From Candidatus Eremiobacter antarcticus (lineage in GTDB: Bacteria > Vulcanimicrobiota > Vulcanimicrobiia > Eremiobacterales > Eremiobacteraceae): DNA of 64,000 bases. A program made the translations under genes and the position numbers. Position 1 is the stretch's first letter. The number at the start of each line of letters is the position of its first letter. The stretch lies in the NCBI GenBank assembly GCA_003244105.1, contig QHBK01000014.1, forward strand, positions 1 to 64,000. Direction: 5' to 3'. Below the pieces are notes generated by a model that did no database searches, was not told the DNA's origin, and saw only the letters and a list, made by a program, of their open reading frames with translations. Shown in pieces: positions 1 to 64,000 of this stretch.

Positions 1-49
1 CGACATTCTGATTAACAGTCAGACGCTCTACCAGCTGAGCTATCGGGGA
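1..49 (-). tRNA. tRNA-Asn (GTT), 3' part outside window
   Basis: Read on the minus strand from position 49, the sequence shows a 5' acceptor strand TCCCCGA, T8-A9, a D arm GCTC-loop-GAGC, and an anticodon arm TCTGA-CTGTTAA-TCAGA with anticodon GTT, followed by the start of a variable loop. The T arm and 3' acceptor strand lie beyond the left edge. The anticodon and loop context are typical of bacterial tRNA-Asn. Confidence 0.93.
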
Positions 50-168
50 ATGTCGCGGTAGAGATGGATGCTTAAGGTTGCGCGACTTGATCATCGCTAC
101 CTTCCAGCCTGACCGTCAAATGCAAACTTTTTGACGAAGGAATTGGCCGATGAACCAGCCTCCGCGCT

Positions 169-717
169 CTACAAATCGTGGACGGTAGTCACCGCGATGG
201 TTTTCTCAACCGAATCGAGAGGGGATGAAATCCGTAGCGTTATCTTCGAACGTGGGTCACCCCAATTGCTTTCATCGGCGTATTGGAAGCTGCCGCGCCA
301 ATCGCCGGGGCCAACGCGGGTAAGATCAACCACCGCAAGACCTGTATCGACCATCACGACAGTAACGTTTCGATCGGTCTGAACTTCGATTGGAATCCTC
401 GAGCCGTTGCGAAAGGCAGCGGGCTTTTGCTGTTGGTTTTGCTGGTCGAAGACCACCGGTACCATGCGGCCGGCCGGCCCGTTGCCCAACAGAATATCCA
501 GATTCGGCTGCGTTGCGGAATCAAGATGTGCAGGCGGCAAGACCCTTTGGCTTGCCAAGAGCGACGGAGCAGCCACGCCGGAAGTGTTTGAAGCAGGAAA
601 GGCTGCGGGCTGGTTGCCGGCATTCGAGCCGCAGCCCGCGATCATGGCCGAGGCAGCGCACAAAAATGCGAGTGCCGAGCGACGGACCGTGTGTGCGGGG
701 CTATTTTTGCGGTCCAT
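169..717 (-). CDS. Predicted lipoprotein of unknown function
   Basis: A protein of about 182 residues. The N-terminus MDRKNSPAHTVRR is followed by a hydrophobic stretch and a lipobox ending IAGC, so it is predicted to be exported and lipid-anchored. The mature part starts with a Ser/Asn/Ala-rich linker and then a compact, probably beta-rich domain of about 110 residues with no family I recognise. The chosen ATG at 717 follows an AGGAG by 13 nt. An ATG 11 codons upstream is possible but lacks a Shine-Dalgarno sequence and would push the signal peptide inward. It stands alone between a tRNA and the end of a large secreted-protein gene. Confidence 0.7.
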   Translation of the reverse strand: MDRKNSPAHTVRRSALAFLCAASAMIAGCGSNAGNQPAAFPASNTSGVAAPSLLASQRVLPPAHLDSATQPNLDILLGNGPAGRMVPVVFDQQNQQQKPAAFRNGSRIPIEVQTDRNVTVVMVDTGLAVVDLTRVGPGDWRGSFQYADESNWGDPRSKITLRISSPLDSVEKTIAVTTVHDL

Positions 718-917
718 GATGAAGGCATCGCTCCTGAGAGAAACCATCAAAACAATGGTTGGAAGCTCTTAGTTCATACTAAGAACATCTGGGTTTCATG
801 ATACAAGCCCTGGCGCCAATGGAACAATGCGGCCGCTCACGCGTGCGTATGGAAACTAACCCAAGGGAGACCTGAGGTGTAACCGGGGCCACAGCTGCCT
901 TTGCAGCGCGGTCGTTC

Positions 918-5648
<4,731 letters not shown>

Positions 5649-5649
5649 T

Positions 5650-6210
5650 CTAAAAGGCGGCAAGCTTGTCGCCCTTCAAATCGACGATTTCCGTCGTCCA
5701 AACAGCGTCGGTTCGCGTGCACTGAGGAGACAGCGCCTGTTGTGGGCCGGCGAGTCTACGTTCCCAAGCTTGTTGATCCGCCGCGGACATCGCACTCCAG
5801 ATTTCAGGATTGACGACGATACGGAGGTCGCAGCCACGAAAAGCGTAGGCATGGACCAATACACCGCCGGCCGCGCGATTGAGCGGATCGACATAAGGGC
5901 GAAACCCTTGTGTTGCGACCCTATCGGCGACTTCCGGCAGGAGTTGTGCTTTCAGCGTCTGTACGGCAATTCCGACCGGGCCGTTGCTTGCTAGTGCTTC
6001 TTGAGCAGCTTGCGCTTGTTCAGCGGAGGAGGGCGCATCACTTAAGGGCGGACGCTGGTCGACCTGACTGAGCGGCACGCTTCGCATAACATCTTGGGTG
6101 GGGGCTGCCGAACCAGTGCGAGCATCGTGCGCCATCCAACACCCCGCGAGGAACACGACAATGCCGGCGGCTACTAACGCGACATGTTTTTGACCGCGTG
6201 TGCCGACCAT
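5650..6210 (-). CDS. Predicted lipoprotein or membrane-anchored protein of unknown function
   Basis: About 186 residues. A hydrophobic N-terminal segment ends in a lipobox-like FLAGC, followed by a low-complexity Ala/Ser/Gln linker and a C-terminal globular region with two Cys residues. I recognise no family. The ATG at 6210 is preceded by GGGGAG with a 10-nt spacer, which fits better than the upstream ATG at 6234, which has no clear ribosome-binding site. The stop codon is 1 nt from the start of the giant secreted-protein gene, so the two are probably one operon and the small protein may help export or anchor the large one. That role is inference from position only. Confidence 0.7.
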
Positions 6211-6334
6211 GCTGTACCGTCTCCCCGTATTCATGGTATCGGCATGAAGGCCAGGCGGTCAGGGAGCGACGGGAGTGACGCCGGTGACGTTTCCGGCGCT
6301 AATCCCCAATTCTCATGATAGCGAAGTGCCGCCG

Positions 6335-7747
6335 CTACGTCTTCGCGCGGGTTTCAAGAGAGCGCCCAAGTCCCTCTGCGACTGACTTCGCCAGCTTGAT
6401 GCAGTCGGGTACCGACGGACTCGTCAAGTAGCTGCCGCACAAATGCATGTGAGGAATGCGCGCGACCGCATCAGCGATCGTCTTCAGTTTCCGATCGTGC
6501 CCGACGTCGTACTGCGGTATGGCCTTTGCCCAACGAAAGCCGGCGATCACTCGCGGCATGCCATCGTGGATCTTCATCGCACGCCTCAAATCCGCGTGAG
6601 CAGCGCGTACGAGCTCGTCATCGCTCGCCGCCAGCACGCCGGGATCGAGAGCTCCACCGAGAAAGACCGTCAGCAGCACGTCTTCTTCTCTTGCACACCT
6701 GTCGGGAAACATCGCCGAGTTCCAGACGCAGCCCAAGATGCGCAAGCCTTCCGAACGGGCTGCTAAAAATCCGAAGCCGTCCAACGGCGCGCCGATCGCG
6801 TTGCGCGGATAGGCAAGCGCGATCTGGATGACGGGCGAATAAGCGATCGCGCGCAACTCGGCGGAAGCAGCGGGCTCGAAGCGCGCAAGCAGGTCCGCCG
6901 CGACGAAGGCCGGGGTCGCGAGCACGACCGAACGGGCCACGATCCTCGACAGCGCAGCGTCCGCAAGCGAAAGCTCAAGCCATTCGCCGCGCTGCCAGAT
7001 GGCTTGCACGGGCGCAGACGTGCGCAGTTCTCTCCCTAGCTGTTCCGCGAGCGCCGCGGGCAGCCGGTCGTTGCCGCCGCCAAACCCAACGCTCTGACGC
7101 CGTTTCGGCACTGCGCCGTTCCTGCGCGCGGCTCGCCGCGACGCAACTGCGCCGCGCAACACGCTGCCGTGCCTGCGTTCCATATCAACGACAGCAGGAA
7201 AAGCGCTTCTCATCGACAGCTTATCGGGATCCCCGGCGAAGATGCCCGAAACGAACGGGCTGACCAGCGCATCCAAGACTTGCGGGCCGGCGCGCCGTCT
7301 CACAAACGCCGCAACGCTCTCGTCCTGTTCGGCTGCGCCCGCGTCCGAACGACGCGACGCGACCAGCGGCTCGCTCAGCAGGCGGAGCTTTCCGCCGAGG
7401 GAGAGCAACGGTGAAGACAAGAGCGCGGGGAGATTTTGGGGTACCGGCACCAGGCGGCCGCCATGGAACAAATACGGTTGATTCGCTTCCGCCGCCGGCG
7501 TTCGCGCGAGCTCCTTGATTCCCGCCGCTTCCACGAGCTCCATAAATTCGGGCGAGGACATGATGCTTTGCGGTCCGCCGTCGGCGATGCACTCGCCGTT
7601 GCGGACCGATCGCATGCAGCCGCCGACAGACGGCTCCGACTCGAGCAACAGCACGGACAAACCCATCCGCTTCGCCCAGAACGCGCACGACAGCCCGGAG
7701 ATCCCACCGCCGACGACCGCCACATCGACCGGCTGAAACGCTTTCAC
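6335..7747 (-). CDS. hemG: Protoporphyrinogen/coproporphyrinogen oxidase (HemY-type flavoprotein)
   Basis: A 470-residue FAD-dependent amine-oxidase-fold enzyme. The N-terminus has the dinucleotide-binding motif VAVVGGGISGL followed by an acidic LLLESEPSVGG strand. The C-terminus has HLCGSYLTSPSVPDCI, matching the FAD-contacting end of HemY/PPOX proteins. It oxidises a porphyrinogen to the porphyrin or coproporphyrin in heme synthesis. The GTG at 7747 overlaps the hemH TGA (GTGA), so I take that as the start; the open frame continues upstream only as an Arg-rich shadow of hemH. It is the last gene of hemE-hemH-hemG. HemY-type enzymes act in either the protoporphyrin or the coproporphyrin branch, and the sequence does not say which. 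Symbol hemY/cgoX would be equally valid. Confidence 0.93.
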   Translation of the reverse strand: MKAFQPVDVAVVGGGISGLSCAFWAKRMGLSVLLLESEPSVGGCMRSVRNGECIADGGPQSIMSSPEFMELVEAAGIKELARTPAAEANQPYLFHGGRLVPVPQNLPALLSSPLLSLGGKLRLLSEPLVASRRSDAGAAEQDESVAAFVRRRAGPQVLDALVSPFVSGIFAGDPDKLSMRSAFPAVVDMERRHGSVLRGAVASRRAARRNGAVPKRRQSVGFGGGNDRLPAALAEQLGRELRTSAPVQAIWQRGEWLELSLADAALSRIVARSVVLATPAFVAADLLARFEPAASAELRAIAYSPVIQIALAYPRNAIGAPLDGFGFLAARSEGLRILGCVWNSAMFPDRCAREEDVLLTVFLGGALDPGVLAASDDELVRAAHADLRRAMKIHDGMPRVIAGFRWAKAIPQYDVGHDRKLKTIADAVARIPHMHLCGSYLTSPSVPDCIKLAKSVAEGLGRSLETRAKT

Positions 7748-8733
7748 CCCGCCGCGGCCTGCTGCGCAAGATCGGCCAGACATCGGATGTATGCCGGATG
7801 GCACTTGATGGCACAGGCTCGACCGAACTCCTCGATCCCCGCGCGTTTGGCGATGTCCGCATACTGAATATCGATCTCGTTGAGCGTCTCCACGTGCTCG
7901 GATACAAAAGCGATGGGAACCATGCAGATCGCCTTTGCTCCGCCCCGGCCCAGTTCTTCGATCAACGTGTCCGATGCCGGCTGCAGCCATTTCTGCGGAC
8001 CCAACCGGCTTTGAAACGACGTGTGAATGGGACCGGGATGATCGAGCTGTTGGCTGACGGCGGCTACGCTGCGCTTGACGTGTTCGTAGTACGGATCGCC
8101 GCCTTCGATGTACGACAGCGGCAACCCGTGAGCGGAAAAGATGAGATGGATGTCCTGTGCAGGCGTCCGAAAGTCGCGCAGCGCCCGCCGCGTGACGTCC
8201 ACCACGGCCGCGACGTAGCTTGGATGATCGCAATATTCCTCGACGACGTGCAGCTTGGGATCGTACCGCAAATGCGACAGCGCGTTCTTCAAACCCGTCA
8301 GACCGGAGAGCGTCGTGCTGAACGAATATTGGGGAAACAGTCCGATGACGACCAGCTCCTCGATGCCGGCCTGCTGAGCGGCTGACATGGCAGCCAACGA
8401 GTTCGGCTGTGAGTGGCGCATGGCGACGTAGACGGGGCGAGGCTCGCCTCTGCGACGCAGCTCAGCCGCGAGCGCATCTGCCTGGGCTTGCGTCTGCTGC
8501 CGTATCGGCGATCCGCCGCCGATGGACGCGTAGAGCTTGCGGCTGTACGGAGCGCGCACGCTTGCGAGCGACCAAGCGAAGACGCCTTGCAGCGACTTGA
8601 GTCTTCGAGGCAGACGTATCAAGTCGGGATCGGAAAAAAAGCTTTTCAGATACGGCTTCACGGACGCCAAGTCATCCGGACCGCCGACCTGGGTGAGCAC
8701 GATGCCCGTGCGGCTGAGGCTTTGGGCGCTCAT
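7744..8733 (-). CDS. hemH: Ferrochelatase
   Basis: About 329 residues. It inserts Fe2+ into protoporphyrin IX or, in the coproporphyrin branch, into coproporphyrin III. The N-terminal segment GIVLTQVGGPDDLASVKPYL matches the family opening, and a central LIFSAHGLPLSYIEGGDPY contains the invariant SAHGLP motif with the catalytic His. The C-terminal half carries PIAFVSEHVETLNEIDIQY, which holds the conserved Glu. The ATG at 8733 overlaps the hemE TGA in an ATGA, so an upstream in-frame start is unlikely. It is coupled to hemE upstream and hemG downstream. Confidence 0.96.
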   Translation of the reverse strand: MSAQSLSRTGIVLTQVGGPDDLASVKPYLKSFFSDPDLIRLPRRLKSLQGVFAWSLASVRAPYSRKLYASIGGGSPIRQQTQAQADALAAELRRRGEPRPVYVAMRHSQPNSLAAMSAAQQAGIEELVVIGLFPQYSFSTTLSGLTGLKNALSHLRYDPKLHVVEEYCDHPSYVAAVVDVTRRALRDFRTPAQDIHLIFSAHGLPLSYIEGGDPYYEHVKRSVAAVSQQLDHPGPIHTSFQSRLGPQKWLQPASDTLIEELGRGGAKAICMVPIAFVSEHVETLNEIDIQYADIAKRAGIEEFGRACAIKCHPAYIRCLADLAQQAAAG

Positions 8734-9755
8734 GCTGACAGCGGTGCCTCGATGAAGGCGCGCACGCACTCCAGCGGCGTCGCGGGCAAGACGCCGTGAC
8801 CCAGGTTGAGGATGTGACCGCTGGGGCCGGCTGAGCGCAGCGCCGCAGCTGCCTCAGCTTTGACCGCATGCGGAACCGACAGCAAAACGGTTGGGTCCAC
8901 GTTGCCTTGCAATGCGCATCCGTTCCCGATGCGCTCTCGCGCCACGCCCAGGTCGATGCGCCAGTCGAGGCTCAAGACGTCTGCACCGCTTTGTGCCATG
9001 AGCTCCAATACGCCTGAGCTACCGTTGACGAAGAGAATCGCCGGCACGCCGCAGCTTTTGATGCGGGCGATGATCGACCGTTGGTACGGCAGCGCGAAGT
9101 GCTCGTAAGCCCGCGGCGTCAAATCGCCCGCCCACGTGTCGAACAATTGGATCGCTTGGGCGCCCGCTTCGACTTGGTCCACGCAATACTGAGCAATCGT
9201 CTCCGCCAGCTTCGCGAGCAAGGCGTGCAAGGTAGCTGGTTCCGCGTACATCAGCCGCTTCAGCGAAGCGAAGGTCTTAGAGCCGCCGCCTTCCACGAGG
9301 TAGCTGGCCAGCGTGAAGGGCGCTCCGGCAAAGCCGACGAGCGCGGTCTCGCCTCCCAGTTCGCTGCGCAGCAGCCGCAACGTGTCGAGCACATACGGGG
9401 CGTCCTCGGCACGCGGCACCCTCAACGCATCCACGTCAGCCATGTCGCGCACCGGCCGCTCGAGCTTCGGCCCTGCGTCCGTGAAGGCGACGGGCGCACC
9501 CATCGCTTCAACCGGAATAAGGATGTCGCTGAAGACGATGCAGGCATCCATTTCAAACCGCCGGATGGGCTGCAGCGAGACTTCAGCGGCAAGCTGCGGC
9601 GATTTGCACAGCGTCAGAAAATCCGTTCTTTCACGCACGGCGCGGTATTCCGGCAAGTAGCGTCCGGCTTGGCGCATCATCCACACGGGCGTGCGATCCA
9701 CGGGCTTGCACGAGCACGCCGCCAGGAAGCGCTGAGCCGACGTCATCGCGAGCAA
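8730..9755 (-). CDS. hemE: Uroporphyrinogen decarboxylase
   Basis: 341 residues. It removes four carboxyl groups from uroporphyrinogen III to give coproporphyrinogen III. The signature WMMRQAGRYLPEYR lies near residues 25-38, and LFDTWAGDL and LNLGHGVLPATP are further family landmarks. A GGAGG lies 8 nt before a TTG at 9755, while the first ATG (9746) is 17 nt away, so the TTG is the better-supported start. It is the first gene of the heme operon and is followed by hemH with a 4-nt overlap. Confidence 0.96.
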   Translation of the reverse strand: MLAMTSAQRFLAACSCKPVDRTPVWMMRQAGRYLPEYRAVRERTDFLTLCKSPQLAAEVSLQPIRRFEMDACIVFSDILIPVEAMGAPVAFTDAGPKLERPVRDMADVDALRVPRAEDAPYVLDTLRLLRSELGGETALVGFAGAPFTLASYLVEGGGSKTFASLKRLMYAEPATLHALLAKLAETIAQYCVDQVEAGAQAIQLFDTWAGDLTPRAYEHFALPYQRSIIARIKSCGVPAILFVNGSSGVLELMAQSGADVLSLDWRIDLGVARERIGNGCALQGNVDPTVLLSVPHAVKAEAAAALRSAGPSGHILNLGHGVLPATPLECVRAFIEAPLSA

Positions 9756-9785
9756 CGAGCGGCCCTCCGGTGCTGGGACGGCGGA

Positions 9786-11024
9786 CTAATTGAAGACGGG
9801 AAGCGGGAACTTCTCCTCGTCGAGCTTGATGCCGGCCTCTTCACGCAGCGCCAGCGCCAGGTCGGTCTTCTCCCAAGGCAGATCGAGGTCCGGACGCCCG
9901 AAATGGCCGTAGGATGCGACCTGGCGGTAGATGGGTCGCAGCAGGTCGAGCTTCTGGATGATGGCGCCCGGCCGCAGATCGAAATGCGCGTCGATGAGAT
10001 CCACGATCGTCGATTCGTCGACGCGATTCGTGCCGAAACACTCGACGAAGACCGAGATCGGCTTGGCGACCCCGATGGCATACGCCACTTGGATCTCGCA
10101 GCGGTCGGCGAGGCCTGACGCGACCACATTCTTGGCGACGTAGCGCGCGGCGTACGCGGCCGAGCGGTCGACCTTTGTGGGATCTTTGCCGGAGAAGGCT
10201 CCGCCGCCGTGGCGGGCCATGCCGCCGTACGTGTCGGCGATGATCTTGCGGCCGGTCAAACCCGCATCGCTCAACGGACCGCCCAATACGAAGCGTCCCG
10301 TCGGATTGACATAGATGTTCGTATGGCTGTCGCGCAAGTGGCTGTCGATGGCCGTATCGATGACATGGCTTGTGATGTTGTCTCGGATGACATCGACCGG
10401 GTAGCCGTCGGCATGCTGCGCCGAGACCACGATGCTGTCGACGCGCACAGGCTTGAAGCCGTCGTACTCGACGGTGACCTGCGCCTTGCCGTCGGGCCGC
10501 AAGTAGTCGATCACTTTGTTCTTGCGCGCAGCCGCCAGCGTGCGCGTGAGGCGATGCGCGAGCACGATGGGCAGCGGCATCAGCTCTTTCGTTTCGCGGC
10601 ACGCAAAGCCAAACATCATGCCTTGGTCGCCCGCTCCCAGCGCATCGAGCGCGCTCTTCGCGCTGATCTCGCCTTCCTTTACCTCAAGCGAACGGTCCAC
10701 GCCCATGGCGATGTCCGGCGACTGCTCGTCGATGGAAACGGAAATGCCGCACGTATCCGCATCGAAGCCGTACTTGGCCCTCGTGTAACCGATGTCGCGC
10801 AACGTCTGGCGGACGATGCGGGGTATGTCCACATAGCACTTCGTCGTGATCTCGCCGGCGATATGCACTTGCCCCGTGATGATGAACGTCTCGCAAGCAA
10901 CCCGGCCGTTGGGGTCCTGCACCAAAATCGCATCCAAGACAGCGTCGGAGATCTGATCCGCCACCTTGTCGGGGTGCCCTTCGGTGACGCTTTCCGATGT
11001 GAAAATTCTTTTGACGATCGCCAT
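9786..11024 (-). CDS. metK: S-adenosylmethionine synthase
   Basis: 412 residues. It makes S-adenosylmethionine from methionine and ATP. The sequence shows [12 protein letters not shown] near the N-terminus, the signature [10 protein letters not shown] (about 130) and the P-loop-like [19 protein letters not shown] (about 275). Length and motifs are complete. The start at 11024 has AAGGA about 11 nt upstream. It lies 4 nt downstream of ahcY on the same strand, so synthesis of SAM and removal of its product SAH are co-transcribed. I found no SAM-type riboswitch in front of the pair. Confidence 0.97.
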
Positions 11025-11028
11025 GTGA

Positions 11029-12548
<1,520 letters not shown>

Positions 12549-13196
12549 GTGGAGACAGATGCATTGACGCTCAGCGCACAGCCGCTGCGTGATTTCACGC
12601 ACAAACTTGCGTCGGCGGACCCGACGCCCGGAGGCGGCAGCGTTTCTGCAGCCGTGGCTGCCTTCGGCGCAGGGCTTGTCCGAATGGTAGCCCTCTTGAC
12701 GAGCAATTCTCCGAAATATCGCGATGTATCCGAACAATGCGCAACCATCGCACGCAAAGCGGAGCGCCTGACCGATGCGCTGTTAGAGCTGGTGGATGAG
12801 GACGCAGCATCATTCGATCGCGTCAGCGACGCCTATCGTCTCCCCAAGGCGACCGATTCCGACAAGCGCGCGCGCAGTGCGCAGATCCAAACTGCTCTGG
12901 AAGGTGCAATCGCGACCCCGTTGCGCGTGATCCGAGGCACCCGGGAGATCTGTGACCTCGCGATCGAGCTGGTCGACATCGGCAACGCCAATGCCTTGAG
13001 CGACGTCGGGTGCGCGGCGCTGTGCGCCCAAGCTTCGTCGCAAGGCGCAGCGCTGAACGTGCAGATCAACGCAGCCGCGTTGAAGGATCGCGAAGCGGCC
13101 GCCCGCGCCAATGAAGAGCTCAACGCAGCGCTCGCTCATGTGAGCCTGCTGGCAGAAGTGGTCTTGGGCAAGGTCCGCAGCCGAGTGGAACACTGA
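12549..13196 (+). CDS. fchA: Methenyl-THF cyclohydrolase / formiminotransferase-cyclodeaminase family protein (FchA-like)
   Basis: About 215 residues, the usual size of stand-alone FTCD_C-fold proteins. The hallmark ADPTPGGGSVSAAVAAFGA lies near the N-terminus, and a helical body follows with VDIGNANALSDVGCA. Members act as formimino-THF cyclodeaminase or as methenyl-THF cyclohydrolase. No histidine-degradation gene is nearby, while folD follows with a 1-nt overlap (TGATG), so the cyclohydrolase role is favoured. The start is uncertain: the GTG at 12549 gives the usual length, and a TTG at 12564 with GGAG upstream is the alternative. The longer open frame back to 12429 has no family similarity. 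Confidence 0.85.
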   Translation: METDALTLSAQPLRDFTHKLASADPTPGGGSVSAAVAAFGAGLVRMVALLTSNSPKYRDVSEQCATIARKAERLTDALLELVDEDAASFDRVSDAYRLPKATDSDKRARSAQIQTALEGAIATPLRVIRGTREICDLAIELVDIGNANALSDVGCAALCAQASSQGAALNVQINAAALKDREAAARANEELNAALAHVSLLAEVVLGKVRSRVEH

Positions 13197-14062
13197 TGGC
13201 CGACGCTGTGATTCTGGACGGCAGGGCGATCGCAGGCGTCATCCGCTCAGACGTCAGCGTGCGCGTCGCCGCGCTTCGCGCGCGCGGAACGCCGCCCACC
13301 TGCGCCATCGTCCTGCTCGAGAACGACGAGGCCGGCCGGCTCTATGCCAACAGCATCGTGAAAGCAGGCGACGCGGTCGGGATCGACGTGGAGATGCGCC
13401 GGTTGCCTGCCGCTTCCACCACCGACGACGTCCTCTTGGCGCTGGCCGCCGTCGTGGACGACGCACGGGTCCAGGCGATCATCGTGCAGCGCCCTCTGCC
13501 TTCCCACTTGGATGCCGAGCGCATCTGCGAGGAAATCGATCCCCGCAAAGACGTCGATGGCGCGCATCCGTACAATCAAGGGCTGCTGATGGCCGGAGAG
13601 TCGTTCTTGGTGCCGGCCACCGCGGCCGCCGTGATGGAGATCCTGAAGCAGCCGCAGGTGCCGTCGCTGGACGGGGCGCGCGCAGTCGTCATCGGGCGCT
13701 CGAGCGTCGTCGGCCGTCCGGTGGCGCTGTTGCTCACGGCCGCCAATGCGACCGTGACCATCTGCCACTCCCATACCAAGCACCTCGACGCCGTCTGCCA
13801 CGAAGCGGAGGTGCTGGTGGCAGCCGTGGGAAGGCCCCGGTTCGTCACCGCAGCCATGGTGGCGCGGGGCGCTGTGGTGATCGATGTCGGCACGAACTTC
13901 GTCGATGGACGCTTCGTAGGCGATGTGGATGCAGAGTCGGTTTCCAAGGTGGCAAGCGCGTTGTCGCCGGTGCCCGGAGGCGTGGGGCCCGTCACCACCG
14001 CCGTGCTGCTGCGCAATATCGTGGAAGTCAGCGAGCGGGCCGCCCCTCGGACGCCTGCCTAA
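13196..14062 (+). CDS. folD: FolD-type methylene-THF dehydrogenase with a substituted cyclohydrolase lysine
   Basis: 288 residues with the usual two-domain FolD layout: KDVDGAHPYN (about 118-127), the NADP-binding VVIGRSSVVGRP (about 160-171) and the C-terminal PVPGGVGPVTTA. It oxidises 5,10-methylene-THF to methenyl-THF. Aligned without gaps to E. coli FolD from memory, Tyr50, Gln98 and Asp121 are conserved, but the catalytic Lys54 is Ile (YANSIVKAG against YVASKRKAC). Loss of this lysine is known to abolish cyclohydrolase activity in the human enzyme (K56). The enzyme is therefore probably a dehydrogenase only, with hydrolysis done by the FchA-like protein encoded immediately upstream. Confidence 0.93.
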   Translation: MADAVILDGRAIAGVIRSDVSVRVAALRARGTPPTCAIVLLENDEAGRLYANSIVKAGDAVGIDVEMRRLPAASTTDDVLLALAAVVDDARVQAIIVQRPLPSHLDAERICEEIDPRKDVDGAHPYNQGLLMAGESFLVPATAAAVMEILKQPQVPSLDGARAVVIGRSSVVGRPVALLLTAANATVTICHSHTKHLDAVCHEAEVLVAAVGRPRFVTAAMVARGAVVIDVGTNFVDGRFVGDVDAESVSKVASALSPVPGGVGPVTTAVLLRNIVEVSERAAPRTPA

Positions 14063-14898
14063 GACGCGTGACCACGGCCGCCGCTCGAACGGCCGCAAAG
14101 CTCCAGAAAGCTGTCAATCTCCGCGCGTTCGACCGTGACGCCCGGACGCGGCCGGGTTTCGGTCGGCCCATGAAAGTCCGAGCCGGCCGTCTTCACCAAG
14201 CCGAGCTTCGCGGCGAGACTGCGCAGCCGGTCCACGTCGTGCTCTTGATGAGAGGGCGAGAACGCTTCGATGCCTTGCAAGCCGCAGCGGGCAAGCCGCT
14301 CGACCTCGGCTTCGGCGTCGTTGCGAAGCGGATGCGCCAGCACCGCGACGCCGCCGTCGTGCCGTATAGCAGCTATGACGTCCTGCGCTTTGACGGTCGT
14401 CGAGGCAACGTACGCCGGCGCGCCTGCTCCTAGGTACCGCGCGAACGCGTCGCTGACGTCCGTTGCATAGCCGTTCTGAACCAAGGCGCGGGCGACGTGA
14501 GGGCGCCCGAGCACGTCGCCGCGAGCGTGGCGCTGCACAGCTTCCATCGTTATCGCAACGCCGCAGCCGCTCAGTTTCCCGACGATGTGCTCCACACGCG
14601 CTCGCCGCAGCGCGGGCCGGTCGCCCATGAGCGTGGTCAGCTCACCGTCTCCCGCGCATCGATAGGCGAGGATGTGCACTTCACGCTCCCCTGAGACGGT
14701 GCTGACCTCGATGCCGTTGATCAACCGCGTCCGGTGCGGCGCGAATACGTCTGAGTGCCGCTGGTACGCGGCGATCGTGTCATGATCCGTGACGGAGAAA
14801 TAGTCGAGCCCCGCTGTTGCGACGCAGCGCATCAGCTCCTCCGGCGTAAGCATGCCGTCAGATTCCGTCGTATGCAGGTGAAAGTCGACGTTTAACAT
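14059..14898 (-). CDS. PHP-domain phosphoesterase
   Basis: About 279 residues. The N-terminal metal-binding motif DFHLHTTESDG (residues about 4-14), SVTDHDT and GIEVST are typical of PHP hydrolases of the YciV/RNase AM (nucleoside 3',5'-bisphosphate phosphatase) type; a late GSDFHG supplies further metal ligands. It probably hydrolyses a phosphate ester such as pAp or the 5' end of RNA, but the substrate cannot be fixed from sequence. The ATG at 14898 starts exactly before the PHP motif; the longer frame upstream runs over the sigma-factor promoter region. It converges on folD with a 4-bp overlap. Confidence 0.85.
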   Translation of the reverse strand: MLNVDFHLHTTESDGMLTPEELMRCVATAGLDYFSVTDHDTIAAYQRHSDVFAPHRTRLINGIEVSTVSGEREVHILAYRCAGDGELTTLMGDRPALRRARVEHIVGKLSGCGVAITMEAVQRHARGDVLGRPHVARALVQNGYATDVSDAFARYLGAGAPAYVASTTVKAQDVIAAIRHDGGVAVLAHPLRNDAEAEVERLARCGLQGIEAFSPSHQEHDVDRLRSLAAKLGLVKTAGSDFHGPTETRPRPGVTVERAEIDSFLELCGRSSGGRGHAS

Positions 14899-14999
14899 CA
14901 CGTGGGCACAACCGGCGCGGGGTGATAGGCAGAGCGGGGAAACGTCGCGCGCCGCGCGCAGGGCAAGGGATTGACTTTCGGCCTTCCAAAACCCGATGC

Positions 15000-15587
15000 A
15001 TGACCGCCCGGCCGCGTCGCGATCCGGAACCGCCAAGCGAGGATCAAAGCGCTTTCCTGGAACACGCGATGGCAACGTACGGCAAACAGACGTACAACTA
15101 CGCGTACCGCCTCACCGGCAACGAGGCGGATGCCCGCGACCTCACGCAAGAAGCGTTTATCCGCGTCTTCCGCGCTTGGCGCTCCTTTCAACCAGGCACC
15201 TCGTTCTTGTCCTGGATCTATCGCATTGTCACGAACCTGCACCGGGACGAACTGCGCCGGCGCAAGGGTGTGTTCTTGCAAGAGCTCCCGGAGGATAACC
15301 AGCCTCAGGACCTGCCCGCGGATTCCTCGGCTCACGACCCGATCGCCGCCATCCACGACCGCCAACTGTCCTCGACGATGGAAGGGGCTCTCCGCCAACT
15401 CACGGCCGACCAGCGCGCCGTCGTCTTGCTCGCGGATCTTGAAGACCACTCCTATCAAGAAATAGCAGCCATCATGGCGTGTTCGATCGGAACCGTTCGC
15501 TCCCGCCTGCACAGGGCTCGCATGCAGTTGCGCAAGCTCGTGCCTCGCCTGCGGGAGCAGGAGCGCCGGCAGGGTTCTTCGTTGTGA
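15000..15587 (+). CDS. ECF-type RNA polymerase sigma factor (RpoE-like)
   Basis: About 195 residues. Region 2 is clear (YNYAYRLTGNEADARDLTQEAFIRVFRAW...FLSWIYRIVTN in separate motifs), as is region 4 (QLTADQRAVVLLADLEDHSYQEIAAI with a helix-turn-helix GTVRSRLHRARMQLRK). It directs RNA polymerase to stress promoters. The ATG at 15000 leaves a short pre-region-2 tail; an upstream start at 14922 is possible. It is followed by an anti-sigma factor and an RseB-like protein, forming a complete envelope-stress cassette. Confidence 0.92.
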   Translation: MTARPRRDPEPPSEDQSAFLEHAMATYGKQTYNYAYRLTGNEADARDLTQEAFIRVFRAWRSFQPGTSFLSWIYRIVTNLHRDELRRRKGVFLQELPEDNQPQDLPADSSAHDPIAAIHDRQLSSTMEGALRQLTADQRAVVLLADLEDHSYQEIAAIMACSIGTVRSRLHRARMQLRKLVPRLREQERRQGSSL

Positions 15588-15785
15588 GCCGAGGTAAGCA
15601 AGCGCGGGTGCCCCGCAGTCCATCAACCAAAGTGGGACGAACGGCACACTGTGTTCCGGCTGGACCCTGTGGAACGAAAGCGGCCTTCCACGGCGTTACC
15701 CCATCGAAGAAGATCAAGAACTTGACGCCGATCGCCTCAGTGCCGGGGTTGGTCTAGGCGTGTGCAAGAAAGAAACGGTAGAGAT
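15588..15785. other. Intergenic region between sigma and anti-sigma genes
   Basis: This is an unusually long gap (198 bp) for a sigma/anti-sigma pair. No open frame is convincing, and I see no terminator or clear promoter. It may hold a second promoter that lets the anti-sigma gene be expressed separately. Confidence 0.4.
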
Positions 15786-16274
15786 ATGAATTGCGAAAAC
15801 TGCCAAGCGTTGCTTACTGACTACGTCCATGGCGAAGTGGATGCAGCCAGCGACGCCGCCGTCTTCCAGCACCTGCACGGGTGTGCGACCTGCGAAAGCG
15901 CCTGGCAAGCCGAGCTCGCGCTGACGGAGTCCTTGCGGTCCGCCTTTGCCGTCGAGCGCGACTTTCCGACCTCGATTTTGGCGGGCGTGCGTCAGGCGGT
16001 CCGCGCCGAAAAGGCGCCCGGAGCCATGGCTGCCTTGCGCGCCCTGTTGCGCCCCGCCGTCCTTGCCCCCGCAGCGGCGCTCATCATCGCGGGAGCCGGG
16101 ATCGTTCATTATAATCAGGCGCACATAACCGCGACCTCGCCCCAGCTGTCGGCCGAGTATCTCGTCCGCCAGCACATCGTGCAAACCGGCGGCACGCAAG
16201 CCAGCGAGCGGGCCTGGAACGGTTACATGCTGACAACGGCCAACGCCAACGATACCAACCTTGGAAGCCCCTAG
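15786..16274 (+). CDS. Anti-sigma factor with zinc-finger (zf-HC2/ASD) domain
   Basis: About 162 residues. The N-terminus carries the zinc-binding arrangement HLHGCATC (His-X3-Cys-X2-Cys) of ZAS-type anti-sigma factors, preceded by CENCQALLTDYVHGE. A hydrophobic segment, PAAALIIAGAGIVHY, near residue 110 is a likely single membrane span, so the sensor tail would lie outside the membrane. It presumably sequesters the ECF sigma factor encoded upstream. Its end overlaps the next gene by 14 nt. Confidence 0.88.
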   Translation: MNCENCQALLTDYVHGEVDAASDAAVFQHLHGCATCESAWQAELALTESLRSAFAVERDFPTSILAGVRQAVRAEKAPGAMAALRALLRPAVLAPAAALIIAGAGIVHYNQAHITATSPQLSAEYLVRQHIVQTGGTQASERAWNGYMLTTANANDTNLGSP

Positions 16275-17301
16275 GTTTTCGCGCAACCCCATCGTCGGCG
16301 TCCTTGCGGCGATCCTTTTGCTGGGAGCGCCCGCTTCGGCGCCTGCAGCCGACGGGCGCGCCCTCTATCGGGCGGCCGTGGAAGCCGACGATATGGTGTC
16401 CTATTCGGGCACGCTGACGTCGGTCGTTTATGAAGGCGACCGGGCTGAATCCACGGTTGCGCGCATCGAACACAAGGCACCGCACTCCTGGCGCATCTGG
16501 TATCTCGCTCCCGCGGATGCCTACGGCCGCATGATCGTCAGCAACGAGCAGCTGACCTATCAATACGAGCCGGGTCGAAACCGGGTCTACAGCAACGACT
16601 GGAACACCACCGCTCCCGGCATTGCGGAGCCCGTCGACATCTCACGCGTCGAGAAGAACTACGCGGTCGATATCGGCCCGGTCGCTTCCATCGCGGGGCG
16701 CAACGCGCTCGCGCTGTCGCTGGTTTCGAAGCACCGGGGCACGCTCGCCGAACGCCTGTGGCTCGACAGCACGACAAAGCTGATCTTGCGCCGAGAGAAC
16801 TACCGGGCAGATGGAACGATCGCTTCAAAATCAGGCTTCGACAATATCAAGATCACGGCCGACTTCCCCCGCGAGCTCTTCGACCTGAGCGTTCCCGCGG
16901 GCATGACGCTGCTGCACGGCACGACGTACGGGAAGGCCACCAGGAACATCTCCGAGCTCATCTCGTCTTTGAAGTTCAAGTTTGCCGACCCCAAGTACAT
17001 CCCGGAAGGGTTCTCGCTCGTGAAGGGCAGCATCGCTTCTCCTCGAGGCATCGATACGCTGCAGCTCGTGTATGGCGACGGTCTCCAGACGTTTTCGCTG
17101 TTCGAGAACGGGACCGGCCAAATGCCTTCCTTCGACCGTGCCACACCGAAGCCGATCCAGATCGGATCGAGCGCCGGTCAATATGCGGATCTGGACGGGC
17201 AGACGTTGGTGTCGTGGAATGCGGGCGGAATCAATTTCACGATCGTGGGAAATCTGCCGACCAAGGAAGTGTCGAAGATCGGCGCCAGCATCGACCAGTA
17301 A
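16261..17301 (+). CDS. Exported RseB/LolA-fold sigma-factor regulatory protein
   Basis: 346 residues with a Sec signal peptide (cleavage near PASAPAA). The N-terminal 200 residues fit the MucB/RseB-LolA beta-sheet fold (YSGTLTSVVYEGDRAES, RIEHKAP, then a strand-rich core). The C-terminal third (DPKYIPEGFSLVKGS..., then SWNAGGINFTIVG) resembles a DUF4367-like module. RseB proteins bind mislocalised envelope components and protect the anti-sigma factor from proteolysis. It starts at a TTG overlapping the anti-sigma gene, so translation is coupled. Domain calls are from memory. Confidence 0.78.
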   Translation: MEAPRFSRNPIVGVLAAILLLGAPASAPAADGRALYRAAVEADDMVSYSGTLTSVVYEGDRAESTVARIEHKAPHSWRIWYLAPADAYGRMIVSNEQLTYQYEPGRNRVYSNDWNTTAPGIAEPVDISRVEKNYAVDIGPVASIAGRNALALSLVSKHRGTLAERLWLDSTTKLILRRENYRADGTIASKSGFDNIKITADFPRELFDLSVPAGMTLLHGTTYGKATRNISELISSLKFKFADPKYIPEGFSLVKGSIASPRGIDTLQLVYGDGLQTFSLFENGTGQMPSFDRATPKPIQIGSSAGQYADLDGQTLVSWNAGGINFTIVGNLPTKEVSKIGASIDQ

Positions 17302-17334
17302 CCGGACGTCGCCGACAGCCCCGCCCAAAGATCC

Positions 17335-18366
17335 TCAGTCAAGCCATGCGCGCGCTTTTTCCACCATGACGGCTAGCCTCGGATCTTGAGGAACAGCTTT
17401 CCGAGCGTATTCACCACCAGAAGGATTCCCCGCAAATGCGGACGCGAGCGTCGCGCCGCTTGCCTCAAGGTTCTCGAGCGAATACCCACCCTCCAGGACC
17501 AAGGCGAGCGCGCTCTCTTGCTCCGTCGCGACGGCGCTTAAGAGCGCGCACAGCTCATCGACGGCGCGCAGGTCCACGGGCAAGCCCGCTATGGGATCTC
17601 CGGTCAAGAAATCAAAACCGGCAGAGATGAGGATGACGCTTGGCTGTATCCTGCGCGCGGCAGCGGGTAGAAGTGTTGACCACACGGCAGTGAAATCGTC
17701 GGTCGCCGTCGAGTGCGCCAAGGGGATGTCGATCACGAAACCGTTGGCGGCCACCTTGCACTCCTGGAACGATCCGGTTCCGGGATAGGCCGGATAGGCG
17801 TGGGTCGAGATGAATCCAAGGCGCCCGCCGGATTCCTCGAGCGCTCGCTCTACCCAAGCCTGCGTTCCGTTGCCATGATGGTAGTCGAAGTCGACGATCA
17901 GGACGTTCCCGCGTTGCCGCCGCGCCCACTGCGCCGCGATGGCGACGTTATTGAAGACGCAAAAGCCCATGCCCCCTCCGGGCGTCGCGTGGTGGCCGGG
18001 CGGGCGCACGGCCGCCAAGACGGGGACGCCGGCAACAGCGCGCTTGACCGCGCCAAGCGCTGCCGCCGCGGCCTCTACCGCCGCATCGAAGGTACCCTTT
18101 GATACGACCGTGTCCCCGGTGGGCAGCTGCGCTAAGCCGTCCTCAGGCAGGGCCGAGCATAACCGCTCGACCACGGCGATGTACTCAAGCGGATGAACGG
18201 TTTCGAGAAAGCGCCGGTCCAAGCTTGGTGGACGCTCGAACGGCGATGCAACGCAGCCCGCGCTGTGCAAGCCGGCGATCAGCGCGTCGAGCCGCGCGCT
18301 GTTTTCCGGATGATGCGGCCCGGTGTGGTGCTCGCGGTGATGCGGATTGTAGAGGACTTCGAGAAT
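17335..18366 (-). CDS. Histone deacetylase / acetylpolyamine amidohydrolase family protein with an apparent AUU start
   Basis: About 343 residues if read from ATT at 18366. Zinc enzyme of the arginase-deacetylase fold: PPGHHATPGGGMGFCVFNN (His-His charge relay), VDFDYHHGNGTQ (Asp and His zinc ligands) and SAGFDFLTGDP (third ligand), then LEGGYS. It removes acetyl groups from lysine or polyamines. The conserved start of the family (LYNPHHREHHTGPHHPEN) is encoded before any ATG, GTG or TTG: the first such codon is the TTG at 18270, 34 codons after the upstream gene's TAG. Either ATT is used, or the TAG at 18373 is read through, or there is a sequence error. Confidence 0.85.
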   Translation of the reverse strand: MLEVLYNPHHREHHTGPHHPENSARLDALIAGLHSAGCVASPFERPPSLDRRFLETVHPLEYIAVVERLCSALPEDGLAQLPTGDTVVSKGTFDAAVEAAAAALGAVKRAVAGVPVLAAVRPPGHHATPGGGMGFCVFNNVAIAAQWARRQRGNVLIVDFDYHHGNGTQAWVERALEESGGRLGFISTHAYPAYPGTGSFQECKVAANGFVIDIPLAHSTATDDFTAVWSTLLPAAARRIQPSVILISAGFDFLTGDPIAGLPVDLRAVDELCALLSAVATEQESALALVLEGGYSLENLEASGATLASAFAGNPSGGEYARKAVPQDPRLAVMVEKARAWLD

Positions 18367-18372
18367 GTGACG

Positions 18373-19860
18373 CTACTGAGCGAACGCCTTGATGTAGGAG
18401 CGCGCTTTATTGGCGCCGTCTCCGCTGCTGACGTACGCCAGGTATTTCTTGTATGCAGTGGTCGCGGCTTTCTTGTCGCCCAAGTGCCGGTCGGTCTCAC
18501 CCAGGACAAACCACAGCTGGGGATCAGGACGTTCCTTCACTTGGTGAGCCGCCAGGGCATCGAAGATCTGGCGAGCCTGCTTATAATCCTTGAGATTGAA
18601 ATAGGCGAGGCCCAGATTGAAGAGGCCCGCGTAGGTGTGGGCGATCGAAAACGATCGGCGGTATTGGTCGCGCGCAAGCGTCCACCGGCCTTGGGCGGCG
18701 TAGGCCTGACCGAGCCACAGCAGCGCTTCTGCGTTCCCCGGTTGCGCATCGACGATTTTCGAGAACGCGCTTTGCGCTTTATACGCGCGCTTGAGCGTCA
18801 GCAGCTCCAGTCGTCCGTAGTCGAAGAGAAGGCTGAGATTGTTGGGAGCCAGGGCAAGCCCGGACTCGAATTCTTTCTCCGCTTGCGTGTAATTGCGCTG
18901 GCGCGCGTCATACTCAGCCTGCAGCGCGAACGGCTCGGCTGCCTTGGGATGGTCTTTGATCGCTTGCGCAAACGCTTGGCGCGCCTGATCGACCATGTTC
19001 TTCTCCAAGTAGAGCTGAGCGATGTCATCTTCGGCCTGGACGCTGTCCGGCTGCAGCTTGACGACTTGTTGGAGGACGGCAACCGCGCCCGCGACATCGT
19101 TCTTTTTGGAGAGCGCTTGCGCTTTGCCGGAAAGCGCATCGATGTTCTTCGGCTCGTCCGCGAGGATCTGGTTGAATTGTGCGAGCGCCTTGTCGGGATC
19201 CGGCGTCTTCTGACTGAGATAGGAGCGTCCGATCAACACCTTGGCTCGCGTGTCTTTCGGATCCAGCTCGAGCGCCTTTTGCAACGACTTGCGGCCGTCA
19301 TCGAACTTCGCCTGATTCAGCTGCACCATGCCGAGCGACTCGTACGCAAAAGAATCCTTGGGATGCAACTGCACGGCCCGGTTGGCGATGCGCGACGCGT
19401 CATCGACCCTGCCTAGCTGGAGCAGCGTGTCGACCAAGTTGGAAAGGACCGCCGGGTTGGCGGGGTCGCGCACTTCGGCGCGCTGGAAAGCGGAGAGGGC
19501 GTCTTCCGGATCTTGCAGCTCGCGGTCGGCTAGACCGATGTAGAACCACACCTGGGCGTCATCCATGCCGAGCCGCACAGCGGTCTCCAAGTGGTCGCGC
19601 CCGTCCGAGGCCTTGCCTGTTTGCACGAGCAGCACGCCGAGGTCGGCGTGCGCGTTCTTGTCGTTGGGGTTGTCTTTGACCGTCTGGGTCAACGTGGTGA
19701 TGCGCTCGGCCGGCGTTGGGGTGGGCGATTCGCTGGGCGATGGGCTTGGGGCCGGGCTCGATTTGGCGTGCGGCCGTGCCTGCACTCCCATAGGCGCCTG
19801 CGCTCCGACGATCGCGGCGATCAGCAAGCACAGCAGCGCAAGGTTCAAAAACCGGCCCAA
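18373..19860 (-). CDS. Exported tetratricopeptide-repeat protein
   Basis: 495 residues. It has a signal peptide (LALLCLLIAAIVGAQA), a Pro/Ser linker, and then at least ten TPR-like helical pairs spanning nearly the whole protein (for example NAHADLGVLLVQTGK, AFQRAEVRDPANPAVLSNL, SLQKALELDPKDTRAKVLIG). It is a likely protein-protein scaffold outside the cytoplasm; the partner is unknown. The TTG at 19860 has GGGAG about 5 nt upstream. It ends with a single TAG followed, in the same frame, by the deacetylase-like gene. Confidence 0.85.
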   Translation of the reverse strand: MGRFLNLALLCLLIAAIVGAQAPMGVQARPHAKSSPAPSPSPSESPTPTPAERITTLTQTVKDNPNDKNAHADLGVLLVQTGKASDGRDHLETAVRLGMDDAQVWFYIGLADRELQDPEDALSAFQRAEVRDPANPAVLSNLVDTLLQLGRVDDASRIANRAVQLHPKDSFAYESLGMVQLNQAKFDDGRKSLQKALELDPKDTRAKVLIGRSYLSQKTPDPDKALAQFNQILADEPKNIDALSGKAQALSKKNDVAGAVAVLQQVVKLQPDSVQAEDDIAQLYLEKNMVDQARQAFAQAIKDHPKAAEPFALQAEYDARQRNYTQAEKEFESGLALAPNNLSLLFDYGRLELLTLKRAYKAQSAFSKIVDAQPGNAEALLWLGQAYAAQGRWTLARDQYRRSFSIAHTYAGLFNLGLAYFNLKDYKQARQIFDALAAHQVKERPDPQLWFVLGETDRHLGDKKAATTAYKKYLAYVSSGDGANKARSYIKAFAQ

Positions 19861-19916
19861 GGAGGCTCCCTCTCTTTAATCAGGCAACCGGGGTGCTCGC
19901 GCCCACAATGAAAACG

Positions 19917-20894
19917 TCAGGCGGCGCTTTTGCGTTCCTTGACGAGTTTCGTCAACTCGGGCAAGATCGCGAAAAGATCGCCCACCACCCCGAAATCGCA
20001 GAACTCAAAAATCGGCGCATTGCCATCCTTATTGATGGCGACGATAATGCCTGCACTGCGCATGCCTACCTTATGTTGGATGGCGCCGGAGATGCCGCAA
20101 GCGATATACAATTGCGGGCTCACGCTCTTACCCGTCTGGCCGACCTGATGCGCGTGCGGAATCCAGCCGGCATCCACCGCCGCTCTGGACGCACCAACGG
20201 CGCCGCCCAACGCATCCGCCAACGCTTCCACGATATCGAAGTGCTCGGGGCTGCCCAAGCCACGCCCGCCCGAAACGATGATGCCCGCTTCTTCGACGGA
20301 GATGTTGCCGGCGGCCTGGACGACAGTCTCTTCGATCTTGGCGGGGTGCGGCTTCTCGACGGCCGGCAGCGCTACGACTTCGCCCTTGCCGGCCTGAGCC
20401 CGGGCGGCGAAGCTGTTGGCCCGGCAGACGACGATTGCATACTCCGAATTCTTGAAGCCGACGGCGCTCAGCGTCGATCCGCCGAACTTCGGCGACACGA
20501 CGGAGATGGAGCCGTCCTTGACGGTGATGTCGCTGGCTTCGGTGATGACGCCGGCGCTAAGCCTCACGCCAAGGCGGGCCGCGATGTCCTTGCCAAAATT
20601 GCTCGCCGGAACGAGCAGCAAGGCGGAGCCGACTTGGCGCAAGAGCGCTTCCAACGCATCGACGGCCGGATCGACGAGGTATTCCTCGATCTTCATGTCC
20701 TCGCCGGTGTAGATGGTGTCGACAGGAGTCGCGCGCAGCTGCTCGGCCGCGTCCTGGGCTCCGCGGCCTAAGACGACAGCACCCGAGGGAACGCCCAGCG
20801 CGCTTGCAAGCTCCGACGCCTTCGACGCCATCTCGGAACCTATCCGGCGCACGCGGCCCTCCGACTGCTCGGCGAGGGCAAGCACAACTTTCAC
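19917..20894 (-). CDS. etfA: Electron transfer flavoprotein alpha subunit
   Basis: 325 residues. The C-terminal FAD domain is typical: [32 protein letters not shown] and [12 protein letters not shown]. With EtfB it accepts electrons from acyl-CoA or other dehydrogenases and passes them to the quinone pool. It starts with GTG and lies 4 nt after etfB. No partner dehydrogenase or ETF-quinone oxidoreductase lies in the window. Confidence 0.96.
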
Positions 20895-20898
20895 GAGC

Positions 20899-21690
20899 TC
20901 AGACGACCTTCTTGGCGATAAGAAATTCCAATATTTGCTTGGCGCCTTCCACCGGATCTTGCGCCTGGATCACCGTCCCTTTGCCACGAGCGCTGACAGG
21001 AGTGAATGACTCCACCCACGTCTTGCTTCCAGCGTCTCCGAACCGAGCGGCATCTGCGCCGATGTCGGCGAGGCTCAACGCCTTGATCTCCTTTTTCTTC
21101 GCGCCCATGATGCCTTTGAGCGTGGGATAACGCGGCTCATTGATGCTCTTTGTCACCGATATCAATGCGGGCAGCGGCGCGCTCACCCGTTGATAGCCGG
21201 CGTCCGTCTCGCGCTGGATTTCGACGCGGCCGTCGGCGATTGTCACCTTCTTCGCATAGGTCAAGGCGGGGATGCCCAAGTGCTCGGCGACAGCGGCCGG
21301 CACGATGCTGTTGATCGCATCGGTGCTTTGCGTTCCGGTGAGGATGAGATCGAAGCCGATGTGCTTCAATGCCTGTGAAATCAGATACGCGGTCGCCATG
21401 GTATCGCTTCCGCCGATCGCCTCATCCGAGAGCATCGCCGCGTTGTCGGCGCCCATCCCGAGCGCCTTGCGGACGATGTCGACGCCTTTTTGCGGCGCCA
21501 TCGTGAGGATGGTGACGGTGCTGTCGGCGCCCGCCGCCTCTTTGATGCGCAGCGCTTCTTCGATGGCGTATTCATCGAAGGGGTTGAGGACGTTCTCGAT
21601 TGCGCTGCGGTTCAAGCGCTTGGTGGCCGGGTCGAACGCCTTTTCCGCGTTGGTATCGGGAACTTGCTTCACGGTCACGACGATCTTCAC
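20899..21690 (-). CDS. etfB: Electron transfer flavoprotein beta subunit
   Basis: 263 residues. KIVVTVKQVPDT opens the protein, NPFDEYAIEEALRIKE follows at about 40, and the AMP-binding signature region is LTGTQSTDAINSIVPAAVAEHLGIP. It forms the heterodimer with EtfA encoded just downstream. The GTG start at 21690 faces the threonine dehydratase gene, leaving a 90-bp divergent promoter region. Confidence 0.96.
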   Translation of the reverse strand: MKIVVTVKQVPDTNAEKAFDPATKRLNRSAIENVLNPFDEYAIEEALRIKEAAGADSTVTILTMAPQKGVDIVRKALGMGADNAAMLSDEAIGGSDTMATAYLISQALKHIGFDLILTGTQSTDAINSIVPAAVAEHLGIPALTYAKKVTIADGRVEIQRETDAGYQRVSAPLPALISVTKSINEPRYPTLKGIMGAKKKEIKALSLADIGADAARFGDAGSKTWVESFTPVSARGKGTVIQAQDPVEGAKQILEFLIAKKVV

Positions 21691-21780
21691 GCGGACGCAG
21701 TTTCCGCAACCGGCTTGTCGAGCCTGCCGAGAAATCGGCGCCCGAAAGTAAACGCTGCGAGCCCGGCCGAAGCCATAGCC

Positions 21781-22770
21781 GTGCGAGTCTCACAGTTGCC
21801 GATCACCCTCGAGGATGTCCGCGCGAGCGCCCAACGGCTCAAAGGCGTTGCGGTGCGCACGCCGGTGTTGCAGGTCGACGGCCCCCAGAGGGCGCCGGCC
21901 AGGCAGCTCTTCATCAAGTGCGAGAACCTACAGCGAGCCGGTGCGTTCAAGTTTCGTGGTGCGTATAACCGGCTAGCGCAACTGACCGAGGCGGAGCGCG
22001 CCGCCGGTATCGTCGCGTTCTCCTCCGGAAATCATGCGCAAGGCGTCGCTCTCGCCGCGCGCCTTCTGAACATTGCCGCGACCATCGTCATGCCGGCCGA
22101 TGCGTCACGCATGAAGCTTGAGGAGACGAAAGCGTTCGGCGCAGACGTCGTCTTGTACGATCGGGCGACGCAGAGCCGTGAAGCGATCGCGGCGTCGCTC
22201 GCGCGAGAAAGAGGAGGCGCGACGTTGGTGCCGCCATACGACGACTACCTCGTCATGGCGGGTCAAGGGACTGCGGCGCTCGAGCTCGTGGAAGCGATCC
22301 CTGATCTCGACGCGTTGCTCGTCCCAGTCGGGGGCGGAGGCTTGCTGGCAGGCACCGCCGTTGCTGCCAAAGGCGTCCGGCCGGACCTGCGAATCTATGG
22401 GGTCGAGCCTGCGGGAGCCAACGATTGGGCTTTGTCATGGGCTGCGGCCGAGCCGGTCAGCGTTGATGCGCCTGAAACCATTGCCGACGGACTTCGCACG
22501 ACGTCGCCCGGAGAGCTCACGTGGCCGATCGTGCGAGCATTGGCCGAGGGAATCCTCACGGTCTCGGATGGCGAGATTCGTCATGCGATGCGATTTCTGC
22601 TCGAGCGCGTCAAAGTGGTGGCCGAGCCGTCCGGCGCGGTCGGGGTCGCCGCCGCTCTCTCTTCAAAGCTTTCCGTGCACGCGTCTAAGATCGGCATCAT
22701 CATCAGCGGCGGCAACGTCGACCTCGACCGTCTGTGCGCATTGCTTTCAGATAACGAAAACGTCTTATAG
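21781..22770 (+). CDS. Threonine/serine dehydratase (PLP-dependent)
   Basis: About 329 residues, the length of catabolic-type enzymes without a C-terminal ACT domain. The PLP lysine lies in RAGAFKFRGAYN, SSGNHAQGVA follows, and the phosphate-binding glycine loop is VGGGGLLAG. It deaminates threonine or serine to a 2-oxo acid; a racemase role is also possible in this family. The GTG at 21781 fits the family start; the open frame extending back to 21490 is antisense to etfB and not part of the protein. Confidence 0.9.
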   Translation: MRVSQLPITLEDVRASAQRLKGVAVRTPVLQVDGPQRAPARQLFIKCENLQRAGAFKFRGAYNRLAQLTEAERAAGIVAFSSGNHAQGVALAARLLNIAATIVMPADASRMKLEETKAFGADVVLYDRATQSREAIAASLARERGGATLVPPYDDYLVMAGQGTAALELVEAIPDLDALLVPVGGGGLLAGTAVAAKGVRPDLRIYGVEPAGANDWALSWAAAEPVSVDAPETIADGLRTTSPGELTWPIVRALAEGILTVSDGEIRHAMRFLLERVKVVAEPSGAVGVAAALSSKLSVHASKIGIIISGGNVDLDRLCALLSDNENVL

Positions 22771-22784
22771 AAACCCGCTGGCCG

Positions 22785-23648
22785 ATGGCGAGGTTTACGT
22801 TCGTCACGTATTCAGGGCTGCCGGATCTCGATCCGGACGACCGCCTCGCCGTTGATGTCATGAAGTCGCTCGGCCACCAGGTGCGCGTAGCGATATGGGA
22901 CGATGCGAGCGTTGATTGGCACAGCGGCGGCATCACCGTCGTGCGCTCGACGTGGGACTATCACCTGCGTTTCCAAAAATTTTCGAATTGGTACGAACGC
23001 GTGGCCGCACTGACGCCGCTTTGGAATTCGCTCGCATTGATGCGTTGGAACCTGCACAAGCGCTATCTTGAAGTGCTCCGGCAGCACGGCGTGCCGGTGG
23101 TGCCGACGATCTGGTTCAGCGCGGGCAGCGCGGTCGATGTGCACGAGATCATGCACGCACAAGGGTGGCCGGAAGCGGTGATCAAGCCGGCCATCGGACT
23201 GTCGACGTACGGCGTGCTTAGGGTCTCAACGCATGACGAGGCGGGGCTTCAGAGCGGGCAACGCCACCTCGAGCGGCTGCTGCTGGACGGCGATGTGATG
23301 CTGCAGCCGTATCTCGCATCGGTGAATGACTACGGCGAGCGGGCGCTGATCTTCATCGACGGCACATACTCGCACGCCGTGCGCAAGACCGCCTTTCAGC
23401 CGTTGCTGCCCGCGGGCGAGGCGGGCGAAACCCCGGCGCGAGCGAGCGAGAAAGAAATCGCGCTGGCAACGCAGGCGCTGGGCGCCCTACCGGAAAACCC
23501 GCTCTACGCACGAGTCGATCTGCTTCAAGACGACGGGGGCGATCCTATCCTCATTGAATTGGAATTGGTCGAGCCTTCGCTCTTCTTGAGCATGAGTGCG
23601 CAAGCGCCTCGGCGTTTCGCGAACGCCCTCATCGCACTGCTTGGCTAA
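22785..23648 (+). CDS. ATP-grasp domain protein (DcsG / glutathione-synthetase-like)
   Basis: 287 residues. RSTWDYHLRFQKFSNW, WNLHKRYL, AVIKPAIGLSTYGVLRV and LIELELVEPSLFL follow the order seen in ATP-grasp ligases similar to cycloserine-biosynthesis DcsG. It probably joins a carboxylate to an amine or hydroxyl using ATP; the substrate is unknown. It follows threonine dehydratase by 14 nt and may be in its operon. Its stop overlaps the stop of the metallothionein gene on the other strand. Confidence 0.8.
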   Translation: MARFTFVTYSGLPDLDPDDRLAVDVMKSLGHQVRVAIWDDASVDWHSGGITVVRSTWDYHLRFQKFSNWYERVAALTPLWNSLALMRWNLHKRYLEVLRQHGVPVVPTIWFSAGSAVDVHEIMHAQGWPEAVIKPAIGLSTYGVLRVSTHDEAGLQSGQRHLERLLLDGDVMLQPYLASVNDYGERALIFIDGTYSHAVRKTAFQPLLPAGEAGETPARASEKEIALATQALGALPENPLYARVDLLQDDGGDPILIELELVEPSLFLSMSAQAPRRFANALIALLG

Positions 23649-23791
23649 GCGCTGCCGCGACAGTCGGGATGCCCGCAGTCGCATTTCTCCGCGCTCGCCC
23701 TCGCCTGCTCGCTGCAGTAATCACTGCAATACCCTTCCCGCAGGCCCGTGATGACGCACGTGCATGGTGGGTGTCCGCACTTGCCGGCCAT
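23645..23791 (-). CDS. Bacterial metallothionein (SmtA/BmtA-like), 48 residues
   Basis: A small gene translated by hand: MAGKCGHPPCTCVITGL... with eight Cys (5, 10, 12, 22, 26, 37, 39, 44) and two His in a CGHPPCTC...YCSDYCSE...CDCGHPDC pattern. This is the arrangement of prokaryotic metallothioneins such as cyanobacterial SmtA, which bind Zn, Cd or Cu as a cluster. AAAGGA sits 9 nt before the ATG at 23791. The stop codon overlaps the convergent ATP-grasp gene by 4 bp. It is below common ORF length cut-offs. Confidence 0.85.
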   Translation of the reverse strand: MAGKCGHPPCTCVITGLREGYCSDYCSEQARASAEKCDCGHPDCRGSA

Positions 23792-23934
23792 TCGAATCGG
23801 TCCTTTCCACAACGGGTGCCCGCCTCGCGCGCTTCTAACGCGGGAGAGAGCGGCTCAAGGCTTTCATAGGCTTTTCATCATCGCATATCCCCCGGACGCG
23901 CTGCGTTCAAGCGCCGGTTCGTAAAGCAGGCAGC

Positions 23935-24801
23935 GTGGCAGAACGCGAACTCCGCTGTTCCATCGTGATCGCCACCCGCAACCGCGTCGCTTCTCTGCTG
24001 CGGACGCTTGAGGAGCTGACCGCGTTGGAGGAGAGCTTTCCGATAATCGTCGTGGACAACGACTCGGGCGACGGCACGCCGAAAGCCGTCCAAAGTTCCT
24101 TTCCTCAGGTGAACTGCATCGCTCTCCGCGATAACCTGGGCGCTGCGGCGCGCACCATCGGCTGTCGAAAAGCGGTCACGCGTTATGTCGGCTTCAGCGA
24201 CGACGATTCTTGGTGGACGCGGGGATCGCTCACGCGAGCGGCTGACATCCTGGACGCATATCCCACGGTGGCGCTGTTGGCCGCACGCGTGCTGGTCGGT
24301 CCGCAGGAGCAGCTGGATCCCACCTGCGCGCTGATGTCCAGGAGCCCGTTGTCAGGGGGAAGGACGCTTCCCGGCCGCCGTGTTTTGGGATTCCTGGCCG
24401 CGGCTGGCTTCGTCAGGCGTTCTGCGTTCTTGGATGTTCGCGGTTTCCATCGCAAGTACCGCATCGGCGGTGAAGAGGAGCTCTTGTCCATCGATCTGGC
24501 GGCTGCCGGGTGGGACCTTATCTACGTCGATAGCGTGACCGCCCATCACTATCCGCAAAAGTCCAACCGCGATGAGCGCGCACGGCGGCGTCTGATGCTG
24601 CGCAACGCGCTCTGGACCGCTTGGCTGCGACGTCCGTTGCCGACCGCTCTGCGCCGGACTGCGACGCTCGTAAAAGAGGCGGCGGACGATCCCGTCGTCA
24701 GCGCCGGCGTGGTGGACGCGATCAAGGGACTCCCGTGGGTGCTCCTGCAACGCAGACCCGTGCCGGCCGAGGTCGAAACCGCGTTACAGATGCTGGGTTG
24801 A
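23935..24801 (+). CDS. Family 2 glycosyltransferase
   Basis: 288 residues. CSIVIATRNRVASLLRTLEEL opens a GT-A fold, IVVDNDSGDGT is the nucleotide-binding strand, and FSDDDSWW carries the DxD-like metal site. GGEEELLSIDLAAAGW suits the acceptor region. It probably transfers a sugar in cell-surface glycan synthesis. The start is GTG at 23935. No polysaccharide cluster surrounds it. Confidence 0.87.
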   Translation: MAERELRCSIVIATRNRVASLLRTLEELTALEESFPIIVVDNDSGDGTPKAVQSSFPQVNCIALRDNLGAAARTIGCRKAVTRYVGFSDDDSWWTRGSLTRAADILDAYPTVALLAARVLVGPQEQLDPTCALMSRSPLSGGRTLPGRRVLGFLAAAGFVRRSAFLDVRGFHRKYRIGGEEELLSIDLAAAGWDLIYVDSVTAHHYPQKSNRDERARRRLMLRNALWTAWLRRPLPTALRRTATLVKEAADDPVVSAGVVDAIKGLPWVLLQRRPVPAEVETALQMLG

Positions 24802-24819
24802 CGAAGGTGCGGCCCTAAG

Positions 24820-25308
24820 CTAACGTAGGCGTCGCACGGCGATGCGCGCCAGCGTCACGAGCGCGTCGTTGCTGGGCTGACCGTTCTCAGGCACGAGCTT
24901 GATCGAAACGCTGCGGCCGTGCGTCGTGACGAAGATCGCGCCGTCGAACATCTCCGCTGAATCTCCCACGCCGTGGACTTTCACCGTCTCTCCCATCAGC
25001 TGCGGCTCTACCAGGGGATTGGTCCCGAGAAAGCTCGAGCCGTACTCCGGCAACGTCACGATGACCGAGCCGTCCGCCGCGGCGTATGTGCAGACAATGC
25101 CCGCGCCCTTCGGCATGTGATAGCGTTCTTGCGTGGGCGCAGCCACATGCCAGGCGGTGACACTCGCAATGTCCGAGCTCTTGAGCACGGAACAAGGCGC
25201 GGGCCGCGGTGGCACAAAGCGCGCTTGGGGCTGAGCGCGCGCGCCAAGCCCTGATGCGGCGATTGCCGCAGCCGCCGTGATGAGCCCCAGGCAAATCGCT
25301 CTCCGCAA
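24820..25308 (-). CDS. Exported protein of unknown function
   Basis: 162 residues. A signal peptide with an Ala-rich hydrophobic core ends near LGARAQP; the mature domain of about 135 residues has two Cys about 30 apart (APCSVL and GIVCTYAAADG), suggesting a disulfide. The layout (Cys-rich start, central VIVTLPEYGS, HGVGDSAEMFDG) resembles DUF3558-like mycobacterial lipoproteins in outline, but I would not assign it. TTG start, uncertain. Confidence 0.65.
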   Translation of the reverse strand: MRRAICLGLITAAAAIAASGLGARAQPQARFVPPRPAPCSVLKSSDIASVTAWHVAAPTQERYHMPKGAGIVCTYAAADGSVIVTLPEYGSSFLGTNPLVEPQLMGETVKVHGVGDSAEMFDGAIFVTTHGRSVSIKLVPENGQPSNDALVTLARIAVRRLR

Positions 25309-25335
25309 TGGGGACGCTCGAGCTGCTCGCTGCCG

Positions 25336-25908
25336 CTACGTCGTCGGCTTAGGAGACGGGGCTGGGCGAATCGGCGAGCCGGTCGGGGAAGGCCCAGTCA
25401 CGGGGCGCGAGCTGTTGGGTGAAGGAGCCGGCCGAATGGGGGATCCTGTCGGAGCAGCTCCGTTCGCTCGGGCGGACTTCGACAAGTCGGCACAGCTCAC
25501 GTAGACGTTCGCTTTTTCGGCCGATTGGTGGATGTTCACCGCATAGCTGCCCGACATCAATTCGTTTAAGCTCGCATTCACCGTGGTCGATGACGTGCCG
25601 TTGACCACAGGGTTGAGCGCATATTTCGGCGCCGGATCGAGATGCGCGCAGGTCCCCTGATGAATGTGCGCGGGTTGAGTCGCCGACGCCGGCATGCCGG
25701 TCACGTTGATGAGAACGATCGTCTGATTGTCCGCCGTGGCGCTGAGGTTCACGGTTCCGACCTCGCCCGAATTGTTCTGCGCATTGAGAATCGCCGTGAC
25801 CGCGCTGGTGTTGGTGTTGGTGTTGGTGTTTTGGCTTGTCTGATTGCCGCCCGAGCACTGATCGAGCAAGAGAAACAGCGCTACGACGATCGCGATCGCG
25901 AGATTCAT
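25336..25908 (-). CDS. Exported CHRD-like small beta-sandwich protein
   Basis: 190 residues. The hydrophobic N-terminus is followed by Cys (DQCSGG, a poor lipobox), an Asn/Thr-rich linker and a domain with HIHQGTCAHLDPAP, LMSGSYAVNIHQS and YVSCADL. This resembles CHRD or copper-zinc superoxide-dismutase-like domains, with His/Cys pairs that could bind metal. The C-terminal tail is Pro/Ser-rich with a repeated GSPIRPAPSP unit. GAGGAG lies 6 nt before the ATG at 25908. Confidence 0.7.
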   Translation of the reverse strand: MNLAIAIVVALFLLLDQCSGGNQTSQNTNTNTNTSAVTAILNAQNNSGEVGTVNLSATADNQTIVLINVTGMPASATQPAHIHQGTCAHLDPAPKYALNPVVNGTSSTTVNASLNELMSGSYAVNIHQSAEKANVYVSCADLSKSARANGAAPTGSPIRPAPSPNSSRPVTGPSPTGSPIRPAPSPKPTT

Positions 25909-26013
25909 GATACGCTCCTCGACGTCAGGTGAAGTGAGAGGCTTTGCTTCTCCCTTACCCTTTGCGGCGAGCTCCTAAAAGGTACATCAAGTGCGCGCTC
26001 GGTCGCTTAGTCT

Positions 26014-26697
26014 CTACGTCGTGGATTCACCCTCATGCGCGGAAGCGGTCGCCTCGAGCGTGGACCGTACGCTCGAGGGCAGCATGTAGTACAACGCGAC
26101 GCAGGCGAATAGGCCGATCGCGGACGTGGGGGACAAGAATGCCACGAGCGTCCCCAGCGCGTATACGACAAAGCCCACCGTGTTCCAGGCCGTACGGCTG
26201 CGCAAGAACCCTGTGATGCTGCCTCGCTGTCCGTGCCCCAGGGTTGCGACGTACCAAAGGATGTTGAAGCATATTGAAATGGCCAGCAGCGTCAGCCCGA
26301 AGTAGACCACGCTCGATGTCAGAGGCCCATACCGCCCTATGAGCAGCGTCGGGAATGGCAAGAACGCCACGAACATCAAGAGGGCGAGGTTCGCGATGAG
26401 CCCGCCGTACGATACGTGCGGCACGTTGTGGAACAGCGCGTAATGGTTGAACCACATGATGCCGATGGTCGCGAAGCTGGCGAAATACACGAGGTACTGA
26501 TGCGAGAGCGCGAGCAGGGCGGCCGTCATGGCGGCATCGTTCACGCGGGCCAGCTCCGGCGCGCGGAATTCGAGGACCAACAGCGTGATCGCGATCGCGA
26601 AGACGCCGTCGCTGAAAGCTTCGAATCTCCCCTTTGCGATTGAGATGCCGTTCGAAGACTTCCCGGATGTCAGATCTGCCACATCCACGTGTTCCAA
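26014..26697 (-). CDS. TMEM175-family potassium channel protein
   Basis: 227 residues with six predicted membrane helices. The first helix carries RFEAFSDGVFAIAITLLVLE, the RxxxFSD hallmark of the TMEM175/DUF1211 family, whose bacterial members form tetrameric K+ channels. Loops are short and the C-terminus is soluble. The start is uncertain: a TTG at 26697 or GTG codons 3 and 5 codons later, all within the 3' end of the upstream peptide-binding gene. The overlap suggests coupled translation. Confidence 0.87.
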   Translation of the reverse strand: MEHVDVADLTSGKSSNGISIAKGRFEAFSDGVFAIAITLLVLEFRAPELARVNDAAMTAALLALSHQYLVYFASFATIGIMWFNHYALFHNVPHVSYGGLIANLALLMFVAFLPFPTLLIGRYGPLTSSVVYFGLTLLAISICFNILWYVATLGHGQRGSITGFLRSRTAWNTVGFVVYALGTLVAFLSPTSAIGLFACVALYYMLPSSVRSTLEATASAHEGESTT

Positions 26698-28316
26698 AAC
26701 GGCGACGCCACATGCGCGGGCACGAAGTTGCGAAGGTTGGAATTCACGGCGAAATCATAGCGCTCGAACCAAAGCGGCAGGATCGGCAGCTCACTGGCCA
26801 AGATGTTTTGTACTTGGGCGTACGCAGCCTTGCGAGTCGCTTCGACGTTGCTGCGCAACGCCGCCTCTTCCGCCTGGTCGAGCGCGCGATCGCAGAAACG
26901 GTAGACGTTTTCGCCGGCCGGTGGCTGCCAGCGGCACTCGAACAGCACCGACTCGTCCGGATCGGCACCGTTTGCGAAACTTTCCAACACGGCGTCATAG
27001 TGTCCGGTCATCTCCACTCCGCCGTCGGGCAAGGATGCGAAGAGAATGTTCGACGGATACGACTTGATGTCGCTGTCGACACCCACCTGGCGCCATTGCG
27101 CTTGGAGCAGCTCCCGCGCCTGGATCGACACGGAATCGCCGGAAGCCCCCGCCAGGTTGAGGCGCAGTGCGGAACCGCCTTTGCGACGCACGCCGTCGGC
27201 CCCCAGATGCCACCCTGCCGCTTCCAGAAGCGCCGTCGCTCGCCGCGGGTCGTACGCATACTGCGGCAAGTTGTCGGCGTGAGCCCAGGAAAACCGCGGC
27301 TGATCGCTGTCGGTGATGATGTCGGCGCCGAGCGCGACCTTTACGTTGAGCGCGCGCTTATCGGTCGCTAACGCGATCGCCCTTCGCACGCGCACGTCGG
27401 ACAAGAGATCGCTCCGTGTGTTGAAGCCGATATCCACGTAGCGCGTGAACGGTGAGGAGACGATGGTCACCCCCTCGCGGCCTCGCAACGTCTTGGCGAC
27501 TATGTGAGGAACGCGAAAGTACAGATCGAGTTCGTGCGTGCGCATCAGAGTGGCCAGCGTGTTGTCGTTCGGCACGATGCGCATGTCAATCTGTTTGAGT
27601 CGCGGGCGCCCGCGCCAGTAGCCGGCATTCGCCTCGAACCGGATCAGGTTATGCGGCTCGTATCGCACGACTCGGTATGGACCGGTTCCCAGCGGCATCG
27701 TATTGAAGGCCGCGTGATTGACGTCGTGATACCGCGCGAGCATGTGCTTTGGAAGCACGCAGTACGGATAGCTCGCGGAGACGCTCAAAAAGATCGACAC
27801 GAACGGGGCATATGGGCGTCTGAGACGAACGATCACCGTATCGTCTGAGCGTCTCTCGATGGACTGGATGAGCTCGTAGCCGACACGGCTGGGAACTGGG
27901 TTATCCGCGTTCATGACGGCGCGCCACGTGAAGATCACGTCGTCCGCAGTGAAAGGAGCGCCGTCATGCCAGCGGACTCCGTGACGCAACCGGTACACGA
28001 TTGTCCGGCCGTCTTTGCTGATGCCGCCGTTCTCCAGGCTCGGCACAGCGACGGCCAGCTCCGGCAGAGGATGGTTCCGATCGTCGATGCCGATGAGATA
28101 GCCGGCCCAAAACATGGAGATGTCGACGTCGATCTCTTGCTGCGCCAGCAGCGGGTTGAGAGTGTCCGGTTCCTGACGCACGCCGATCCGTAAGACGCCC
28201 GGAATCGTCCAGGATTGCGTTCGGCGAAGCGACGCTTGCGGCGACGAGCGGGTGCAGCTCACGCACAAGCTCATGGTTGCAACAGCCAAGAGGACAATGG
28301 CGAAGAATCTCGGCAT
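26670..28316 (-). CDS. ABC-transporter peptide/oligopeptide-binding lipoprotein (SBP family 5)
   Basis: About 548 residues. The signal peptide ends in a lipobox (SLCVSC), so the mature protein is anchored at the membrane surface. RIGVRQEPDTLNPLL, YRLRHGVRWHDGAPFTADDVIFTWRA and MPLGTGPYRVVRYE are signatures of DppA/OppA-type solute-binding proteins. It probably captures peptides or related solutes, but no permease or ATPase genes lie nearby, so it is an orphan. The ATG at 28316 has AAGG upstream; a GTG 10 codons earlier is less likely. Confidence 0.93.
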   Translation of the reverse strand: MPRFFAIVLLAVATMSLCVSCTRSSPQASLRRTQSWTIPGVLRIGVRQEPDTLNPLLAQQEIDVDISMFWAGYLIGIDDRNHPLPELAVAVPSLENGGISKDGRTIVYRLRHGVRWHDGAPFTADDVIFTWRAVMNADNPVPSRVGYELIQSIERRSDDTVIVRLRRPYAPFVSIFLSVSASYPYCVLPKHMLARYHDVNHAAFNTMPLGTGPYRVVRYEPHNLIRFEANAGYWRGRPRLKQIDMRIVPNDNTLATLMRTHELDLYFRVPHIVAKTLRGREGVTIVSSPFTRYVDIGFNTRSDLLSDVRVRRAIALATDKRALNVKVALGADIITDSDQPRFSWAHADNLPQYAYDPRRATALLEAAGWHLGADGVRRKGGSALRLNLAGASGDSVSIQARELLQAQWRQVGVDSDIKSYPSNILFASLPDGGVEMTGHYDAVLESFANGADPDESVLFECRWQPPAGENVYRFCDRALDQAEEAALRSNVEATRKAAYAQVQNILASELPILPLWFERYDFAVNSNLRNFVPAHVASPFWNTWMWQI

Positions 28317-28431
28317 CGAAGGCCTTGCTTGCACGGTCAGACGCACGAGTCTTCCCGCGTCGTAGTCAGGCGTCAGTCCGCAAGGATACGATGATAGTGT
28401 TTGCTTGGGTGCGAACGCCTCACATCATAGC

Positions 28432-28515
28432 GGGCACGTGGCGGAACAGGCAGACGCGACGGACTTAAAATCCGTTGGCCGAAAGGCCATGTGGGTTCGC
28501 CCCCCGCCGTGCCCA
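28432..28515 (+). tRNA. tRNA-Leu (TAA)
   Basis: A complete class II tRNA. The acceptor stem GGGCACG pairs with CGTGCCC and the discriminator base is A. The anticodon arm ACGGA-CTTAAAA-TCCGT gives anticodon TAA. A long variable arm (GGCC-GAAA-GGCC) and a T arm with GGTTCGC follow. The 3' CCA is not encoded. Confidence 0.97.
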
Positions 28516-28535
28516 GTTGTTGGAAAGGCGCCTTC

Positions 28536-28706
28536 TTAACGCAGTCTAGAAAAGGCGCGCTGTTGCTTGGGCAGCCGCAGACGGTGTCTGATGATCGCGA
28601 GCGCTTTGGTGAAGCGGCCGCGCACGGCGCAATCGAAGCACACCGCGTAGTCTTCCATGTTGAAGGTGTCTTCCGAGGCCTTTTTGCAGGTGTCGCAGAC
28701 GGTCAT
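28536..28706 (-). CDS. Tiny zinc-ribbon-like protein, 56 residues
   Basis: Translated by hand from the minus strand: MTVCDTCKKASEDTF..., then YAVCFDCAVRGRF and a basic C-terminal helix (KALAIIRHRLRLPKQQR). The paired CDTC and CFDC motifs 19 residues apart suit one bound zinc. GGGGAG lies just before the ATG at 28706. It is probably cytoplasmic, and a nucleic-acid or ribosome partner is plausible given the basic tail; I know no family for it. It sits between tRNA-Leu and a possibly structured RNA region and is too short for most gene finders. Confidence 0.7.
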   Translation of the reverse strand: MTVCDTCKKASEDTFNMEDYAVCFDCAVRGRFTKALAIIRHRLRLPKQQRAFSRLR

Positions 28707-28718
28707 ATCTCCCCTATC

Positions 28719-28825
28719 GGCACTCCAAGGAGGGGAGGTGAACGGTACAATCCTCGAGCGAGGTCTGCTAGCCAGAGCGGGTGGGTTGCAAGGCTCAACC
28801 GGTGAGAGTGCCTGCCTGCTTTTGC
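28719..28825 (+). ncRNA. Possible structured RNA with closing stem and three internal hairpins (unassigned)
   Basis: A 7-bp closing stem (GGCACTC at 28719-28725 with GAGTGCC at 28806-28812) encloses CCTC-GAGC-GAGG (28752-28763), TCTG-CTAGC-CAGA (28764-28776) and GGTTG-CAAGGCT-CAACC (28784-28800). TGCCTGCTTTT follows. The fold recalls a cloverleaf, but the arms do not fit tRNA geometry. It does not match the tmRNA, SRP, RNase P, 6S or common riboswitch signatures I know. Stems were found by eye and could be chance in GC-rich DNA. Confidence 0.3.
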
Positions 28826-29016
28826 GCCAAGCGCCTGCCTAAAGCCTGCGCTTGCTCGGAGCAGTGTTCCGAACCCATGGATCCGCCAGACGAGCGCTGT
28901 TATGCAATAAGGGCTCCTTCTGGACTATCCGGACATTGAAATCCCGCGCAAGATTTTTAACAGAGGCGGCGAAACACCGAAATCTTGCGCTTTCTTTGAG
29001 AGCGGGAGTCAAAACC
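28826..29016 (+). promoter_or_regulatory. Leader of the Rieske oxygenase gene with a perfect 11-bp inverted repeat
   Basis: GCGCAAGATTT at 28946-28956 pairs exactly with AAATCTTGCGC at 28980-28990, enclosing a 23-nt loop. TTTCTTT follows directly, and then GGGAG 8 nt before the ATG at 29017. A perfect hairpin followed by a T-rich run this close to the start codon suggests either an attenuator-type terminator or an operator for a dimeric repressor. No gene is apparent in this stretch. Confidence 0.55.
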
Positions 29017-30141
29017 ATGGCCGTCTACGCGAAAACCAGCGTACCCCCGCGCGCCCGCACCCTGCCGGGCCGTTATTACACGTCCGCAGATGTGCATCAA
29101 AAGGAACGAGAGCGGATTTTCACCCGACGCTGGTTATGCGTCGGACGGGAAGAGCAGATCCGCAACAAAGGCGACTATTTTCTCGCCGAGAGCGCAGGCG
29201 AAAGCATCATCGTCGTGCGTGGTACGGACGGCCAGGCCCGCGCGTTTTTCAACGTCTGCCGCCATCGCGGCACGCGCATGTGCGAAGTGCCGAGCGGCAC
29301 GTTTGCGGGAGCGATCATGTGCCCGTACCACGCCTGGACGTACGCGCTGGATGGCAAACTCACGGCAGCGCGCAACATGCAAGACCTCGAGGACTTCGAC
29401 AAGGCGGATTACCCGTTGCGCACCGTCGCGCTCGCGAACTGGGAGGGGTTTCTTTTCATCAACCTGACCCGCGAGGCGGATACCTTCGACCAGGACTTCT
29501 CCTCGCTCTTAGGCCGCTTCGCCCAATGGCGGATCGGTGAAACGCGCATCGCACGCAGCATCACCTATGAGCTATCGTGCAACTGGAAGCTCGTTTTTCA
29601 GAACTATTCCGAGTGCTATCACTGCCCGCTCATTCATCCGGCGCTGGACCGTCTGACGGCATCGACGAGCGGCCGCAACGACCTGATGCGGGGGCCCTTC
29701 CTAGGCGGATACATGACGCTGCGCGATCCGGGGACCAGCATGACCGTGAGCGGTCATACTGATCGTCCGCCGCTGGGAGAGGTCGCCGGTGACGAGCTGG
29801 ACCGCGTGTACTTCTACACGATCTTCCCCTCGATGCTGTTGAGCTTGCATCCCGACTACATCATGGCCCATCGTGTTTATCCGCTCGCGGTGAACCGCAC
29901 CAAGGTGGTGTGCGAGTGGTTGTTCGACGCTGACACGATGGCAAAGCCCGGTTTCGACCCGAGCGATGCGGTGGAGTTCTGGGATATGACGAACCGCCAG
30001 GACTGGCACGTCTGCGAGCTGTCACAGGCGGGCATCGAGTCGGTCGCATATGCGCCTGGTCCCTACTCCAACCAGGAAGGGCTGCTCTACGAGTTCGATC
30101 AGCACTACCTCGCCGCTCTGGGCCCGCCGCTTGACGCTTAA
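29017..30141 (+). CDS. Rieske [2Fe-2S] oxygenase, ring-hydroxylating alpha-subunit family
   Basis: 374 residues. The N-terminal Rieske domain has CRHRG and CPYHAW (Cys-X-His and Cys-X2-His cluster ligands). The C-terminal catalytic domain has NYSECYHCPLIHP, which supplies the two His of the mononuclear iron site, and a late Asp-rich segment. It hydroxylates or demethylates an organic substrate with O2. Overall it resembles glycine-betaine/carnitine-type oxygenases as much as aromatic dioxygenases, so the substrate is open. GGGAG lies 8 nt before the ATG. No reductase or ferredoxin gene is adjacent; the next gene overlaps by 11 nt. Confidence 0.9.
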   Translation: MAVYAKTSVPPRARTLPGRYYTSADVHQKERERIFTRRWLCVGREEQIRNKGDYFLAESAGESIIVVRGTDGQARAFFNVCRHRGTRMCEVPSGTFAGAIMCPYHAWTYALDGKLTAARNMQDLEDFDKADYPLRTVALANWEGFLFINLTREADTFDQDFSSLLGRFAQWRIGETRIARSITYELSCNWKLVFQNYSECYHCPLIHPALDRLTASTSGRNDLMRGPFLGGYMTLRDPGTSMTVSGHTDRPPLGEVAGDELDRVYFYTIFPSMLLSLHPDYIMAHRVYPLAVNRTKVVCEWLFDADTMAKPGFDPSDAVEFWDMTNRQDWHVCELSQAGIESVAYAPGPYSNQEGLLYEFDQHYLAALGPPLDA

Positions 30142-33100
30142 GCGATTCCGCCCACCCGGCGCAGGCCTGACGCGCTTTCGTGTCGGCCTGTTTTTTTGCG
30201 TCACCGCGATGCTGACACTGTGCGCAGTGCCGGCGCACGCGGCGTCGCCACGGACGTATTCGCTGTCGACGTTGCACTGGCGCTCTATCGGTCCGGCGGT
30301 GGCCGGGGGACGGGCTTCTGCAGTCGCGGGCAGCGACCGCGATCCGTATCTCTACTATTTCGGTGCCGCCGGCGGAGGCGTCTATCGCACGACGAACGGC
30401 GGCGTGACTTGGGATGACGTCTTCACCAAGCAACCCGTGGCCGCCGTGGGAGCGATCGCCGTCGCTCCTTCGAACAAAGACGTGGTCTGGGTCGGCACCG
30501 GGGAATCGAAACCCCGCAACGACGCGACGACCGGAGACGGCATCTGGCAAAGCACGAACGGCGCGAAGACCTGGATCCACCGCGGACTCGATCACTCTGC
30601 GATGATATCGAGGATCCTCATCGATCCGCGCGATCCCAATACCGTCCTCGCGGCAGTGCTCGGCGATCCGTACAACGACAATGAGGCGCGCGGCGTCTAC
30701 CGCACGAGCGACGGCGGCGTGAGCTGGCGCAAGACGCTGTACGCCGGGCCCGCCAGTGGTGCTTCGGATTTGGCGTGGGATGCGCGCGACGCAAAGCTGG
30801 TCTTCGCCGGCATCTGGCAATTGCGGCGGCGGCCATGGACGTTCACAAGCGGCGGTCCTGCCGATGGCCTCTATCGCTCGCGAGACGGAGGCCTCAGCTG
30901 GCAACACCTGTCCGGTCATGGCTTGCCGGGCGGCCTCATGGGCCGCATCGGCGTAGCGGTCGCGCCAAGCGATTCGCGGCGCGTCTATGCGCTGATACAA
31001 TCAACGGAAGGGGTGCTGTGGCGTTCCGATGATAGTGGAGACCATTGGCGCCTCATGAGCCGAGATACGCTCATCAATCAGCGGCCTTTCTACATGAGCC
31101 GCCTGGAAGTCGACCCGCGCAATCCAGACCACGTCTTCTTCTTGTCAGAAGATCTGCTGGAAACCAAAGACGGCGGCAAGACCTTCTCGTCTTTGACGAG
31201 TGAGACGCATCAAGACCACCACGCGATGTGGATCGCCTCGGACGGCCGGCGCATGATCGAAGCCAACGACGGCGGCGCTTTCATCTCACTGGACGCCGGC
31301 AAGATCTGGGATGTCCGTTACAACGTCAGCATCGCGCAAATCTATCACGTCGGATACGATCTGCAGAATCCGTACCACGTCTGCGGCGGCATGCAGGACA
31401 ACGATGCCTATTGCGGACCTTCGGATTCTTTGAACCCGCTGGGCATCCTCACTCGCGACTGGCGCGACGTGGGCAATGACGGCGACGGCTCCTGGGTCGT
31501 GCCCGACCTGCTCGACCCCAATCTGGTGTGGAACGTTGGAGTGCGTGATCTCAACGGACAGCTCGGCATCTTCAACCTCACTGCGCGGCAGAACTTCGAC
31601 ATCTCTCCCTACGTGCGCGACACGGGCGGTATAGCGCTCGCAGGCCTGCCGTACCGGCTGAACTGGGAAGCCCCGATCGCGCTTTCTCCGAAAGATCCGC
31701 ACATCGCGTACTTCGGCGCGAACGTCGTCTTCGAAACGCGCGACCGCGGACGCCACTGGCGCCAGATCAGCCCAGACTTGACGCGCAACGACGCCGCGCA
31801 TCAACAGGTGGCGGGCGGCCCGATCAACACCGACGTCTCTGGCGCCGAATTCTACGATACCATCTTGGATATCGCACCGTCGCCGCTCGATGCGAACGTC
31901 CTATGGGCGGGAACCGACGACGGGCTGGTGCAGGTCACGCGCGACGGCGGCGCCCACTGGAAAAACGTCACAATGACAGGAGTGGCGCCGCTCGGCCGCA
32001 TCGACGCGCTGGAGCCGTCGCCGAACTCTGCCGGCAGTCTCTTCGCCGTCGTCGACCGGCACCTCATGGGCGACGCGAAACCGTACCTCTTTGCGACCGA
32101 CGATTTCGGCGCCACGTGGCGCTCACTGTCCGGCGATCTGCCGCTCGACCAGTTCGCGCACGTCGTGCGCCAAGATCCGCGCAATCCGAACATATTGTAC
32201 GCCGGCTTGGAGCGCGGCATTTGGGTGAGCTTCAACGGCGGCGCGCACTGGCAAAATCTCAACTTGAACATGCCGGCGGTTTCGGTCCACGATGTCCGCG
32301 TCCAGCCGCAAGCCGACGACTTGGTCATCGCGACGCACGGCCGCGGCTTTTGGATCTTGGACGATGCATCGGTGCTCCAGAACCTCGTGCCTGTAGCTTT
32401 GAAGCCCGGCGTGACGCTGTTGGCGCCGCGCACCGCCTACAATTTTTTTCGCTGGTGGTCGACGGAGTACGGCAGCTCAGCCGGAGAGTGCTGCGCGCCG
32501 CAGAGCTACTTCGCGGGCGAGAACCCGCCGGCAGGAGCGCTCTTGACGTACTACTTGCCCCGCCGAGCGCGGCAGGCTCCCAAGCTCACGTTCGAAGATG
32601 ACCGAGGCGTAGAGATCGCTCACATGACAGCGGACAATCATCAGGGCATCAATCGCGTGGCGTGGAACCTCGGCGAAGATGCGCCCCCGTCATGGAAGAG
32701 CGCGCGCGATTGGAACAAGGGCCCGGACGTTGGGCCGGCCGTCATACCCGGGACGTATCGCGTTATCCTCTCGGTTGACGGCACGCGCGTGACGCAGGCG
32801 CTGACGGTGAAGCCGGATCCGCGCGCGCCGTGGACGCAAGCGGATTACGTCGAGCACCGCGACTTCTTGCGCGAGCTGTATGAGCAGTTCGGGCAGATCG
32901 ACGATGCACTGAACCGGCTCGACGAGCTCAACGTCAAGTTGCGGGCCCGTCTCGCGTCCCTGCGGGGAAGAGACGTTTCCGGTCACGATAGCCGAGCGGT
33001 GCAGGCCACGCTCGCAAGCGCCCAGTCCGTGGCGGCGCAGCTGTCATCTCACCCTGTCAATTCAGAGGACTCGCTTTTGCAAGCCGACGGGTTGCGCGAG

Positions 33101-33241
33101 CGCCTGTACACGCTCATCGACTCGTTCGACCATCTCTCCCAAGGGCCGCCCTTGGCCGCGCACCGCCGCGAAGCAGCCGAGATCAAACCGTTTTTCGATG
33201 CCGCCATGGCGCGCTATCACGCCTTCATCACGCATCTGTAA
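30131..33241 (+). CDS. Exported BNR/VPS10-type beta-propeller protein (sortilin-like glycosyl-hydrolase family)
   Basis: About 1036 residues. A Sec signal peptide (LFFCVTAMLTLCAVPAHA) is followed by many BNR/Asp-box repeats: GVYRTTNGGVTW, GIWQSTNGAKTW, GVYRTSDGGVSW, GLYRSRDGGLSW, VTRDGGAHW and VSFNGGAHW. These form one or two large beta-propellers, with a linker and a helical C-terminal domain (about 910-1036). Proteins of this type are often labelled glycosyl hydrolase, but catalysis is rarely shown; binding or structural roles are equally likely. The TTG at 30131 overlaps the Rieske gene's end and gives a good signal peptide. Confidence 0.85.
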   Translation: MTLKRFRPPGAGLTRFRVGLFFCVTAMLTLCAVPAHAASPRTYSLSTLHWRSIGPAVAGGRASAVAGSDRDPYLYYFGAAGGGVYRTTNGGVTWDDVFTKQPVAAVGAIAVAPSNKDVVWVGTGESKPRNDATTGDGIWQSTNGAKTWIHRGLDHSAMISRILIDPRDPNTVLAAVLGDPYNDNEARGVYRTSDGGVSWRKTLYAGPASGASDLAWDARDAKLVFAGIWQLRRRPWTFTSGGPADGLYRSRDGGLSWQHLSGHGLPGGLMGRIGVAVAPSDSRRVYALIQSTEGVLWRSDDSGDHWRLMSRDTLINQRPFYMSRLEVDPRNPDHVFFLSEDLLETKDGGKTFSSLTSETHQDHHAMWIASDGRRMIEANDGGAFISLDAGKIWDVRYNVSIAQIYHVGYDLQNPYHVCGGMQDNDAYCGPSDSLNPLGILTRDWRDVGNDGDGSWVVPDLLDPNLVWNVGVRDLNGQLGIFNLTARQNFDISPYVRDTGGIALAGLPYRLNWEAPIALSPKDPHIAYFGANVVFETRDRGRHWRQISPDLTRNDAAHQQVAGGPINTDVSGAEFYDTILDIAPSPLDANVLWAGTDDGLVQVTRDGGAHWKNVTMTGVAPLGRIDALEPSPNSAGSLFAVVDRHLMGDAKPYLFATDDFGATWRSLSGDLPLDQFAHVVRQDPRNPNILYAGLERGIWVSFNGGAHWQNLNLNMPAVSVHDVRVQPQADDLVIATHGRGFWILDDASVLQNLVPVALKPGVTLLAPRTAYNFFRWWSTEYGSSAGECCAPQSYFAGENPPAGALLTYYLPRRARQAPKLTFEDDRGVEIAHMTADNHQGINRVAWNLGEDAPPSWKSARDWNKGPDVGPAVIPGTYRVILSVDGTRVTQALTVKPDPRAPWTQADYVEHRDFLRELYEQFGQIDDALNRLDELNVKLRARLASLRGRDVSGHDSRAVQATLASAQSVAAQLSSHPVNSEDSLLQADGLRERLYTLIDSFDHLSQGPPLAAHRREAAEIKPFFDAAMARYHAFITHL

Positions 33242-33242
33242 G

Positions 33243-33275
33243 AAAAAAGCGAAGGGCGCGCGCGCCGCCCTTCGC
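33243..33275 (-). terminator. Rho-independent terminator for the TonB-receptor gene
   Basis: GCGAAGGGC (33249-33257) and GCCCTTCGC (33267-33275) form a 9-bp GC-rich stem. On the minus strand the stem is followed by TTTTTTCT. It lies between two convergent genes. The plus-strand side lacks a T run, so it serves mainly the minus-strand gene. Confidence 0.85.
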
Positions 33276-33299
33276 TCTTGCGATGTCAGGTACGCGGCT

Positions 33300-36200
33300 T
33301 TAGATCTTGGCGGACAAGCTGAAGACGAACTCGCGCGTCGGCATCAAGCTGGCGGGTGAGTATGCGTAGTAGTTGTCGCCGTAATATCCCGGAATGGTCG
33401 GAACCCCCGTATCTGCGCTCGTGCCCAGCGGGAAGCTGTAGAATGAATTGTCTTCGTAGGAGAGGACCTGGTCGCCCGTCCTGTACTCCCACGGGTAGCC
33501 GTGATTGTGCACGGTCGTGAACACGTTCGTCACGAGCATGCTGGCTTTGACGTTTTTGCCCACATCGTGCGCCAGGCCGATGTTCATGCTGAGCCACGAG
33601 GGACCTTTCAGCGAGCCCAGGGCATCGAACTTTCCGGTGTAAGGGTCGGGACCGTTCGCGAGTGAAGCGCTCGCGGAAGGCGGCAACGGTATGCAGCCCG
33701 GAAACGTGGTGACCGAATCGGGGCAGTGCGAGTCTGGGAAGTTCAGCGGATCCCCATACGGATTGCCTGACTGGTACGTGAACGCGGGCGTGATGTCCCA
33801 ACCGTTGATGCGCTCGTCCAAGTTGAGGTTAGCGACCCAGCGCACGTCGTACGACGGACTGGTGCCGCCCGGCGATTGCGCCTCGGACGGCGAGTAATAT
33901 CCGTTGGGATCGAAGAGTGGGTACGCGGTGCCGTACTGCCCGTTGTATTGCGTGATGGTGTCGTTGATGACGTCGATGAAGTTCTTGCCCCCGAGCGAGC
34001 GCTCGAAGCGGATCTTCGAATCGGTGTAGGTCGCGGAGAACGTACCGGACAGCCCGTCGCCGCTGGCGCGGCCCTTGCTGATCAAGAACTCCGCGCCCCT
34101 GATGCGGGCGGCGCCGAAGTTATAGCCCGTGATGAACGTCGGCTGCAGGGGGTTGACCGGGATGTTGAGGATCTGGCCGCGCGTGTTGCGTACGAACGGC
34201 GTGATCTTGGCTGACAGCCCGCCACTGAACTCTTGCTCGAACGAGAAATCGTAGTTGGTGCTGTCCTGCGGCAAGACGTTGTGGACGGCTAAAAAGCCGA
34301 GCGGGTCGTAGAAGCGGTTGAGGATTGAGACGGTATCGGCGGCACCGAAGTACGGAGCCGCTTTGTATTCCTCGTACGCCGTGGCGGGCGGTTGCACGTA
34401 GCGCCCCACTGAGAAGCGCAAGACCTGCTGCGGCGAGATGGTGTACGTCGCCCCGAAGCGCGGGCTGGTCACGTTGTAGGTGAGCGAACCGGAAACGTCC
34501 TGCCAGTTCGCGCCGCCAGGCCCTTCGTTCGGCAAGTTCGGATCGTTCGAAGCCTGGAGGTTCGTCAAGTAGCTGTTGCACGGTTCGCCGGCTGGATAGT
34601 TGTATCCATGCAGGCAGTAACCGGACTGGTTTTGCGACTGCTCGGCCAGACCGTTGGGCCCCGTGATCTGCAGCGGCATCAACGGCACCTTGAAGCGGTC
34701 GAAGCGCACGCCGATGTCAAACAGCCACTTGTCGTTGGGCTTGAAACTGTCGGCGATCGCGACGTCGGTGTTGATGGGGCCGATGTCGTTCCAATATGCA
34801 AATGGGCCGCCGATGAAGGCCACGTTGTCGCCGGGCGAACAGAAGTCAAGGAACGTGTTGGTAGCAAGATCTCCGCACGCGACGCTGCCATCCGAGAAGT
34901 AGTTGGGCGCGTAGTTGTAGCGCAGCGTCAAGTCCTTGCTATAGTCCGCGTCGACGCGCAGCAAGTGCTTTTGGCTGATCTGGTTCTGATAATTCGCCGT
35001 GTAGCCGGTGGCATGGTCGTGCAGCTGGTAGTACGAGTCCCCCAAGAAGCCGTTGGTGGCCTGATCGAAGTTCCAGGTGGAGTACAGCGCATAGGCATAC
35101 ACGCGCAGGAATGACGAGGGAGTGAGCGAGCGCGTATAGCTCAGTTTCTCGATCGCCGACTCCGTAGTCTGCCCGTCGTCGTACCACTTGGGGATGGGTC
35201 CTGTGCTGCCGCCTGAAGACGGCCATGTGAAGTTGCCGAACGCATTTGGATCAAACGGCTGGTTGAGCCGCCCGATATACGGGTTGCCCGTCGGCCACAA
35301 GAAGTTGCCGGCTGCATCGATGCTGCCGCCGGTGCCCTCGAAATAGAGCGCCGGGTCCATGCCGGTTCCAGCGTACAAGAACGGCGTCTGCGTGCCGCCC
35401 ACGAGGTAGAGCGCCTGCAGGTCGTCTTGCAGACCGTTGTGCTCGAAGGTGTAATGGAAATTACCCACCGTATCGCGTATGGCCGCGTAAGGGTTGACGA
35501 AGCCCTGCCAGGCCGCGTGCGATATCGGCGCGTTGAACGTGTGCGCGACATTGCACTGAATGGTCATCGGTCCGCCGTCGATGCTCTCATCGGTGTTCTG
35601 AAACGTGAAGGCGTTGAAGGGGGCGCAGCCCGGATCGTTTGCAGGGATGTTCAGGACTTTGTTGTCCAAATTGTCGCGGTTCGAAAATTGGTACCCCGCA
35701 TTGGAGGCGAGCTCGGAGATGTAGTACGTGAACCTGCGATCCGGCGTGCCCCCGAAGACGTCGGCTTGCACAGTATGATTGAAGGTCGGTCCGCCGATCA
35801 CACCTGTGATGTCGCCGCCGCCCGGATACGTGCCGCGGCGGATGATCTCGTTGATGAAGCCCGACATCGAGCGCCCGGCGTCGGCCGGCTCGCCGCCGGT
35901 GTAAACTTCCAGGCTGGCCAGCCCGTTGGTCACAAACGACGTCGCATTAGCGGAATCGAAACCGCGGTTCAACGGGATGCCTTCCAGCTCGAAGCCGATT
36001 TGATCGGTCGAGCCGCCGCGGAAGCTCAGCGTGCCGTTGCCGAAATAGCCGCCGCCGCTGCCCACGCTTCTCACCACTCCCGGGAGTGCGCCGACCACGC
36101 CGTTTTGGCTGTAGAGTGTTTCGGAGCCCCCGGCGCTTCCCTGATAGGAATTGATGGCCGAGGCGCTCACCCCGTAGAGATCGCCCGTCACCGATTTGTT

Positions 36201-36584
36201 GACGACGCTTGCGGTCGCCGTCGTGACGATCTTGCCGATGGTCCTGGTGGTCGCGTGCAGGGTCAGATTGGCGACCGCTGTCTGATCGGCTTGCACGGTG
36301 ACGCCTGACGTGGCGGCCGTATCAAACCCGTCCTTGCTCGCCGTCACCGTGTAGGTGTCCGGAGAGAGGTTGAGCACGGAAAAGTAGCCTTGGCCATTCG
36401 TCACGGCGGTGACCGACTGGGAAGGCGACGTGACGCTGACGCGAACCCCGGCGACCGGGCTGCCTTGCTCGTTCGCAATACGCCCTGAGATGTTGCCGGT
36501 CGTGCCTGCATTCGCTTGCGCAACGGACAGGCACGTCGCGAGCAGCGCGCAGGCAAGAGCCCGCAGAGGCCGCAGGTTAGGCAT
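33300..36584 (-). CDS. TonB-dependent outer-membrane receptor with N-terminal carboxypeptidase-regulatory-like domain
   Basis: About 1094 residues. The signal peptide ends near AQANA. A CarboxypepD_reg-like beta-sandwich follows (GNISGRIANEQGSPVAGVRVSV...NGQGYFSVLNLSPDTYTVTAS), then a plug domain (YSQNGVVGALPGVVRSVGSGGGYFGNGTLSFRGG split across strands) and a long beta-barrel ending in EFVFSLSAKI with the terminal-strand pattern of outer-membrane proteins. It imports a scarce ligand across an outer membrane using TonB energy; the ligand is unknown. AAGGAG lies 9 nt before the ATG at 36584; the open frame upstream is untranslated leader. Strong evidence for a diderm cell. Confidence 0.93.
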   Translation of the reverse strand: MPNLRPLRALACALLATCLSVAQANAGTTGNISGRIANEQGSPVAGVRVSVTSPSQSVTAVTNGQGYFSVLNLSPDTYTVTASKDGFDTAATSGVTVQADQTAVANLTLHATTRTIGKIVTTATASVVNKSVTGDLYGVSASAINSYQGSAGGSETLYSQNGVVGALPGVVRSVGSGGGYFGNGTLSFRGGSTDQIGFELEGIPLNRGFDSANATSFVTNGLASLEVYTGGEPADAGRSMSGFINEIIRRGTYPGGGDITGVIGGPTFNHTVQADVFGGTPDRRFTYYISELASNAGYQFSNRDNLDNKVLNIPANDPGCAPFNAFTFQNTDESIDGGPMTIQCNVAHTFNAPISHAAWQGFVNPYAAIRDTVGNFHYTFEHNGLQDDLQALYLVGGTQTPFLYAGTGMDPALYFEGTGGSIDAAGNFLWPTGNPYIGRLNQPFDPNAFGNFTWPSSGGSTGPIPKWYDDGQTTESAIEKLSYTRSLTPSSFLRVYAYALYSTWNFDQATNGFLGDSYYQLHDHATGYTANYQNQISQKHLLRVDADYSKDLTLRYNYAPNYFSDGSVACGDLATNTFLDFCSPGDNVAFIGGPFAYWNDIGPINTDVAIADSFKPNDKWLFDIGVRFDRFKVPLMPLQITGPNGLAEQSQNQSGYCLHGYNYPAGEPCNSYLTNLQASNDPNLPNEGPGGANWQDVSGSLTYNVTSPRFGATYTISPQQVLRFSVGRYVQPPATAYEEYKAAPYFGAADTVSILNRFYDPLGFLAVHNVLPQDSTNYDFSFEQEFSGGLSAKITPFVRNTRGQILNIPVNPLQPTFITGYNFGAARIRGAEFLISKGRASGDGLSGTFSATYTDSKIRFERSLGGKNFIDVINDTITQYNGQYGTAYPLFDPNGYYSPSEAQSPGGTSPSYDVRWVANLNLDERINGWDITPAFTYQSGNPYGDPLNFPDSHCPDSVTTFPGCIPLPPSASASLANGPDPYTGKFDALGSLKGPSWLSMNIGLAHDVGKNVKASMLVTNVFTTVHNHGYPWEYRTGDQVLSYEDNSFYSFPLGTSADTGVPTIPGYYGDNYYAYSPASLMPTREFVFSLSAKI

Positions 36585-36760
36585 AGGGAGATTCTCCTTC
36601 GCAGCGGATGAGCGAAGAGCTCCGCACTCCTGAAGTGGCCGAAGCTCGTTGCCGGCGTGCTGTCGCACCGGCGAGAGTTTGTCCCTTTTGCAGCAGCCCG
36701 TTTCCTGCGTGGGAGCGCTGCCGCGCGCGGGTTTTTGGAAATCGAAGTCAAATTTAATCA
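36585..36760 (-). promoter_or_regulatory. Structured 5' leader of the TonB-receptor gene (candidate cis-regulatory RNA)
   Basis: On the minus strand the 180-nt leader contains three hairpins in series: GCAGC/GCTGC (36690-36721), GCCGGTGC/GCA-CCGGC with a bulge (36651-36672), and GAGCT-CACT/AGTG-AGCTC (36617-36647). The segment CCGGCAACGAGC recalls the GGCAAC core of SAM-I riboswitches, but other required elements are not convincing. No cobalamin-box signature is visible. The evidence is visual only. Confidence 0.35.
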
Positions 36761-36765
36761 GGGTT

Positions 36766-37032
36766 ATGGCAACAGATATCTTGCAAAAAACCGTACGCGA
36801 ATTGAAATCGTTAGGAGCCGCAAGCGAGACGCTGACCGCCGCAGTGTCGTCATTCGAGACCGCCAAAGATGACCGCACGCGCCGCCTTGCAGGCGAGTAT
36901 CTGCGCGGAGCGCTGGATCAGTGCATCGAACACGCAAACGGGCGCTTTCGAGGCGAACAACTGGCCTCGGTGCTGTCGCTCTATCAAGGATTGAGCGCGC
37001 ACGTACCGGCCGACCCCGAGCTCTCGGCCTAA
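36766..37032 (+). CDS. Small helical protein of unknown function
   Basis: 88 residues, predicted almost entirely alpha-helical, mildly amphipathic, without signal peptide or membrane segment (MATDILQKTVRELKSL...LYQGLSAHVPADPEL). I recognise no family. GGGTT before the ATG at 36766 is a poor ribosome-binding site. It is divergent from the TonB-receptor gene, so it would use the same intergenic region in the opposite direction. Coding potential is supported mainly by length and codon pattern. Confidence 0.5.
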   Translation: MATDILQKTVRELKSLGAASETLTAAVSSFETAKDDRTRRLAGEYLRGALDQCIEHANGRFRGEQLASVLSLYQGLSAHVPADPELSA

Positions 37033-37042
37033 GCCTTCCTCG

Positions 37043-37489
37043 CTAGCGCTTGGGTTTCGGCCGGCGGGGGCGTTTGGGCGATTCCCGGTATTGCCGGCGC
37101 GCGCGCATCTCGAACGGCAAGAGGCGCTCGCGCTCACCGCGCGGGGCGTGCTCCGGCAGCTCGACGCTGCCTGCATTCCTATCCCAATCCGACGTCTGGC
37201 GCCAAAAGTCGATGATCTTCTGCTCGAGCGTCGCGGACAAGCGCGCCGCCGTGGGTGGCGCGTTGTGCGCTTCGGGAACGTGCTGCATCGCCAGCCGCAA
37301 CCGCAGATGGCGGCCGCGTTCTTCGGCGATGATGAACGGGAACTGCGGCCGGTGCGCCTCAGTCGCCGCCCTGCGCAGCATTTCGATCCCCGTCTCGGTC
37401 GAGGGAAACGCCGCGAAGCGTCCGTCCTCGAGCCTGATCAAGCAGCCGAAACGGCTGCAATGAACCACATTGCCGCGGACGTGCTGCAT
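37043..37489 (-). CDS. Hypothetical protein with S1/OB-like N-terminus and basic tail
   Basis: 148 residues. GNVVHCSRFGCLIRLEDGRFAAFP near the N-terminus resembles an S1-type OB-fold strand pattern seen in RNA-binding proteins. The C-terminal 30 residues are strongly basic (RRQYRESPKRPRRPKPKR in part), consistent with nucleic-acid binding. It lies 1 nt after the septum-protein gene and belongs to the accD-accA operon by position. Function unknown. Confidence 0.6.
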   Translation of the reverse strand: MQHVRGNVVHCSRFGCLIRLEDGRFAAFPSTETGIEMLRRAATEAHRPQFPFIIAEERGRHLRLRLAMQHVPEAHNAPPTAARLSATLEQKIIDFWRQTSDWDRNAGSVELPEHAPRGERERLLPFEMRARRQYRESPKRPRRPKPKR

Positions 37490-37490
37490 G

Positions 37491-37925
37491 TTACTCGCCT
37501 GTGGGCAGAGGCGTTCTTTCGCCCTTGGCAGCGGGTGCTATGGGCGCAGGTTTGACCTCGATGAACACTTCTTTCGGCTTGGCAAGCCCCAGTTGCTCGT
37601 GTATGAGCGGCACCAGATAGTCCGGATTATGCAGCCGGCGGATGCGAGCCTCGAGACGCTGGGTGGTCTCGCGCAGGTGTTCGTTTTGGCGTTGCGTGGT
37701 CGCGATCTGGTCGTGCAAGCGCATGTTCTGCGCGCCCACGCGCCAGATTTGGACCGTGAACGTGCCGGCGATGAAGACCGCTGCAAGCACGACGAGGCTG
37801 CGCCCGGCAATGGAGGCCGATCGGAGCGCGACGCGCCAGGGGCGGGAGAGGTTTTGTCTCTGCGCGCGCGGCGAACGCGCGAAGCGCACGATCTTGAAGC
37901 TGAGGCTACCGCGCCGCGCTGTCAT
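37491..37925 (-). CDS. Septum formation initiator protein (FtsB/DivIC-like)
   Basis: About 144 residues: a basic cytoplasmic N-terminus, one membrane span (SLVVLAAVFIAGTFTVQIW), then a coiled coil (QNMRLHDQIATTQRQNEHLRETTQRL) and a segment with NPDYLVPLIHEQLGLAKPKEVF, the standard end of the FtsB/DivIC/FtsL group. It links early and late divisome proteins. The ATG at 37925 overlaps the end of accA by 20 nt. Confidence 0.83.
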   Translation of the reverse strand: MTARRGSLSFKIVRFARSPRAQRQNLSRPWRVALRSASIAGRSLVVLAAVFIAGTFTVQIWRVGAQNMRLHDQIATTQRQNEHLRETTQRLEARIRRLHNPDYLVPLIHEQLGLAKPKEVFIEVKPAPIAPAAKGERTPLPTGE

Positions 37926-38880
37926 GCACCCGTTCGACGTGAGAGCCGATACGGCGGAACTTCTCGTAGCGGCGGTCGACGAGCTCATCGGCGCTCAGAC
38001 GGGTGAGGCGCGCGAGCGCGCGTTTGTCGGCGGCCAGCAGATCGGCGATGACGCGAGTGGCGTCGGCTTGCGCTCCGCCCAAGGGTTCGCTCACGACTTC
38101 ATCGATGATGCCGAACTCGAAGAGTTCGTCCGAAGTGAGATGAAGGCGTTTGGCTGCTTCCTCGGCACGGCCGGCGTCACGCCAGAGAATCGATGCGGCC
38201 GCCTCGGGAGATGCGACGGAATAGACCGCGTGCTGCAGCATCACGATGTGATCTCCGATGCCGATCGCAAGCGCCCCGCCGCTGCCTCCCTCTCCCGTGA
38301 TGTTCACGACGATGGGAGTGCGCAGCCCCGCCAGCAATATCAGCGACTGGGCGATGGCCTGGGATTGTCCGCGCTCCTCGGCACCGATGCCGGGATAGGC
38401 GCCCGGTGTGTCGATGAAGCTGACGAGCGGGCGTTTGAACTTCTCTGCGTGCTGCATGATGCGCTGCGCTTTGCGATAGCCCTCGGGATGCGGCATGCCG
38501 AAATTGCGGTACAGGTTGTCTTTAGTGTCGCGCCCTTTTTGCTCGCCGATGACGAAGATCGGCATGCCATCCAAATAGGCGTAGCCGGTGACGATCGCCG
38601 GATCGTCGCGGAACGTGCGGTCGCCGTGCAGTTCCGTGAAACCGTCCAATGCGCTGATGTAATCGAGCGCGAGCGGCCGGCGTGGATGACGCGCCATGTG
38701 CACGCGCTGCCACGGGGTAAGATTGCCGAAAACTTCGTTTTTGAGCTGGCGGGCTTTGGCTTCGAGCGCTGCGATCTCGGCCGAGAAGTCGACGCGCTGG
38801 GTCTCGTTGAGCTTCTTGAGCCCGTCGATCTTCGCCTCAAGCTCGACCAGCGGCTTCTCGAGCTCGACGATGACGTTCAC
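37906..38880 (-). CDS. accA: Acetyl-CoA carboxylase carboxyltransferase subunit alpha
   Basis: 324 residues. It forms, with AccD, the carboxyltransferase that makes malonyl-CoA for fatty-acid synthesis. RHPRRPLALDYI, FGMPHPEGYRKA, PLVSFIDTPGAYPGIGAEERGQSQAIA and GEGGSGGALAIGIGD are all family hallmarks. The GTG start at 38880 overlaps the accD TGA (GTGA), giving coupled translation of a 1:1 complex. Confidence 0.97.
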   Translation of the reverse strand: MNVIVELEKPLVELEAKIDGLKKLNETQRVDFSAEIAALEAKARQLKNEVFGNLTPWQRVHMARHPRRPLALDYISALDGFTELHGDRTFRDDPAIVTGYAYLDGMPIFVIGEQKGRDTKDNLYRNFGMPHPEGYRKAQRIMQHAEKFKRPLVSFIDTPGAYPGIGAEERGQSQAIAQSLILLAGLRTPIVVNITGEGGSGGALAIGIGDHIVMLQHAVYSVASPEAAASILWRDAGRAEEAAKRLHLTSDELFEFGIIDEVVSEPLGGAQADATRVIADLLAADKRALARLTRLSADELVDRRYEKFRRIGSHVERVHDSAAR

Positions 38881-39725
38881 GCGGGCACCTTTTGATCCGA
38901 GACGAAATGCAAGAAGCGCGCGAGCGCGGTCTTGAGCTCTCCGCGGCGCACCACCATGTCGACCTGGCCGTGCTCCAGCAAGAATTGCGCCGATTGAAAG
39001 CCTTCCGGCAGCTTCTGACGGATGGTCTGGTCGATGACGCGGCGGCCGGCGAAGCCGATCGCGGCGCCGCTTTCAGCGATGATGATGTCCGCCTGAAACC
39101 CGAACGAGGCCGACACGCCGCCGGTCGTCGGGTCGGTGAGGATGGTGATCAAGGGCAACCCTAGCGCGGCGAACCGCTGGACCGCTGCGCTCGTCTTGGC
39201 GAGCTGCATCAGCGCAATCATGCCTTCTTCCATGCGAGCGCCGCCCGAGGCGGTCACGATGACGGCCGGCAGCCGTCGGCGCGCGCACTCCTCGATGAGC
39301 AGGGTGACCTTCTCGCCCACGACGCTGCCCATCGTTCCCCCGCGAAACGAGAAATCCATGACGCCCAAACCGATGGGGACGCCTTCGACGGTGCACAACC
39401 CGACGACGATGGCTTCCAGCAATCCCGACTTGACCCGGTCACCGGCGATCTTCTTCGCATAGGGAATGCGATCGGTCCATTGCAGCGGGTCGCTCGTGAT
39501 CAGATGAGGGACCAGCTCTTGAAAATCTCCATCCGCCAGCAGCGCGATGCGGTCGAGCGCCCCCAACCGAAGGTGGTGGCCGCAGCGCGAGCACAAACGC
39601 AAGCGCTCGGCCAGGTCTTTCTTATACAGCCGCTCGCCGCAGCCCGGACAGATCTCCCACAGCGTATCTGGAGCCGCTTCCGGCCGGGCTCCGCGCCGGC
39701 GCAACCAACTAGGAGTGGGTGCCAC
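38877..39725 (-). CDS. accD: Acetyl-CoA carboxylase carboxyltransferase subunit beta
   Basis: 282 residues. The N-terminal zinc ribbon is CPGCGERLYKKDLAERLRLC-SRCG (Cys-X2-Cys...Cys-X2-Cys). The carboxyltransferase core has DFSFRGGTMGSVVGEK, ASGGARMEEG and ILTDPTTGGVSASFG. It pairs with AccA. It is first in a run accD-accA-ftsB-like-S1-like. Confidence 0.97.
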   Translation of the reverse strand: MAPTPSWLRRRGARPEAAPDTLWEICPGCGERLYKKDLAERLRLCSRCGHHLRLGALDRIALLADGDFQELVPHLITSDPLQWTDRIPYAKKIAGDRVKSGLLEAIVVGLCTVEGVPIGLGVMDFSFRGGTMGSVVGEKVTLLIEECARRRLPAVIVTASGGARMEEGMIALMQLAKTSAAVQRFAALGLPLITILTDPTTGGVSASFGFQADIIIAESGAAIGFAGRRVIDQTIRQKLPEGFQSAQFLLEHGQVDMVVRRGELKTALARFLHFVSDQKVPA

Positions 39726-39743
39726 GTCGTCTGCTCCTGCTCT

Positions 39744-40481
39744 TCAAAGCGATGGGATGGACGTCGCGCGGGTTCTCGGGCGCCTCCCGGCGCCTGAATA
39801 GATCTTCGCCAGCTGTCTCAAGTAATTGACGATCTCACCTGAGTTGAGCTTGCTGGAACCATGACGCCGATCGGTAAAAACATACGGCACTTCCTGTGCG
39901 TTGCGGTAGTTACCTTTCATGATGACTTCCAGCCCGATCTTGAAGCCGATGGGATCGAGCGTGACACCCTCGATCACCGAACGCTGGCAGAAGAAATATC
40001 CCGACGTGATGTCCTTGATTCTGGTCAGCGGCGCGGCCAGCATGATGGCGACGCGCGAGGTGATGCGCCGGCGCCAGGGCCAGTTCGTGATGCCGCCGCC
40101 CGCGACGTAGCGGCTGCCGATCGCAAGCTCGCACTGGCCGCTCGTCAGCAGTTCCAGCATGCGCGGGATGATGCTCGGATCATGGCTGAAGTCTGCGTCC
40201 ATGACGCCGATGATCGGCGCGGAGCACCTCGCCCAGCCGTCGATCACCGCAGATGACAACCCCAGTTTCCCGGCGCGGTGAATGCACCGCACCGGATACC
40301 GTTGCGCCAGCGACTCGACGATGGCGCCGGTGCCGTCGGGCGAATTGTCGTCGACGACGACCACCTCGGCGGAGACGCGCGCCTGTTCGAATTCGGTGCT
40401 CAGCGCAGCGATGAGTTGCTCGATGCCGCCGGCCTCATTGTATGTCGGAATCACGACCGAAACCATACGATCCGGTGCCAT
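39744..40481 (-). CDS. Polyprenol-phosphate mannosyl/glucosyltransferase (DPM1-like GT2)
   Basis: 245 residues. VSVVIPTYNEAGGIEQLI, VVVDDNSPDGTG, VMDADFSHDP (catalytic DxD) and IGSRYVAGGGITNWPWRRR are the dolichol-phosphate-mannose synthase motifs. It has no C-terminal membrane domain, as in single-domain DPM1. It loads a sugar from a nucleotide donor onto a polyprenyl phosphate on the cytoplasmic face, for later use in protein or glycan glycosylation. Confidence 0.92.
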   Translation of the reverse strand: MAPDRMVSVVIPTYNEAGGIEQLIAALSTEFEQARVSAEVVVVDDNSPDGTGAIVESLAQRYPVRCIHRAGKLGLSSAVIDGWARCSAPIIGVMDADFSHDPSIIPRMLELLTSGQCELAIGSRYVAGGGITNWPWRRRITSRVAIMLAAPLTRIKDITSGYFFCQRSVIEGVTLDPIGFKIGLEVIMKGNYRNAQEVPYVFTDRRHGSSKLNSGEIVNYLRQLAKIYSGAGRRPRTRATSIPSL

Positions 40482-40531
40482 TAGCGGTTGGTTCCTAGCC
40501 TCAGGACATTACCCTGCACTGCGCGTCGTGC

Positions 40532-41302
40532 TCACCACCAGCCACGCAGCGCAGCGACAGCCGCGATCATGGCCGCGGCCGCCGTCTCAGCGCGCAGGGT
40601 CGTCGGCCCAAGCGACACCACCTGACATCCCGCATCAACAGCGCTCCTGAGCTCTTCATCGCTGAAGTCGCCTTCCGGGCCGGTTGCAAGCACGAGCTCA
40701 CCGGCGGCGCGCACGTCGTGTTGCGCGTCGTCTTGCGCGGCCAAGGCGGCCGCCAAGCTGCCGCGAGGGGCAGAAGCATGCGCGACGAGCAGTCTTGCAG
40801 ATGTCGTGAAACGTTGCAGCGCTTCCCTCCAATCTATCGGCGGATGCACGACCGGAACCATGAGCCTGCGCGACTGCTGCGCCGCGGCGCGCGCGATTCG
40901 ACGCCACCGATTCAGCTTGGCGTTCGAGGCGTCGCCATACGACCGCTCGCAGCGCACCGGCACGATGCCGCTGGCGCCTAGCTCCACGACCTTCTCGGTG
41001 ACGAAATCAAGCTTGTTGCCCTTCAATAGCGCCTGCAGCACGGTGACGCGCTCGGGCAGTTCTGACACGTCGGAGCGCGCACATTCATCGCGGTACAACT
41101 CGGATACGATGCGGGCGGTGGCCTGTCTTCGCGTCACGCTTTCCATGCGCGCATCCCAGAGCCGTCCGGCGCTCACCAGTCCGACGCGATCGCCGGTCTT
41201 TAGCCGCAAAACGTTCGAGGCGTGGCTGATGTCTTGCTCGTCGAGCGGCACGATGGCGTCAGGCTCGCAGGTCTGGTCGACAAAAAAGCGCGGAAAGTTC
41301 AT
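40532..41302 (-). CDS. rsmE: 16S rRNA m3U1498 methyltransferase
   Basis: 256 residues. A PUA-like N-terminal part (ISHASNVLRLKTGDRVGLV) is followed by a SPOUT knot methyltransferase with LLKGNKLDFVTEKVVELG, RSYGDASNAKLNRWRRIARAAAQQSRR-type and LATGPEGDFSDEEL motifs and the knot ending LGPTTLRAETAA. It methylates U1498 of 16S rRNA using SAM. Its ATG overlaps the prmA stop (ATGA). Confidence 0.95.
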   Translation of the reverse strand: MNFPRFFVDQTCEPDAIVPLDEQDISHASNVLRLKTGDRVGLVSAGRLWDARMESVTRRQATARIVSELYRDECARSDVSELPERVTVLQALLKGNKLDFVTEKVVELGASGIVPVRCERSYGDASNAKLNRWRRIARAAAQQSRRLMVPVVHPPIDWREALQRFTTSARLLVAHASAPRGSLAAALAAQDDAQHDVRAAGELVLATGPEGDFSDEELRSAVDAGCQVVSLGPTTLRAETAAAAMIAAVAALRGWW

Positions 41303-42159
41303 GCTTTCCGATACGCGTACGCTCGCCAGGGGCCTGACGCCAGGCTCTCGACGCGACGCAAACCTGCGTGTTCGAAGGCTTCGTTGAGAGAGCCCGCGCT
41401 GCGTTGACTAAAACCGCTCGCCACAAGAATTCCTCGCGCCCGGAGTTTGCGAGCGAAGGGCTTCGCCAAGCGCATCAGCACAGCGGCGGTGATGTTTGCG
41501 GCGATGAGGTGCGCCTCAGGAAAGGACGCCGGCGTTCCTCTGGCTCGCAGAATCGCCGCCGCTCGCAGGCCGTTGACTTCGAAGTTGCGCTTTGTCGCCT
41601 GCACGGCGATCGGATCCGTGTCCGAGCTGTACACGGTGGCGCCGCACTGCGCTGCCGCCAAGCCTAAAATGCCCGAGCCGCAACCGAGATCCAGCACCAC
41701 GCGCTTCGGCCTCACATGCTGCAACAGCAGCGCCATCGCCAGCCTCGTCGAATCGTGAAGCCCCGTGCCGAACGCCATTCCCGGATCGAGCCACAAAACG
41801 TTACTGCCCGGGGGAGGCCGAAAACCACGCTCCCAATTGGGTGCCACATAGGTCTTCGTCGCGATTTTGAACGGTCGGTAAAAACGCTTCCAAGCACGCT
41901 CCCATTCTTCTTCAGCTACGTCGCTTTGCTCGGCGCGCATGCGCAGCGGCTCGAGGATCTCGCTCACGCGTCGCGCGATCTGGGCGGCGCCGCGGGCTGG
42001 AACGTATGCGCTCACGATGATGTCATGGTTGCCCGGTTTCGCTTCCGCTGAGGTGAGCGCCCCGGTGGCGGCGTGCAACAACGCCGCCGCCCGCTCCACA
42101 TCGCCGGGAGCCGTGCGGACCTGAAAGCAGCGCCACCGCGCCGCGACGCCGCGCCGCAC
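41299..42159 (-). CDS. prmA: Ribosomal protein L11 methyltransferase
   Basis: 286 residues. The SAM-binding motif VLDLGCGSGILGLAAAQCGA is preceded by LWLDPGMAFGTGLHDSTRLAM and followed by AANITAAVLMRLA, all typical of PrmA. It trimethylates ribosomal protein L11. It is placed between dnaJ and rsmE, a common bacterial order (dnaJ-prmA-rsmE). GTG start. Confidence 0.93.
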   Translation of the reverse strand: MRRGVAARWRCFQVRTAPGDVERAAALLHAATGALTSAEAKPGNHDIIVSAYVPARGAAQIARRVSEILEPLRMRAEQSDVAEEEWERAWKRFYRPFKIATKTYVAPNWERGFRPPPGSNVLWLDPGMAFGTGLHDSTRLAMALLLQHVRPKRVVLDLGCGSGILGLAAAQCGATVYSSDTDPIAVQATKRNFEVNGLRAAAILRARGTPASFPEAHLIAANITAAVLMRLAKPFARKLRARGILVASGFSQRSAGSLNEAFEHAGLRRVESLASGPWRAYAYRKA

Positions 42160-42181
42160 GAGCGGCTGCTGCGCCGGCGTG

Positions 42182-43294
42182 CTACTCGTTGCCGAGCGCT
42201 TCGCGGACTTTCTTGAAGAAGTTCTTATCGTGTGCTTCCTCGCCGCCGGCCCCCGCGAATTCTTCCAACAGCTGCCGCTGCTTGCGGCTCAGCTTGCGCG
42301 GCACGGCGACGCGAATCGCGACCACGAGGTCTCCGCGTCCACGGCCACGCATCTTCGGCAGCCCCCGGCCGGGGATGCGAAACGTCGTGCCCGGTTGCGT
42401 GCCGGCCGGCAGATGCAGCGTCGTGGCTCCATCGAGCGCTTCAATCTCCAACACCGCACCCAGTGCGGCCTGCGTGAAGGAGACGTCGGTTTCACAATGC
42501 AGGTCGGACCCGCTTCTCTGAAAGACCTCGTGCTCGGCCATATGCACGTAGATGTAGAGATCTCCGCTTTGGCCGCCGCGATCGCCCGCCTCTCCGAGCC
42601 CGGTATGGCGGATGCGCATGCCGTCCTCGACGCCGGCCGGCACCTTGACCTTCACTCGCTGCTCGCGCTCGACCCGCCCTCTGCCGGAACACGCCTTGCA
42701 AGGATCTCGCACGACCGAGCCCGTTCCGCCGCAGCGCGCGCATGGCGCGCTTGTGACGAACTGACCGAAGGCGGTGCTGCGCGTGTGCCGCAGCTCTCCC
42801 GTTCCCCGGCAGTCCGGACACGTGCTGACTTCGCGACCGTCCGCCGACCCATTACCGCCGCACACGTCGCAGCGGCCCATGTGCGTGAACGTGATCTCGC
42901 GTCCGGCCCCTTGCAAGACGTCATGGAGATCGACTTCGAGGTCATACCGCAGATCCGAGCCGCGCGTCGGAGCCGCTCTGCCGCCCATGCCGCCGCCAAA
43001 GAAGAAGTCGAAGATGTCGCCCACGCCTTGACCGCCGAACGGTCCAGCGCCCGGGCTTCCAACGCCGTCGACCCGCCCGTAGCGATCGTATTGCGAGCGC
43101 TTCGCGCCGTCCGACAAGACGGTGTATGCCTCATTGATCTCGCGGAAGCGCGCCGCGGCCTGCGGCTTCTCCCGCTCTTCGACCACGTCAGGATGGTAGC
43201 GCCGCGCGAGGCTGCGATAGGCTCGCTTGATGTCGTCGTCCGATGCGTCGCGCGGGACCCCGAGGGTGTCATAGTAATCGCGTTGCGTTGGCAC
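42182..43294 (-). CDS. dnaJ: Chaperone DnaJ
   Basis: 370 residues. The J domain has RRYHPDV (HPD motif) near residue 30, then a Gly/Phe-rich linker. The zinc-binding region has four CxxCxGxG-type repeats (CDVCGGNG, CPDCRGTG, CARCGGTG, CKACSGRG), and two C-terminal substrate domains follow. It delivers unfolded proteins to DnaK and stimulates its ATPase. It lies 30 bp after hrcA; no grpE or dnaK lies between or near. Confidence 0.97.
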   Translation of the reverse strand: MPTQRDYYDTLGVPRDASDDDIKRAYRSLARRYHPDVVEEREKPQAAARFREINEAYTVLSDGAKRSQYDRYGRVDGVGSPGAGPFGGQGVGDIFDFFFGGGMGGRAAPTRGSDLRYDLEVDLHDVLQGAGREITFTHMGRCDVCGGNGSADGREVSTCPDCRGTGELRHTRSTAFGQFVTSAPCARCGGTGSVVRDPCKACSGRGRVEREQRVKVKVPAGVEDGMRIRHTGLGEAGDRGGQSGDLYIYVHMAEHEVFQRSGSDLHCETDVSFTQAALGAVLEIEALDGATTLHLPAGTQPGTTFRIPGRGLPKMRGRGRGDLVVAIRVAVPRKLSRKQRQLLEEFAGAGGEEAHDKNFFKKVREALGNE

Positions 43295-43324
43295 TGCCGC
43301 CCCTGCTTCTCCTGAAACTCTCGC

Positions 43325-44443
43325 TTACTCTCGCGGAGTCGACGATGCGTCCCCGTGGAAGAGGGCGTTAAGATTGTCGGCCATGCAATTGATGAGCGCG
43401 ATGAGCCGCGCGTACTGCATGCGGCGAGGCCCGAGGATGCCGACGGCGCCGGCGTTGCTGTCCCCTACTTTATAAGGAACGGTCACGACGCTACACTCAC
43501 TCATATCGGCAGTGGGCAACTCGCGCCCGATGCTGACCTTCGCGCCCTCGGCCAGCAGCGAGCGGTGCAGAAGCTGATACAGCGTCTGCTCCTCTTCCAG
43601 CAGATCGAGTATCGCTCGCAGCTTTCGCAGGTCGCGAAACTCCTGTTGATCCAGCAGGTTGTGCGCCCCCTCGGAGAAGAGCCGGCCCTCGATCCCAGCC
43701 TCCGAGTGTTCCGCAAGGATGCTCGCGATGTGGCGCAAGAGGTCGGCCGGCAAGGGCGTCTGACACGCGAGCCGCTGCAGCGCCTCCAGATCGATGTCGC
43801 GCAGCGCCGTCCCTTGCAGATGCTGGTTGAAGTTGTTGGCGGCGTGCACGAGCGCCTCGGCGTCGAGATCCGCCTGGACGTTGACGGTTTTCTGCGCCGC
43901 CAGACCTAAATTGCTTACGAGCACGATGTGAGCCGCATGGTCGTCCAGCCATATCAGCTCGATGTGGCGAAACACTTGGGTGCTCAAGCGTGGTGCGATG
44001 GCGAACGCAATGTTGCGGGTCAAGCTTGAGAGGACGTGCGAGGCATGGTCGACGATGGAGTCCAATTGATGACTGGCGCTGTTGACCTCAAGCCGTATGC
44101 GCTCGCGCTCTTGGGCCGTCAGCGTCTCCGGCAGCATCAAGCGGTCGACGTAATAACGGTAGCCGCGGTCGGAGGGAACGCGGCCGGCGGAGGTGTGCGG
44201 CTGGTCGAGATAGCCTTCTTCGTCCAGGCTCGCGAGCTCGGCACGCACGGTCGCGGGGCTGATCCCCAAGTTGTACTTCTGGGTAAGCGTGGCGGAGCCC
44301 ACGGGCTCTCCCGTGGCGATATACTCGTACACCACGGTGCCGAGAATAGCCGTCTTGCGGCGATCAAGCGGCTGTTCGGCCGCTTGCTCGAAGGCTTTGT
44401 CCGTTTGGCTTACCCGTTCATCGGTTTCGTGCGGTTTTTCCAT
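43325..44443 (-). CDS. hrcA: Heat-inducible transcription repressor HrcA
   Basis: About 372 residues. The winged-helix N-terminus (RRKTAILGTVVYEYIATGEPVGSATL, then SPATVRAELASLDEEGYL) is diagnostic. GYRYYVDRLM and a GAF-like core follow. It represses heat-shock operons by binding CIRCE, with GroEL as cofactor. A CIRCE-like element lies 3 nt before the ATG at 44443, which favours this start and implies autoregulation. A perfect TTGACA lies further upstream (44507-44512 on the minus strand) but lacks a good -10 at standard spacing. Confidence 0.95.
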   Translation of the reverse strand: MEKPHETDERVSQTDKAFEQAAEQPLDRRKTAILGTVVYEYIATGEPVGSATLTQKYNLGISPATVRAELASLDEEGYLDQPHTSAGRVPSDRGYRYYVDRLMLPETLTAQERERIRLEVNSASHQLDSIVDHASHVLSSLTRNIAFAIAPRLSTQVFRHIELIWLDDHAAHIVLVSNLGLAAQKTVNVQADLDAEALVHAANNFNQHLQGTALRDIDLEALQRLACQTPLPADLLRHIASILAEHSEAGIEGRLFSEGAHNLLDQQEFRDLRKLRAILDLLEEEQTLYQLLHRSLLAEGAKVSIGRELPTADMSECSVVTVPYKVGDSNAGAVGILGPRRMQYARLIALINCMADNLNALFHGDASSTPRE

Positions 44444-44445
44444 CG

Positions 44446-44472
44446 TTGGCAATCGCGCATTGAGAGTGCTAA
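44446..44472 (-). promoter_or_regulatory. Degenerate CIRCE operator before hrcA
   Basis: On the minus strand TTAGCACTC (44472-44464) is a perfect left half-site. After exactly 9 nt comes GATTGCCAA, matching the consensus GAGTGCTAA at seven of nine positions. Spacing and position in front of hrcA match the known HrcA operator. It occupies the space where a Shine-Dalgarno would lie. Confidence 0.8.
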
Positions 44473-44569
44473 TTCGATTTCTACGGCAAACGGTCGGCGC
44501 GTCCCTTGTCAAGAACGTGGCGCCACGTCCGTGGATCGCGGTGCGGCGAGGTGATGAGTGGGACCTGAT

Positions 44570-45349
44570 ATGACGACCGGATCAGCGCAACGGCGAGTTG
44601 CGTTGGTCACCGGCAGCGCCGGCGGCTTGATGCGGGGGGTGTGCGTCTCGCTTGCGTCGGCCGGATATGCCGTCGCCGTCAACTTTAAACCGCCGCGCAC
44701 GCACGCGGACGATACGGTGGATCTCGTGCGGCGAGCGGGTGGTGAGGCTATCAGCTTATCTGCCGATGTCGCCGTGCCCGAAGAGGCAGCCGCCCTTGTC
44801 GCCGACTCACACGAACAACTCGGACGCCTCGATGTGCTCGTATGCGGCGCCGGGCCAATGATCGTGAAAGACGCCTTCGACATGACTTTGGCTGAGTACC
44901 GCGCGATGATCGAGGGCAATCTAGGCTCCGCGTTTTATACCATCAAGGCTGCGTTGCCGCTGATGCGCGCGCAACGCTTCGGGCGCATCGTCACGTTCGG
45001 CATGACGGGAAGCGAAGCGACGATGGGCATGCGACGGATGGCGGCGTATGCCGCCGCCAAAGCCGGCGTTGTCGCGATCACGCGCTCCTTGGCTTTGGAA
45101 GAAGGGCCGCACGGAATCACCTGCAACACGATTGACATAGGCGACATCCGCGACAAAGACGTCGATCGAGCGGGCGCCGTGGCGCGGCGCGACTATCGCA
45201 ATCCGACCATGCGGCCGGGAAGCTGGCAAGACATCGGAGACGCCGTCGTGTACCTCGCCGGCGAACAGGCGTCGTTCATCAACGGCGCGGTCCTCAACAT
45301 CAACGGCGGTTGGCAAGGATTTCTTGCGGAGTTTGCGAGGTGGCCATGA
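44570..45349 (+). CDS. Short-chain dehydrogenase/reductase (FabG-like)
   Basis: About 259 residues. VALVTGSAGGLMRGV is a slightly unusual cofactor-binding glycine motif, VCGAGP replaces the common NNAG, and the active-site YAAAKAGV holds Tyr and Lys. INGAVLNINGGW is the standard SDR end. It is a probable NAD(P)-dependent oxidoreductase; the altered NNAG position makes the substrate hard to guess. The ATG at 44570 is preferred over a GTG at 44558. Its TGA overlaps the ATG of the glyoxalase-like gene. Confidence 0.85.
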   Translation: MTTGSAQRRVALVTGSAGGLMRGVCVSLASAGYAVAVNFKPPRTHADDTVDLVRRAGGEAISLSADVAVPEEAAALVADSHEQLGRLDVLVCGAGPMIVKDAFDMTLAEYRAMIEGNLGSAFYTIKAALPLMRAQRFGRIVTFGMTGSEATMGMRRMAAYAAAKAGVVAITRSLALEEGPHGITCNTIDIGDIRDKDVDRAGAVARRDYRNPTMRPGSWQDIGDAVVYLAGEQASFINGAVLNINGGWQGFLAEFARWP

Positions 45350-45750
45350 AGCGAAAACAAGCGCGGATCAAGCTCGGTACCGTCGGACACTTTTCCCTTG
45401 CGGTCAAGGATCCCAAGGCGAGCGCACGGTGGTGGGCATGCACTTCGACCTGGAAACGATGGTGCGCGGCAAAGACTTCGTGGGCATCAACAACGAGGCG
45501 GTCACAATCGTTTTCTTCAAAGGCCGTCCGCACCCTGAGACGCTCGAGCATATGTCCTTATCTGAACACGATGAGCGCGTTGCGTGCCGCTCTCAAGCAA
45601 CTGAGGGCAGCGGGCGTCGCGCTCGAGGATCCCGGCGATGAGATCGGTCCGGAGGGGCCGGGATCCGCTCATATGGGATTGTGGTTTCACGACGACGACG
45701 GCTACCGCTGGGAGCTTTCCGTGCAGAACGTAGCCCGGCGGCGGGGGTGA
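45346..45750 (+). pseudogene. Glyoxalase/VOC-family gene with two compensating frameshifts
   Basis: The open frame gives 134 residues, but only its two ends make sense: GTVGHFSLAVKDPKASARWW at the start and SALRAALKQLRAAGVALEDPG...WFHDDDGYRWELSV at the end, both typical of vicinal-oxygen-chelate proteins. The middle VOC sequence (HFDLETMVRGKDFVGINNE, VTIVFFKGRPHPETLEHM) is encoded in another frame between about 45440 and 45558. Apparent deletions of 1 nt near 45437 and 2 nt near 45560 restore the frame. This is either a recent pseudogene or a pair of sequencing/assembly errors in a real gene coupled to the SDR. Confidence 0.8.
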
Positions 45751-45867
45751 ACGTACGTCCGCCGCGCCCATCGCCACGCAGTAGAGGCGTGCGCTCGGTC
45801 CGCATCCGTCATCCATTCAAGGATGTTGTCGTGAAGTTCGCGCGCTGGCCGTGAGGCAAAAGTGATT

Positions 45868-45901
45868 GTGAGCCCGGCGCACCGATGCGCGGCGGGCTCA
45901 C
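45868..45901 (-). terminator. Hairpin terminator between convergent genes
   Basis: GTGAGCCCG (45868-45876) pairs with CGGGCTCAC (45893-45901), with an inner GCGC/GCGC stem. On the minus strand, downstream of the ferritin-like gene, AATCACTTTT follows. The T run starts a few nt after the stem, so it is a moderate-quality terminator. Confidence 0.6.
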
Positions 45902-45940
45902 TTGGCCGTGCAGCTGCACAGCCTGCGATGTTGCGTGCGT

Positions 45941-46726
45941 TTAGCGGATGGTGCCGTTTAGTCCGTTCGGGAAGAACGGCCGAACGATTGCAAGCACCTG
46001 CTGCACCGTTCGCGCAGCGACCAGAGCCTGTGCGTTCACCGAGAACAAGTGAGATCCGGAGGGCGGCGGGAGGACGTCAAGAGCATCCAGCGGTTTTGTG
46101 GCGACGCCAAAGGCAGCCACTTGCAGCCTGATGTTCCCCGCGTGCTCCGCTTCCGTTCCAAGAATACGAGCTGCGTAGCCTAAGACGATCTTCGACTGCA
46201 GCAAAGGCGCCGCTCCCGCATACGCGCTCACGCCCGTGTCTTCGAGTGCCCGGGCGAGAAGCAGAAACTCGAGCTGATTCCCGAATCCGACGCCGACCGC
46301 ATTCAGATTGATGGCGGGTTTTGCCACCGCATTCGCAGAGCCGATCAGCTGGTGGAGCAGTATGACGTGCTGTTGTTCATCGTACGCGAGCTCGCGCGCC
46401 GACTGTTGCAGCAACGCGTTGCTGAAACTGACCATCTTGCCGCCGACGGTCGCCCCTGGTTTTCCAAAGCCACCGGTCACTGGGGCTATGCCCGTGATCC
46501 CGTGACCGGTCGTCGCGTAGGTATAGAATTCCGCCTCAAGATATTCCAGATTCAACGCGAAGTTCAAGATGTCGTCGTCGGATATGTCGTAGCCGAGGAC
46601 GGTCGCGGGCAGGCCCATTGCTGCAGTGACCGCCAAGGCCCCCGCGCCCAGGCTTCCCAACATGGTCTTGCGCGATAGCTGCCCGAGCTTATCCAGTGTC
46701 GGACTAGGGGTCTTAATTTCTGACAT
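45941..46726 (-). CDS. Exported ferritin-like domain protein
   Basis: About 261 residues. An N-terminal hydrophobic segment (KTMLGSLGAGALAVTAAMGLPA) follows LSRK and may be a Tat-like or Sec signal. The mature protein is helical with EYLEAEFYTYA, ELAYDEQQHVILLHQL, EFLLLARALEDTGVSAY and ILGTEAEHAGNIR. These Glu and Glu-X2-His motifs fit a diiron four-helix ferritin-like fold of the desiccation-related (Pcc13-62) type. Possible roles are oxidative-stress or desiccation defence. GGAG lies 7 nt before the ATG at 46726; an adjacent ATG at 46729 is possible. Confidence 0.82.
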   Translation of the reverse strand: MSEIKTPSPTLDKLGQLSRKTMLGSLGAGALAVTAAMGLPATVLGYDISDDDILNFALNLEYLEAEFYTYATTGHGITGIAPVTGGFGKPGATVGGKMVSFSNALLQQSARELAYDEQQHVILLHQLIGSANAVAKPAINLNAVGVGFGNQLEFLLLARALEDTGVSAYAGAAPLLQSKIVLGYAARILGTEAEHAGNIRLQVAAFGVATKPLDALDVLPPPSGSHLFSVNAQALVAARTVQQVLAIVRPFFPNGLNGTIR

Positions 46727-46980
46727 CATCACACTCCAGTTGCAGAGATAGAAATAAAGCAGCGACGCCTCGCCCCGGCGCGTCTCGCTGCATTTCACTT
46801 CTCCCCAACGAATCAGGATGTATTTCGGATGTATCCGACTTAAGGCGTGCCCGTACGTCGCCCGGCCTTAAAGGCTGAAATGCTCCGCGGGACAGGGAAT
46901 CGTCCGATTGCCTTGCGCCGACGTATCAAAAATCGCAGGCTTGTTTTCGACGCTGGCGGAGGCCGCTGATATGAATACTG

Positions 46981-47868
46981 ATGTCTGGTACGAGTAGCAC
47001 CGCGGACCAGCCGCGAGATTCCAATCGGCGGCATCGCGTCTTTCGTAATCCGCTCGTCGTGCGGCTGACCCATTGGCTAAGCGCGCTTGCCCTGTTGATC
47101 CTGACGATGAGCGGGATGCAGATCTTCAACGCTCACGCCGCGCTCTATGCATCCGATGCGTCGGACTTCGCTCATCCGGCGTTGGCCATCGGCGGCGGGA
47201 TGGACAGCCGCGGCGATCCCAAAGGGTTCGTGCAGTTTGGTTCCAGGCGCATCAGCACCACGCATGTGTTGGGTTGGGGTCCGAACGGCTATGGGGAAGA
47301 AGGTCCGCGCGCATTTCCCGCTTGGGCGACCATGCCCCCGCAACAAGACCTGGCCAACGGTCGCCGCTGGCATATCGCGTTCGCCTGGATCTTCGTCCTT
47401 TGCGGTCTGACGTTCGCACCGTGGGCGCTGCGGCTGTGGCCAAGCCGCGCCGATATGCGCGCGTTGCCACACGCGTTGCGCACGCATCTGCTTCCCTGGA
47501 AAGTCGCTCCCAGCGCGCAACAGAATCCGCTGCAGAAGCTCACCTACTTCGGACTGGTGTTCATCGTCGTGCCCATCGCGATACTCTCGGGATTAGCGCT
47601 TGCGCCGGCGGTCGACAGCTGGGCCCACTGGCTGCCCGCGATCTTCGGTGGTCGCCAGTTCGCTCGCATCTGGCACTTCGCGGCGATGATCACCATCATC
47701 GTGTTCTTCGTGGGGCACGTGGTTATGGTCGCGCTGACGGGGCTGGTCAACAACATGCGCTCCATGATCACAGGTTGGCTCGTCGTGCCGCAAAGCGCGG
47801 CGGCCGGCGGCGTTGTGCGCCCTAGCGCCGCCGATGAGCCGGCCGCGAAAGTGCCGGCGCTGTCATGA
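46981..47868 (+). CDS. Cytochrome b561-type membrane subunit
   Basis: 295 residues with four membrane helices. His residues suited to heme ligation lie in VVRLTHWLSALALLIL, GRRWHIAFAWIFVL, FARIWHFAAMITI and VFFVGHVVMVALTG. Such b-type cytochromes link quinones to periplasmic redox enzymes. The next gene, overlapping in ATGA, encodes a molybdopterin oxidoreductase, so this is most likely its membrane electron carrier, analogous to YedZ but of another fold. Confidence 0.88.
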   Translation: MSGTSSTADQPRDSNRRHRVFRNPLVVRLTHWLSALALLILTMSGMQIFNAHAALYASDASDFAHPALAIGGGMDSRGDPKGFVQFGSRRISTTHVLGWGPNGYGEEGPRAFPAWATMPPQQDLANGRRWHIAFAWIFVLCGLTFAPWALRLWPSRADMRALPHALRTHLLPWKVAPSAQQNPLQKLTYFGLVFIVVPIAILSGLALAPAVDSWAHWLPAIFGGRQFARIWHFAAMITIIVFFVGHVVMVALTGLVNNMRSMITGWLVVPQSAAAGGVVRPSAADEPAAKVPALS

Positions 47869-48608
47869 AACGCGTCACTTTCATCTCAATCGCCGGCTCG
47901 ACGCTTCTGACCGGCTGCTCCGGCTTCGTCACATCGCTCAACGACAACGCCACCGTGCGCAAAGCGCTTGAGGTTCCGGAACGGCTCAACACTGCGCTGC
48001 TCAGCCACGGCCATCCGCTGGCGCGCGAATATGCCGAGTCTGCGATCTCGCCCGACTTTCGGCAAAACGGATTCGATCCGCCCTCGAGCGCCGAGTATGG
48101 ACGTTGGAGCGCCACAGGCTGGGCTGGTTACCGGTTGGTGGTCTCTGGCCTCGTAGACTCTCCGCGCTCCTACGACCTCGCGGCGCTGCGCCATAAATTT
48201 CCGCGGCGGTCGCAGATCACGCGCCACGATTGCGTGGAGGGCTGGAGCGTCATCGGCAAATGGACCGGCGTGCGCTTGACCGACGTGTTGCAAGACTGCA
48301 TTCCGAAGCCCCAAGCAGGGTTTGTCGTGTTCCATTGTCTCGACGATGACGGCACCGCAACGCGCTACTACGAGTCCTTGAACATGGAGCAGGCGGCTCA
48401 CCCTCAAGCGCTGCTCGCGTACGAGCTCAACGACCGGCCGGTGCCGTTGAAAAACGGAGCGCCGTTGCGGCTCAAAGTGCCCACCCAACTTGGCTATAAA
48501 AGCGCAAAATATGTGAACCACATCGAAGTCGTGGCGCGACTCGGAGGCCACAACGGTAAAGGCGGGTACTGGGAAGACCGCGATTATGAGTGGTTCGCGG
48601 GGATATAG
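47865..48608 (+). CDS. Molybdopterin-dependent oxidoreductase (sulfite-oxidase/MsrP fold), predicted lipoprotein
   Basis: 247 residues. RHDCVEGWSVIGKWTGVRLTDVL carries the Mo-ligating Cys of the sulfite-oxidase/YedY fold; HCLDDDGTATRYYESLNMEQA and PLRLKVPTQLGYKSAKYV are also characteristic. The N-terminus MKRVTFISIAGSTLLTGCSG has a lipobox (LTGC) and only a Lys-Arg pair, not twin Arg. It is probably an electron-fed reductase of a small oxidised compound at the cell surface. It is coupled to the cytochrome b561 gene. Its 3' end overlaps the convergent helicase gene by 25 bp. Confidence 0.87.
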   Translation: MKRVTFISIAGSTLLTGCSGFVTSLNDNATVRKALEVPERLNTALLSHGHPLAREYAESAISPDFRQNGFDPPSSAEYGRWSATGWAGYRLVVSGLVDSPRSYDLAALRHKFPRRSQITRHDCVEGWSVIGKWTGVRLTDVLQDCIPKPQAGFVVFHCLDDDGTATRYYESLNMEQAAHPQALLAYELNDRPVPLKNGAPLRLKVPTQLGYKSAKYVNHIEVVARLGGHNGKGGYWEDRDYEWFAGI

Positions 48609-50515
48609 CCTAAGAACTCAGTGACTTCCTCGAGATCGTGCACTCGGCGCGCTGGCGGCAGCGCGGCCAAGATGCGCCGGCCGTAGGACATCGTTTCGAG
48701 TCTGCCGTCGAGGATGCACATCAAGCCCCGATCGTTCGCGCTGCGGATGAGGCGCCCGAGGCCCTGCTTGAGCTTGGTGACGGCGACCGGCACCATCAGC
48801 GTTTGAAACGCGTCCTCGCCCTTTTCCATAAGCAGTTTCGAACGCGCCGAGATGATGGGGTCGTCAGGCGGGGGGAACGGCAGCCGGTCGATGATCACGC
48901 AGGAGAGCGCGCTCCCCACGACGTCGACCCCTTCCCAGAAGGAAGCCGTCGCGAACAGCACCGGGTTTTGCTCTTCCCGAAACCATCGCAAGGCCGCTCC
49001 CTTGGGGACCTGTCCTTGCACCTTGAACGGAAAGGGAAGGGTCGGACCGAGTTCGCTCGCCACCGCCTGCATCGCCGACGTCGAGGTGAACAGGACGAAC
49101 GCGCGGCCGCTCGTCGCGCGAAGCACAGAGGCGACCACGCGCGCCGCTCGTGAGAGGAAGTCCGGGCGCTTGGGGTTGAGGCGCTCCGGCGGAAGATACA
49201 GCATGGCCTGACGCGCGAAATCGAATGGCGATTCAAGCACGAGTTCATCCACGATTCCGTCGTCCAAACCGGTCTGTCGCCGCAGGTACGAGAAATCCCC
49301 ACCGGTGGAGATCGTCGCCGACGTCATGACGACGCTGCGCGCTGCATCGAAAAGACGTTCGCGCAAGACGGTTGCGATGGACGCAGGGGCGCAATGAGCC
49401 GCGTAGCCATTGACGCGGCGTTGATCGTCGTGCTCGGCCCAGGCGATCCACTGATCGCCCGCGAGCCGCAGCCGTTCGATCGTCTGCGTGTGACGGACGA
49501 TCACCGCCGTCAGCAGGTCGCGCCGCCGCTTGAGGGCATCTTCGTCTGAGTTTGGCAGGCGCGTTGCCTTGGACCACCGCTCAGCGACCCAGTTCTCAGC
49601 GCGATATAACGCCCGCTGCAGCGGGTCGAGCAGCTCCAAGGCGCGCACGTTGTCTCGCAGCGGGTAGCGCAGGCGGCCGCCGTCGGCGAGCGCTTCCGCA
49701 AAATCGGCCGCAGCCGCGCCGAGCGCGGCATTGAGGAGCTCGTCGAAGACATAGGCGCGGTTCAGCTTCTGCTGTAGACGGCCGACCGACGCTTTGGAGA
49801 CGCTCGAGGCAAAGGCTGCGGTAGCCCAATCCTCGATCTGATGCGCCTCGTCCAGCACCGCATAGTCGTACGGGGGGATGATGCCCCCGCCCGCAGCCAT
49901 GTCGGCGAAGAACAGCGCGTGATTGACGACGATGATGTCGGCGTGGCGCGCAGCCTCGCGCGCATGCATCTGATGGCAGCGCTGCGGGCCGAAGAACTCG
50001 CATCCCTCCATAATGCAGTCGTCCGCATCGGCGTCGACCTCGCGCCACCACGCATCCGGCGGCACGAAATCTAGTTCCGCCTTGTCTCCGCTCGGAGTGC
50101 GGTCGGCCCAACGGAACAGCGCCGCATCTTCACTGCTGCGAGCGAGCACCAGGCGAGAGCGCAGCTGCTCCAATTTGTCGCGACAGAGATAATTGTTGCG
50201 GCCTTTCAGCTGGACAACACGCGCAGACGAGTCGAGCACGTTGAGCACATGAGGAATATCTTTTTGCAGCAGCTGCTCTTGCAGCGCGAGCGTCGCCGTC
50301 GAGATCACCACGCGTTGGCCGGAAAGCAGCGCGGGCACCAGGTAACCGAAGGACTTGCCGGTTCCTGTCCCTGCCTCGACCATGACGTGGACGTGCTCGA
50401 GCAGCCCACGGTTCACAAGCTTGGCCATTTCTATTTGCGCCGGCCGAAACTCGTAGCGCGGGTCGCTCTTGGCCAGCAGTCCTTGGCGGCCCAAAACGTC
50501 ATCAATCGTCAACAT
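48584..50515 (-). CDS. dinG: DinG/YoaA-family ATP-dependent DNA helicase
   Basis: About 643 residues, superfamily 2, XPD-like. Walker A VEAGTGTGKSFGYL, DEAHQIEDWA box and C-terminal helicase motifs (FWEGVDVVGSAL, KLKQGLGRLIRSANDRG) are present. Cys residues at YLCRDKL and DDCIMEGCEFFGPQRC match the four ligands of the [4Fe-4S] cluster of the family. It unwinds forked or R-loop DNA during repair. I choose the ATG at 50515 because an SOS box lies directly in front of it; an in-frame start at 50569 would put the box inside the gene. Confidence 0.92.
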   Translation of the reverse strand: MLTIDDVLGRQGLLAKSDPRYEFRPAQIEMAKLVNRGLLEHVHVMVEAGTGTGKSFGYLVPALLSGQRVVISTATLALQEQLLQKDIPHVLNVLDSSARVVQLKGRNNYLCRDKLEQLRSRLVLARSSEDAALFRWADRTPSGDKAELDFVPPDAWWREVDADADDCIMEGCEFFGPQRCHQMHAREAARHADIIVVNHALFFADMAAGGGIIPPYDYAVLDEAHQIEDWATAAFASSVSKASVGRLQQKLNRAYVFDELLNAALGAAAADFAEALADGGRLRYPLRDNVRALELLDPLQRALYRAENWVAERWSKATRLPNSDEDALKRRRDLLTAVIVRHTQTIERLRLAGDQWIAWAEHDDQRRVNGYAAHCAPASIATVLRERLFDAARSVVMTSATISTGGDFSYLRRQTGLDDGIVDELVLESPFDFARQAMLYLPPERLNPKRPDFLSRAARVVASVLRATSGRAFVLFTSTSAMQAVASELGPTLPFPFKVQGQVPKGAALRWFREEQNPVLFATASFWEGVDVVGSALSCVIIDRLPFPPPDDPIISARSKLLMEKGEDAFQTLMVPVAVTKLKQGLGRLIRSANDRGLMCILDGRLETMSYGRRILAALPPARRVHDLEEVTEFLGYIPANHS

Positions 50516-50529
50516 CGAACGTGTGTTCG
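50516..50529 (-). promoter_or_regulatory. LexA (SOS) box of the CGAAC-N4-GTTCG type
   Basis: CGAACGTGTGTTCG is a perfect match to the Firmicutes/Actinobacteria LexA consensus CGAACRNRYGTTCG. It abuts the ATG of the dinG-like gene and lies 74 bp before the divergent M41-like gene. A further partial half-site (AGTTCG) follows at about 50532. Binding here would block transcription or initiation of the helicase until DNA damage. Confidence 0.85.
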
Positions 50530-50603
50530 ACAGTTCGCCCCACGGTGCCGGGTCCCTGTGTTCCGACAAGCGGCGGGTGCATCACGAAGCCGATACACAC
50601 CTA

Positions 50604-51149
50604 ATGGCAACCAAAATCACCACGAAGCACGAGCACTCCAAGAACCTGCGTCGCACAGCCTTCCACGAGGCCGGTCATGCGGTTATGGCTGTGCTGCTCA
50701 AGTTGCCGTTTCGCTACGTCACGATTGTGCCGACGGCGGAGTTTCTCGGCGGCTGCAATTTCCGCACTCCGTCCTACGCGCAAAAACTGCGCCTCGTCGC
50801 CCAGAACCCCAACGCTTGGGATCGGGATCGCTTGGAGAACGAGATCCTCTTCTATATGGCCGGCGCGATCGCGGAGAAACGAATCTCAGGACGCATCGAG
50901 GCCAGAGGATCGTCGTCCGACCGGCACTGCGCGAGCGATCTCGCCACGGCCGCGCTGCGCTACGCTGCTCCCGAAGAAGTCGTGGCCTATTTGAAATATC
51001 TCAGCGTGCGCGCGAGTAATCTCGTGAACTCGCCGGAGGTCTGGGCTCAAGTGGTTCTGATCGCGCAGAGACTGCTGAAGATCAAGAAGCTCACGCAGAC
51101 CGAGGTCAAGGAAGTGCTCGGCGTGGGCAAGTTCGCAGCCCGCACCTAA
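50604..51149 (+). CDS. Stand-alone M41 (FtsH-type) peptidase-domain protein
   Basis: 181 residues, predicted soluble. RRTAFHEAGHAVMAVLL has the HExGH zinc motif of FtsH proteases, LENEILFYMAGAIAEKR matches the following helix, and SDRHCASDLATAALRYA suits the third zinc ligand (Asp) region. There is no AAA+ ATPase and no membrane span, unlike FtsH. It may process a specific folded or peptide substrate, or work with a separate ATPase. It is divergent from the SOS-controlled helicase gene and might share the LexA box. Confidence 0.8.
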   Translation: MATKITTKHEHSKNLRRTAFHEAGHAVMAVLLKLPFRYVTIVPTAEFLGGCNFRTPSYAQKLRLVAQNPNAWDRDRLENEILFYMAGAIAEKRISGRIEARGSSSDRHCASDLATAALRYAAPEEVVAYLKYLSVRASNLVNSPEVWAQVVLIAQRLLKIKKLTQTEVKEVLGVGKFAART

Positions 51150-51180
51150 GCTTTCTACCGCGCTGCCGCCGGCGCAACGG

Positions 51181-51375
51181 CTATAGCTCTTCCCACTCTT
51201 TGCGCGCCTTGTGGCGCTTCTCGTTCTTCCGTTTCTTCTCGATCAGCGACCCGCTCGCCGAGGCATGAGTGTTGACCGGCACCGTCGGGCGCAAAGAGCG
51301 CCGCCGCTGCACGTCGATCTTGCGTTGGATCTCGGTTATCCTGGCAGGCGCAGCCGGTTTCTTACGGCGTGTCAT
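51181..51375 (-). CDS. Small basic protein of unknown function
   Basis: 64 residues, about one third Lys/Arg, with a C-terminal helix KKRKNEKRHKARKEWEEL. GAGGAG precedes the ATG at 51375, but at a long spacing (14 nt). A nucleic-acid- or ribosome-associated role is plausible from composition only. Confidence 0.5.
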   Translation of the reverse strand: MTRRKKPAAPARITEIQRKIDVQRRRSLRPTVPVNTHASASGSLIEKKRKNEKRHKARKEWEEL

Positions 51376-51567
51376 CGCGTTGCGCTCGGCTCCTCGTTGG
51401 ATGATTTCGGCTCGCCCTGCACTGTATCGGCCTTTTGCAAGCGAAGGCTCCTCGCTTGGCGCACAGAATGAGGCGTGGTGGCCACGACCGGGACTCCGCT
51501 GAAGCCATCAAGCATTCCGCTGGCAGCCGCTTCCGCGCAGCCGGCGCGTCAAGCGACGCTGCCGACC

Positions 51568-52620
51568 ATGATGCGCGCGCTCGTCAAAGAAAAGCCCGCA
51601 ACCGGATTGGTTCTCCGCCGGGTTTCGCTCCCCCAGGTCGGCGCGACCGACGTGCTCATCAACGTCCAAAAAGCCGGCATCTGCGGCACAGACGGGCATA
51701 TCTGGGATTGGGATAAGTGGTCGCAAAACCGGATCGTGCCGCCCTTGATCGTCGGCCATGAGTTCATGGGATACGTGGCGGCGGTGGGCGACGCGGTGCG
51801 CAGCGTCGCGCTCGGCGATCGGGTGTGCGCCGAAGGCCACATCTCGTGCGGCATCTGCCTGCTGTGCCGCACCGGGCAAGAATTCATCTGCGAACGCGTG
51901 CGCATACTCGGCGTGGATCGCGACGGCTGCTTTGCGGATTACGTCTCCGTGCCCGAGCACAACGTCTGGAAGCTGGATCCCGCGGTCCCGGATGATTGGG
52001 CCGCCGTGTTCGACCCGCTCGGCAACGCCGTCCACACCGTCATGGCGGCCGGGGTCAGCGCCAAGAGCGTCGTCATCACGGGCGTGGGTTCGATCGGCTT
52101 GATGGCGATTCCGGTCGCGCGCGCAGCGGGAGCCGCGCGGCTCATCGCGATCGACGTCAATCAGCACAAACTCGACCTGGCGAAATCGCTCGGCGCAGAC
52201 GAGGTCTTCGACGCGCGCACGCCCGCGCTGCGCGAGAAGATCTACGCCTTGACCAACGGTGACGGCGCCGACGTGCTGCTGGAGATGAGCGGCAGCGGCG
52301 CTGCCATCAATCAAGGATTGAGCATGGTCCGAAACGGCGGCCGCGCGGCCCTCCTTGGATTGCCGTCCGATGATGTGAGCCTCAACTTGGCGGAGAACAT
52401 CATCTTCAAAGGGCTCACAGTTTTGGGCATCAACGGGCGCAAGATGTTCGAGACGTGGTATCAGACGCAAGCGCTGGTGACGGCGGGACGCATCGATCTC
52501 GCCCCGATCATCACCCACGTGCTGCCGTTGGAGCGCTTTGCCGAGTGCTTCCAGCTGCTCAAGAACGGCCAAGCTGTAAAAATCGTCATCGATCTGACCG
52601 CTGAGGGCGCCGCTGCGTGA
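51568..52620 (+). CDS. tdh: L-threonine 3-dehydrogenase
   Basis: About 350 residues, zinc-dependent medium-chain dehydrogenase. Catalytic-zinc motif KAGICGTDGHIW, GHEFMGYV, the structural zinc cysteines in CGICLLCRTGQEFIC, and the NAD-binding VITGVGSIGLMAI match Tdh. It oxidises threonine to 2-amino-3-ketobutyrate. The start at 51568 (MMRALVKEK) fits the family; a GTG at 51475 would add 31 unrelated residues. GTGA overlap with kbl gives a two-gene threonine-to-glycine operon. Confidence 0.93.
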   Translation: MMRALVKEKPATGLVLRRVSLPQVGATDVLINVQKAGICGTDGHIWDWDKWSQNRIVPPLIVGHEFMGYVAAVGDAVRSVALGDRVCAEGHISCGICLLCRTGQEFICERVRILGVDRDGCFADYVSVPEHNVWKLDPAVPDDWAAVFDPLGNAVHTVMAAGVSAKSVVITGVGSIGLMAIPVARAAGAARLIAIDVNQHKLDLAKSLGADEVFDARTPALREKIYALTNGDGADVLLEMSGSGAAINQGLSMVRNGGRAALLGLPSDDVSLNLAENIIFKGLTVLGINGRKMFETWYQTQALVTAGRIDLAPIITHVLPLERFAECFQLLKNGQAVKIVIDLTAEGAAA

Positions 52621-53822
52621 ACCAGTCGTACGATCAAAAGCTGAAAGCCGACCTTGACGCCTTGCGAGCGGCGGGGACTTTCAAGCACCTTCGGCACGTG
52701 ACCACGCCGATGCGGGCCGAGGTCGATATGGAGGAAGCCGGCCGAACCATCGTGCTGTCCAGCAACAACTATTTGGGTTTGGCGGATAACCCCCGCGTGG
52801 TTGAGGCCGGAATTCGCGGCCTGCAGAAATACGGCGCCGGCACTGCCAGCGTGCGTTTCATCTGCGGCACGTTTGATATCCACCGGGATCTCGAGCGCGA
52901 GATCGCCCATTTCTTGGGGACGGAAAATGCGCTGACATATGTCTCGTGCTGGACGGCGAACGAGGGACTCATCCCGACCATCGCCGGCGCGGGATGCGCG
53001 ATCCTTTCCGACGAGCTCAACCACGCGTCGATCATCGACGGCTGCCGGCTCGCCTCACAGGCGCAGCGCTTGCGTTTCAAACATTCCGACATGGCCGACC
53101 TCGAGGCCAAGCTCGCCGGCCTCGCCGCGGGCATGACGAAATTTATCATCAGCGACGGCGTCTTCTCGATGGAGGGCGATCTTGCCAGGCTTCCCGAGAT
53201 CGTCGCCTTGGCCAAGAGATACAACGGCGTGACGATTGTCGACGACAGTCATGGAACCGGCGTGATGGGCGCCACCGGCCGCGGCACGGTCGAGCATTAT
53301 GGGCTGACGGGCCAGATAGACATCATCACCGGAACGCTCGGCAAAGCTTTGGGCGGCGCAGCCGGCGGATTCGTCGCGGGGTCTGAGAACTTGGTCCAAA
53401 CGCTCATCCAGCGGTCCCGCACGCAGCTCTTCTCGAACGCTCTCCCTGCCACGGTCGCTTGCAGCGCGTTGGCTGCCATCGAAGAGTTGCAATCGCAGCC
53501 GCAACTGCTGGAAAAACAACGCGAGAACGTGCGTTATTTTCGGGAGGGCTTGACTGCGCTCGGGTACCAGCCGCTGCCGGGAGAAAGCGCCATCATCCCG
53601 ATCATCGTCGGGGAAACCTCGTTTGCCATCAAATTGAGCGAGTTGCTGTTGCACAAAGGCGTCTTTGTGACCGGCTTCGGATTCCCGGTGGTTCCGGAAG
53701 GAACCGCGCGAATCCGCGTGCAGATGAGCGCAGGGCTCGAGCGAGAGCAACTCGACCGAGCTCTGCTCGCCTTCGAGCAAGTCGGCACGGAGCTTGGGCT
53801 GCTGCCGGTGCGCAGCCACTAA
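52617..53822 (+). CDS. kbl: 2-amino-3-ketobutyrate CoA ligase (glycine C-acetyltransferase)
   Basis: 401 residues, PLP-dependent alpha-oxoamine synthase. VLSSNNYLGLADNPRV, GTASVRFICGTFDIHRDLE, VDDSHGTGVMG and the PLP lysine in GTLGKALGGAAGGF are family motifs. It splits the Tdh product with CoA to glycine and acetyl-CoA. The pairing with tdh separates it from related enzymes such as 8-amino-7-oxononanoate synthase. Confidence 0.93.
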   Translation: MNQSYDQKLKADLDALRAAGTFKHLRHVTTPMRAEVDMEEAGRTIVLSSNNYLGLADNPRVVEAGIRGLQKYGAGTASVRFICGTFDIHRDLEREIAHFLGTENALTYVSCWTANEGLIPTIAGAGCAILSDELNHASIIDGCRLASQAQRLRFKHSDMADLEAKLAGLAAGMTKFIISDGVFSMEGDLARLPEIVALAKRYNGVTIVDDSHGTGVMGATGRGTVEHYGLTGQIDIITGTLGKALGGAAGGFVAGSENLVQTLIQRSRTQLFSNALPATVACSALAAIEELQSQPQLLEKQRENVRYFREGLTALGYQPLPGESAIIPIIVGETSFAIKLSELLLHKGVFVTGFGFPVVPEGTARIRVQMSAGLEREQLDRALLAFEQVGTELGLLPVRSH

Positions 53823-53829
53823 CGCACGA

Positions 53830-55248
53830 TCAGTCGCTCAAGATGCGAGTGAGCGCCGTATAGATGGTGGCGGCGGCGCGCCACGATTCGATATCCGACG
53901 TGATCGCAGGGGTGCGGCTGTCGCGCCCCAAGACGTCGGGCAAGCCGCCCGGCTGCGTCGCATTGGCCGGCAATCGCGCGACGCTGCGGAAGATAAGCTC
54001 GGCGTACAGCGCATTGGCCCATCCGAATTCACCACGCGTGAAGTGCCAGGGCCGGTCGGGGTCGACGCTCTCGTAGAATAAACCCTTAGATCCGTCCACG
54101 GCGCGCAGCTGCGCGAGCGCCTCACCGACTTCCCCCGACGTTCTCGAGGTGATGGCCGCGCTGATGATGCCGAGCGGCCAGATCCAGCCGGTCGGCGTGT
54201 GCGGGCTGCCCAGGCCCGCTGCGTACCTCCCGCGGTAGTAATACGGGTTGGCGTTCGAAAGAGAAAAACGCCGGCTCGCGATGTAGAGGGCGTCGCGCGA
54301 GGCGACCGTGCGCAAGTATGGAGCGGCCAGCAGATTCGGAAGGTTGGCGTCGTCCATCAGCTGCGCGTTGCCGGCGCCATCCACTTCGTACGCATACAGC
54401 CACCCGAATCTGAAATCGTAGACCTGCGCGAATTGATCGACCCCCATGCGGATGGCGGCAGCCAGCTCGCGCGCTCGAAATGCGAGACCATCGTCGTTGT
54501 ATCCGATCTCGCTCAAGCTCGCGAGATAGTCGAGCGAGCGGGCTGCGAACATCTGCTGCGGGATGTTGAAGGGGTATCGAACGGGGTCGTCAGAGGGGCG
54601 AAAGGCTCCCCAGATCATCCCGGTGTCCGCATAACTCGCGCCGCTGCCGTCGTTCTGCAAGAATCTGGAGCGGTACCGCGAGCAGGTGCGGTGGCGCTGT
54701 TCGCACTCGTAGGTGGAGACGATGTGCAGAAACGCCCAGCGCAGCCGCGTCGTGAAGATCGAACGGTCGCCCGTGTATTGCCAGTACGTCCAGATGAGCA
54801 GCGCGGGATACGCAAGCGAGTCGACCTCCCACTTCTCCTCCCAAATCTTGTAAGCGGCGGTGAACGCGTTGGCGTAGGCGGATATCAAGATGTTCTTCGT
54901 GTCGCGGGCGATGACGCCGCGCATGACCGGCTCCAACTGTGGATACGCGGAGATGAAGCGCGTGTAAGGCAGCGCTTGAGCGGATGAATCGCGCAGCCAC
55001 ATAGCCGGGATGTCGCCGGTCTGCACGAAGATGGTGCCGTCGTCCTGAAGAAAAAAGTCGGACGTGAGCGTGTGAAAAAGAGTGGGCGCATCGAGCTCGA
55101 TTGTGCGCGGACGCGCGCCGGGCAACGTGAGGCCGATGGTGGTGCTCACGCCCGTCACCGGTACGGAGGTCTGATCGTCGGCCGCCATGGCCGATGCGCC
55201 GCTCAGCGCGAAACAGACGGCTATGATAAGGAGTCGTACCGGGAACAC
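53830..55248 (-). CDS. Family 125 glycoside hydrolase (exo-alpha-1,6-mannosidase), exported
   Basis: About 472 residues with a Sec signal peptide (LLIIAVCFALSGASAMAA). FVQTGDIPAMWLRDSSAQ, GMIWGAFRPSDD, LMDDANLPNLLAAPYL, SPHTPTGWIWPLG and FTRGEFGWANALYAELI are the GH125 landmarks, including the acidic catalytic residues. It removes terminal alpha-1,6-mannose. The start is uncertain: GTG at 55248 gives a normal signal peptide; TTG at 55296 would lie 2 nt from a terminator hairpin. No other mannan genes are nearby. Confidence 0.93.
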   Translation of the reverse strand: MFPVRLLIIAVCFALSGASAMAADDQTSVPVTGVSTTIGLTLPGARPRTIELDAPTLFHTLTSDFFLQDDGTIFVQTGDIPAMWLRDSSAQALPYTRFISAYPQLEPVMRGVIARDTKNILISAYANAFTAAYKIWEEKWEVDSLAYPALLIWTYWQYTGDRSIFTTRLRWAFLHIVSTYECEQRHRTCSRYRSRFLQNDGSGASYADTGMIWGAFRPSDDPVRYPFNIPQQMFAARSLDYLASLSEIGYNDDGLAFRARELAAAIRMGVDQFAQVYDFRFGWLYAYEVDGAGNAQLMDDANLPNLLAAPYLRTVASRDALYIASRRFSLSNANPYYYRGRYAAGLGSPHTPTGWIWPLGIISAAITSRTSGEVGEALAQLRAVDGSKGLFYESVDPDRPWHFTRGEFGWANALYAELIFRSVARLPANATQPGGLPDVLGRDSRTPAITSDIESWRAAATIYTALTRILSD

Positions 55249-55294
55249 GCGCTCGCGCTTCGCGCGAATCGTGCCGCGAGACCTTTCCACGAAC

Positions 55295-55317
55295 AAAAAC
55301 GGACGCTGAGCGTCCGT
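55295..55317 (-). terminator. Rho-independent terminator after the small membrane-protein gene
   Basis: ACGGACGC-TGA-GCGTCCGT (55299-55317) is a perfect 8-bp hairpin. On the minus strand it is followed by TTTTGTTC. It separates the upstream small gene (ending 55379) from GH125. Confidence 0.85.
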
Positions 55318-55378
55318 CTTCTATGGATCGTTTGGGTTGCGGCGATGTCTTACGAACGGCGGCGCAAGGGCGGTGGCG

Positions 55379-55603
55379 TTAGGATGCTTTGCGTTGCAGC
55401 ACCGACAGGTCGACCGTGCTAGGCTGAGCTTTTAGGACCGTCAGCATGCCGGCCTTCTGCGTACGCGACTGACCTCGCATGATGTGAGAAGCTAGCAACA
55501 GGCTCGCGCTCACAAGAATGGTCATGACCAGCGCTACGATCGGACCTGCGACCACGAAGGCCGTGACGACCGTTACCAGACTGAAACTGACTGCTGCCCA
55601 CAT
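55379..55603 (-). CDS. Small membrane protein of unknown function
   Basis: 74 residues with two adjacent hydrophobic segments (AAVSFSLVTVVTAFVVAGPIV and ALVMTILVSASLLLASHI) and a soluble tail. GAGGGG lies 10 nt before the ATG at 55603; a GTG 15 codons upstream is less likely. No recognised family. Confidence 0.6.
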   Translation of the reverse strand: MWAAVSFSLVTVVTAFVVAGPIVALVMTILVSASLLLASHIMRGQSRTQKAGMLTVLKAQPSTVDLSVLQRKAS

Positions 55604-55789
55604 GTTCGTTGTACCCCTCAAGCCGAAGCTGTCGATGTCGTTGTGCACGTTTTTGTGCCGTTCTGCTGATATGACCGGAAGTGCCTACGCGCGTTACCCG
55701 TTTGGCCGTCACGGCTCCCGCGCGGGCGCGCATGTGACGATGGTCATGCGCGAAGGTGCGCGCAGGCGGCACTGCAAATCGTAGCGCCG

Positions 55790-57007
55790 ATGATCGCACG
55801 GATCTTGCCCATCCTGGGCGTCACCTTCATCGATATCCTCGGCTTTAGCATCCTGCTGCCGATTCTTCCGTACTTCGTCAAGAGCTTCGGATCTTCGGAT
55901 GTGGTCGTCGGTCTGCTGTTCTCGACTTTTGCGGCCTGCCAGTTCTTCGCGGGTCCGGTGTGGGGCAATCTGAGCGACCGCATCGGGCGCAAGATGGTGC
56001 TGATCGTCAGCCAGATCGGCGCCACCATCGGATGGATGATGCTGGCATTCGCGCACACGATCGCGATGGTGTTCATCGCGCGCATGGTCGAGGGCGCTTC
56101 CGGCGGAAACCTGAGCGTCACCCAAGCGTATGTCGCCGATCTTGTCGAGCCCAAACAGCGCGGCCGCGCCTTTGCATACGTGGGCGCCGCCTTCAGCGCA
56201 GGCATCGTTTTCGGGCCGGTGTTGGGGGGCGTGCTGTTGGAGCGCTACGGCTTTCGCGCACCCTTCCTGGCGGCCGCCGGCTTACAGCTGCTGACGCTTG
56301 CGATCACGATCGTCATGCTGCCGGAATCGCGAAGCGGCGCCGGCGCGGAGGTCGCGACCGTCGCTCACATCCGCCGATCGCTGCAGGACCCCCGGGTCTC
56401 TCCGGTCTTGCTGCAGATGTGGGCCATTTCGCTGGCGCTCTACGCATGGTTCGGTGTCTATGCGCTGCTGCTGCAGGCGGCGCTGCATTTCAGCGCCAGT
56501 CAGACGAGCTTTTTCTTCGCTGCTTTCGGGGTGTTGAGCGTCATACTTCAGCTCGGGCCCGTGCCCCGGCTCATCGACGCGGTCGGCGACCGGCGCAGTT
56601 CCAACATCGGAATCCTTTGCGCGTTCACGGGATTTGCTGCGGTGCCGCTCATCCATAGTCTCGCGACGTTGCTGCCTACGTTTCTTCTGTTCGCCGTCGG
56701 GTTATCGCTCGCGAGGCCTGGTCTGTCTTCCATGCTGACCGCCTCAGTGCCTGAGAACCAGCGCGGAACTATTCTGGGCGTCAGCTCGGCTCTAGACAAT
56801 CTGTCCGGTTTCTCAATGCCGCCGCTGTCCACCGGCCTCTTGGGCCGGTACGGACCGCCTTGGGCCGGCGCCATCTCGACCTTCTTCTCATTGATCGCGC
56901 TGTTGATGGGACTGTCCGCTCAGCGCAAGGAGCAAGGCGCGCTGTCGAGCGCGGAAGCCCACCTCACGCAGGAAGCCGGTCAGACTTTGGCCGGTTCGTC
57001 CACGTAG
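55790..57007 (+). CDS. MFS transporter (TetA-like drug:H+ antiporter family)
   Basis: 405 residues with twelve membrane helices. GNLSDRIGRKMVLI is the loop 2-3 MFS motif A, and ARMVEGASGGNLSVTQAYVADL is typical of TetA/Bcr-type exporters. It is a likely drug or metabolite efflux carrier. Its last 28 bp overlap the convergent M48 protease gene. Confidence 0.92.
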   Translation: MIARILPILGVTFIDILGFSILLPILPYFVKSFGSSDVVVGLLFSTFAACQFFAGPVWGNLSDRIGRKMVLIVSQIGATIGWMMLAFAHTIAMVFIARMVEGASGGNLSVTQAYVADLVEPKQRGRAFAYVGAAFSAGIVFGPVLGGVLLERYGFRAPFLAAAGLQLLTLAITIVMLPESRSGAGAEVATVAHIRRSLQDPRVSPVLLQMWAISLALYAWFGVYALLLQAALHFSASQTSFFFAAFGVLSVILQLGPVPRLIDAVGDRRSSNIGILCAFTGFAAVPLIHSLATLLPTFLLFAVGLSLARPGLSSMLTASVPENQRGTILGVSSALDNLSGFSMPPLSTGLLGRYGPPWAGAISTFFSLIALLMGLSAQRKEQGALSSAEAHLTQEAGQTLAGSST

Positions 57008-58896
57008 TTCTCGTACAGCAATCCCTCCGCGATCTCCATCGACTCCGCCATCAGATGATGGCGCAAGGCGAGGTCGGCGCAGGACAGCCCCGTTGCGTGC
57101 GCTTCTCGAAGCACGAGCGCAAGCGGGCTCTTCGTCTCGTAACTGACCCACGACGAACACCCGAGCTCACCCGGCGAAGCGCCTGAACGCAGCACGGTTT
57201 CGTAGTCGGGAAGCTGCACGCCCGCAAAGCGGTAGGCAAGAGCGCTGCGATAGGCGTCATAGCGCTCGCGTGAGGAGTACAAGTCCAAAAAAGTGATTCG
57301 GGCGGAAAGCGTCTGCGTCTGCGCCGCGTATGTGATGTCGGAGGCGTTTGCGGCGGTTGCCGCCGCCGCGTCCCACGCAGTCGTGGCTGCGTTCAGCGCG
57401 GCCTGAACCCGCGGCATGTCCTTGGCGGCGATGTCACCGGACGACGTATCCAACGCGTTGAGGGCTGCAAGAAAGTCGGTCAGCTGATGCACCGCGTCGC
57501 TGCCCATCGAGATGGCAGCCCGTGCGCTGTCAATACCCGCCACGAACTGGTCGGAAGCGCTCGACAGGTTGGCGATCATCGACGGGTAGAGCGGCAGCAG
57601 CGCGCGGGTCTTGGCGGTAGGCGGACCCTCGCTGATGGCGTCGGCGAGGTCTTTGAGCGGCGATTGATTGTCCGCCGTGAGCTTTGGCGCTGTTGCGATG
57701 ACGTCTGAGCTGACGTCAAGCGTTCCGTTGATGTCGCGGGTCAGATGGTTCAGCCCTTCGATGGCTTTGCTCAGGTTGTTGCCTTTCTTCTTGGGCGAAC
57801 CCAGATTGGGAATGGAGTGCGTTTGGCTCTCGAGCGCACTGAACAGCGATTCGATGTCCTGCTGCGCCGACTTGCCGCGGTCGCGCGCAAGCCGCGCGTC
57901 CTCACGGCCGATGTTCTGCGCGCGCGCCAATTGGGCTGCGACGTCCTCGACGCCCGCATCGACCGCTTGCGAGTAGGCGAGCGAACGCTCGTGCAATTGT
58001 CCGGGCGCCCCGGACTCGTGAAGCGCGATCTCGTTGCGCGTCACGTGGCTGCGCGCCAGCTGGTTGTCAGGCGACTGTTTGAGCGCCGTGAGCAGTCTGC
58101 CGCGCGCGTAGGAGAAGCGGCCCTCTTGCTCGTCATGGATCGCCTGGGCCGTGATCTGGTCGACGCTCGGTTTGTTCAACTCCGGATAGCCGAGCAAGTG
58201 GGCGATGCGATCCTTGGGCCGCGGATGATCGAGCAGAGCTTTCTCTTGGCGCGCCCCGGGAGATGAGCTCTCAAGCTTGTCGAGGTGCGCCATGAGGTCG
58301 ACGTTCGCGTGCGGGTCGTAACCCGCGCGCGTCATCAGCAGCAGCCCGTATTGATCCGCCTGCAATTCGTCTTGCCTGGAGAACTTGTAGAAAGCCAAGT
58401 CGCCGCCATAACCGCCCAGCGCGTAGGCGATCGGCGATAAGATCGACAGCACGCCGATGAGGATGCCCAAGATATTGGCTTTTTGTCCGAGCGTGACGAC
58501 GTGGCGCCGTTCGACATGGCCCATTTCGTGGCCCAGCACGGCGGCCAGCTCGTCGTCGGAGTTCACGAAGTTCAACAGACCAATATCCGCGTGCATGTAA
58601 CCGCCCGGCAAGGCGAAGGCGTTGATCTCGTCGGAGTTGATGATCTCGAACCTGTAGGTGATCTCTTGGCGAGCGCGGTTGCGGGCGAGGCGCGAGCCGA
58701 CCCCGTTCACCCAGTTGCTCAGAAACGGATCGGTGACGAGCATGCTTTGATCGTCGACTTGGCGGTTGAGATCTTGTCCCTGGGCGATCTCTTTTTCCGT
58801 CGACATGGCGCCAGCTGCTGCGGGCATCAGGATAACGGCCAACAGGATGCCGGCCATGACGCGGGCGATGGCGCGCATGCAAGAGGCGCTGAGCAT
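56980..58896 (-). CDS. Exported M48-family zinc metalloprotease with TPR-like C-terminal half (BepA-like)
   Basis: About 638 residues. A signal peptide (MAGILLAVILMPAAAGAM) precedes an M48 domain with VLGHEMGHVERRH (HExxH) and DELQADQYG (third ligand Glu). Hydrophobic GILIGVLSILSPIAYALGG lies between. The C-terminal half has TPR-like helices (GRLLTALKQSPDNQLARSH) and then a long helical region without recognised family. BepA-type proteases police outer-membrane protein assembly. The ATG at 58896 shares a base with the stop of the upstream SDR gene (TGATG). Confidence 0.88.
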   Translation of the reverse strand: MLSASCMRAIARVMAGILLAVILMPAAAGAMSTEKEIAQGQDLNRQVDDQSMLVTDPFLSNWVNGVGSRLARNRARQEITYRFEIINSDEINAFALPGGYMHADIGLLNFVNSDDELAAVLGHEMGHVERRHVVTLGQKANILGILIGVLSILSPIAYALGGYGGDLAFYKFSRQDELQADQYGLLLMTRAGYDPHANVDLMAHLDKLESSSPGARQEKALLDHPRPKDRIAHLLGYPELNKPSVDQITAQAIHDEQEGRFSYARGRLLTALKQSPDNQLARSHVTRNEIALHESGAPGQLHERSLAYSQAVDAGVEDVAAQLARAQNIGREDARLARDRGKSAQQDIESLFSALESQTHSIPNLGSPKKKGNNLSKAIEGLNHLTRDINGTLDVSSDVIATAPKLTADNQSPLKDLADAISEGPPTAKTRALLPLYPSMIANLSSASDQFVAGIDSARAAISMGSDAVHQLTDFLAALNALDTSSGDIAAKDMPRVQAALNAATTAWDAAAATAANASDITYAAQTQTLSARITFLDLYSSRERYDAYRSALAYRFAGVQLPDYETVLRSGASPGELGCSSWVSYETKSPLALVLREAHATGLSCADLALRHHLMAESMEIAEGLLYENYVDEPAKV

Positions 58897-59642
58897 CACC
58901 ACTCGATGATCTCCTTTCCGCGCCAGAACAAACCCGTCTCCGTCGATGGCGGACGAGTGGCTAAAAAGAGCGCCGTCTGTGCGGCTTCCTCCGGCTCGAC
59001 GTTGGCGTTGGGGCCGCCCATCGCCGTCTTCACCCAACCCGGATGGAACGAGTCAACCATGATGCGGCGCGGGCGCAAGTCGGCCGCCAAGCACTGCGTG
59101 TACATGTTGAGCGCGACTTTGCTGATGCTGTAGGCGGGTCCAGAGCCGTCGGAATCGCCTGACAGCTGACCCATGGTGGAGGAGACGTTGATGATGCGCC
59201 CGCCGTCGGGCATGTGCGGGATGAAAGCGTCGCACATCTCGATAGCGCCGTACAGGTTCACCGCGAGCGTGCGCTCGAGCACCAAGGGATCGAAATGGGA
59301 AGGCCGCATCCGGCGGTCCTCATCCAGAAAGATACCGGCGTTGTTGACCACGATATCGATCGCCGGATGGCGCTGCGCGAGGTCGAGGGCGAGCACCGCG
59401 ATCTGCGCGGGGTTGCTGATATCCGCCACGCCGATGTCGCTCTTCCAGCCGTCGGCTTTGAGTTGCGAGACGATGGGCTCGCCCTGTCCGCGGTCGCGGA
59501 CGACGCAGATCGCACACGCGCCGGCACGCGCGAACGCCTCGGCGATCGCCTTGCCCACTCCGCGGTTGGCGCCCGTGATGACGGCAGTCTTGCCCGTCAG
59601 GATGCCTCGCTCAACCGCTGTCTTCGCTGTTTTGGTCGCCAT
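58896..59642 (-). CDS. Short-chain dehydrogenase/reductase
   Basis: About 248 residues. AVITGANRGVGKAIAEAFARAG is the cofactor motif, IVVNNAGIF the NNAG motif, NVSSTMGQLSGDSDGSGPAYSISK holds the Ser and Tyr-X3-Lys active site, and HPGWVKTAMGG follows. It resembles carbonyl-reductase-like SDRs. GGGAGG lies 14 nt before the ATG at 59642, a loose spacing. It is coupled to the M48 protease gene and divergent from acs. Confidence 0.9.
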   Translation of the reverse strand: MATKTAKTAVERGILTGKTAVITGANRGVGKAIAEAFARAGACAICVVRDRGQGEPIVSQLKADGWKSDIGVADISNPAQIAVLALDLAQRHPAIDIVVNNAGIFLDEDRRMRPSHFDPLVLERTLAVNLYGAIEMCDAFIPHMPDGGRIINVSSTMGQLSGDSDGSGPAYSISKVALNMYTQCLAADLRPRRIMVDSFHPGWVKTAMGGPNANVEPEEAAQTALFLATRPPSTETGLFWRGKEIIEW

Positions 59643-59741
59643 GGATTCCGTGCCTGCCTCCCGTCGGCTGTCACTAGACCCTTTATGCGGGCAAGACTTG
59701 ACGGAGCCCTGCGCAAAACTGTGCGACGACTCGGAGGCTGT

Positions 59742-61718
59742 ATGATCGATAAAGACCCACAAGCCATCGAAGCGCTGTTCGCTGAAAACAGGAGTTTCGC
59801 GCCACCCCCGGCGTTTGCAAACTCGGCCAACGTCCGCGACCCGGCCATCTACGACCGCGCCGCGCGCGATTTCGATGCGTTCTGGTCCGGGGAGGCCGAG
59901 CGCCTCGACTGGTTCGAGCGTTGGCGCAAAGTTCTGCATTGGGATGATACGTCGAAAGTCGCGCGCTGGTTTGACGGCGGAAAGCTCAATGCGTCCGTCA
60001 ATTGCTTAGACCGTCACGTCGACCAGGGTCACGGCGGGCAGGTCGCATTTTTTTGGGAGGGGGAGCCAGGCGACGAGCGCGCCATCACCTACCAAGAGCT
60101 GCTCGCGGAGACGTGCCGGCTGGCGAATGCGCTCAAGGAACTCGGCGTCGGCCGAGGCGACCGAGTGGCGATCTATATGGGCATGGTTCCGGAGCTGGCT
60201 GCAGCGCTGCTGGCATGCGCGCGCCTCGGCGCCATCCACTCGGTCGTCTTCGGAGGCTTCTCGAGCGAGAGCCTGCGCGATCGGATCCTCGACGGCGAGT
60301 GCAAGCTGCTCATCACCCAGGATCAGAGCTGGCGCCGAGGCGGAAAAATTCCGCTCAAGCAGATCGCTGACGAGGCGATCGGACAGACGCCGTGCATCGA
60401 GAAGGCGCTGGTGTTGCGCCGCGTCGGCGACGCGGTCGGATGGAATGCCACGCGCGACGTCTGGTACCACGATATCGTGCCCAGGCAAAGCGACCGCTGC
60501 GAGCCCGAGCGCATGGACGCCGAGGACGTCTTGTACATCCTCTACTCCAGCGGCACGACGGCCAAACCCAAAGGCATCGTGCACACCACGGGCGGCTACC
60601 TCACCGGCGTGGCGTCAACGCATAAGAACGTCTTCGACATCAAGCCCGACAGCGATGTGTACTGGTGCACGGCCGACATCGGCTGGGTGACCGGACACTC
60701 GTACATCGTCTACGGGCCGCTCGCAAACCGCACGACCAGCGTCATCTATGAGGGCACCCCCGACTTTCCGGACAAAGACCGCTTTTGGGCGCTGGTCGAG
60801 AAATACAAGATCACCATCTGCTACACGGCGCCGACGGCGATCCGCACGTTCATGAAGTGGGGACCGCAATATCCGCAGCGCCACGACCTCTCATCGTTGC
60901 GGCTGCTTGGCAGCGTCGGCGAGCCGATCAACCCGGAAGCGTGGATCTGGTATCAACAATACATCGGGGGCGGCCGCTGCCCTGTGGTGGACACGTGGTG
61001 GCAGACGGAGACGGGCATGATCTTGATCTCGCCGCTGCCGGGCATCACCGCGACCAAACCGGGTTCAGCGACGTTCCCCTATCCGGGCGTTTTCGCCGAC
61101 GTCGTCAATGCCAAAGGAGAGCCTGTGCCGTTCGGCGGGGGCGGCTATGTCGTCATCACCAAACCGTGGCCGGCGATGTTGCGCACGCTGTGGAAGTCGC
61201 ACGATCGCTATCTTGAGACGTACTGGAGCAGATTCCGCCGGCAAGGCTATTATTTTCCGGCCGACGGGTGCAAGCGCGACCAACAGGGATACTACTGGCT
61301 GCTGGGGCGCGTGGATGACGTCATGAACGTGTCGGGGCATCGCATATCCACGACCGAGGTCGAAAGCGCATTCGTTGATCACCCGCGCGTTGCCGAGGCA
61401 GCCGTCGTCTCCAAGAAGGATGACATCACAGGGGAGGCGATCGCCGCGTTTGTCACGTTGAAGGGGGGCGACGCGGGTTCTAGCGCGCAAGCCGATGAGC
61501 TGCGCAAGCACGTCGCCTCAAAGATCGGCGCCTTCGCGCGGCCCAAATACATCACGTTCACGCCCGAGCTGCCAAAGACGCGCTCGGGGAAGATCATGCG
61601 CCGCCTGCTGCGCGATGTGATGGAAGAACGGCCGCTGGGAGACACGACGACACTCGCCGATGCGAGCGTCGTCAAGAATTTGAGCGAACTCGCGAAGACC
61701 GCTGTACCCGAGGAGTGA
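59742..61718 (+). CDS. acs: Acetyl-CoA synthetase
   Basis: 658 residues, full length. YSSGTTAKPKGIVHTTGGYL is the AMP-binding loop, WWQTETGMILISPLPG the acetate-pocket region, and PKTRSGKIMRRLLR carries the acetylatable lysine. It activates acetate to acetyl-CoA. GGAGG lies 4 nt before the ATG at 59742; the long open frame before it is antisense to the SDR gene. Confidence 0.97.
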   Translation: MIDKDPQAIEALFAENRSFAPPPAFANSANVRDPAIYDRAARDFDAFWSGEAERLDWFERWRKVLHWDDTSKVARWFDGGKLNASVNCLDRHVDQGHGGQVAFFWEGEPGDERAITYQELLAETCRLANALKELGVGRGDRVAIYMGMVPELAAALLACARLGAIHSVVFGGFSSESLRDRILDGECKLLITQDQSWRRGGKIPLKQIADEAIGQTPCIEKALVLRRVGDAVGWNATRDVWYHDIVPRQSDRCEPERMDAEDVLYILYSSGTTAKPKGIVHTTGGYLTGVASTHKNVFDIKPDSDVYWCTADIGWVTGHSYIVYGPLANRTTSVIYEGTPDFPDKDRFWALVEKYKITICYTAPTAIRTFMKWGPQYPQRHDLSSLRLLGSVGEPINPEAWIWYQQYIGGGRCPVVDTWWQTETGMILISPLPGITATKPGSATFPYPGVFADVVNAKGEPVPFGGGGYVVITKPWPAMLRTLWKSHDRYLETYWSRFRRQGYYFPADGCKRDQQGYYWLLGRVDDVMNVSGHRISTTEVESAFVDHPRVAEAAVVSKKDDITGEAIAAFVTLKGGDAGSSAQADELRKHVASKIGAFARPKYITFTPELPKTRSGKIMRRLLRDVMEERPLGDTTTLADASVVKNLSELAKTAVPEE

Positions 61719-61749
61719 GCGTTCGCGGCAGGCTGATAGCGTCAGGCGG

Positions 61750-63609
61750 TCACGCGCCGGCCGCTGTGAGTATGAGGTCCGTCCCCAGCCCGACCGCGAA
61801 TCCGACGAAGATGCCGACGGTGGCAAGCTCCTTATAGCCGATGCGCCGGCCGGCGGTCATCATCTCCCCGATGACGTAGATGATAGCGCCCGCGGCCAGC
61901 GTCAGGAACAAAACCGACAGCAGCGGCGAGACGAAGTGGTAGCCGATCACCGTACCAAAGAACGTCGGCGCTCCGCCGATGAGACCCAGCTTCACCAATG
62001 AAGGTACGTTTGTGCCGCCCGACCCGGCCAAGGGCGCGGCGATGCCGAAGCCCTCGGTCATGTTGTGCAGTCCGAAGCCCACGATCAGCAGCAAAGCGAG
62101 TTGAATCGCTCCCGTCGCGGCCGACTCACCGATCGCCAGCCCCTCGCTGAAGTTATGCAGGCCGATGCCGGCCGCGATGACGGTCGCCAAAGCCAGAGGC
62201 GTCATGGAAGCACCGGCGCCATGCTTGAGAAAGAACGAGCGGGAGAAGAACACGAGGCTCAAGAGCCCGGTCGCAAAGCCGCCTAGATAGGTGAGGAGCA
62301 AACCCCAAAACGGACCTTTGGGCGCGCCCTGCTCCACGTGCTGCAAGGCCGTCTCCAACGGTTCCCCGGCTTGACGCAAGATGTCGAAGAGCAGGAAGAA
62401 CAAAACGCCGATGGCGATCGCATTGAAGAACGCGATGCCTCCCGGCGACACGCGTTTGATGGCGGCGAACGGCAAGCCGAAGAAGATCGTAAGTCCGGCG
62501 ATGGCTCCCAAGACCAACGTCGTCGCCTGGCTCAGCGGGGCGCCGCTCGGATCCTTGCCCCCGCCCCCTCCCGCGCCGGAATTGGACATCTGCATAACGT
62601 CCTGACCGGCGAGAGCGGAAAGCCGGTCAGGTGCGTTTTCATACTGCACGGCCGTCACGAGACCGCCGGGGCCTGCGCCGGAATTCATCATGTGATCGGC
62701 GATGTGGCAGTGGAACAGCCACGTTCCAGGCTTAGCGTCCGCTCGGAAGGCGATGTCGCGGGTTTCGCCCGGCCCGATCAAGAGGGTGATCATGCGCTGG
62801 CGGCTCGCCTGTGCGACCGGTTGTCCGTCGACGGCGACCACTTCGAAACGGTGGCCGTGCACGTGCATGGTGTGGGATTCGGTGCCGCTGATGTTGATCT
62901 CGCGGATGCGCACGCGGTCGCCGCTTTTGACCTTGAAGGCTTTCGTCAACGGATAACTCTTGCCGTTGATGCTGAAGTAGTTCTCGGCATCGCTGAAGAT
63001 GCGCCACGAGGACAACAGCATGAGATAATCGCGTGTGTAGCTTGGGCGCGCGGGTTTTGCTTCGTCCACGACGACCGCGCCGTATAGTCCTCGATCCAGC
63101 TGGTTCAGATCGTCGAAGTGGGTGTGGTAGATATACGTGCCCGGCTCGGTGGCTCGGAACACGTACGCAAAGGTCTCACCCGGCTGGATCGGGTTCTGGC
63201 TCAAACCCGGAACTCCGTCCATGTCGGCATCGACCGGCAAGCCGTGCCAATGGACGGTCGTCGCCTCGGGCAGATGATTCGTCAGCAGCACGCGCACGTG
63301 GTCCCCCTGGCGCACGTGAATGGTGGGGCCCGGAACGGTGCCGCTATACGTCCATGCCTGGGTGACGACTCCGGGGGCGACTTCCCAGGGCTTCACCTCT
63401 GCGACGATGTGAAATACCTTGACGCCGCCTTGGGGCACCGGCGGCAGCGCGGGCAACAGATCGTACGAGCGCTGCGCCTGGGATTCAGCGGCCACGACAT
63501 CGGCATTGGAAACGTCTGAGTGAAGCAGTCCGGTCGTGCCGGCGCGTGCCGGGCCGTCAAGCGCCGCTGCTAGGCAAGCAGCGATGATCGCGAGCGTTGC
63601 GGTTTTCAC
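61750..63609 (-). CDS. Fusion of exported two-domain multicopper oxidase and ZIP metal permease
   Basis: 619 residues. A signal peptide (about 1-23) is followed by a two-cupredoxin multicopper oxidase to about 325: HWHG (120-123), HTH (162-164), HTMHVHGH (246-253), HCHIADH (300-306), enough for one type 1 and a type 2/3 copper site. The usual axial Met/Leu/Phe position of the type 1 copper appears to be Gly311. A Gly-rich linker (340-357) leads to eight membrane helices (about 361-619) of the ZIP/GufA family, with GLHNFSEGLAIG (484-495) and GLHNMTEGFGIAAPL (514-528) as the metal path. The oxidase would sit outside and the permease in the inner membrane. Substrates could be Fe, Mn, Zn or Cu. 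Its ATG overlaps the stop of the metal-dependent regulator gene. Confidence 0.93.
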   Translation of the reverse strand: MKTATLAIIAACLAAALDGPARAGTTGLLHSDVSNADVVAAESQAQRSYDLLPALPPVPQGGVKVFHIVAEVKPWEVAPGVVTQAWTYSGTVPGPTIHVRQGDHVRVLLTNHLPEATTVHWHGLPVDADMDGVPGLSQNPIQPGETFAYVFRATEPGTYIYHTHFDDLNQLDRGLYGAVVVDEAKPARPSYTRDYLMLLSSWRIFSDAENYFSINGKSYPLTKAFKVKSGDRVRIREINISGTESHTMHVHGHRFEVVAVDGQPVAQASRQRMITLLIGPGETRDIAFRADAKPGTWLFHCHIADHMMNSGAGPGGLVTAVQYENAPDRLSALAGQDVMQMSNSGAGGGGGKDPSGAPLSQATTLVLGAIAGLTIFFGLPFAAIKRVSPGGIAFFNAIAIGVLFFLLFDILRQAGEPLETALQHVEQGAPKGPFWGLLLTYLGGFATGLLSLVFFSRSFFLKHGAGASMTPLALATVIAAGIGLHNFSEGLAIGESAATGAIQLALLLIVGFGLHNMTEGFGIAAPLAGSGGTNVPSLVKLGLIGGAPTFFGTVIGYHFVSPLLSVLFLTLAAGAIIYVIGEMMTAGRRIGYKELATVGIFVGFAVGLGTDLILTAAGA

Positions 63610-64000
63610 GCCTGCGCGGCATCCTGCACGAGAATATCTCCCGCGAGTTGAGTGCTGATCGTGTGGATCTGCCCAGCGACGTCGATGCGAAGTAATCCCG
63701 CGACACGCTCGCGATGCTGGACGGTGATCTCCACACCGGGCCGGATGTTGATGTCGGCCAGGAATTTGAGCAGCTCCGGCATGTCGTGTTTCACTTCCAG
63801 CACCACCGACTTCGTGTGCACGGGCAGATCTGCAAGCTCCACTGCGTGGTCATGACGCCACAGCGAGCCGTCGGGCAGCGGGATCGGATGGCCGTGCGGA
63901 CACGTCGACGGTTCGCCTAAGAATCGCGCCAAGTGCTCTTCCACCTGCGGCGAGATCGCGTGCTCGAGACGGCAGGCCTCGAAACCCGCCACTTCCCACG
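63606..64000 (-). CDS. DtxR/MntR-family metal-dependent repressor, N-terminus outside window
   Basis: About 131 codons of a gene that continues beyond the right edge. WEVAGFEACRLEHAISPQVEEHLARFLG and CPHGHPIP are the dimerisation and metal-binding core of DtxR-type repressors (Glu, Cys, His ligands). The C-terminal 70 residues form an FeoA/SH3-like domain (LKFLADINIRPGVEITV...). The DNA-binding winged helix must lie beyond the right edge. Such proteins repress metal transport genes when Fe2+ or Mn2+ is bound. The 4-nt overlap with the oxidase-ZIP gene shows they are one operon. Confidence 0.92.
   Translation of the reverse strand, partial: WEVAGFEACRLEHAISPQVEEHLARFLGEPSTCPHGHPIPLPDGSLWRHDHAVELADLPVHTKSVVLEVKHDMPELLKFLADINIRPGVEITVQHRERVAGLLRIDVAGQIHTISTQLAGDILVQDAAQA

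Follow-up and report, generated by a model that had tools for sequence, protein, structure and literature searches.

A deacetylase gene of Candidatus Eremiobacter antarcticus that very probably starts at ATT, and the recurrence of non-canonical starts at the same stop/start junction across its class

We conclude that the deacetylase gene on the minus strand of the window (the whole stretch of 64,000 nucleotides of contig QHBK01000014.1 analysed here, from an uncultured member of Candidatus Eremiobacterota) very probably starts at the ATT at positions 18366-18364. In our preferred account, to which we give a probability of about 0.72, this ATT is a start coupled by reinitiation to the TPR gene upstream and is one case of a habit found throughout the class Eremiobacteria. 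Read at the level of sequence, comparison of homologous loci shows the position of the start, the recurrence of non-canonical codons there, and the association of these codons with the stop/start junction. The initial annotation of this DNA was concerned with the single locus; that the unusual start appears to recur across the class, tied to the junction, goes beyond that view.

Read along the minus strand, the TPR gene closes with the codons GCG TTC GCT CAG TAG, followed by CGT CAC and then by ATT CTC GAA GTC CTC TAC AAT CCG, which leads into CAT CAC CGC GAG CAC CAC. No ATG, GTG, or TTG occurs in the deacetylase frame after the TAG before the TTG at 18270-18268, and the frame is open as far as the TGA at 17337-17335. 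The sequence confirms the observation in the initial annotation of a deacetylase-like gene in frame behind a single TAG, with no AUG, GUG, or UUG before its conserved N-terminus. The locus is present in a single copy (genome of 2.64 Mb in 19 contigs), and by inspection of the 39 window genes with same-family homologues, the deacetylase alone has no canonical codon that could serve as the start of its conserved N-terminus. The features are as follows.

18373 to 19860, minus strand: TPR gene, upstream member of the pair (open reading frame of 495 amino acids with an annotated TTG start; TPR families matched in Pfam; precedes the deacetylase in nearly all class homologues).
18373 to 18375, minus strand: TAG stop of the TPR gene, read from the sequence.
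18367 to 18372, minus strand: spacer CGTCAC of 6 nt between stop and start, with no Shine-Dalgarno (SD) sequence (anti-SD duplex energy, -0.2 kcal/mol).
18364 to 18366, minus strand: ATT, proposed start codon of the deacetylase; every one of the 102 homologues has ATG or a near-cognate of it in the aligned column.
17335 to 18366, minus strand: deacetylase coding sequence from ATT to TGA, 343 codons plus stop (PF00850; structural homologues).
18301 to 18354, minus strand: conserved N-terminal motif LYNPHHREHHTGPHHPEN, lying before the first in-frame TTG.
18268 to 18270, minus strand: TTG, the first in-frame canonical codon, too far downstream for the true start (the Pfam domain begins earlier).

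The TPR gene is immediately preceded, on its own strand, by the electron transfer flavoprotein genes etfB and etfA (19917-21690, minus strand), and the deacetylase may therefore end an etfBA-TPR-deacetylase operon. Converging on it are sigma-factor-like, anti-sigma-like, and MucB/RseB-like genes (14952-17301, plus strand), homologues of which share contigs with the deacetylase in several same-family genomes.

The protein itself argues for a start well before the TTG. Its Hist_deacetyl match (PF00850, 225.5 bits) spans profile positions 1 to 292 of 298 and places it in the family by profile. Numbered from the ATT, the PF00850 alignment begins at residue 19, so initiation at the TTG would remove part of the domain. 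Structural homologues include HDAC6 and a bacterial lysine deacylase (5zmp), the latter aligned from residue 2; from these two alignments we take the region upstream of the TTG to be part of the protein. Putative catalytic motifs (RPPGHHA, DYHHGNGT, GFD, and GGYS) were seen by eye. A genome search also returned a deacetylase match (G044:C62:32599-33510) with one TAG stop counted inside the open stretch.

Further evidence on the start codon comes from the class. Of 117 class genomes, 107 yielded deacetylase homologues, and the sequence across the start was read in 102 of them. The start column was set by distance from the H-P-E motif (18 codons upstream in most same-family members, 17 in the rest) and by eye for two loci (L003, at 19 codons, and L018). 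The codons in this column were GTG (32), ATG (27), CTG (22), TTG (14), ACG (3), ATT (2), and ATC (2), so that all 102 are ATG or differ from it by one base, a figure slightly flattered by the placement of the column by inspection. The corresponding share in the six upstream columns is only 3 to 12%, and it is on this difference that we judge the ATT to be very probably a start codon. A conserved leucine would not give the bias observed, as CTC is absent from the column against 22 cases of CTG, whereas farther downstream in the same genes CTC outnumbers CTG by 109 to 63. The AUU start that the initial annotation had offered as one possible reading is thus supported by 102 near-cognate homologues, 29 of them non-canonical.

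The initial annotation had also raised a sequence error, and had reasoned that an ordinary ATG at this position in related genomes would point to an error or a point change. The T of the ATT does rest on one assembly of one genome, and the true codon could have been ATG or another canonical codon, or the gene could be freshly impaired; ATG was found at or beside the column in just 5 of the 11 other readable same-family genomes. Members of the family carry GTG, ATC, ACG, and ATG in the column; the non-canonical ones are independent genomes with ATC, ATC, and ACG, which makes an error needless as an explanation of the ATT, and further independent genomes in the rest of the class carry CTG, ACG, and ATT. 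The reading frame and motifs of the deacetylase are intact. We consider a mutation or a sequencing or assembly error improbable; error could account at most for this single base of the window and not for the class pattern.

Non-canonical codons occupy the start column in 29 of the 102 species (28%), and 22 of these 29 loci lack any canonical codon from the upstream in-frame stop down to the conserved core. The window's gene shows both traits of a non-canonical start, namely no canonical codon before the conserved N-terminus and a near-cognate at the aligned start. Species with such starts occur in 11 of 43 genera. On a protein tree from which the start codon was left out (a quick tree with SH-aLRT support only), the canonical or non-canonical state changed at least nine times, seven of these changes being forced by well-supported branches, and the start codon itself changed 33 times, with ATG, GTG, and TTG also interchanging freely. 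CTG was kept in all 15 readable species of one genus (g12).

Outside the phylum, a canonical start lies near the site in 58 of 61 homologues, so that non-canonical starts number 3 of 61 there against 29 of 102 in the class (p = 1.7e-4). Candidate starts of CTG and ACG were seen in two homologues with no canonical start near the conserved N-terminus, from Pirellulales (L229) and Verrucomicrobia (L256). Of the 12 homologues from elsewhere in the phylum, 11 have a canonical start codon close to the site; the exception, from another class (L291, G147:C140), has a CTG one base past a TAG, with an AGGAGA site upstream.

The unusual starts are concentrated where the deacetylase meets the TPR gene, which lies upstream of it in nearly all class loci. 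Stop and start are separated by -4 to +15 nt in 69 of 102 loci (+6 in the window), and the deacetylase overlaps its neighbour by 4 or 1 nt in 25. Overlapping or closely spaced stop and start codons together with a conserved gene order are the anatomy of a coupled pair. All but one of the 29 non-canonical starts fall within -4 to +15 nt of the TPR stop, and 20 overlap it (CTGA, TAACG, or TAATT). By type, these junctions comprise CTGA overlaps (16), CTG at 0 to +4 (4), CTG at +14 or +15 (2), TAACG (3), TAATT (1), the ATT of the window at +6, and one ATC at +12. The remaining start, the ATC of L010, has a good SD sequence (GGAGG) and no adjacent upstream stop, which indicates that coupling is not universal. 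Of the 25 overlapping junctions, 20 have a non-canonical start, as compared with 9 of the 77 others (Fisher p = 3.6e-10), a test that ignores relatedness and overstates independence, as genus g12 contributes 15 of the 22 CTG cases.

These junctions also bear on the suggestion in the initial annotation that programmed readthrough of the TAG yields an exported TPR-deacetylase fusion. In the window, the two genes do share a frame with a single TAG between them. Across the class, however, the two genes share a frame at only 24 of 96 junctions, about the chance expectation; the upstream stop varies among TAG, TAA, and TGA; the overlaps of 4 or 1 nt are common; and the start column is under start-codon constraint. 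Conserved readthrough is refuted by the failure of relatives to keep an in-frame stop and extension, and we regard programmed readthrough as very improbable for the window as well.

From the anatomy of the junction we infer coupling by termination and reinitiation. A ribosome terminating at the TPR TAG would stay on the mRNA and reinitiate, with no SD sequence, at the near-cognate codon 6 nt downstream, where the ATT would be decoded by the initiator tRNA as the start of the deacetylase. So weak a start would keep deacetylase output low and dependent on translation of the TPR gene, and would make it responsive to initiation factor IF3, which would restrain it further. Across the class, the gene has shifted repeatedly between ATG, GTG, or TTG and CTG, ATT, ATC, or ACG at this one junction.

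Coupling could instead act through RNA unfolding, a recognised model (PMC12548453) in which translation of the TPR gene would open a structure hiding the start and new 30S subunits would initiate de novo at the near-cognate. SD-like sites in some relatives (L007, L010, and L013) would suit this model; none lies upstream of the window's ATT, and the predicted structure is weaker around non-canonical than canonical starts (mean 60-nt energies of -13.6 versus -16.7 kcal/mol), the reverse of the extra local structure looked for. We think unfolding unlikely. Against our own account, SD strength did not differ between canonical and non-canonical loci. Reinitiation with IF3 as a limit is favored because IF3 represses non-canonical codons and lowers reinitiation, and because infC starts with ATT in this genome. 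IF3 is known to repress non-canonical starts, with infC and the Streptomyces sigR gene (GTC) controlled in this way (PMC5472188), and extra IF3 reduces reinitiation in an Escherichia coli coupled reporter, more strongly without an SD sequence (PMC2268962). That IF3 controls the deacetylase, and that the cell makes physiological use of such control, are weaker suggestions drawn by analogy with these systems.

IF3 is present in the window's genome. The infC start varies by family within the class (ATT in f1, ATA in most of f2, and ATC in f3). To estimate a background rate of near-cognate starts, we used 400 kb from each of two g12 genomes together with about 386 kb from five same-family genomes. 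For the two g12 genomes (G021 and G026), 199 ortholog pairs were screened (L139-L178). The first screen was too lax, as shadow frames of upstream genes align; a codon-position score improved it but left many internal ATC and CTG columns, and the screen retained a case only where the partner's aligned column held a canonical codon or where neither open reading frame had one. Five further genes emerged, their names assigned by eye: a PASTA-like membrane protein (CTGA in both genomes), a glycosyltransferase (CTGA versus ATGA), a YdjC-like protein (CTGA versus GTG), a biotin-carboxylase gene (TAA-C-ATT versus ATG), and a Ppx-like protein (CTG versus ATG). For four of these genes, in one genome or both, the start overlaps or adjoins an upstream stop. 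With the deacetylase included, this rough screen gives about 4 non-canonical starts in 199 genes per genome (~2%); at junctions with a -4 overlap in both genomes, CTG starts number 2 of 37 per genome. The lineage thus appears, on sequence evidence, to use near-cognate starts generally at a low rate, with the deacetylase as an extreme case far above this background.

Whether the codon matters to the organism is a separate issue. The start and its coupling may be as we propose while the codon itself is tolerated rather than selected, drifting among near-cognates without regulatory meaning, since coupling would deliver ribosomes to the site and render mutations of the start codon and shifts of the upstream stop nearly harmless. 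The free variation among ATG, GTG, and TTG (within the 33 changes on the tree) and the low rate of CTG and ATT starts in unrelated genes of one genus agree with such drift; the retention of CTG throughout the readable g12 species hints at conservation, and the excess of the deacetylase over the ~2% background also speaks against drift. We give this neutral relaxation slightly less than even odds. It differs from our preferred account only in purpose, and the confidence placed in one does not exclude the other. A selected, class-wide form of control is a more doubtful proposition: near-cognates at coupled junctions (CTGA, TAACG, TAATT, and TAG-N6-ATT) would tie the deacetylase and a minority of other genes to reinitiation and to the level of IF3; CTG would function as a fourth start codon, and ATT, ATC, and ACG as reinitiation-type starts.

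The deacetylase overlaps only partially with systems already described. Like infC, with its AUU or AUC start and autoregulation by IF3, it has a near-cognate ATT identified by comparison; the infC product, however, is itself the factor that discriminates, in a feedback loop, whereas the deacetylase is not known to be connected with initiation, lacks an SD sequence in the window, and has a codon that varies between species. The GTC start of Streptomyces sigR also extends across a species group, is misannotated by gene finders, and limits one product, but it is nearly fixed (GTC in 32 of 34 species) behind a strong conserved ribosome binding site, AGGAGGTG (PMC5472188); the deacetylase start lies at a stop/start junction, often with no SD sequence, and changes repeatedly. 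Coupling by reinitiation at NTGA and TAATG involves a start that overlaps the stop or lies a few nucleotides from it, -4 and -1 being the commonest spacings (PMC6728339, PMC12548453); it has been described with ATG and other canonical starts, in contrast to the CTG, ACG, and ATT at 20 of 25 overlapping junctions here. In Listeria, ATA and ATT mutants of the rsbW start, in a gene that overlaps its upstream neighbour, work at lower expression (ATG > ATA > ATT), but rare non-canonical or flexible starts affect <0.3% of core genes, against 28% of class species for the deacetylase (PMC13068326).

Non-canonical starts, NTGA coupling, and the enzyme family are thus already known. In the literature searched, we found no single gene with recurrent CTG, ATT, ATC, and ACG starts across a class at a stop/start junction, nor any relevant paper on start codons in Eremiobacterota. 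A Deinococcus deserti proteogenomics paper is reportedly often cited for ATC and CTG starts.

Given irregular starts (CTG, ATC, and ACG) across the class, standard gene finders, which presume ATG, GTG, or TTG, would clip or misplace the front end of this enzyme in over a quarter of the species, and the same presumption would affect ~2% of genes in one genus. Many of the 102 natural junctions are distinguished chiefly by their start codon and by the distance from stop to start; together the junctions offer a test series that could reveal whether reinitiating ribosomes read starts less strictly than those initiating de novo, a point that bears on the open question of 30S versus 70S scanning (PMC12548453). 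Little-studied phyla may use non-canonical starts more often than model bacteria do.
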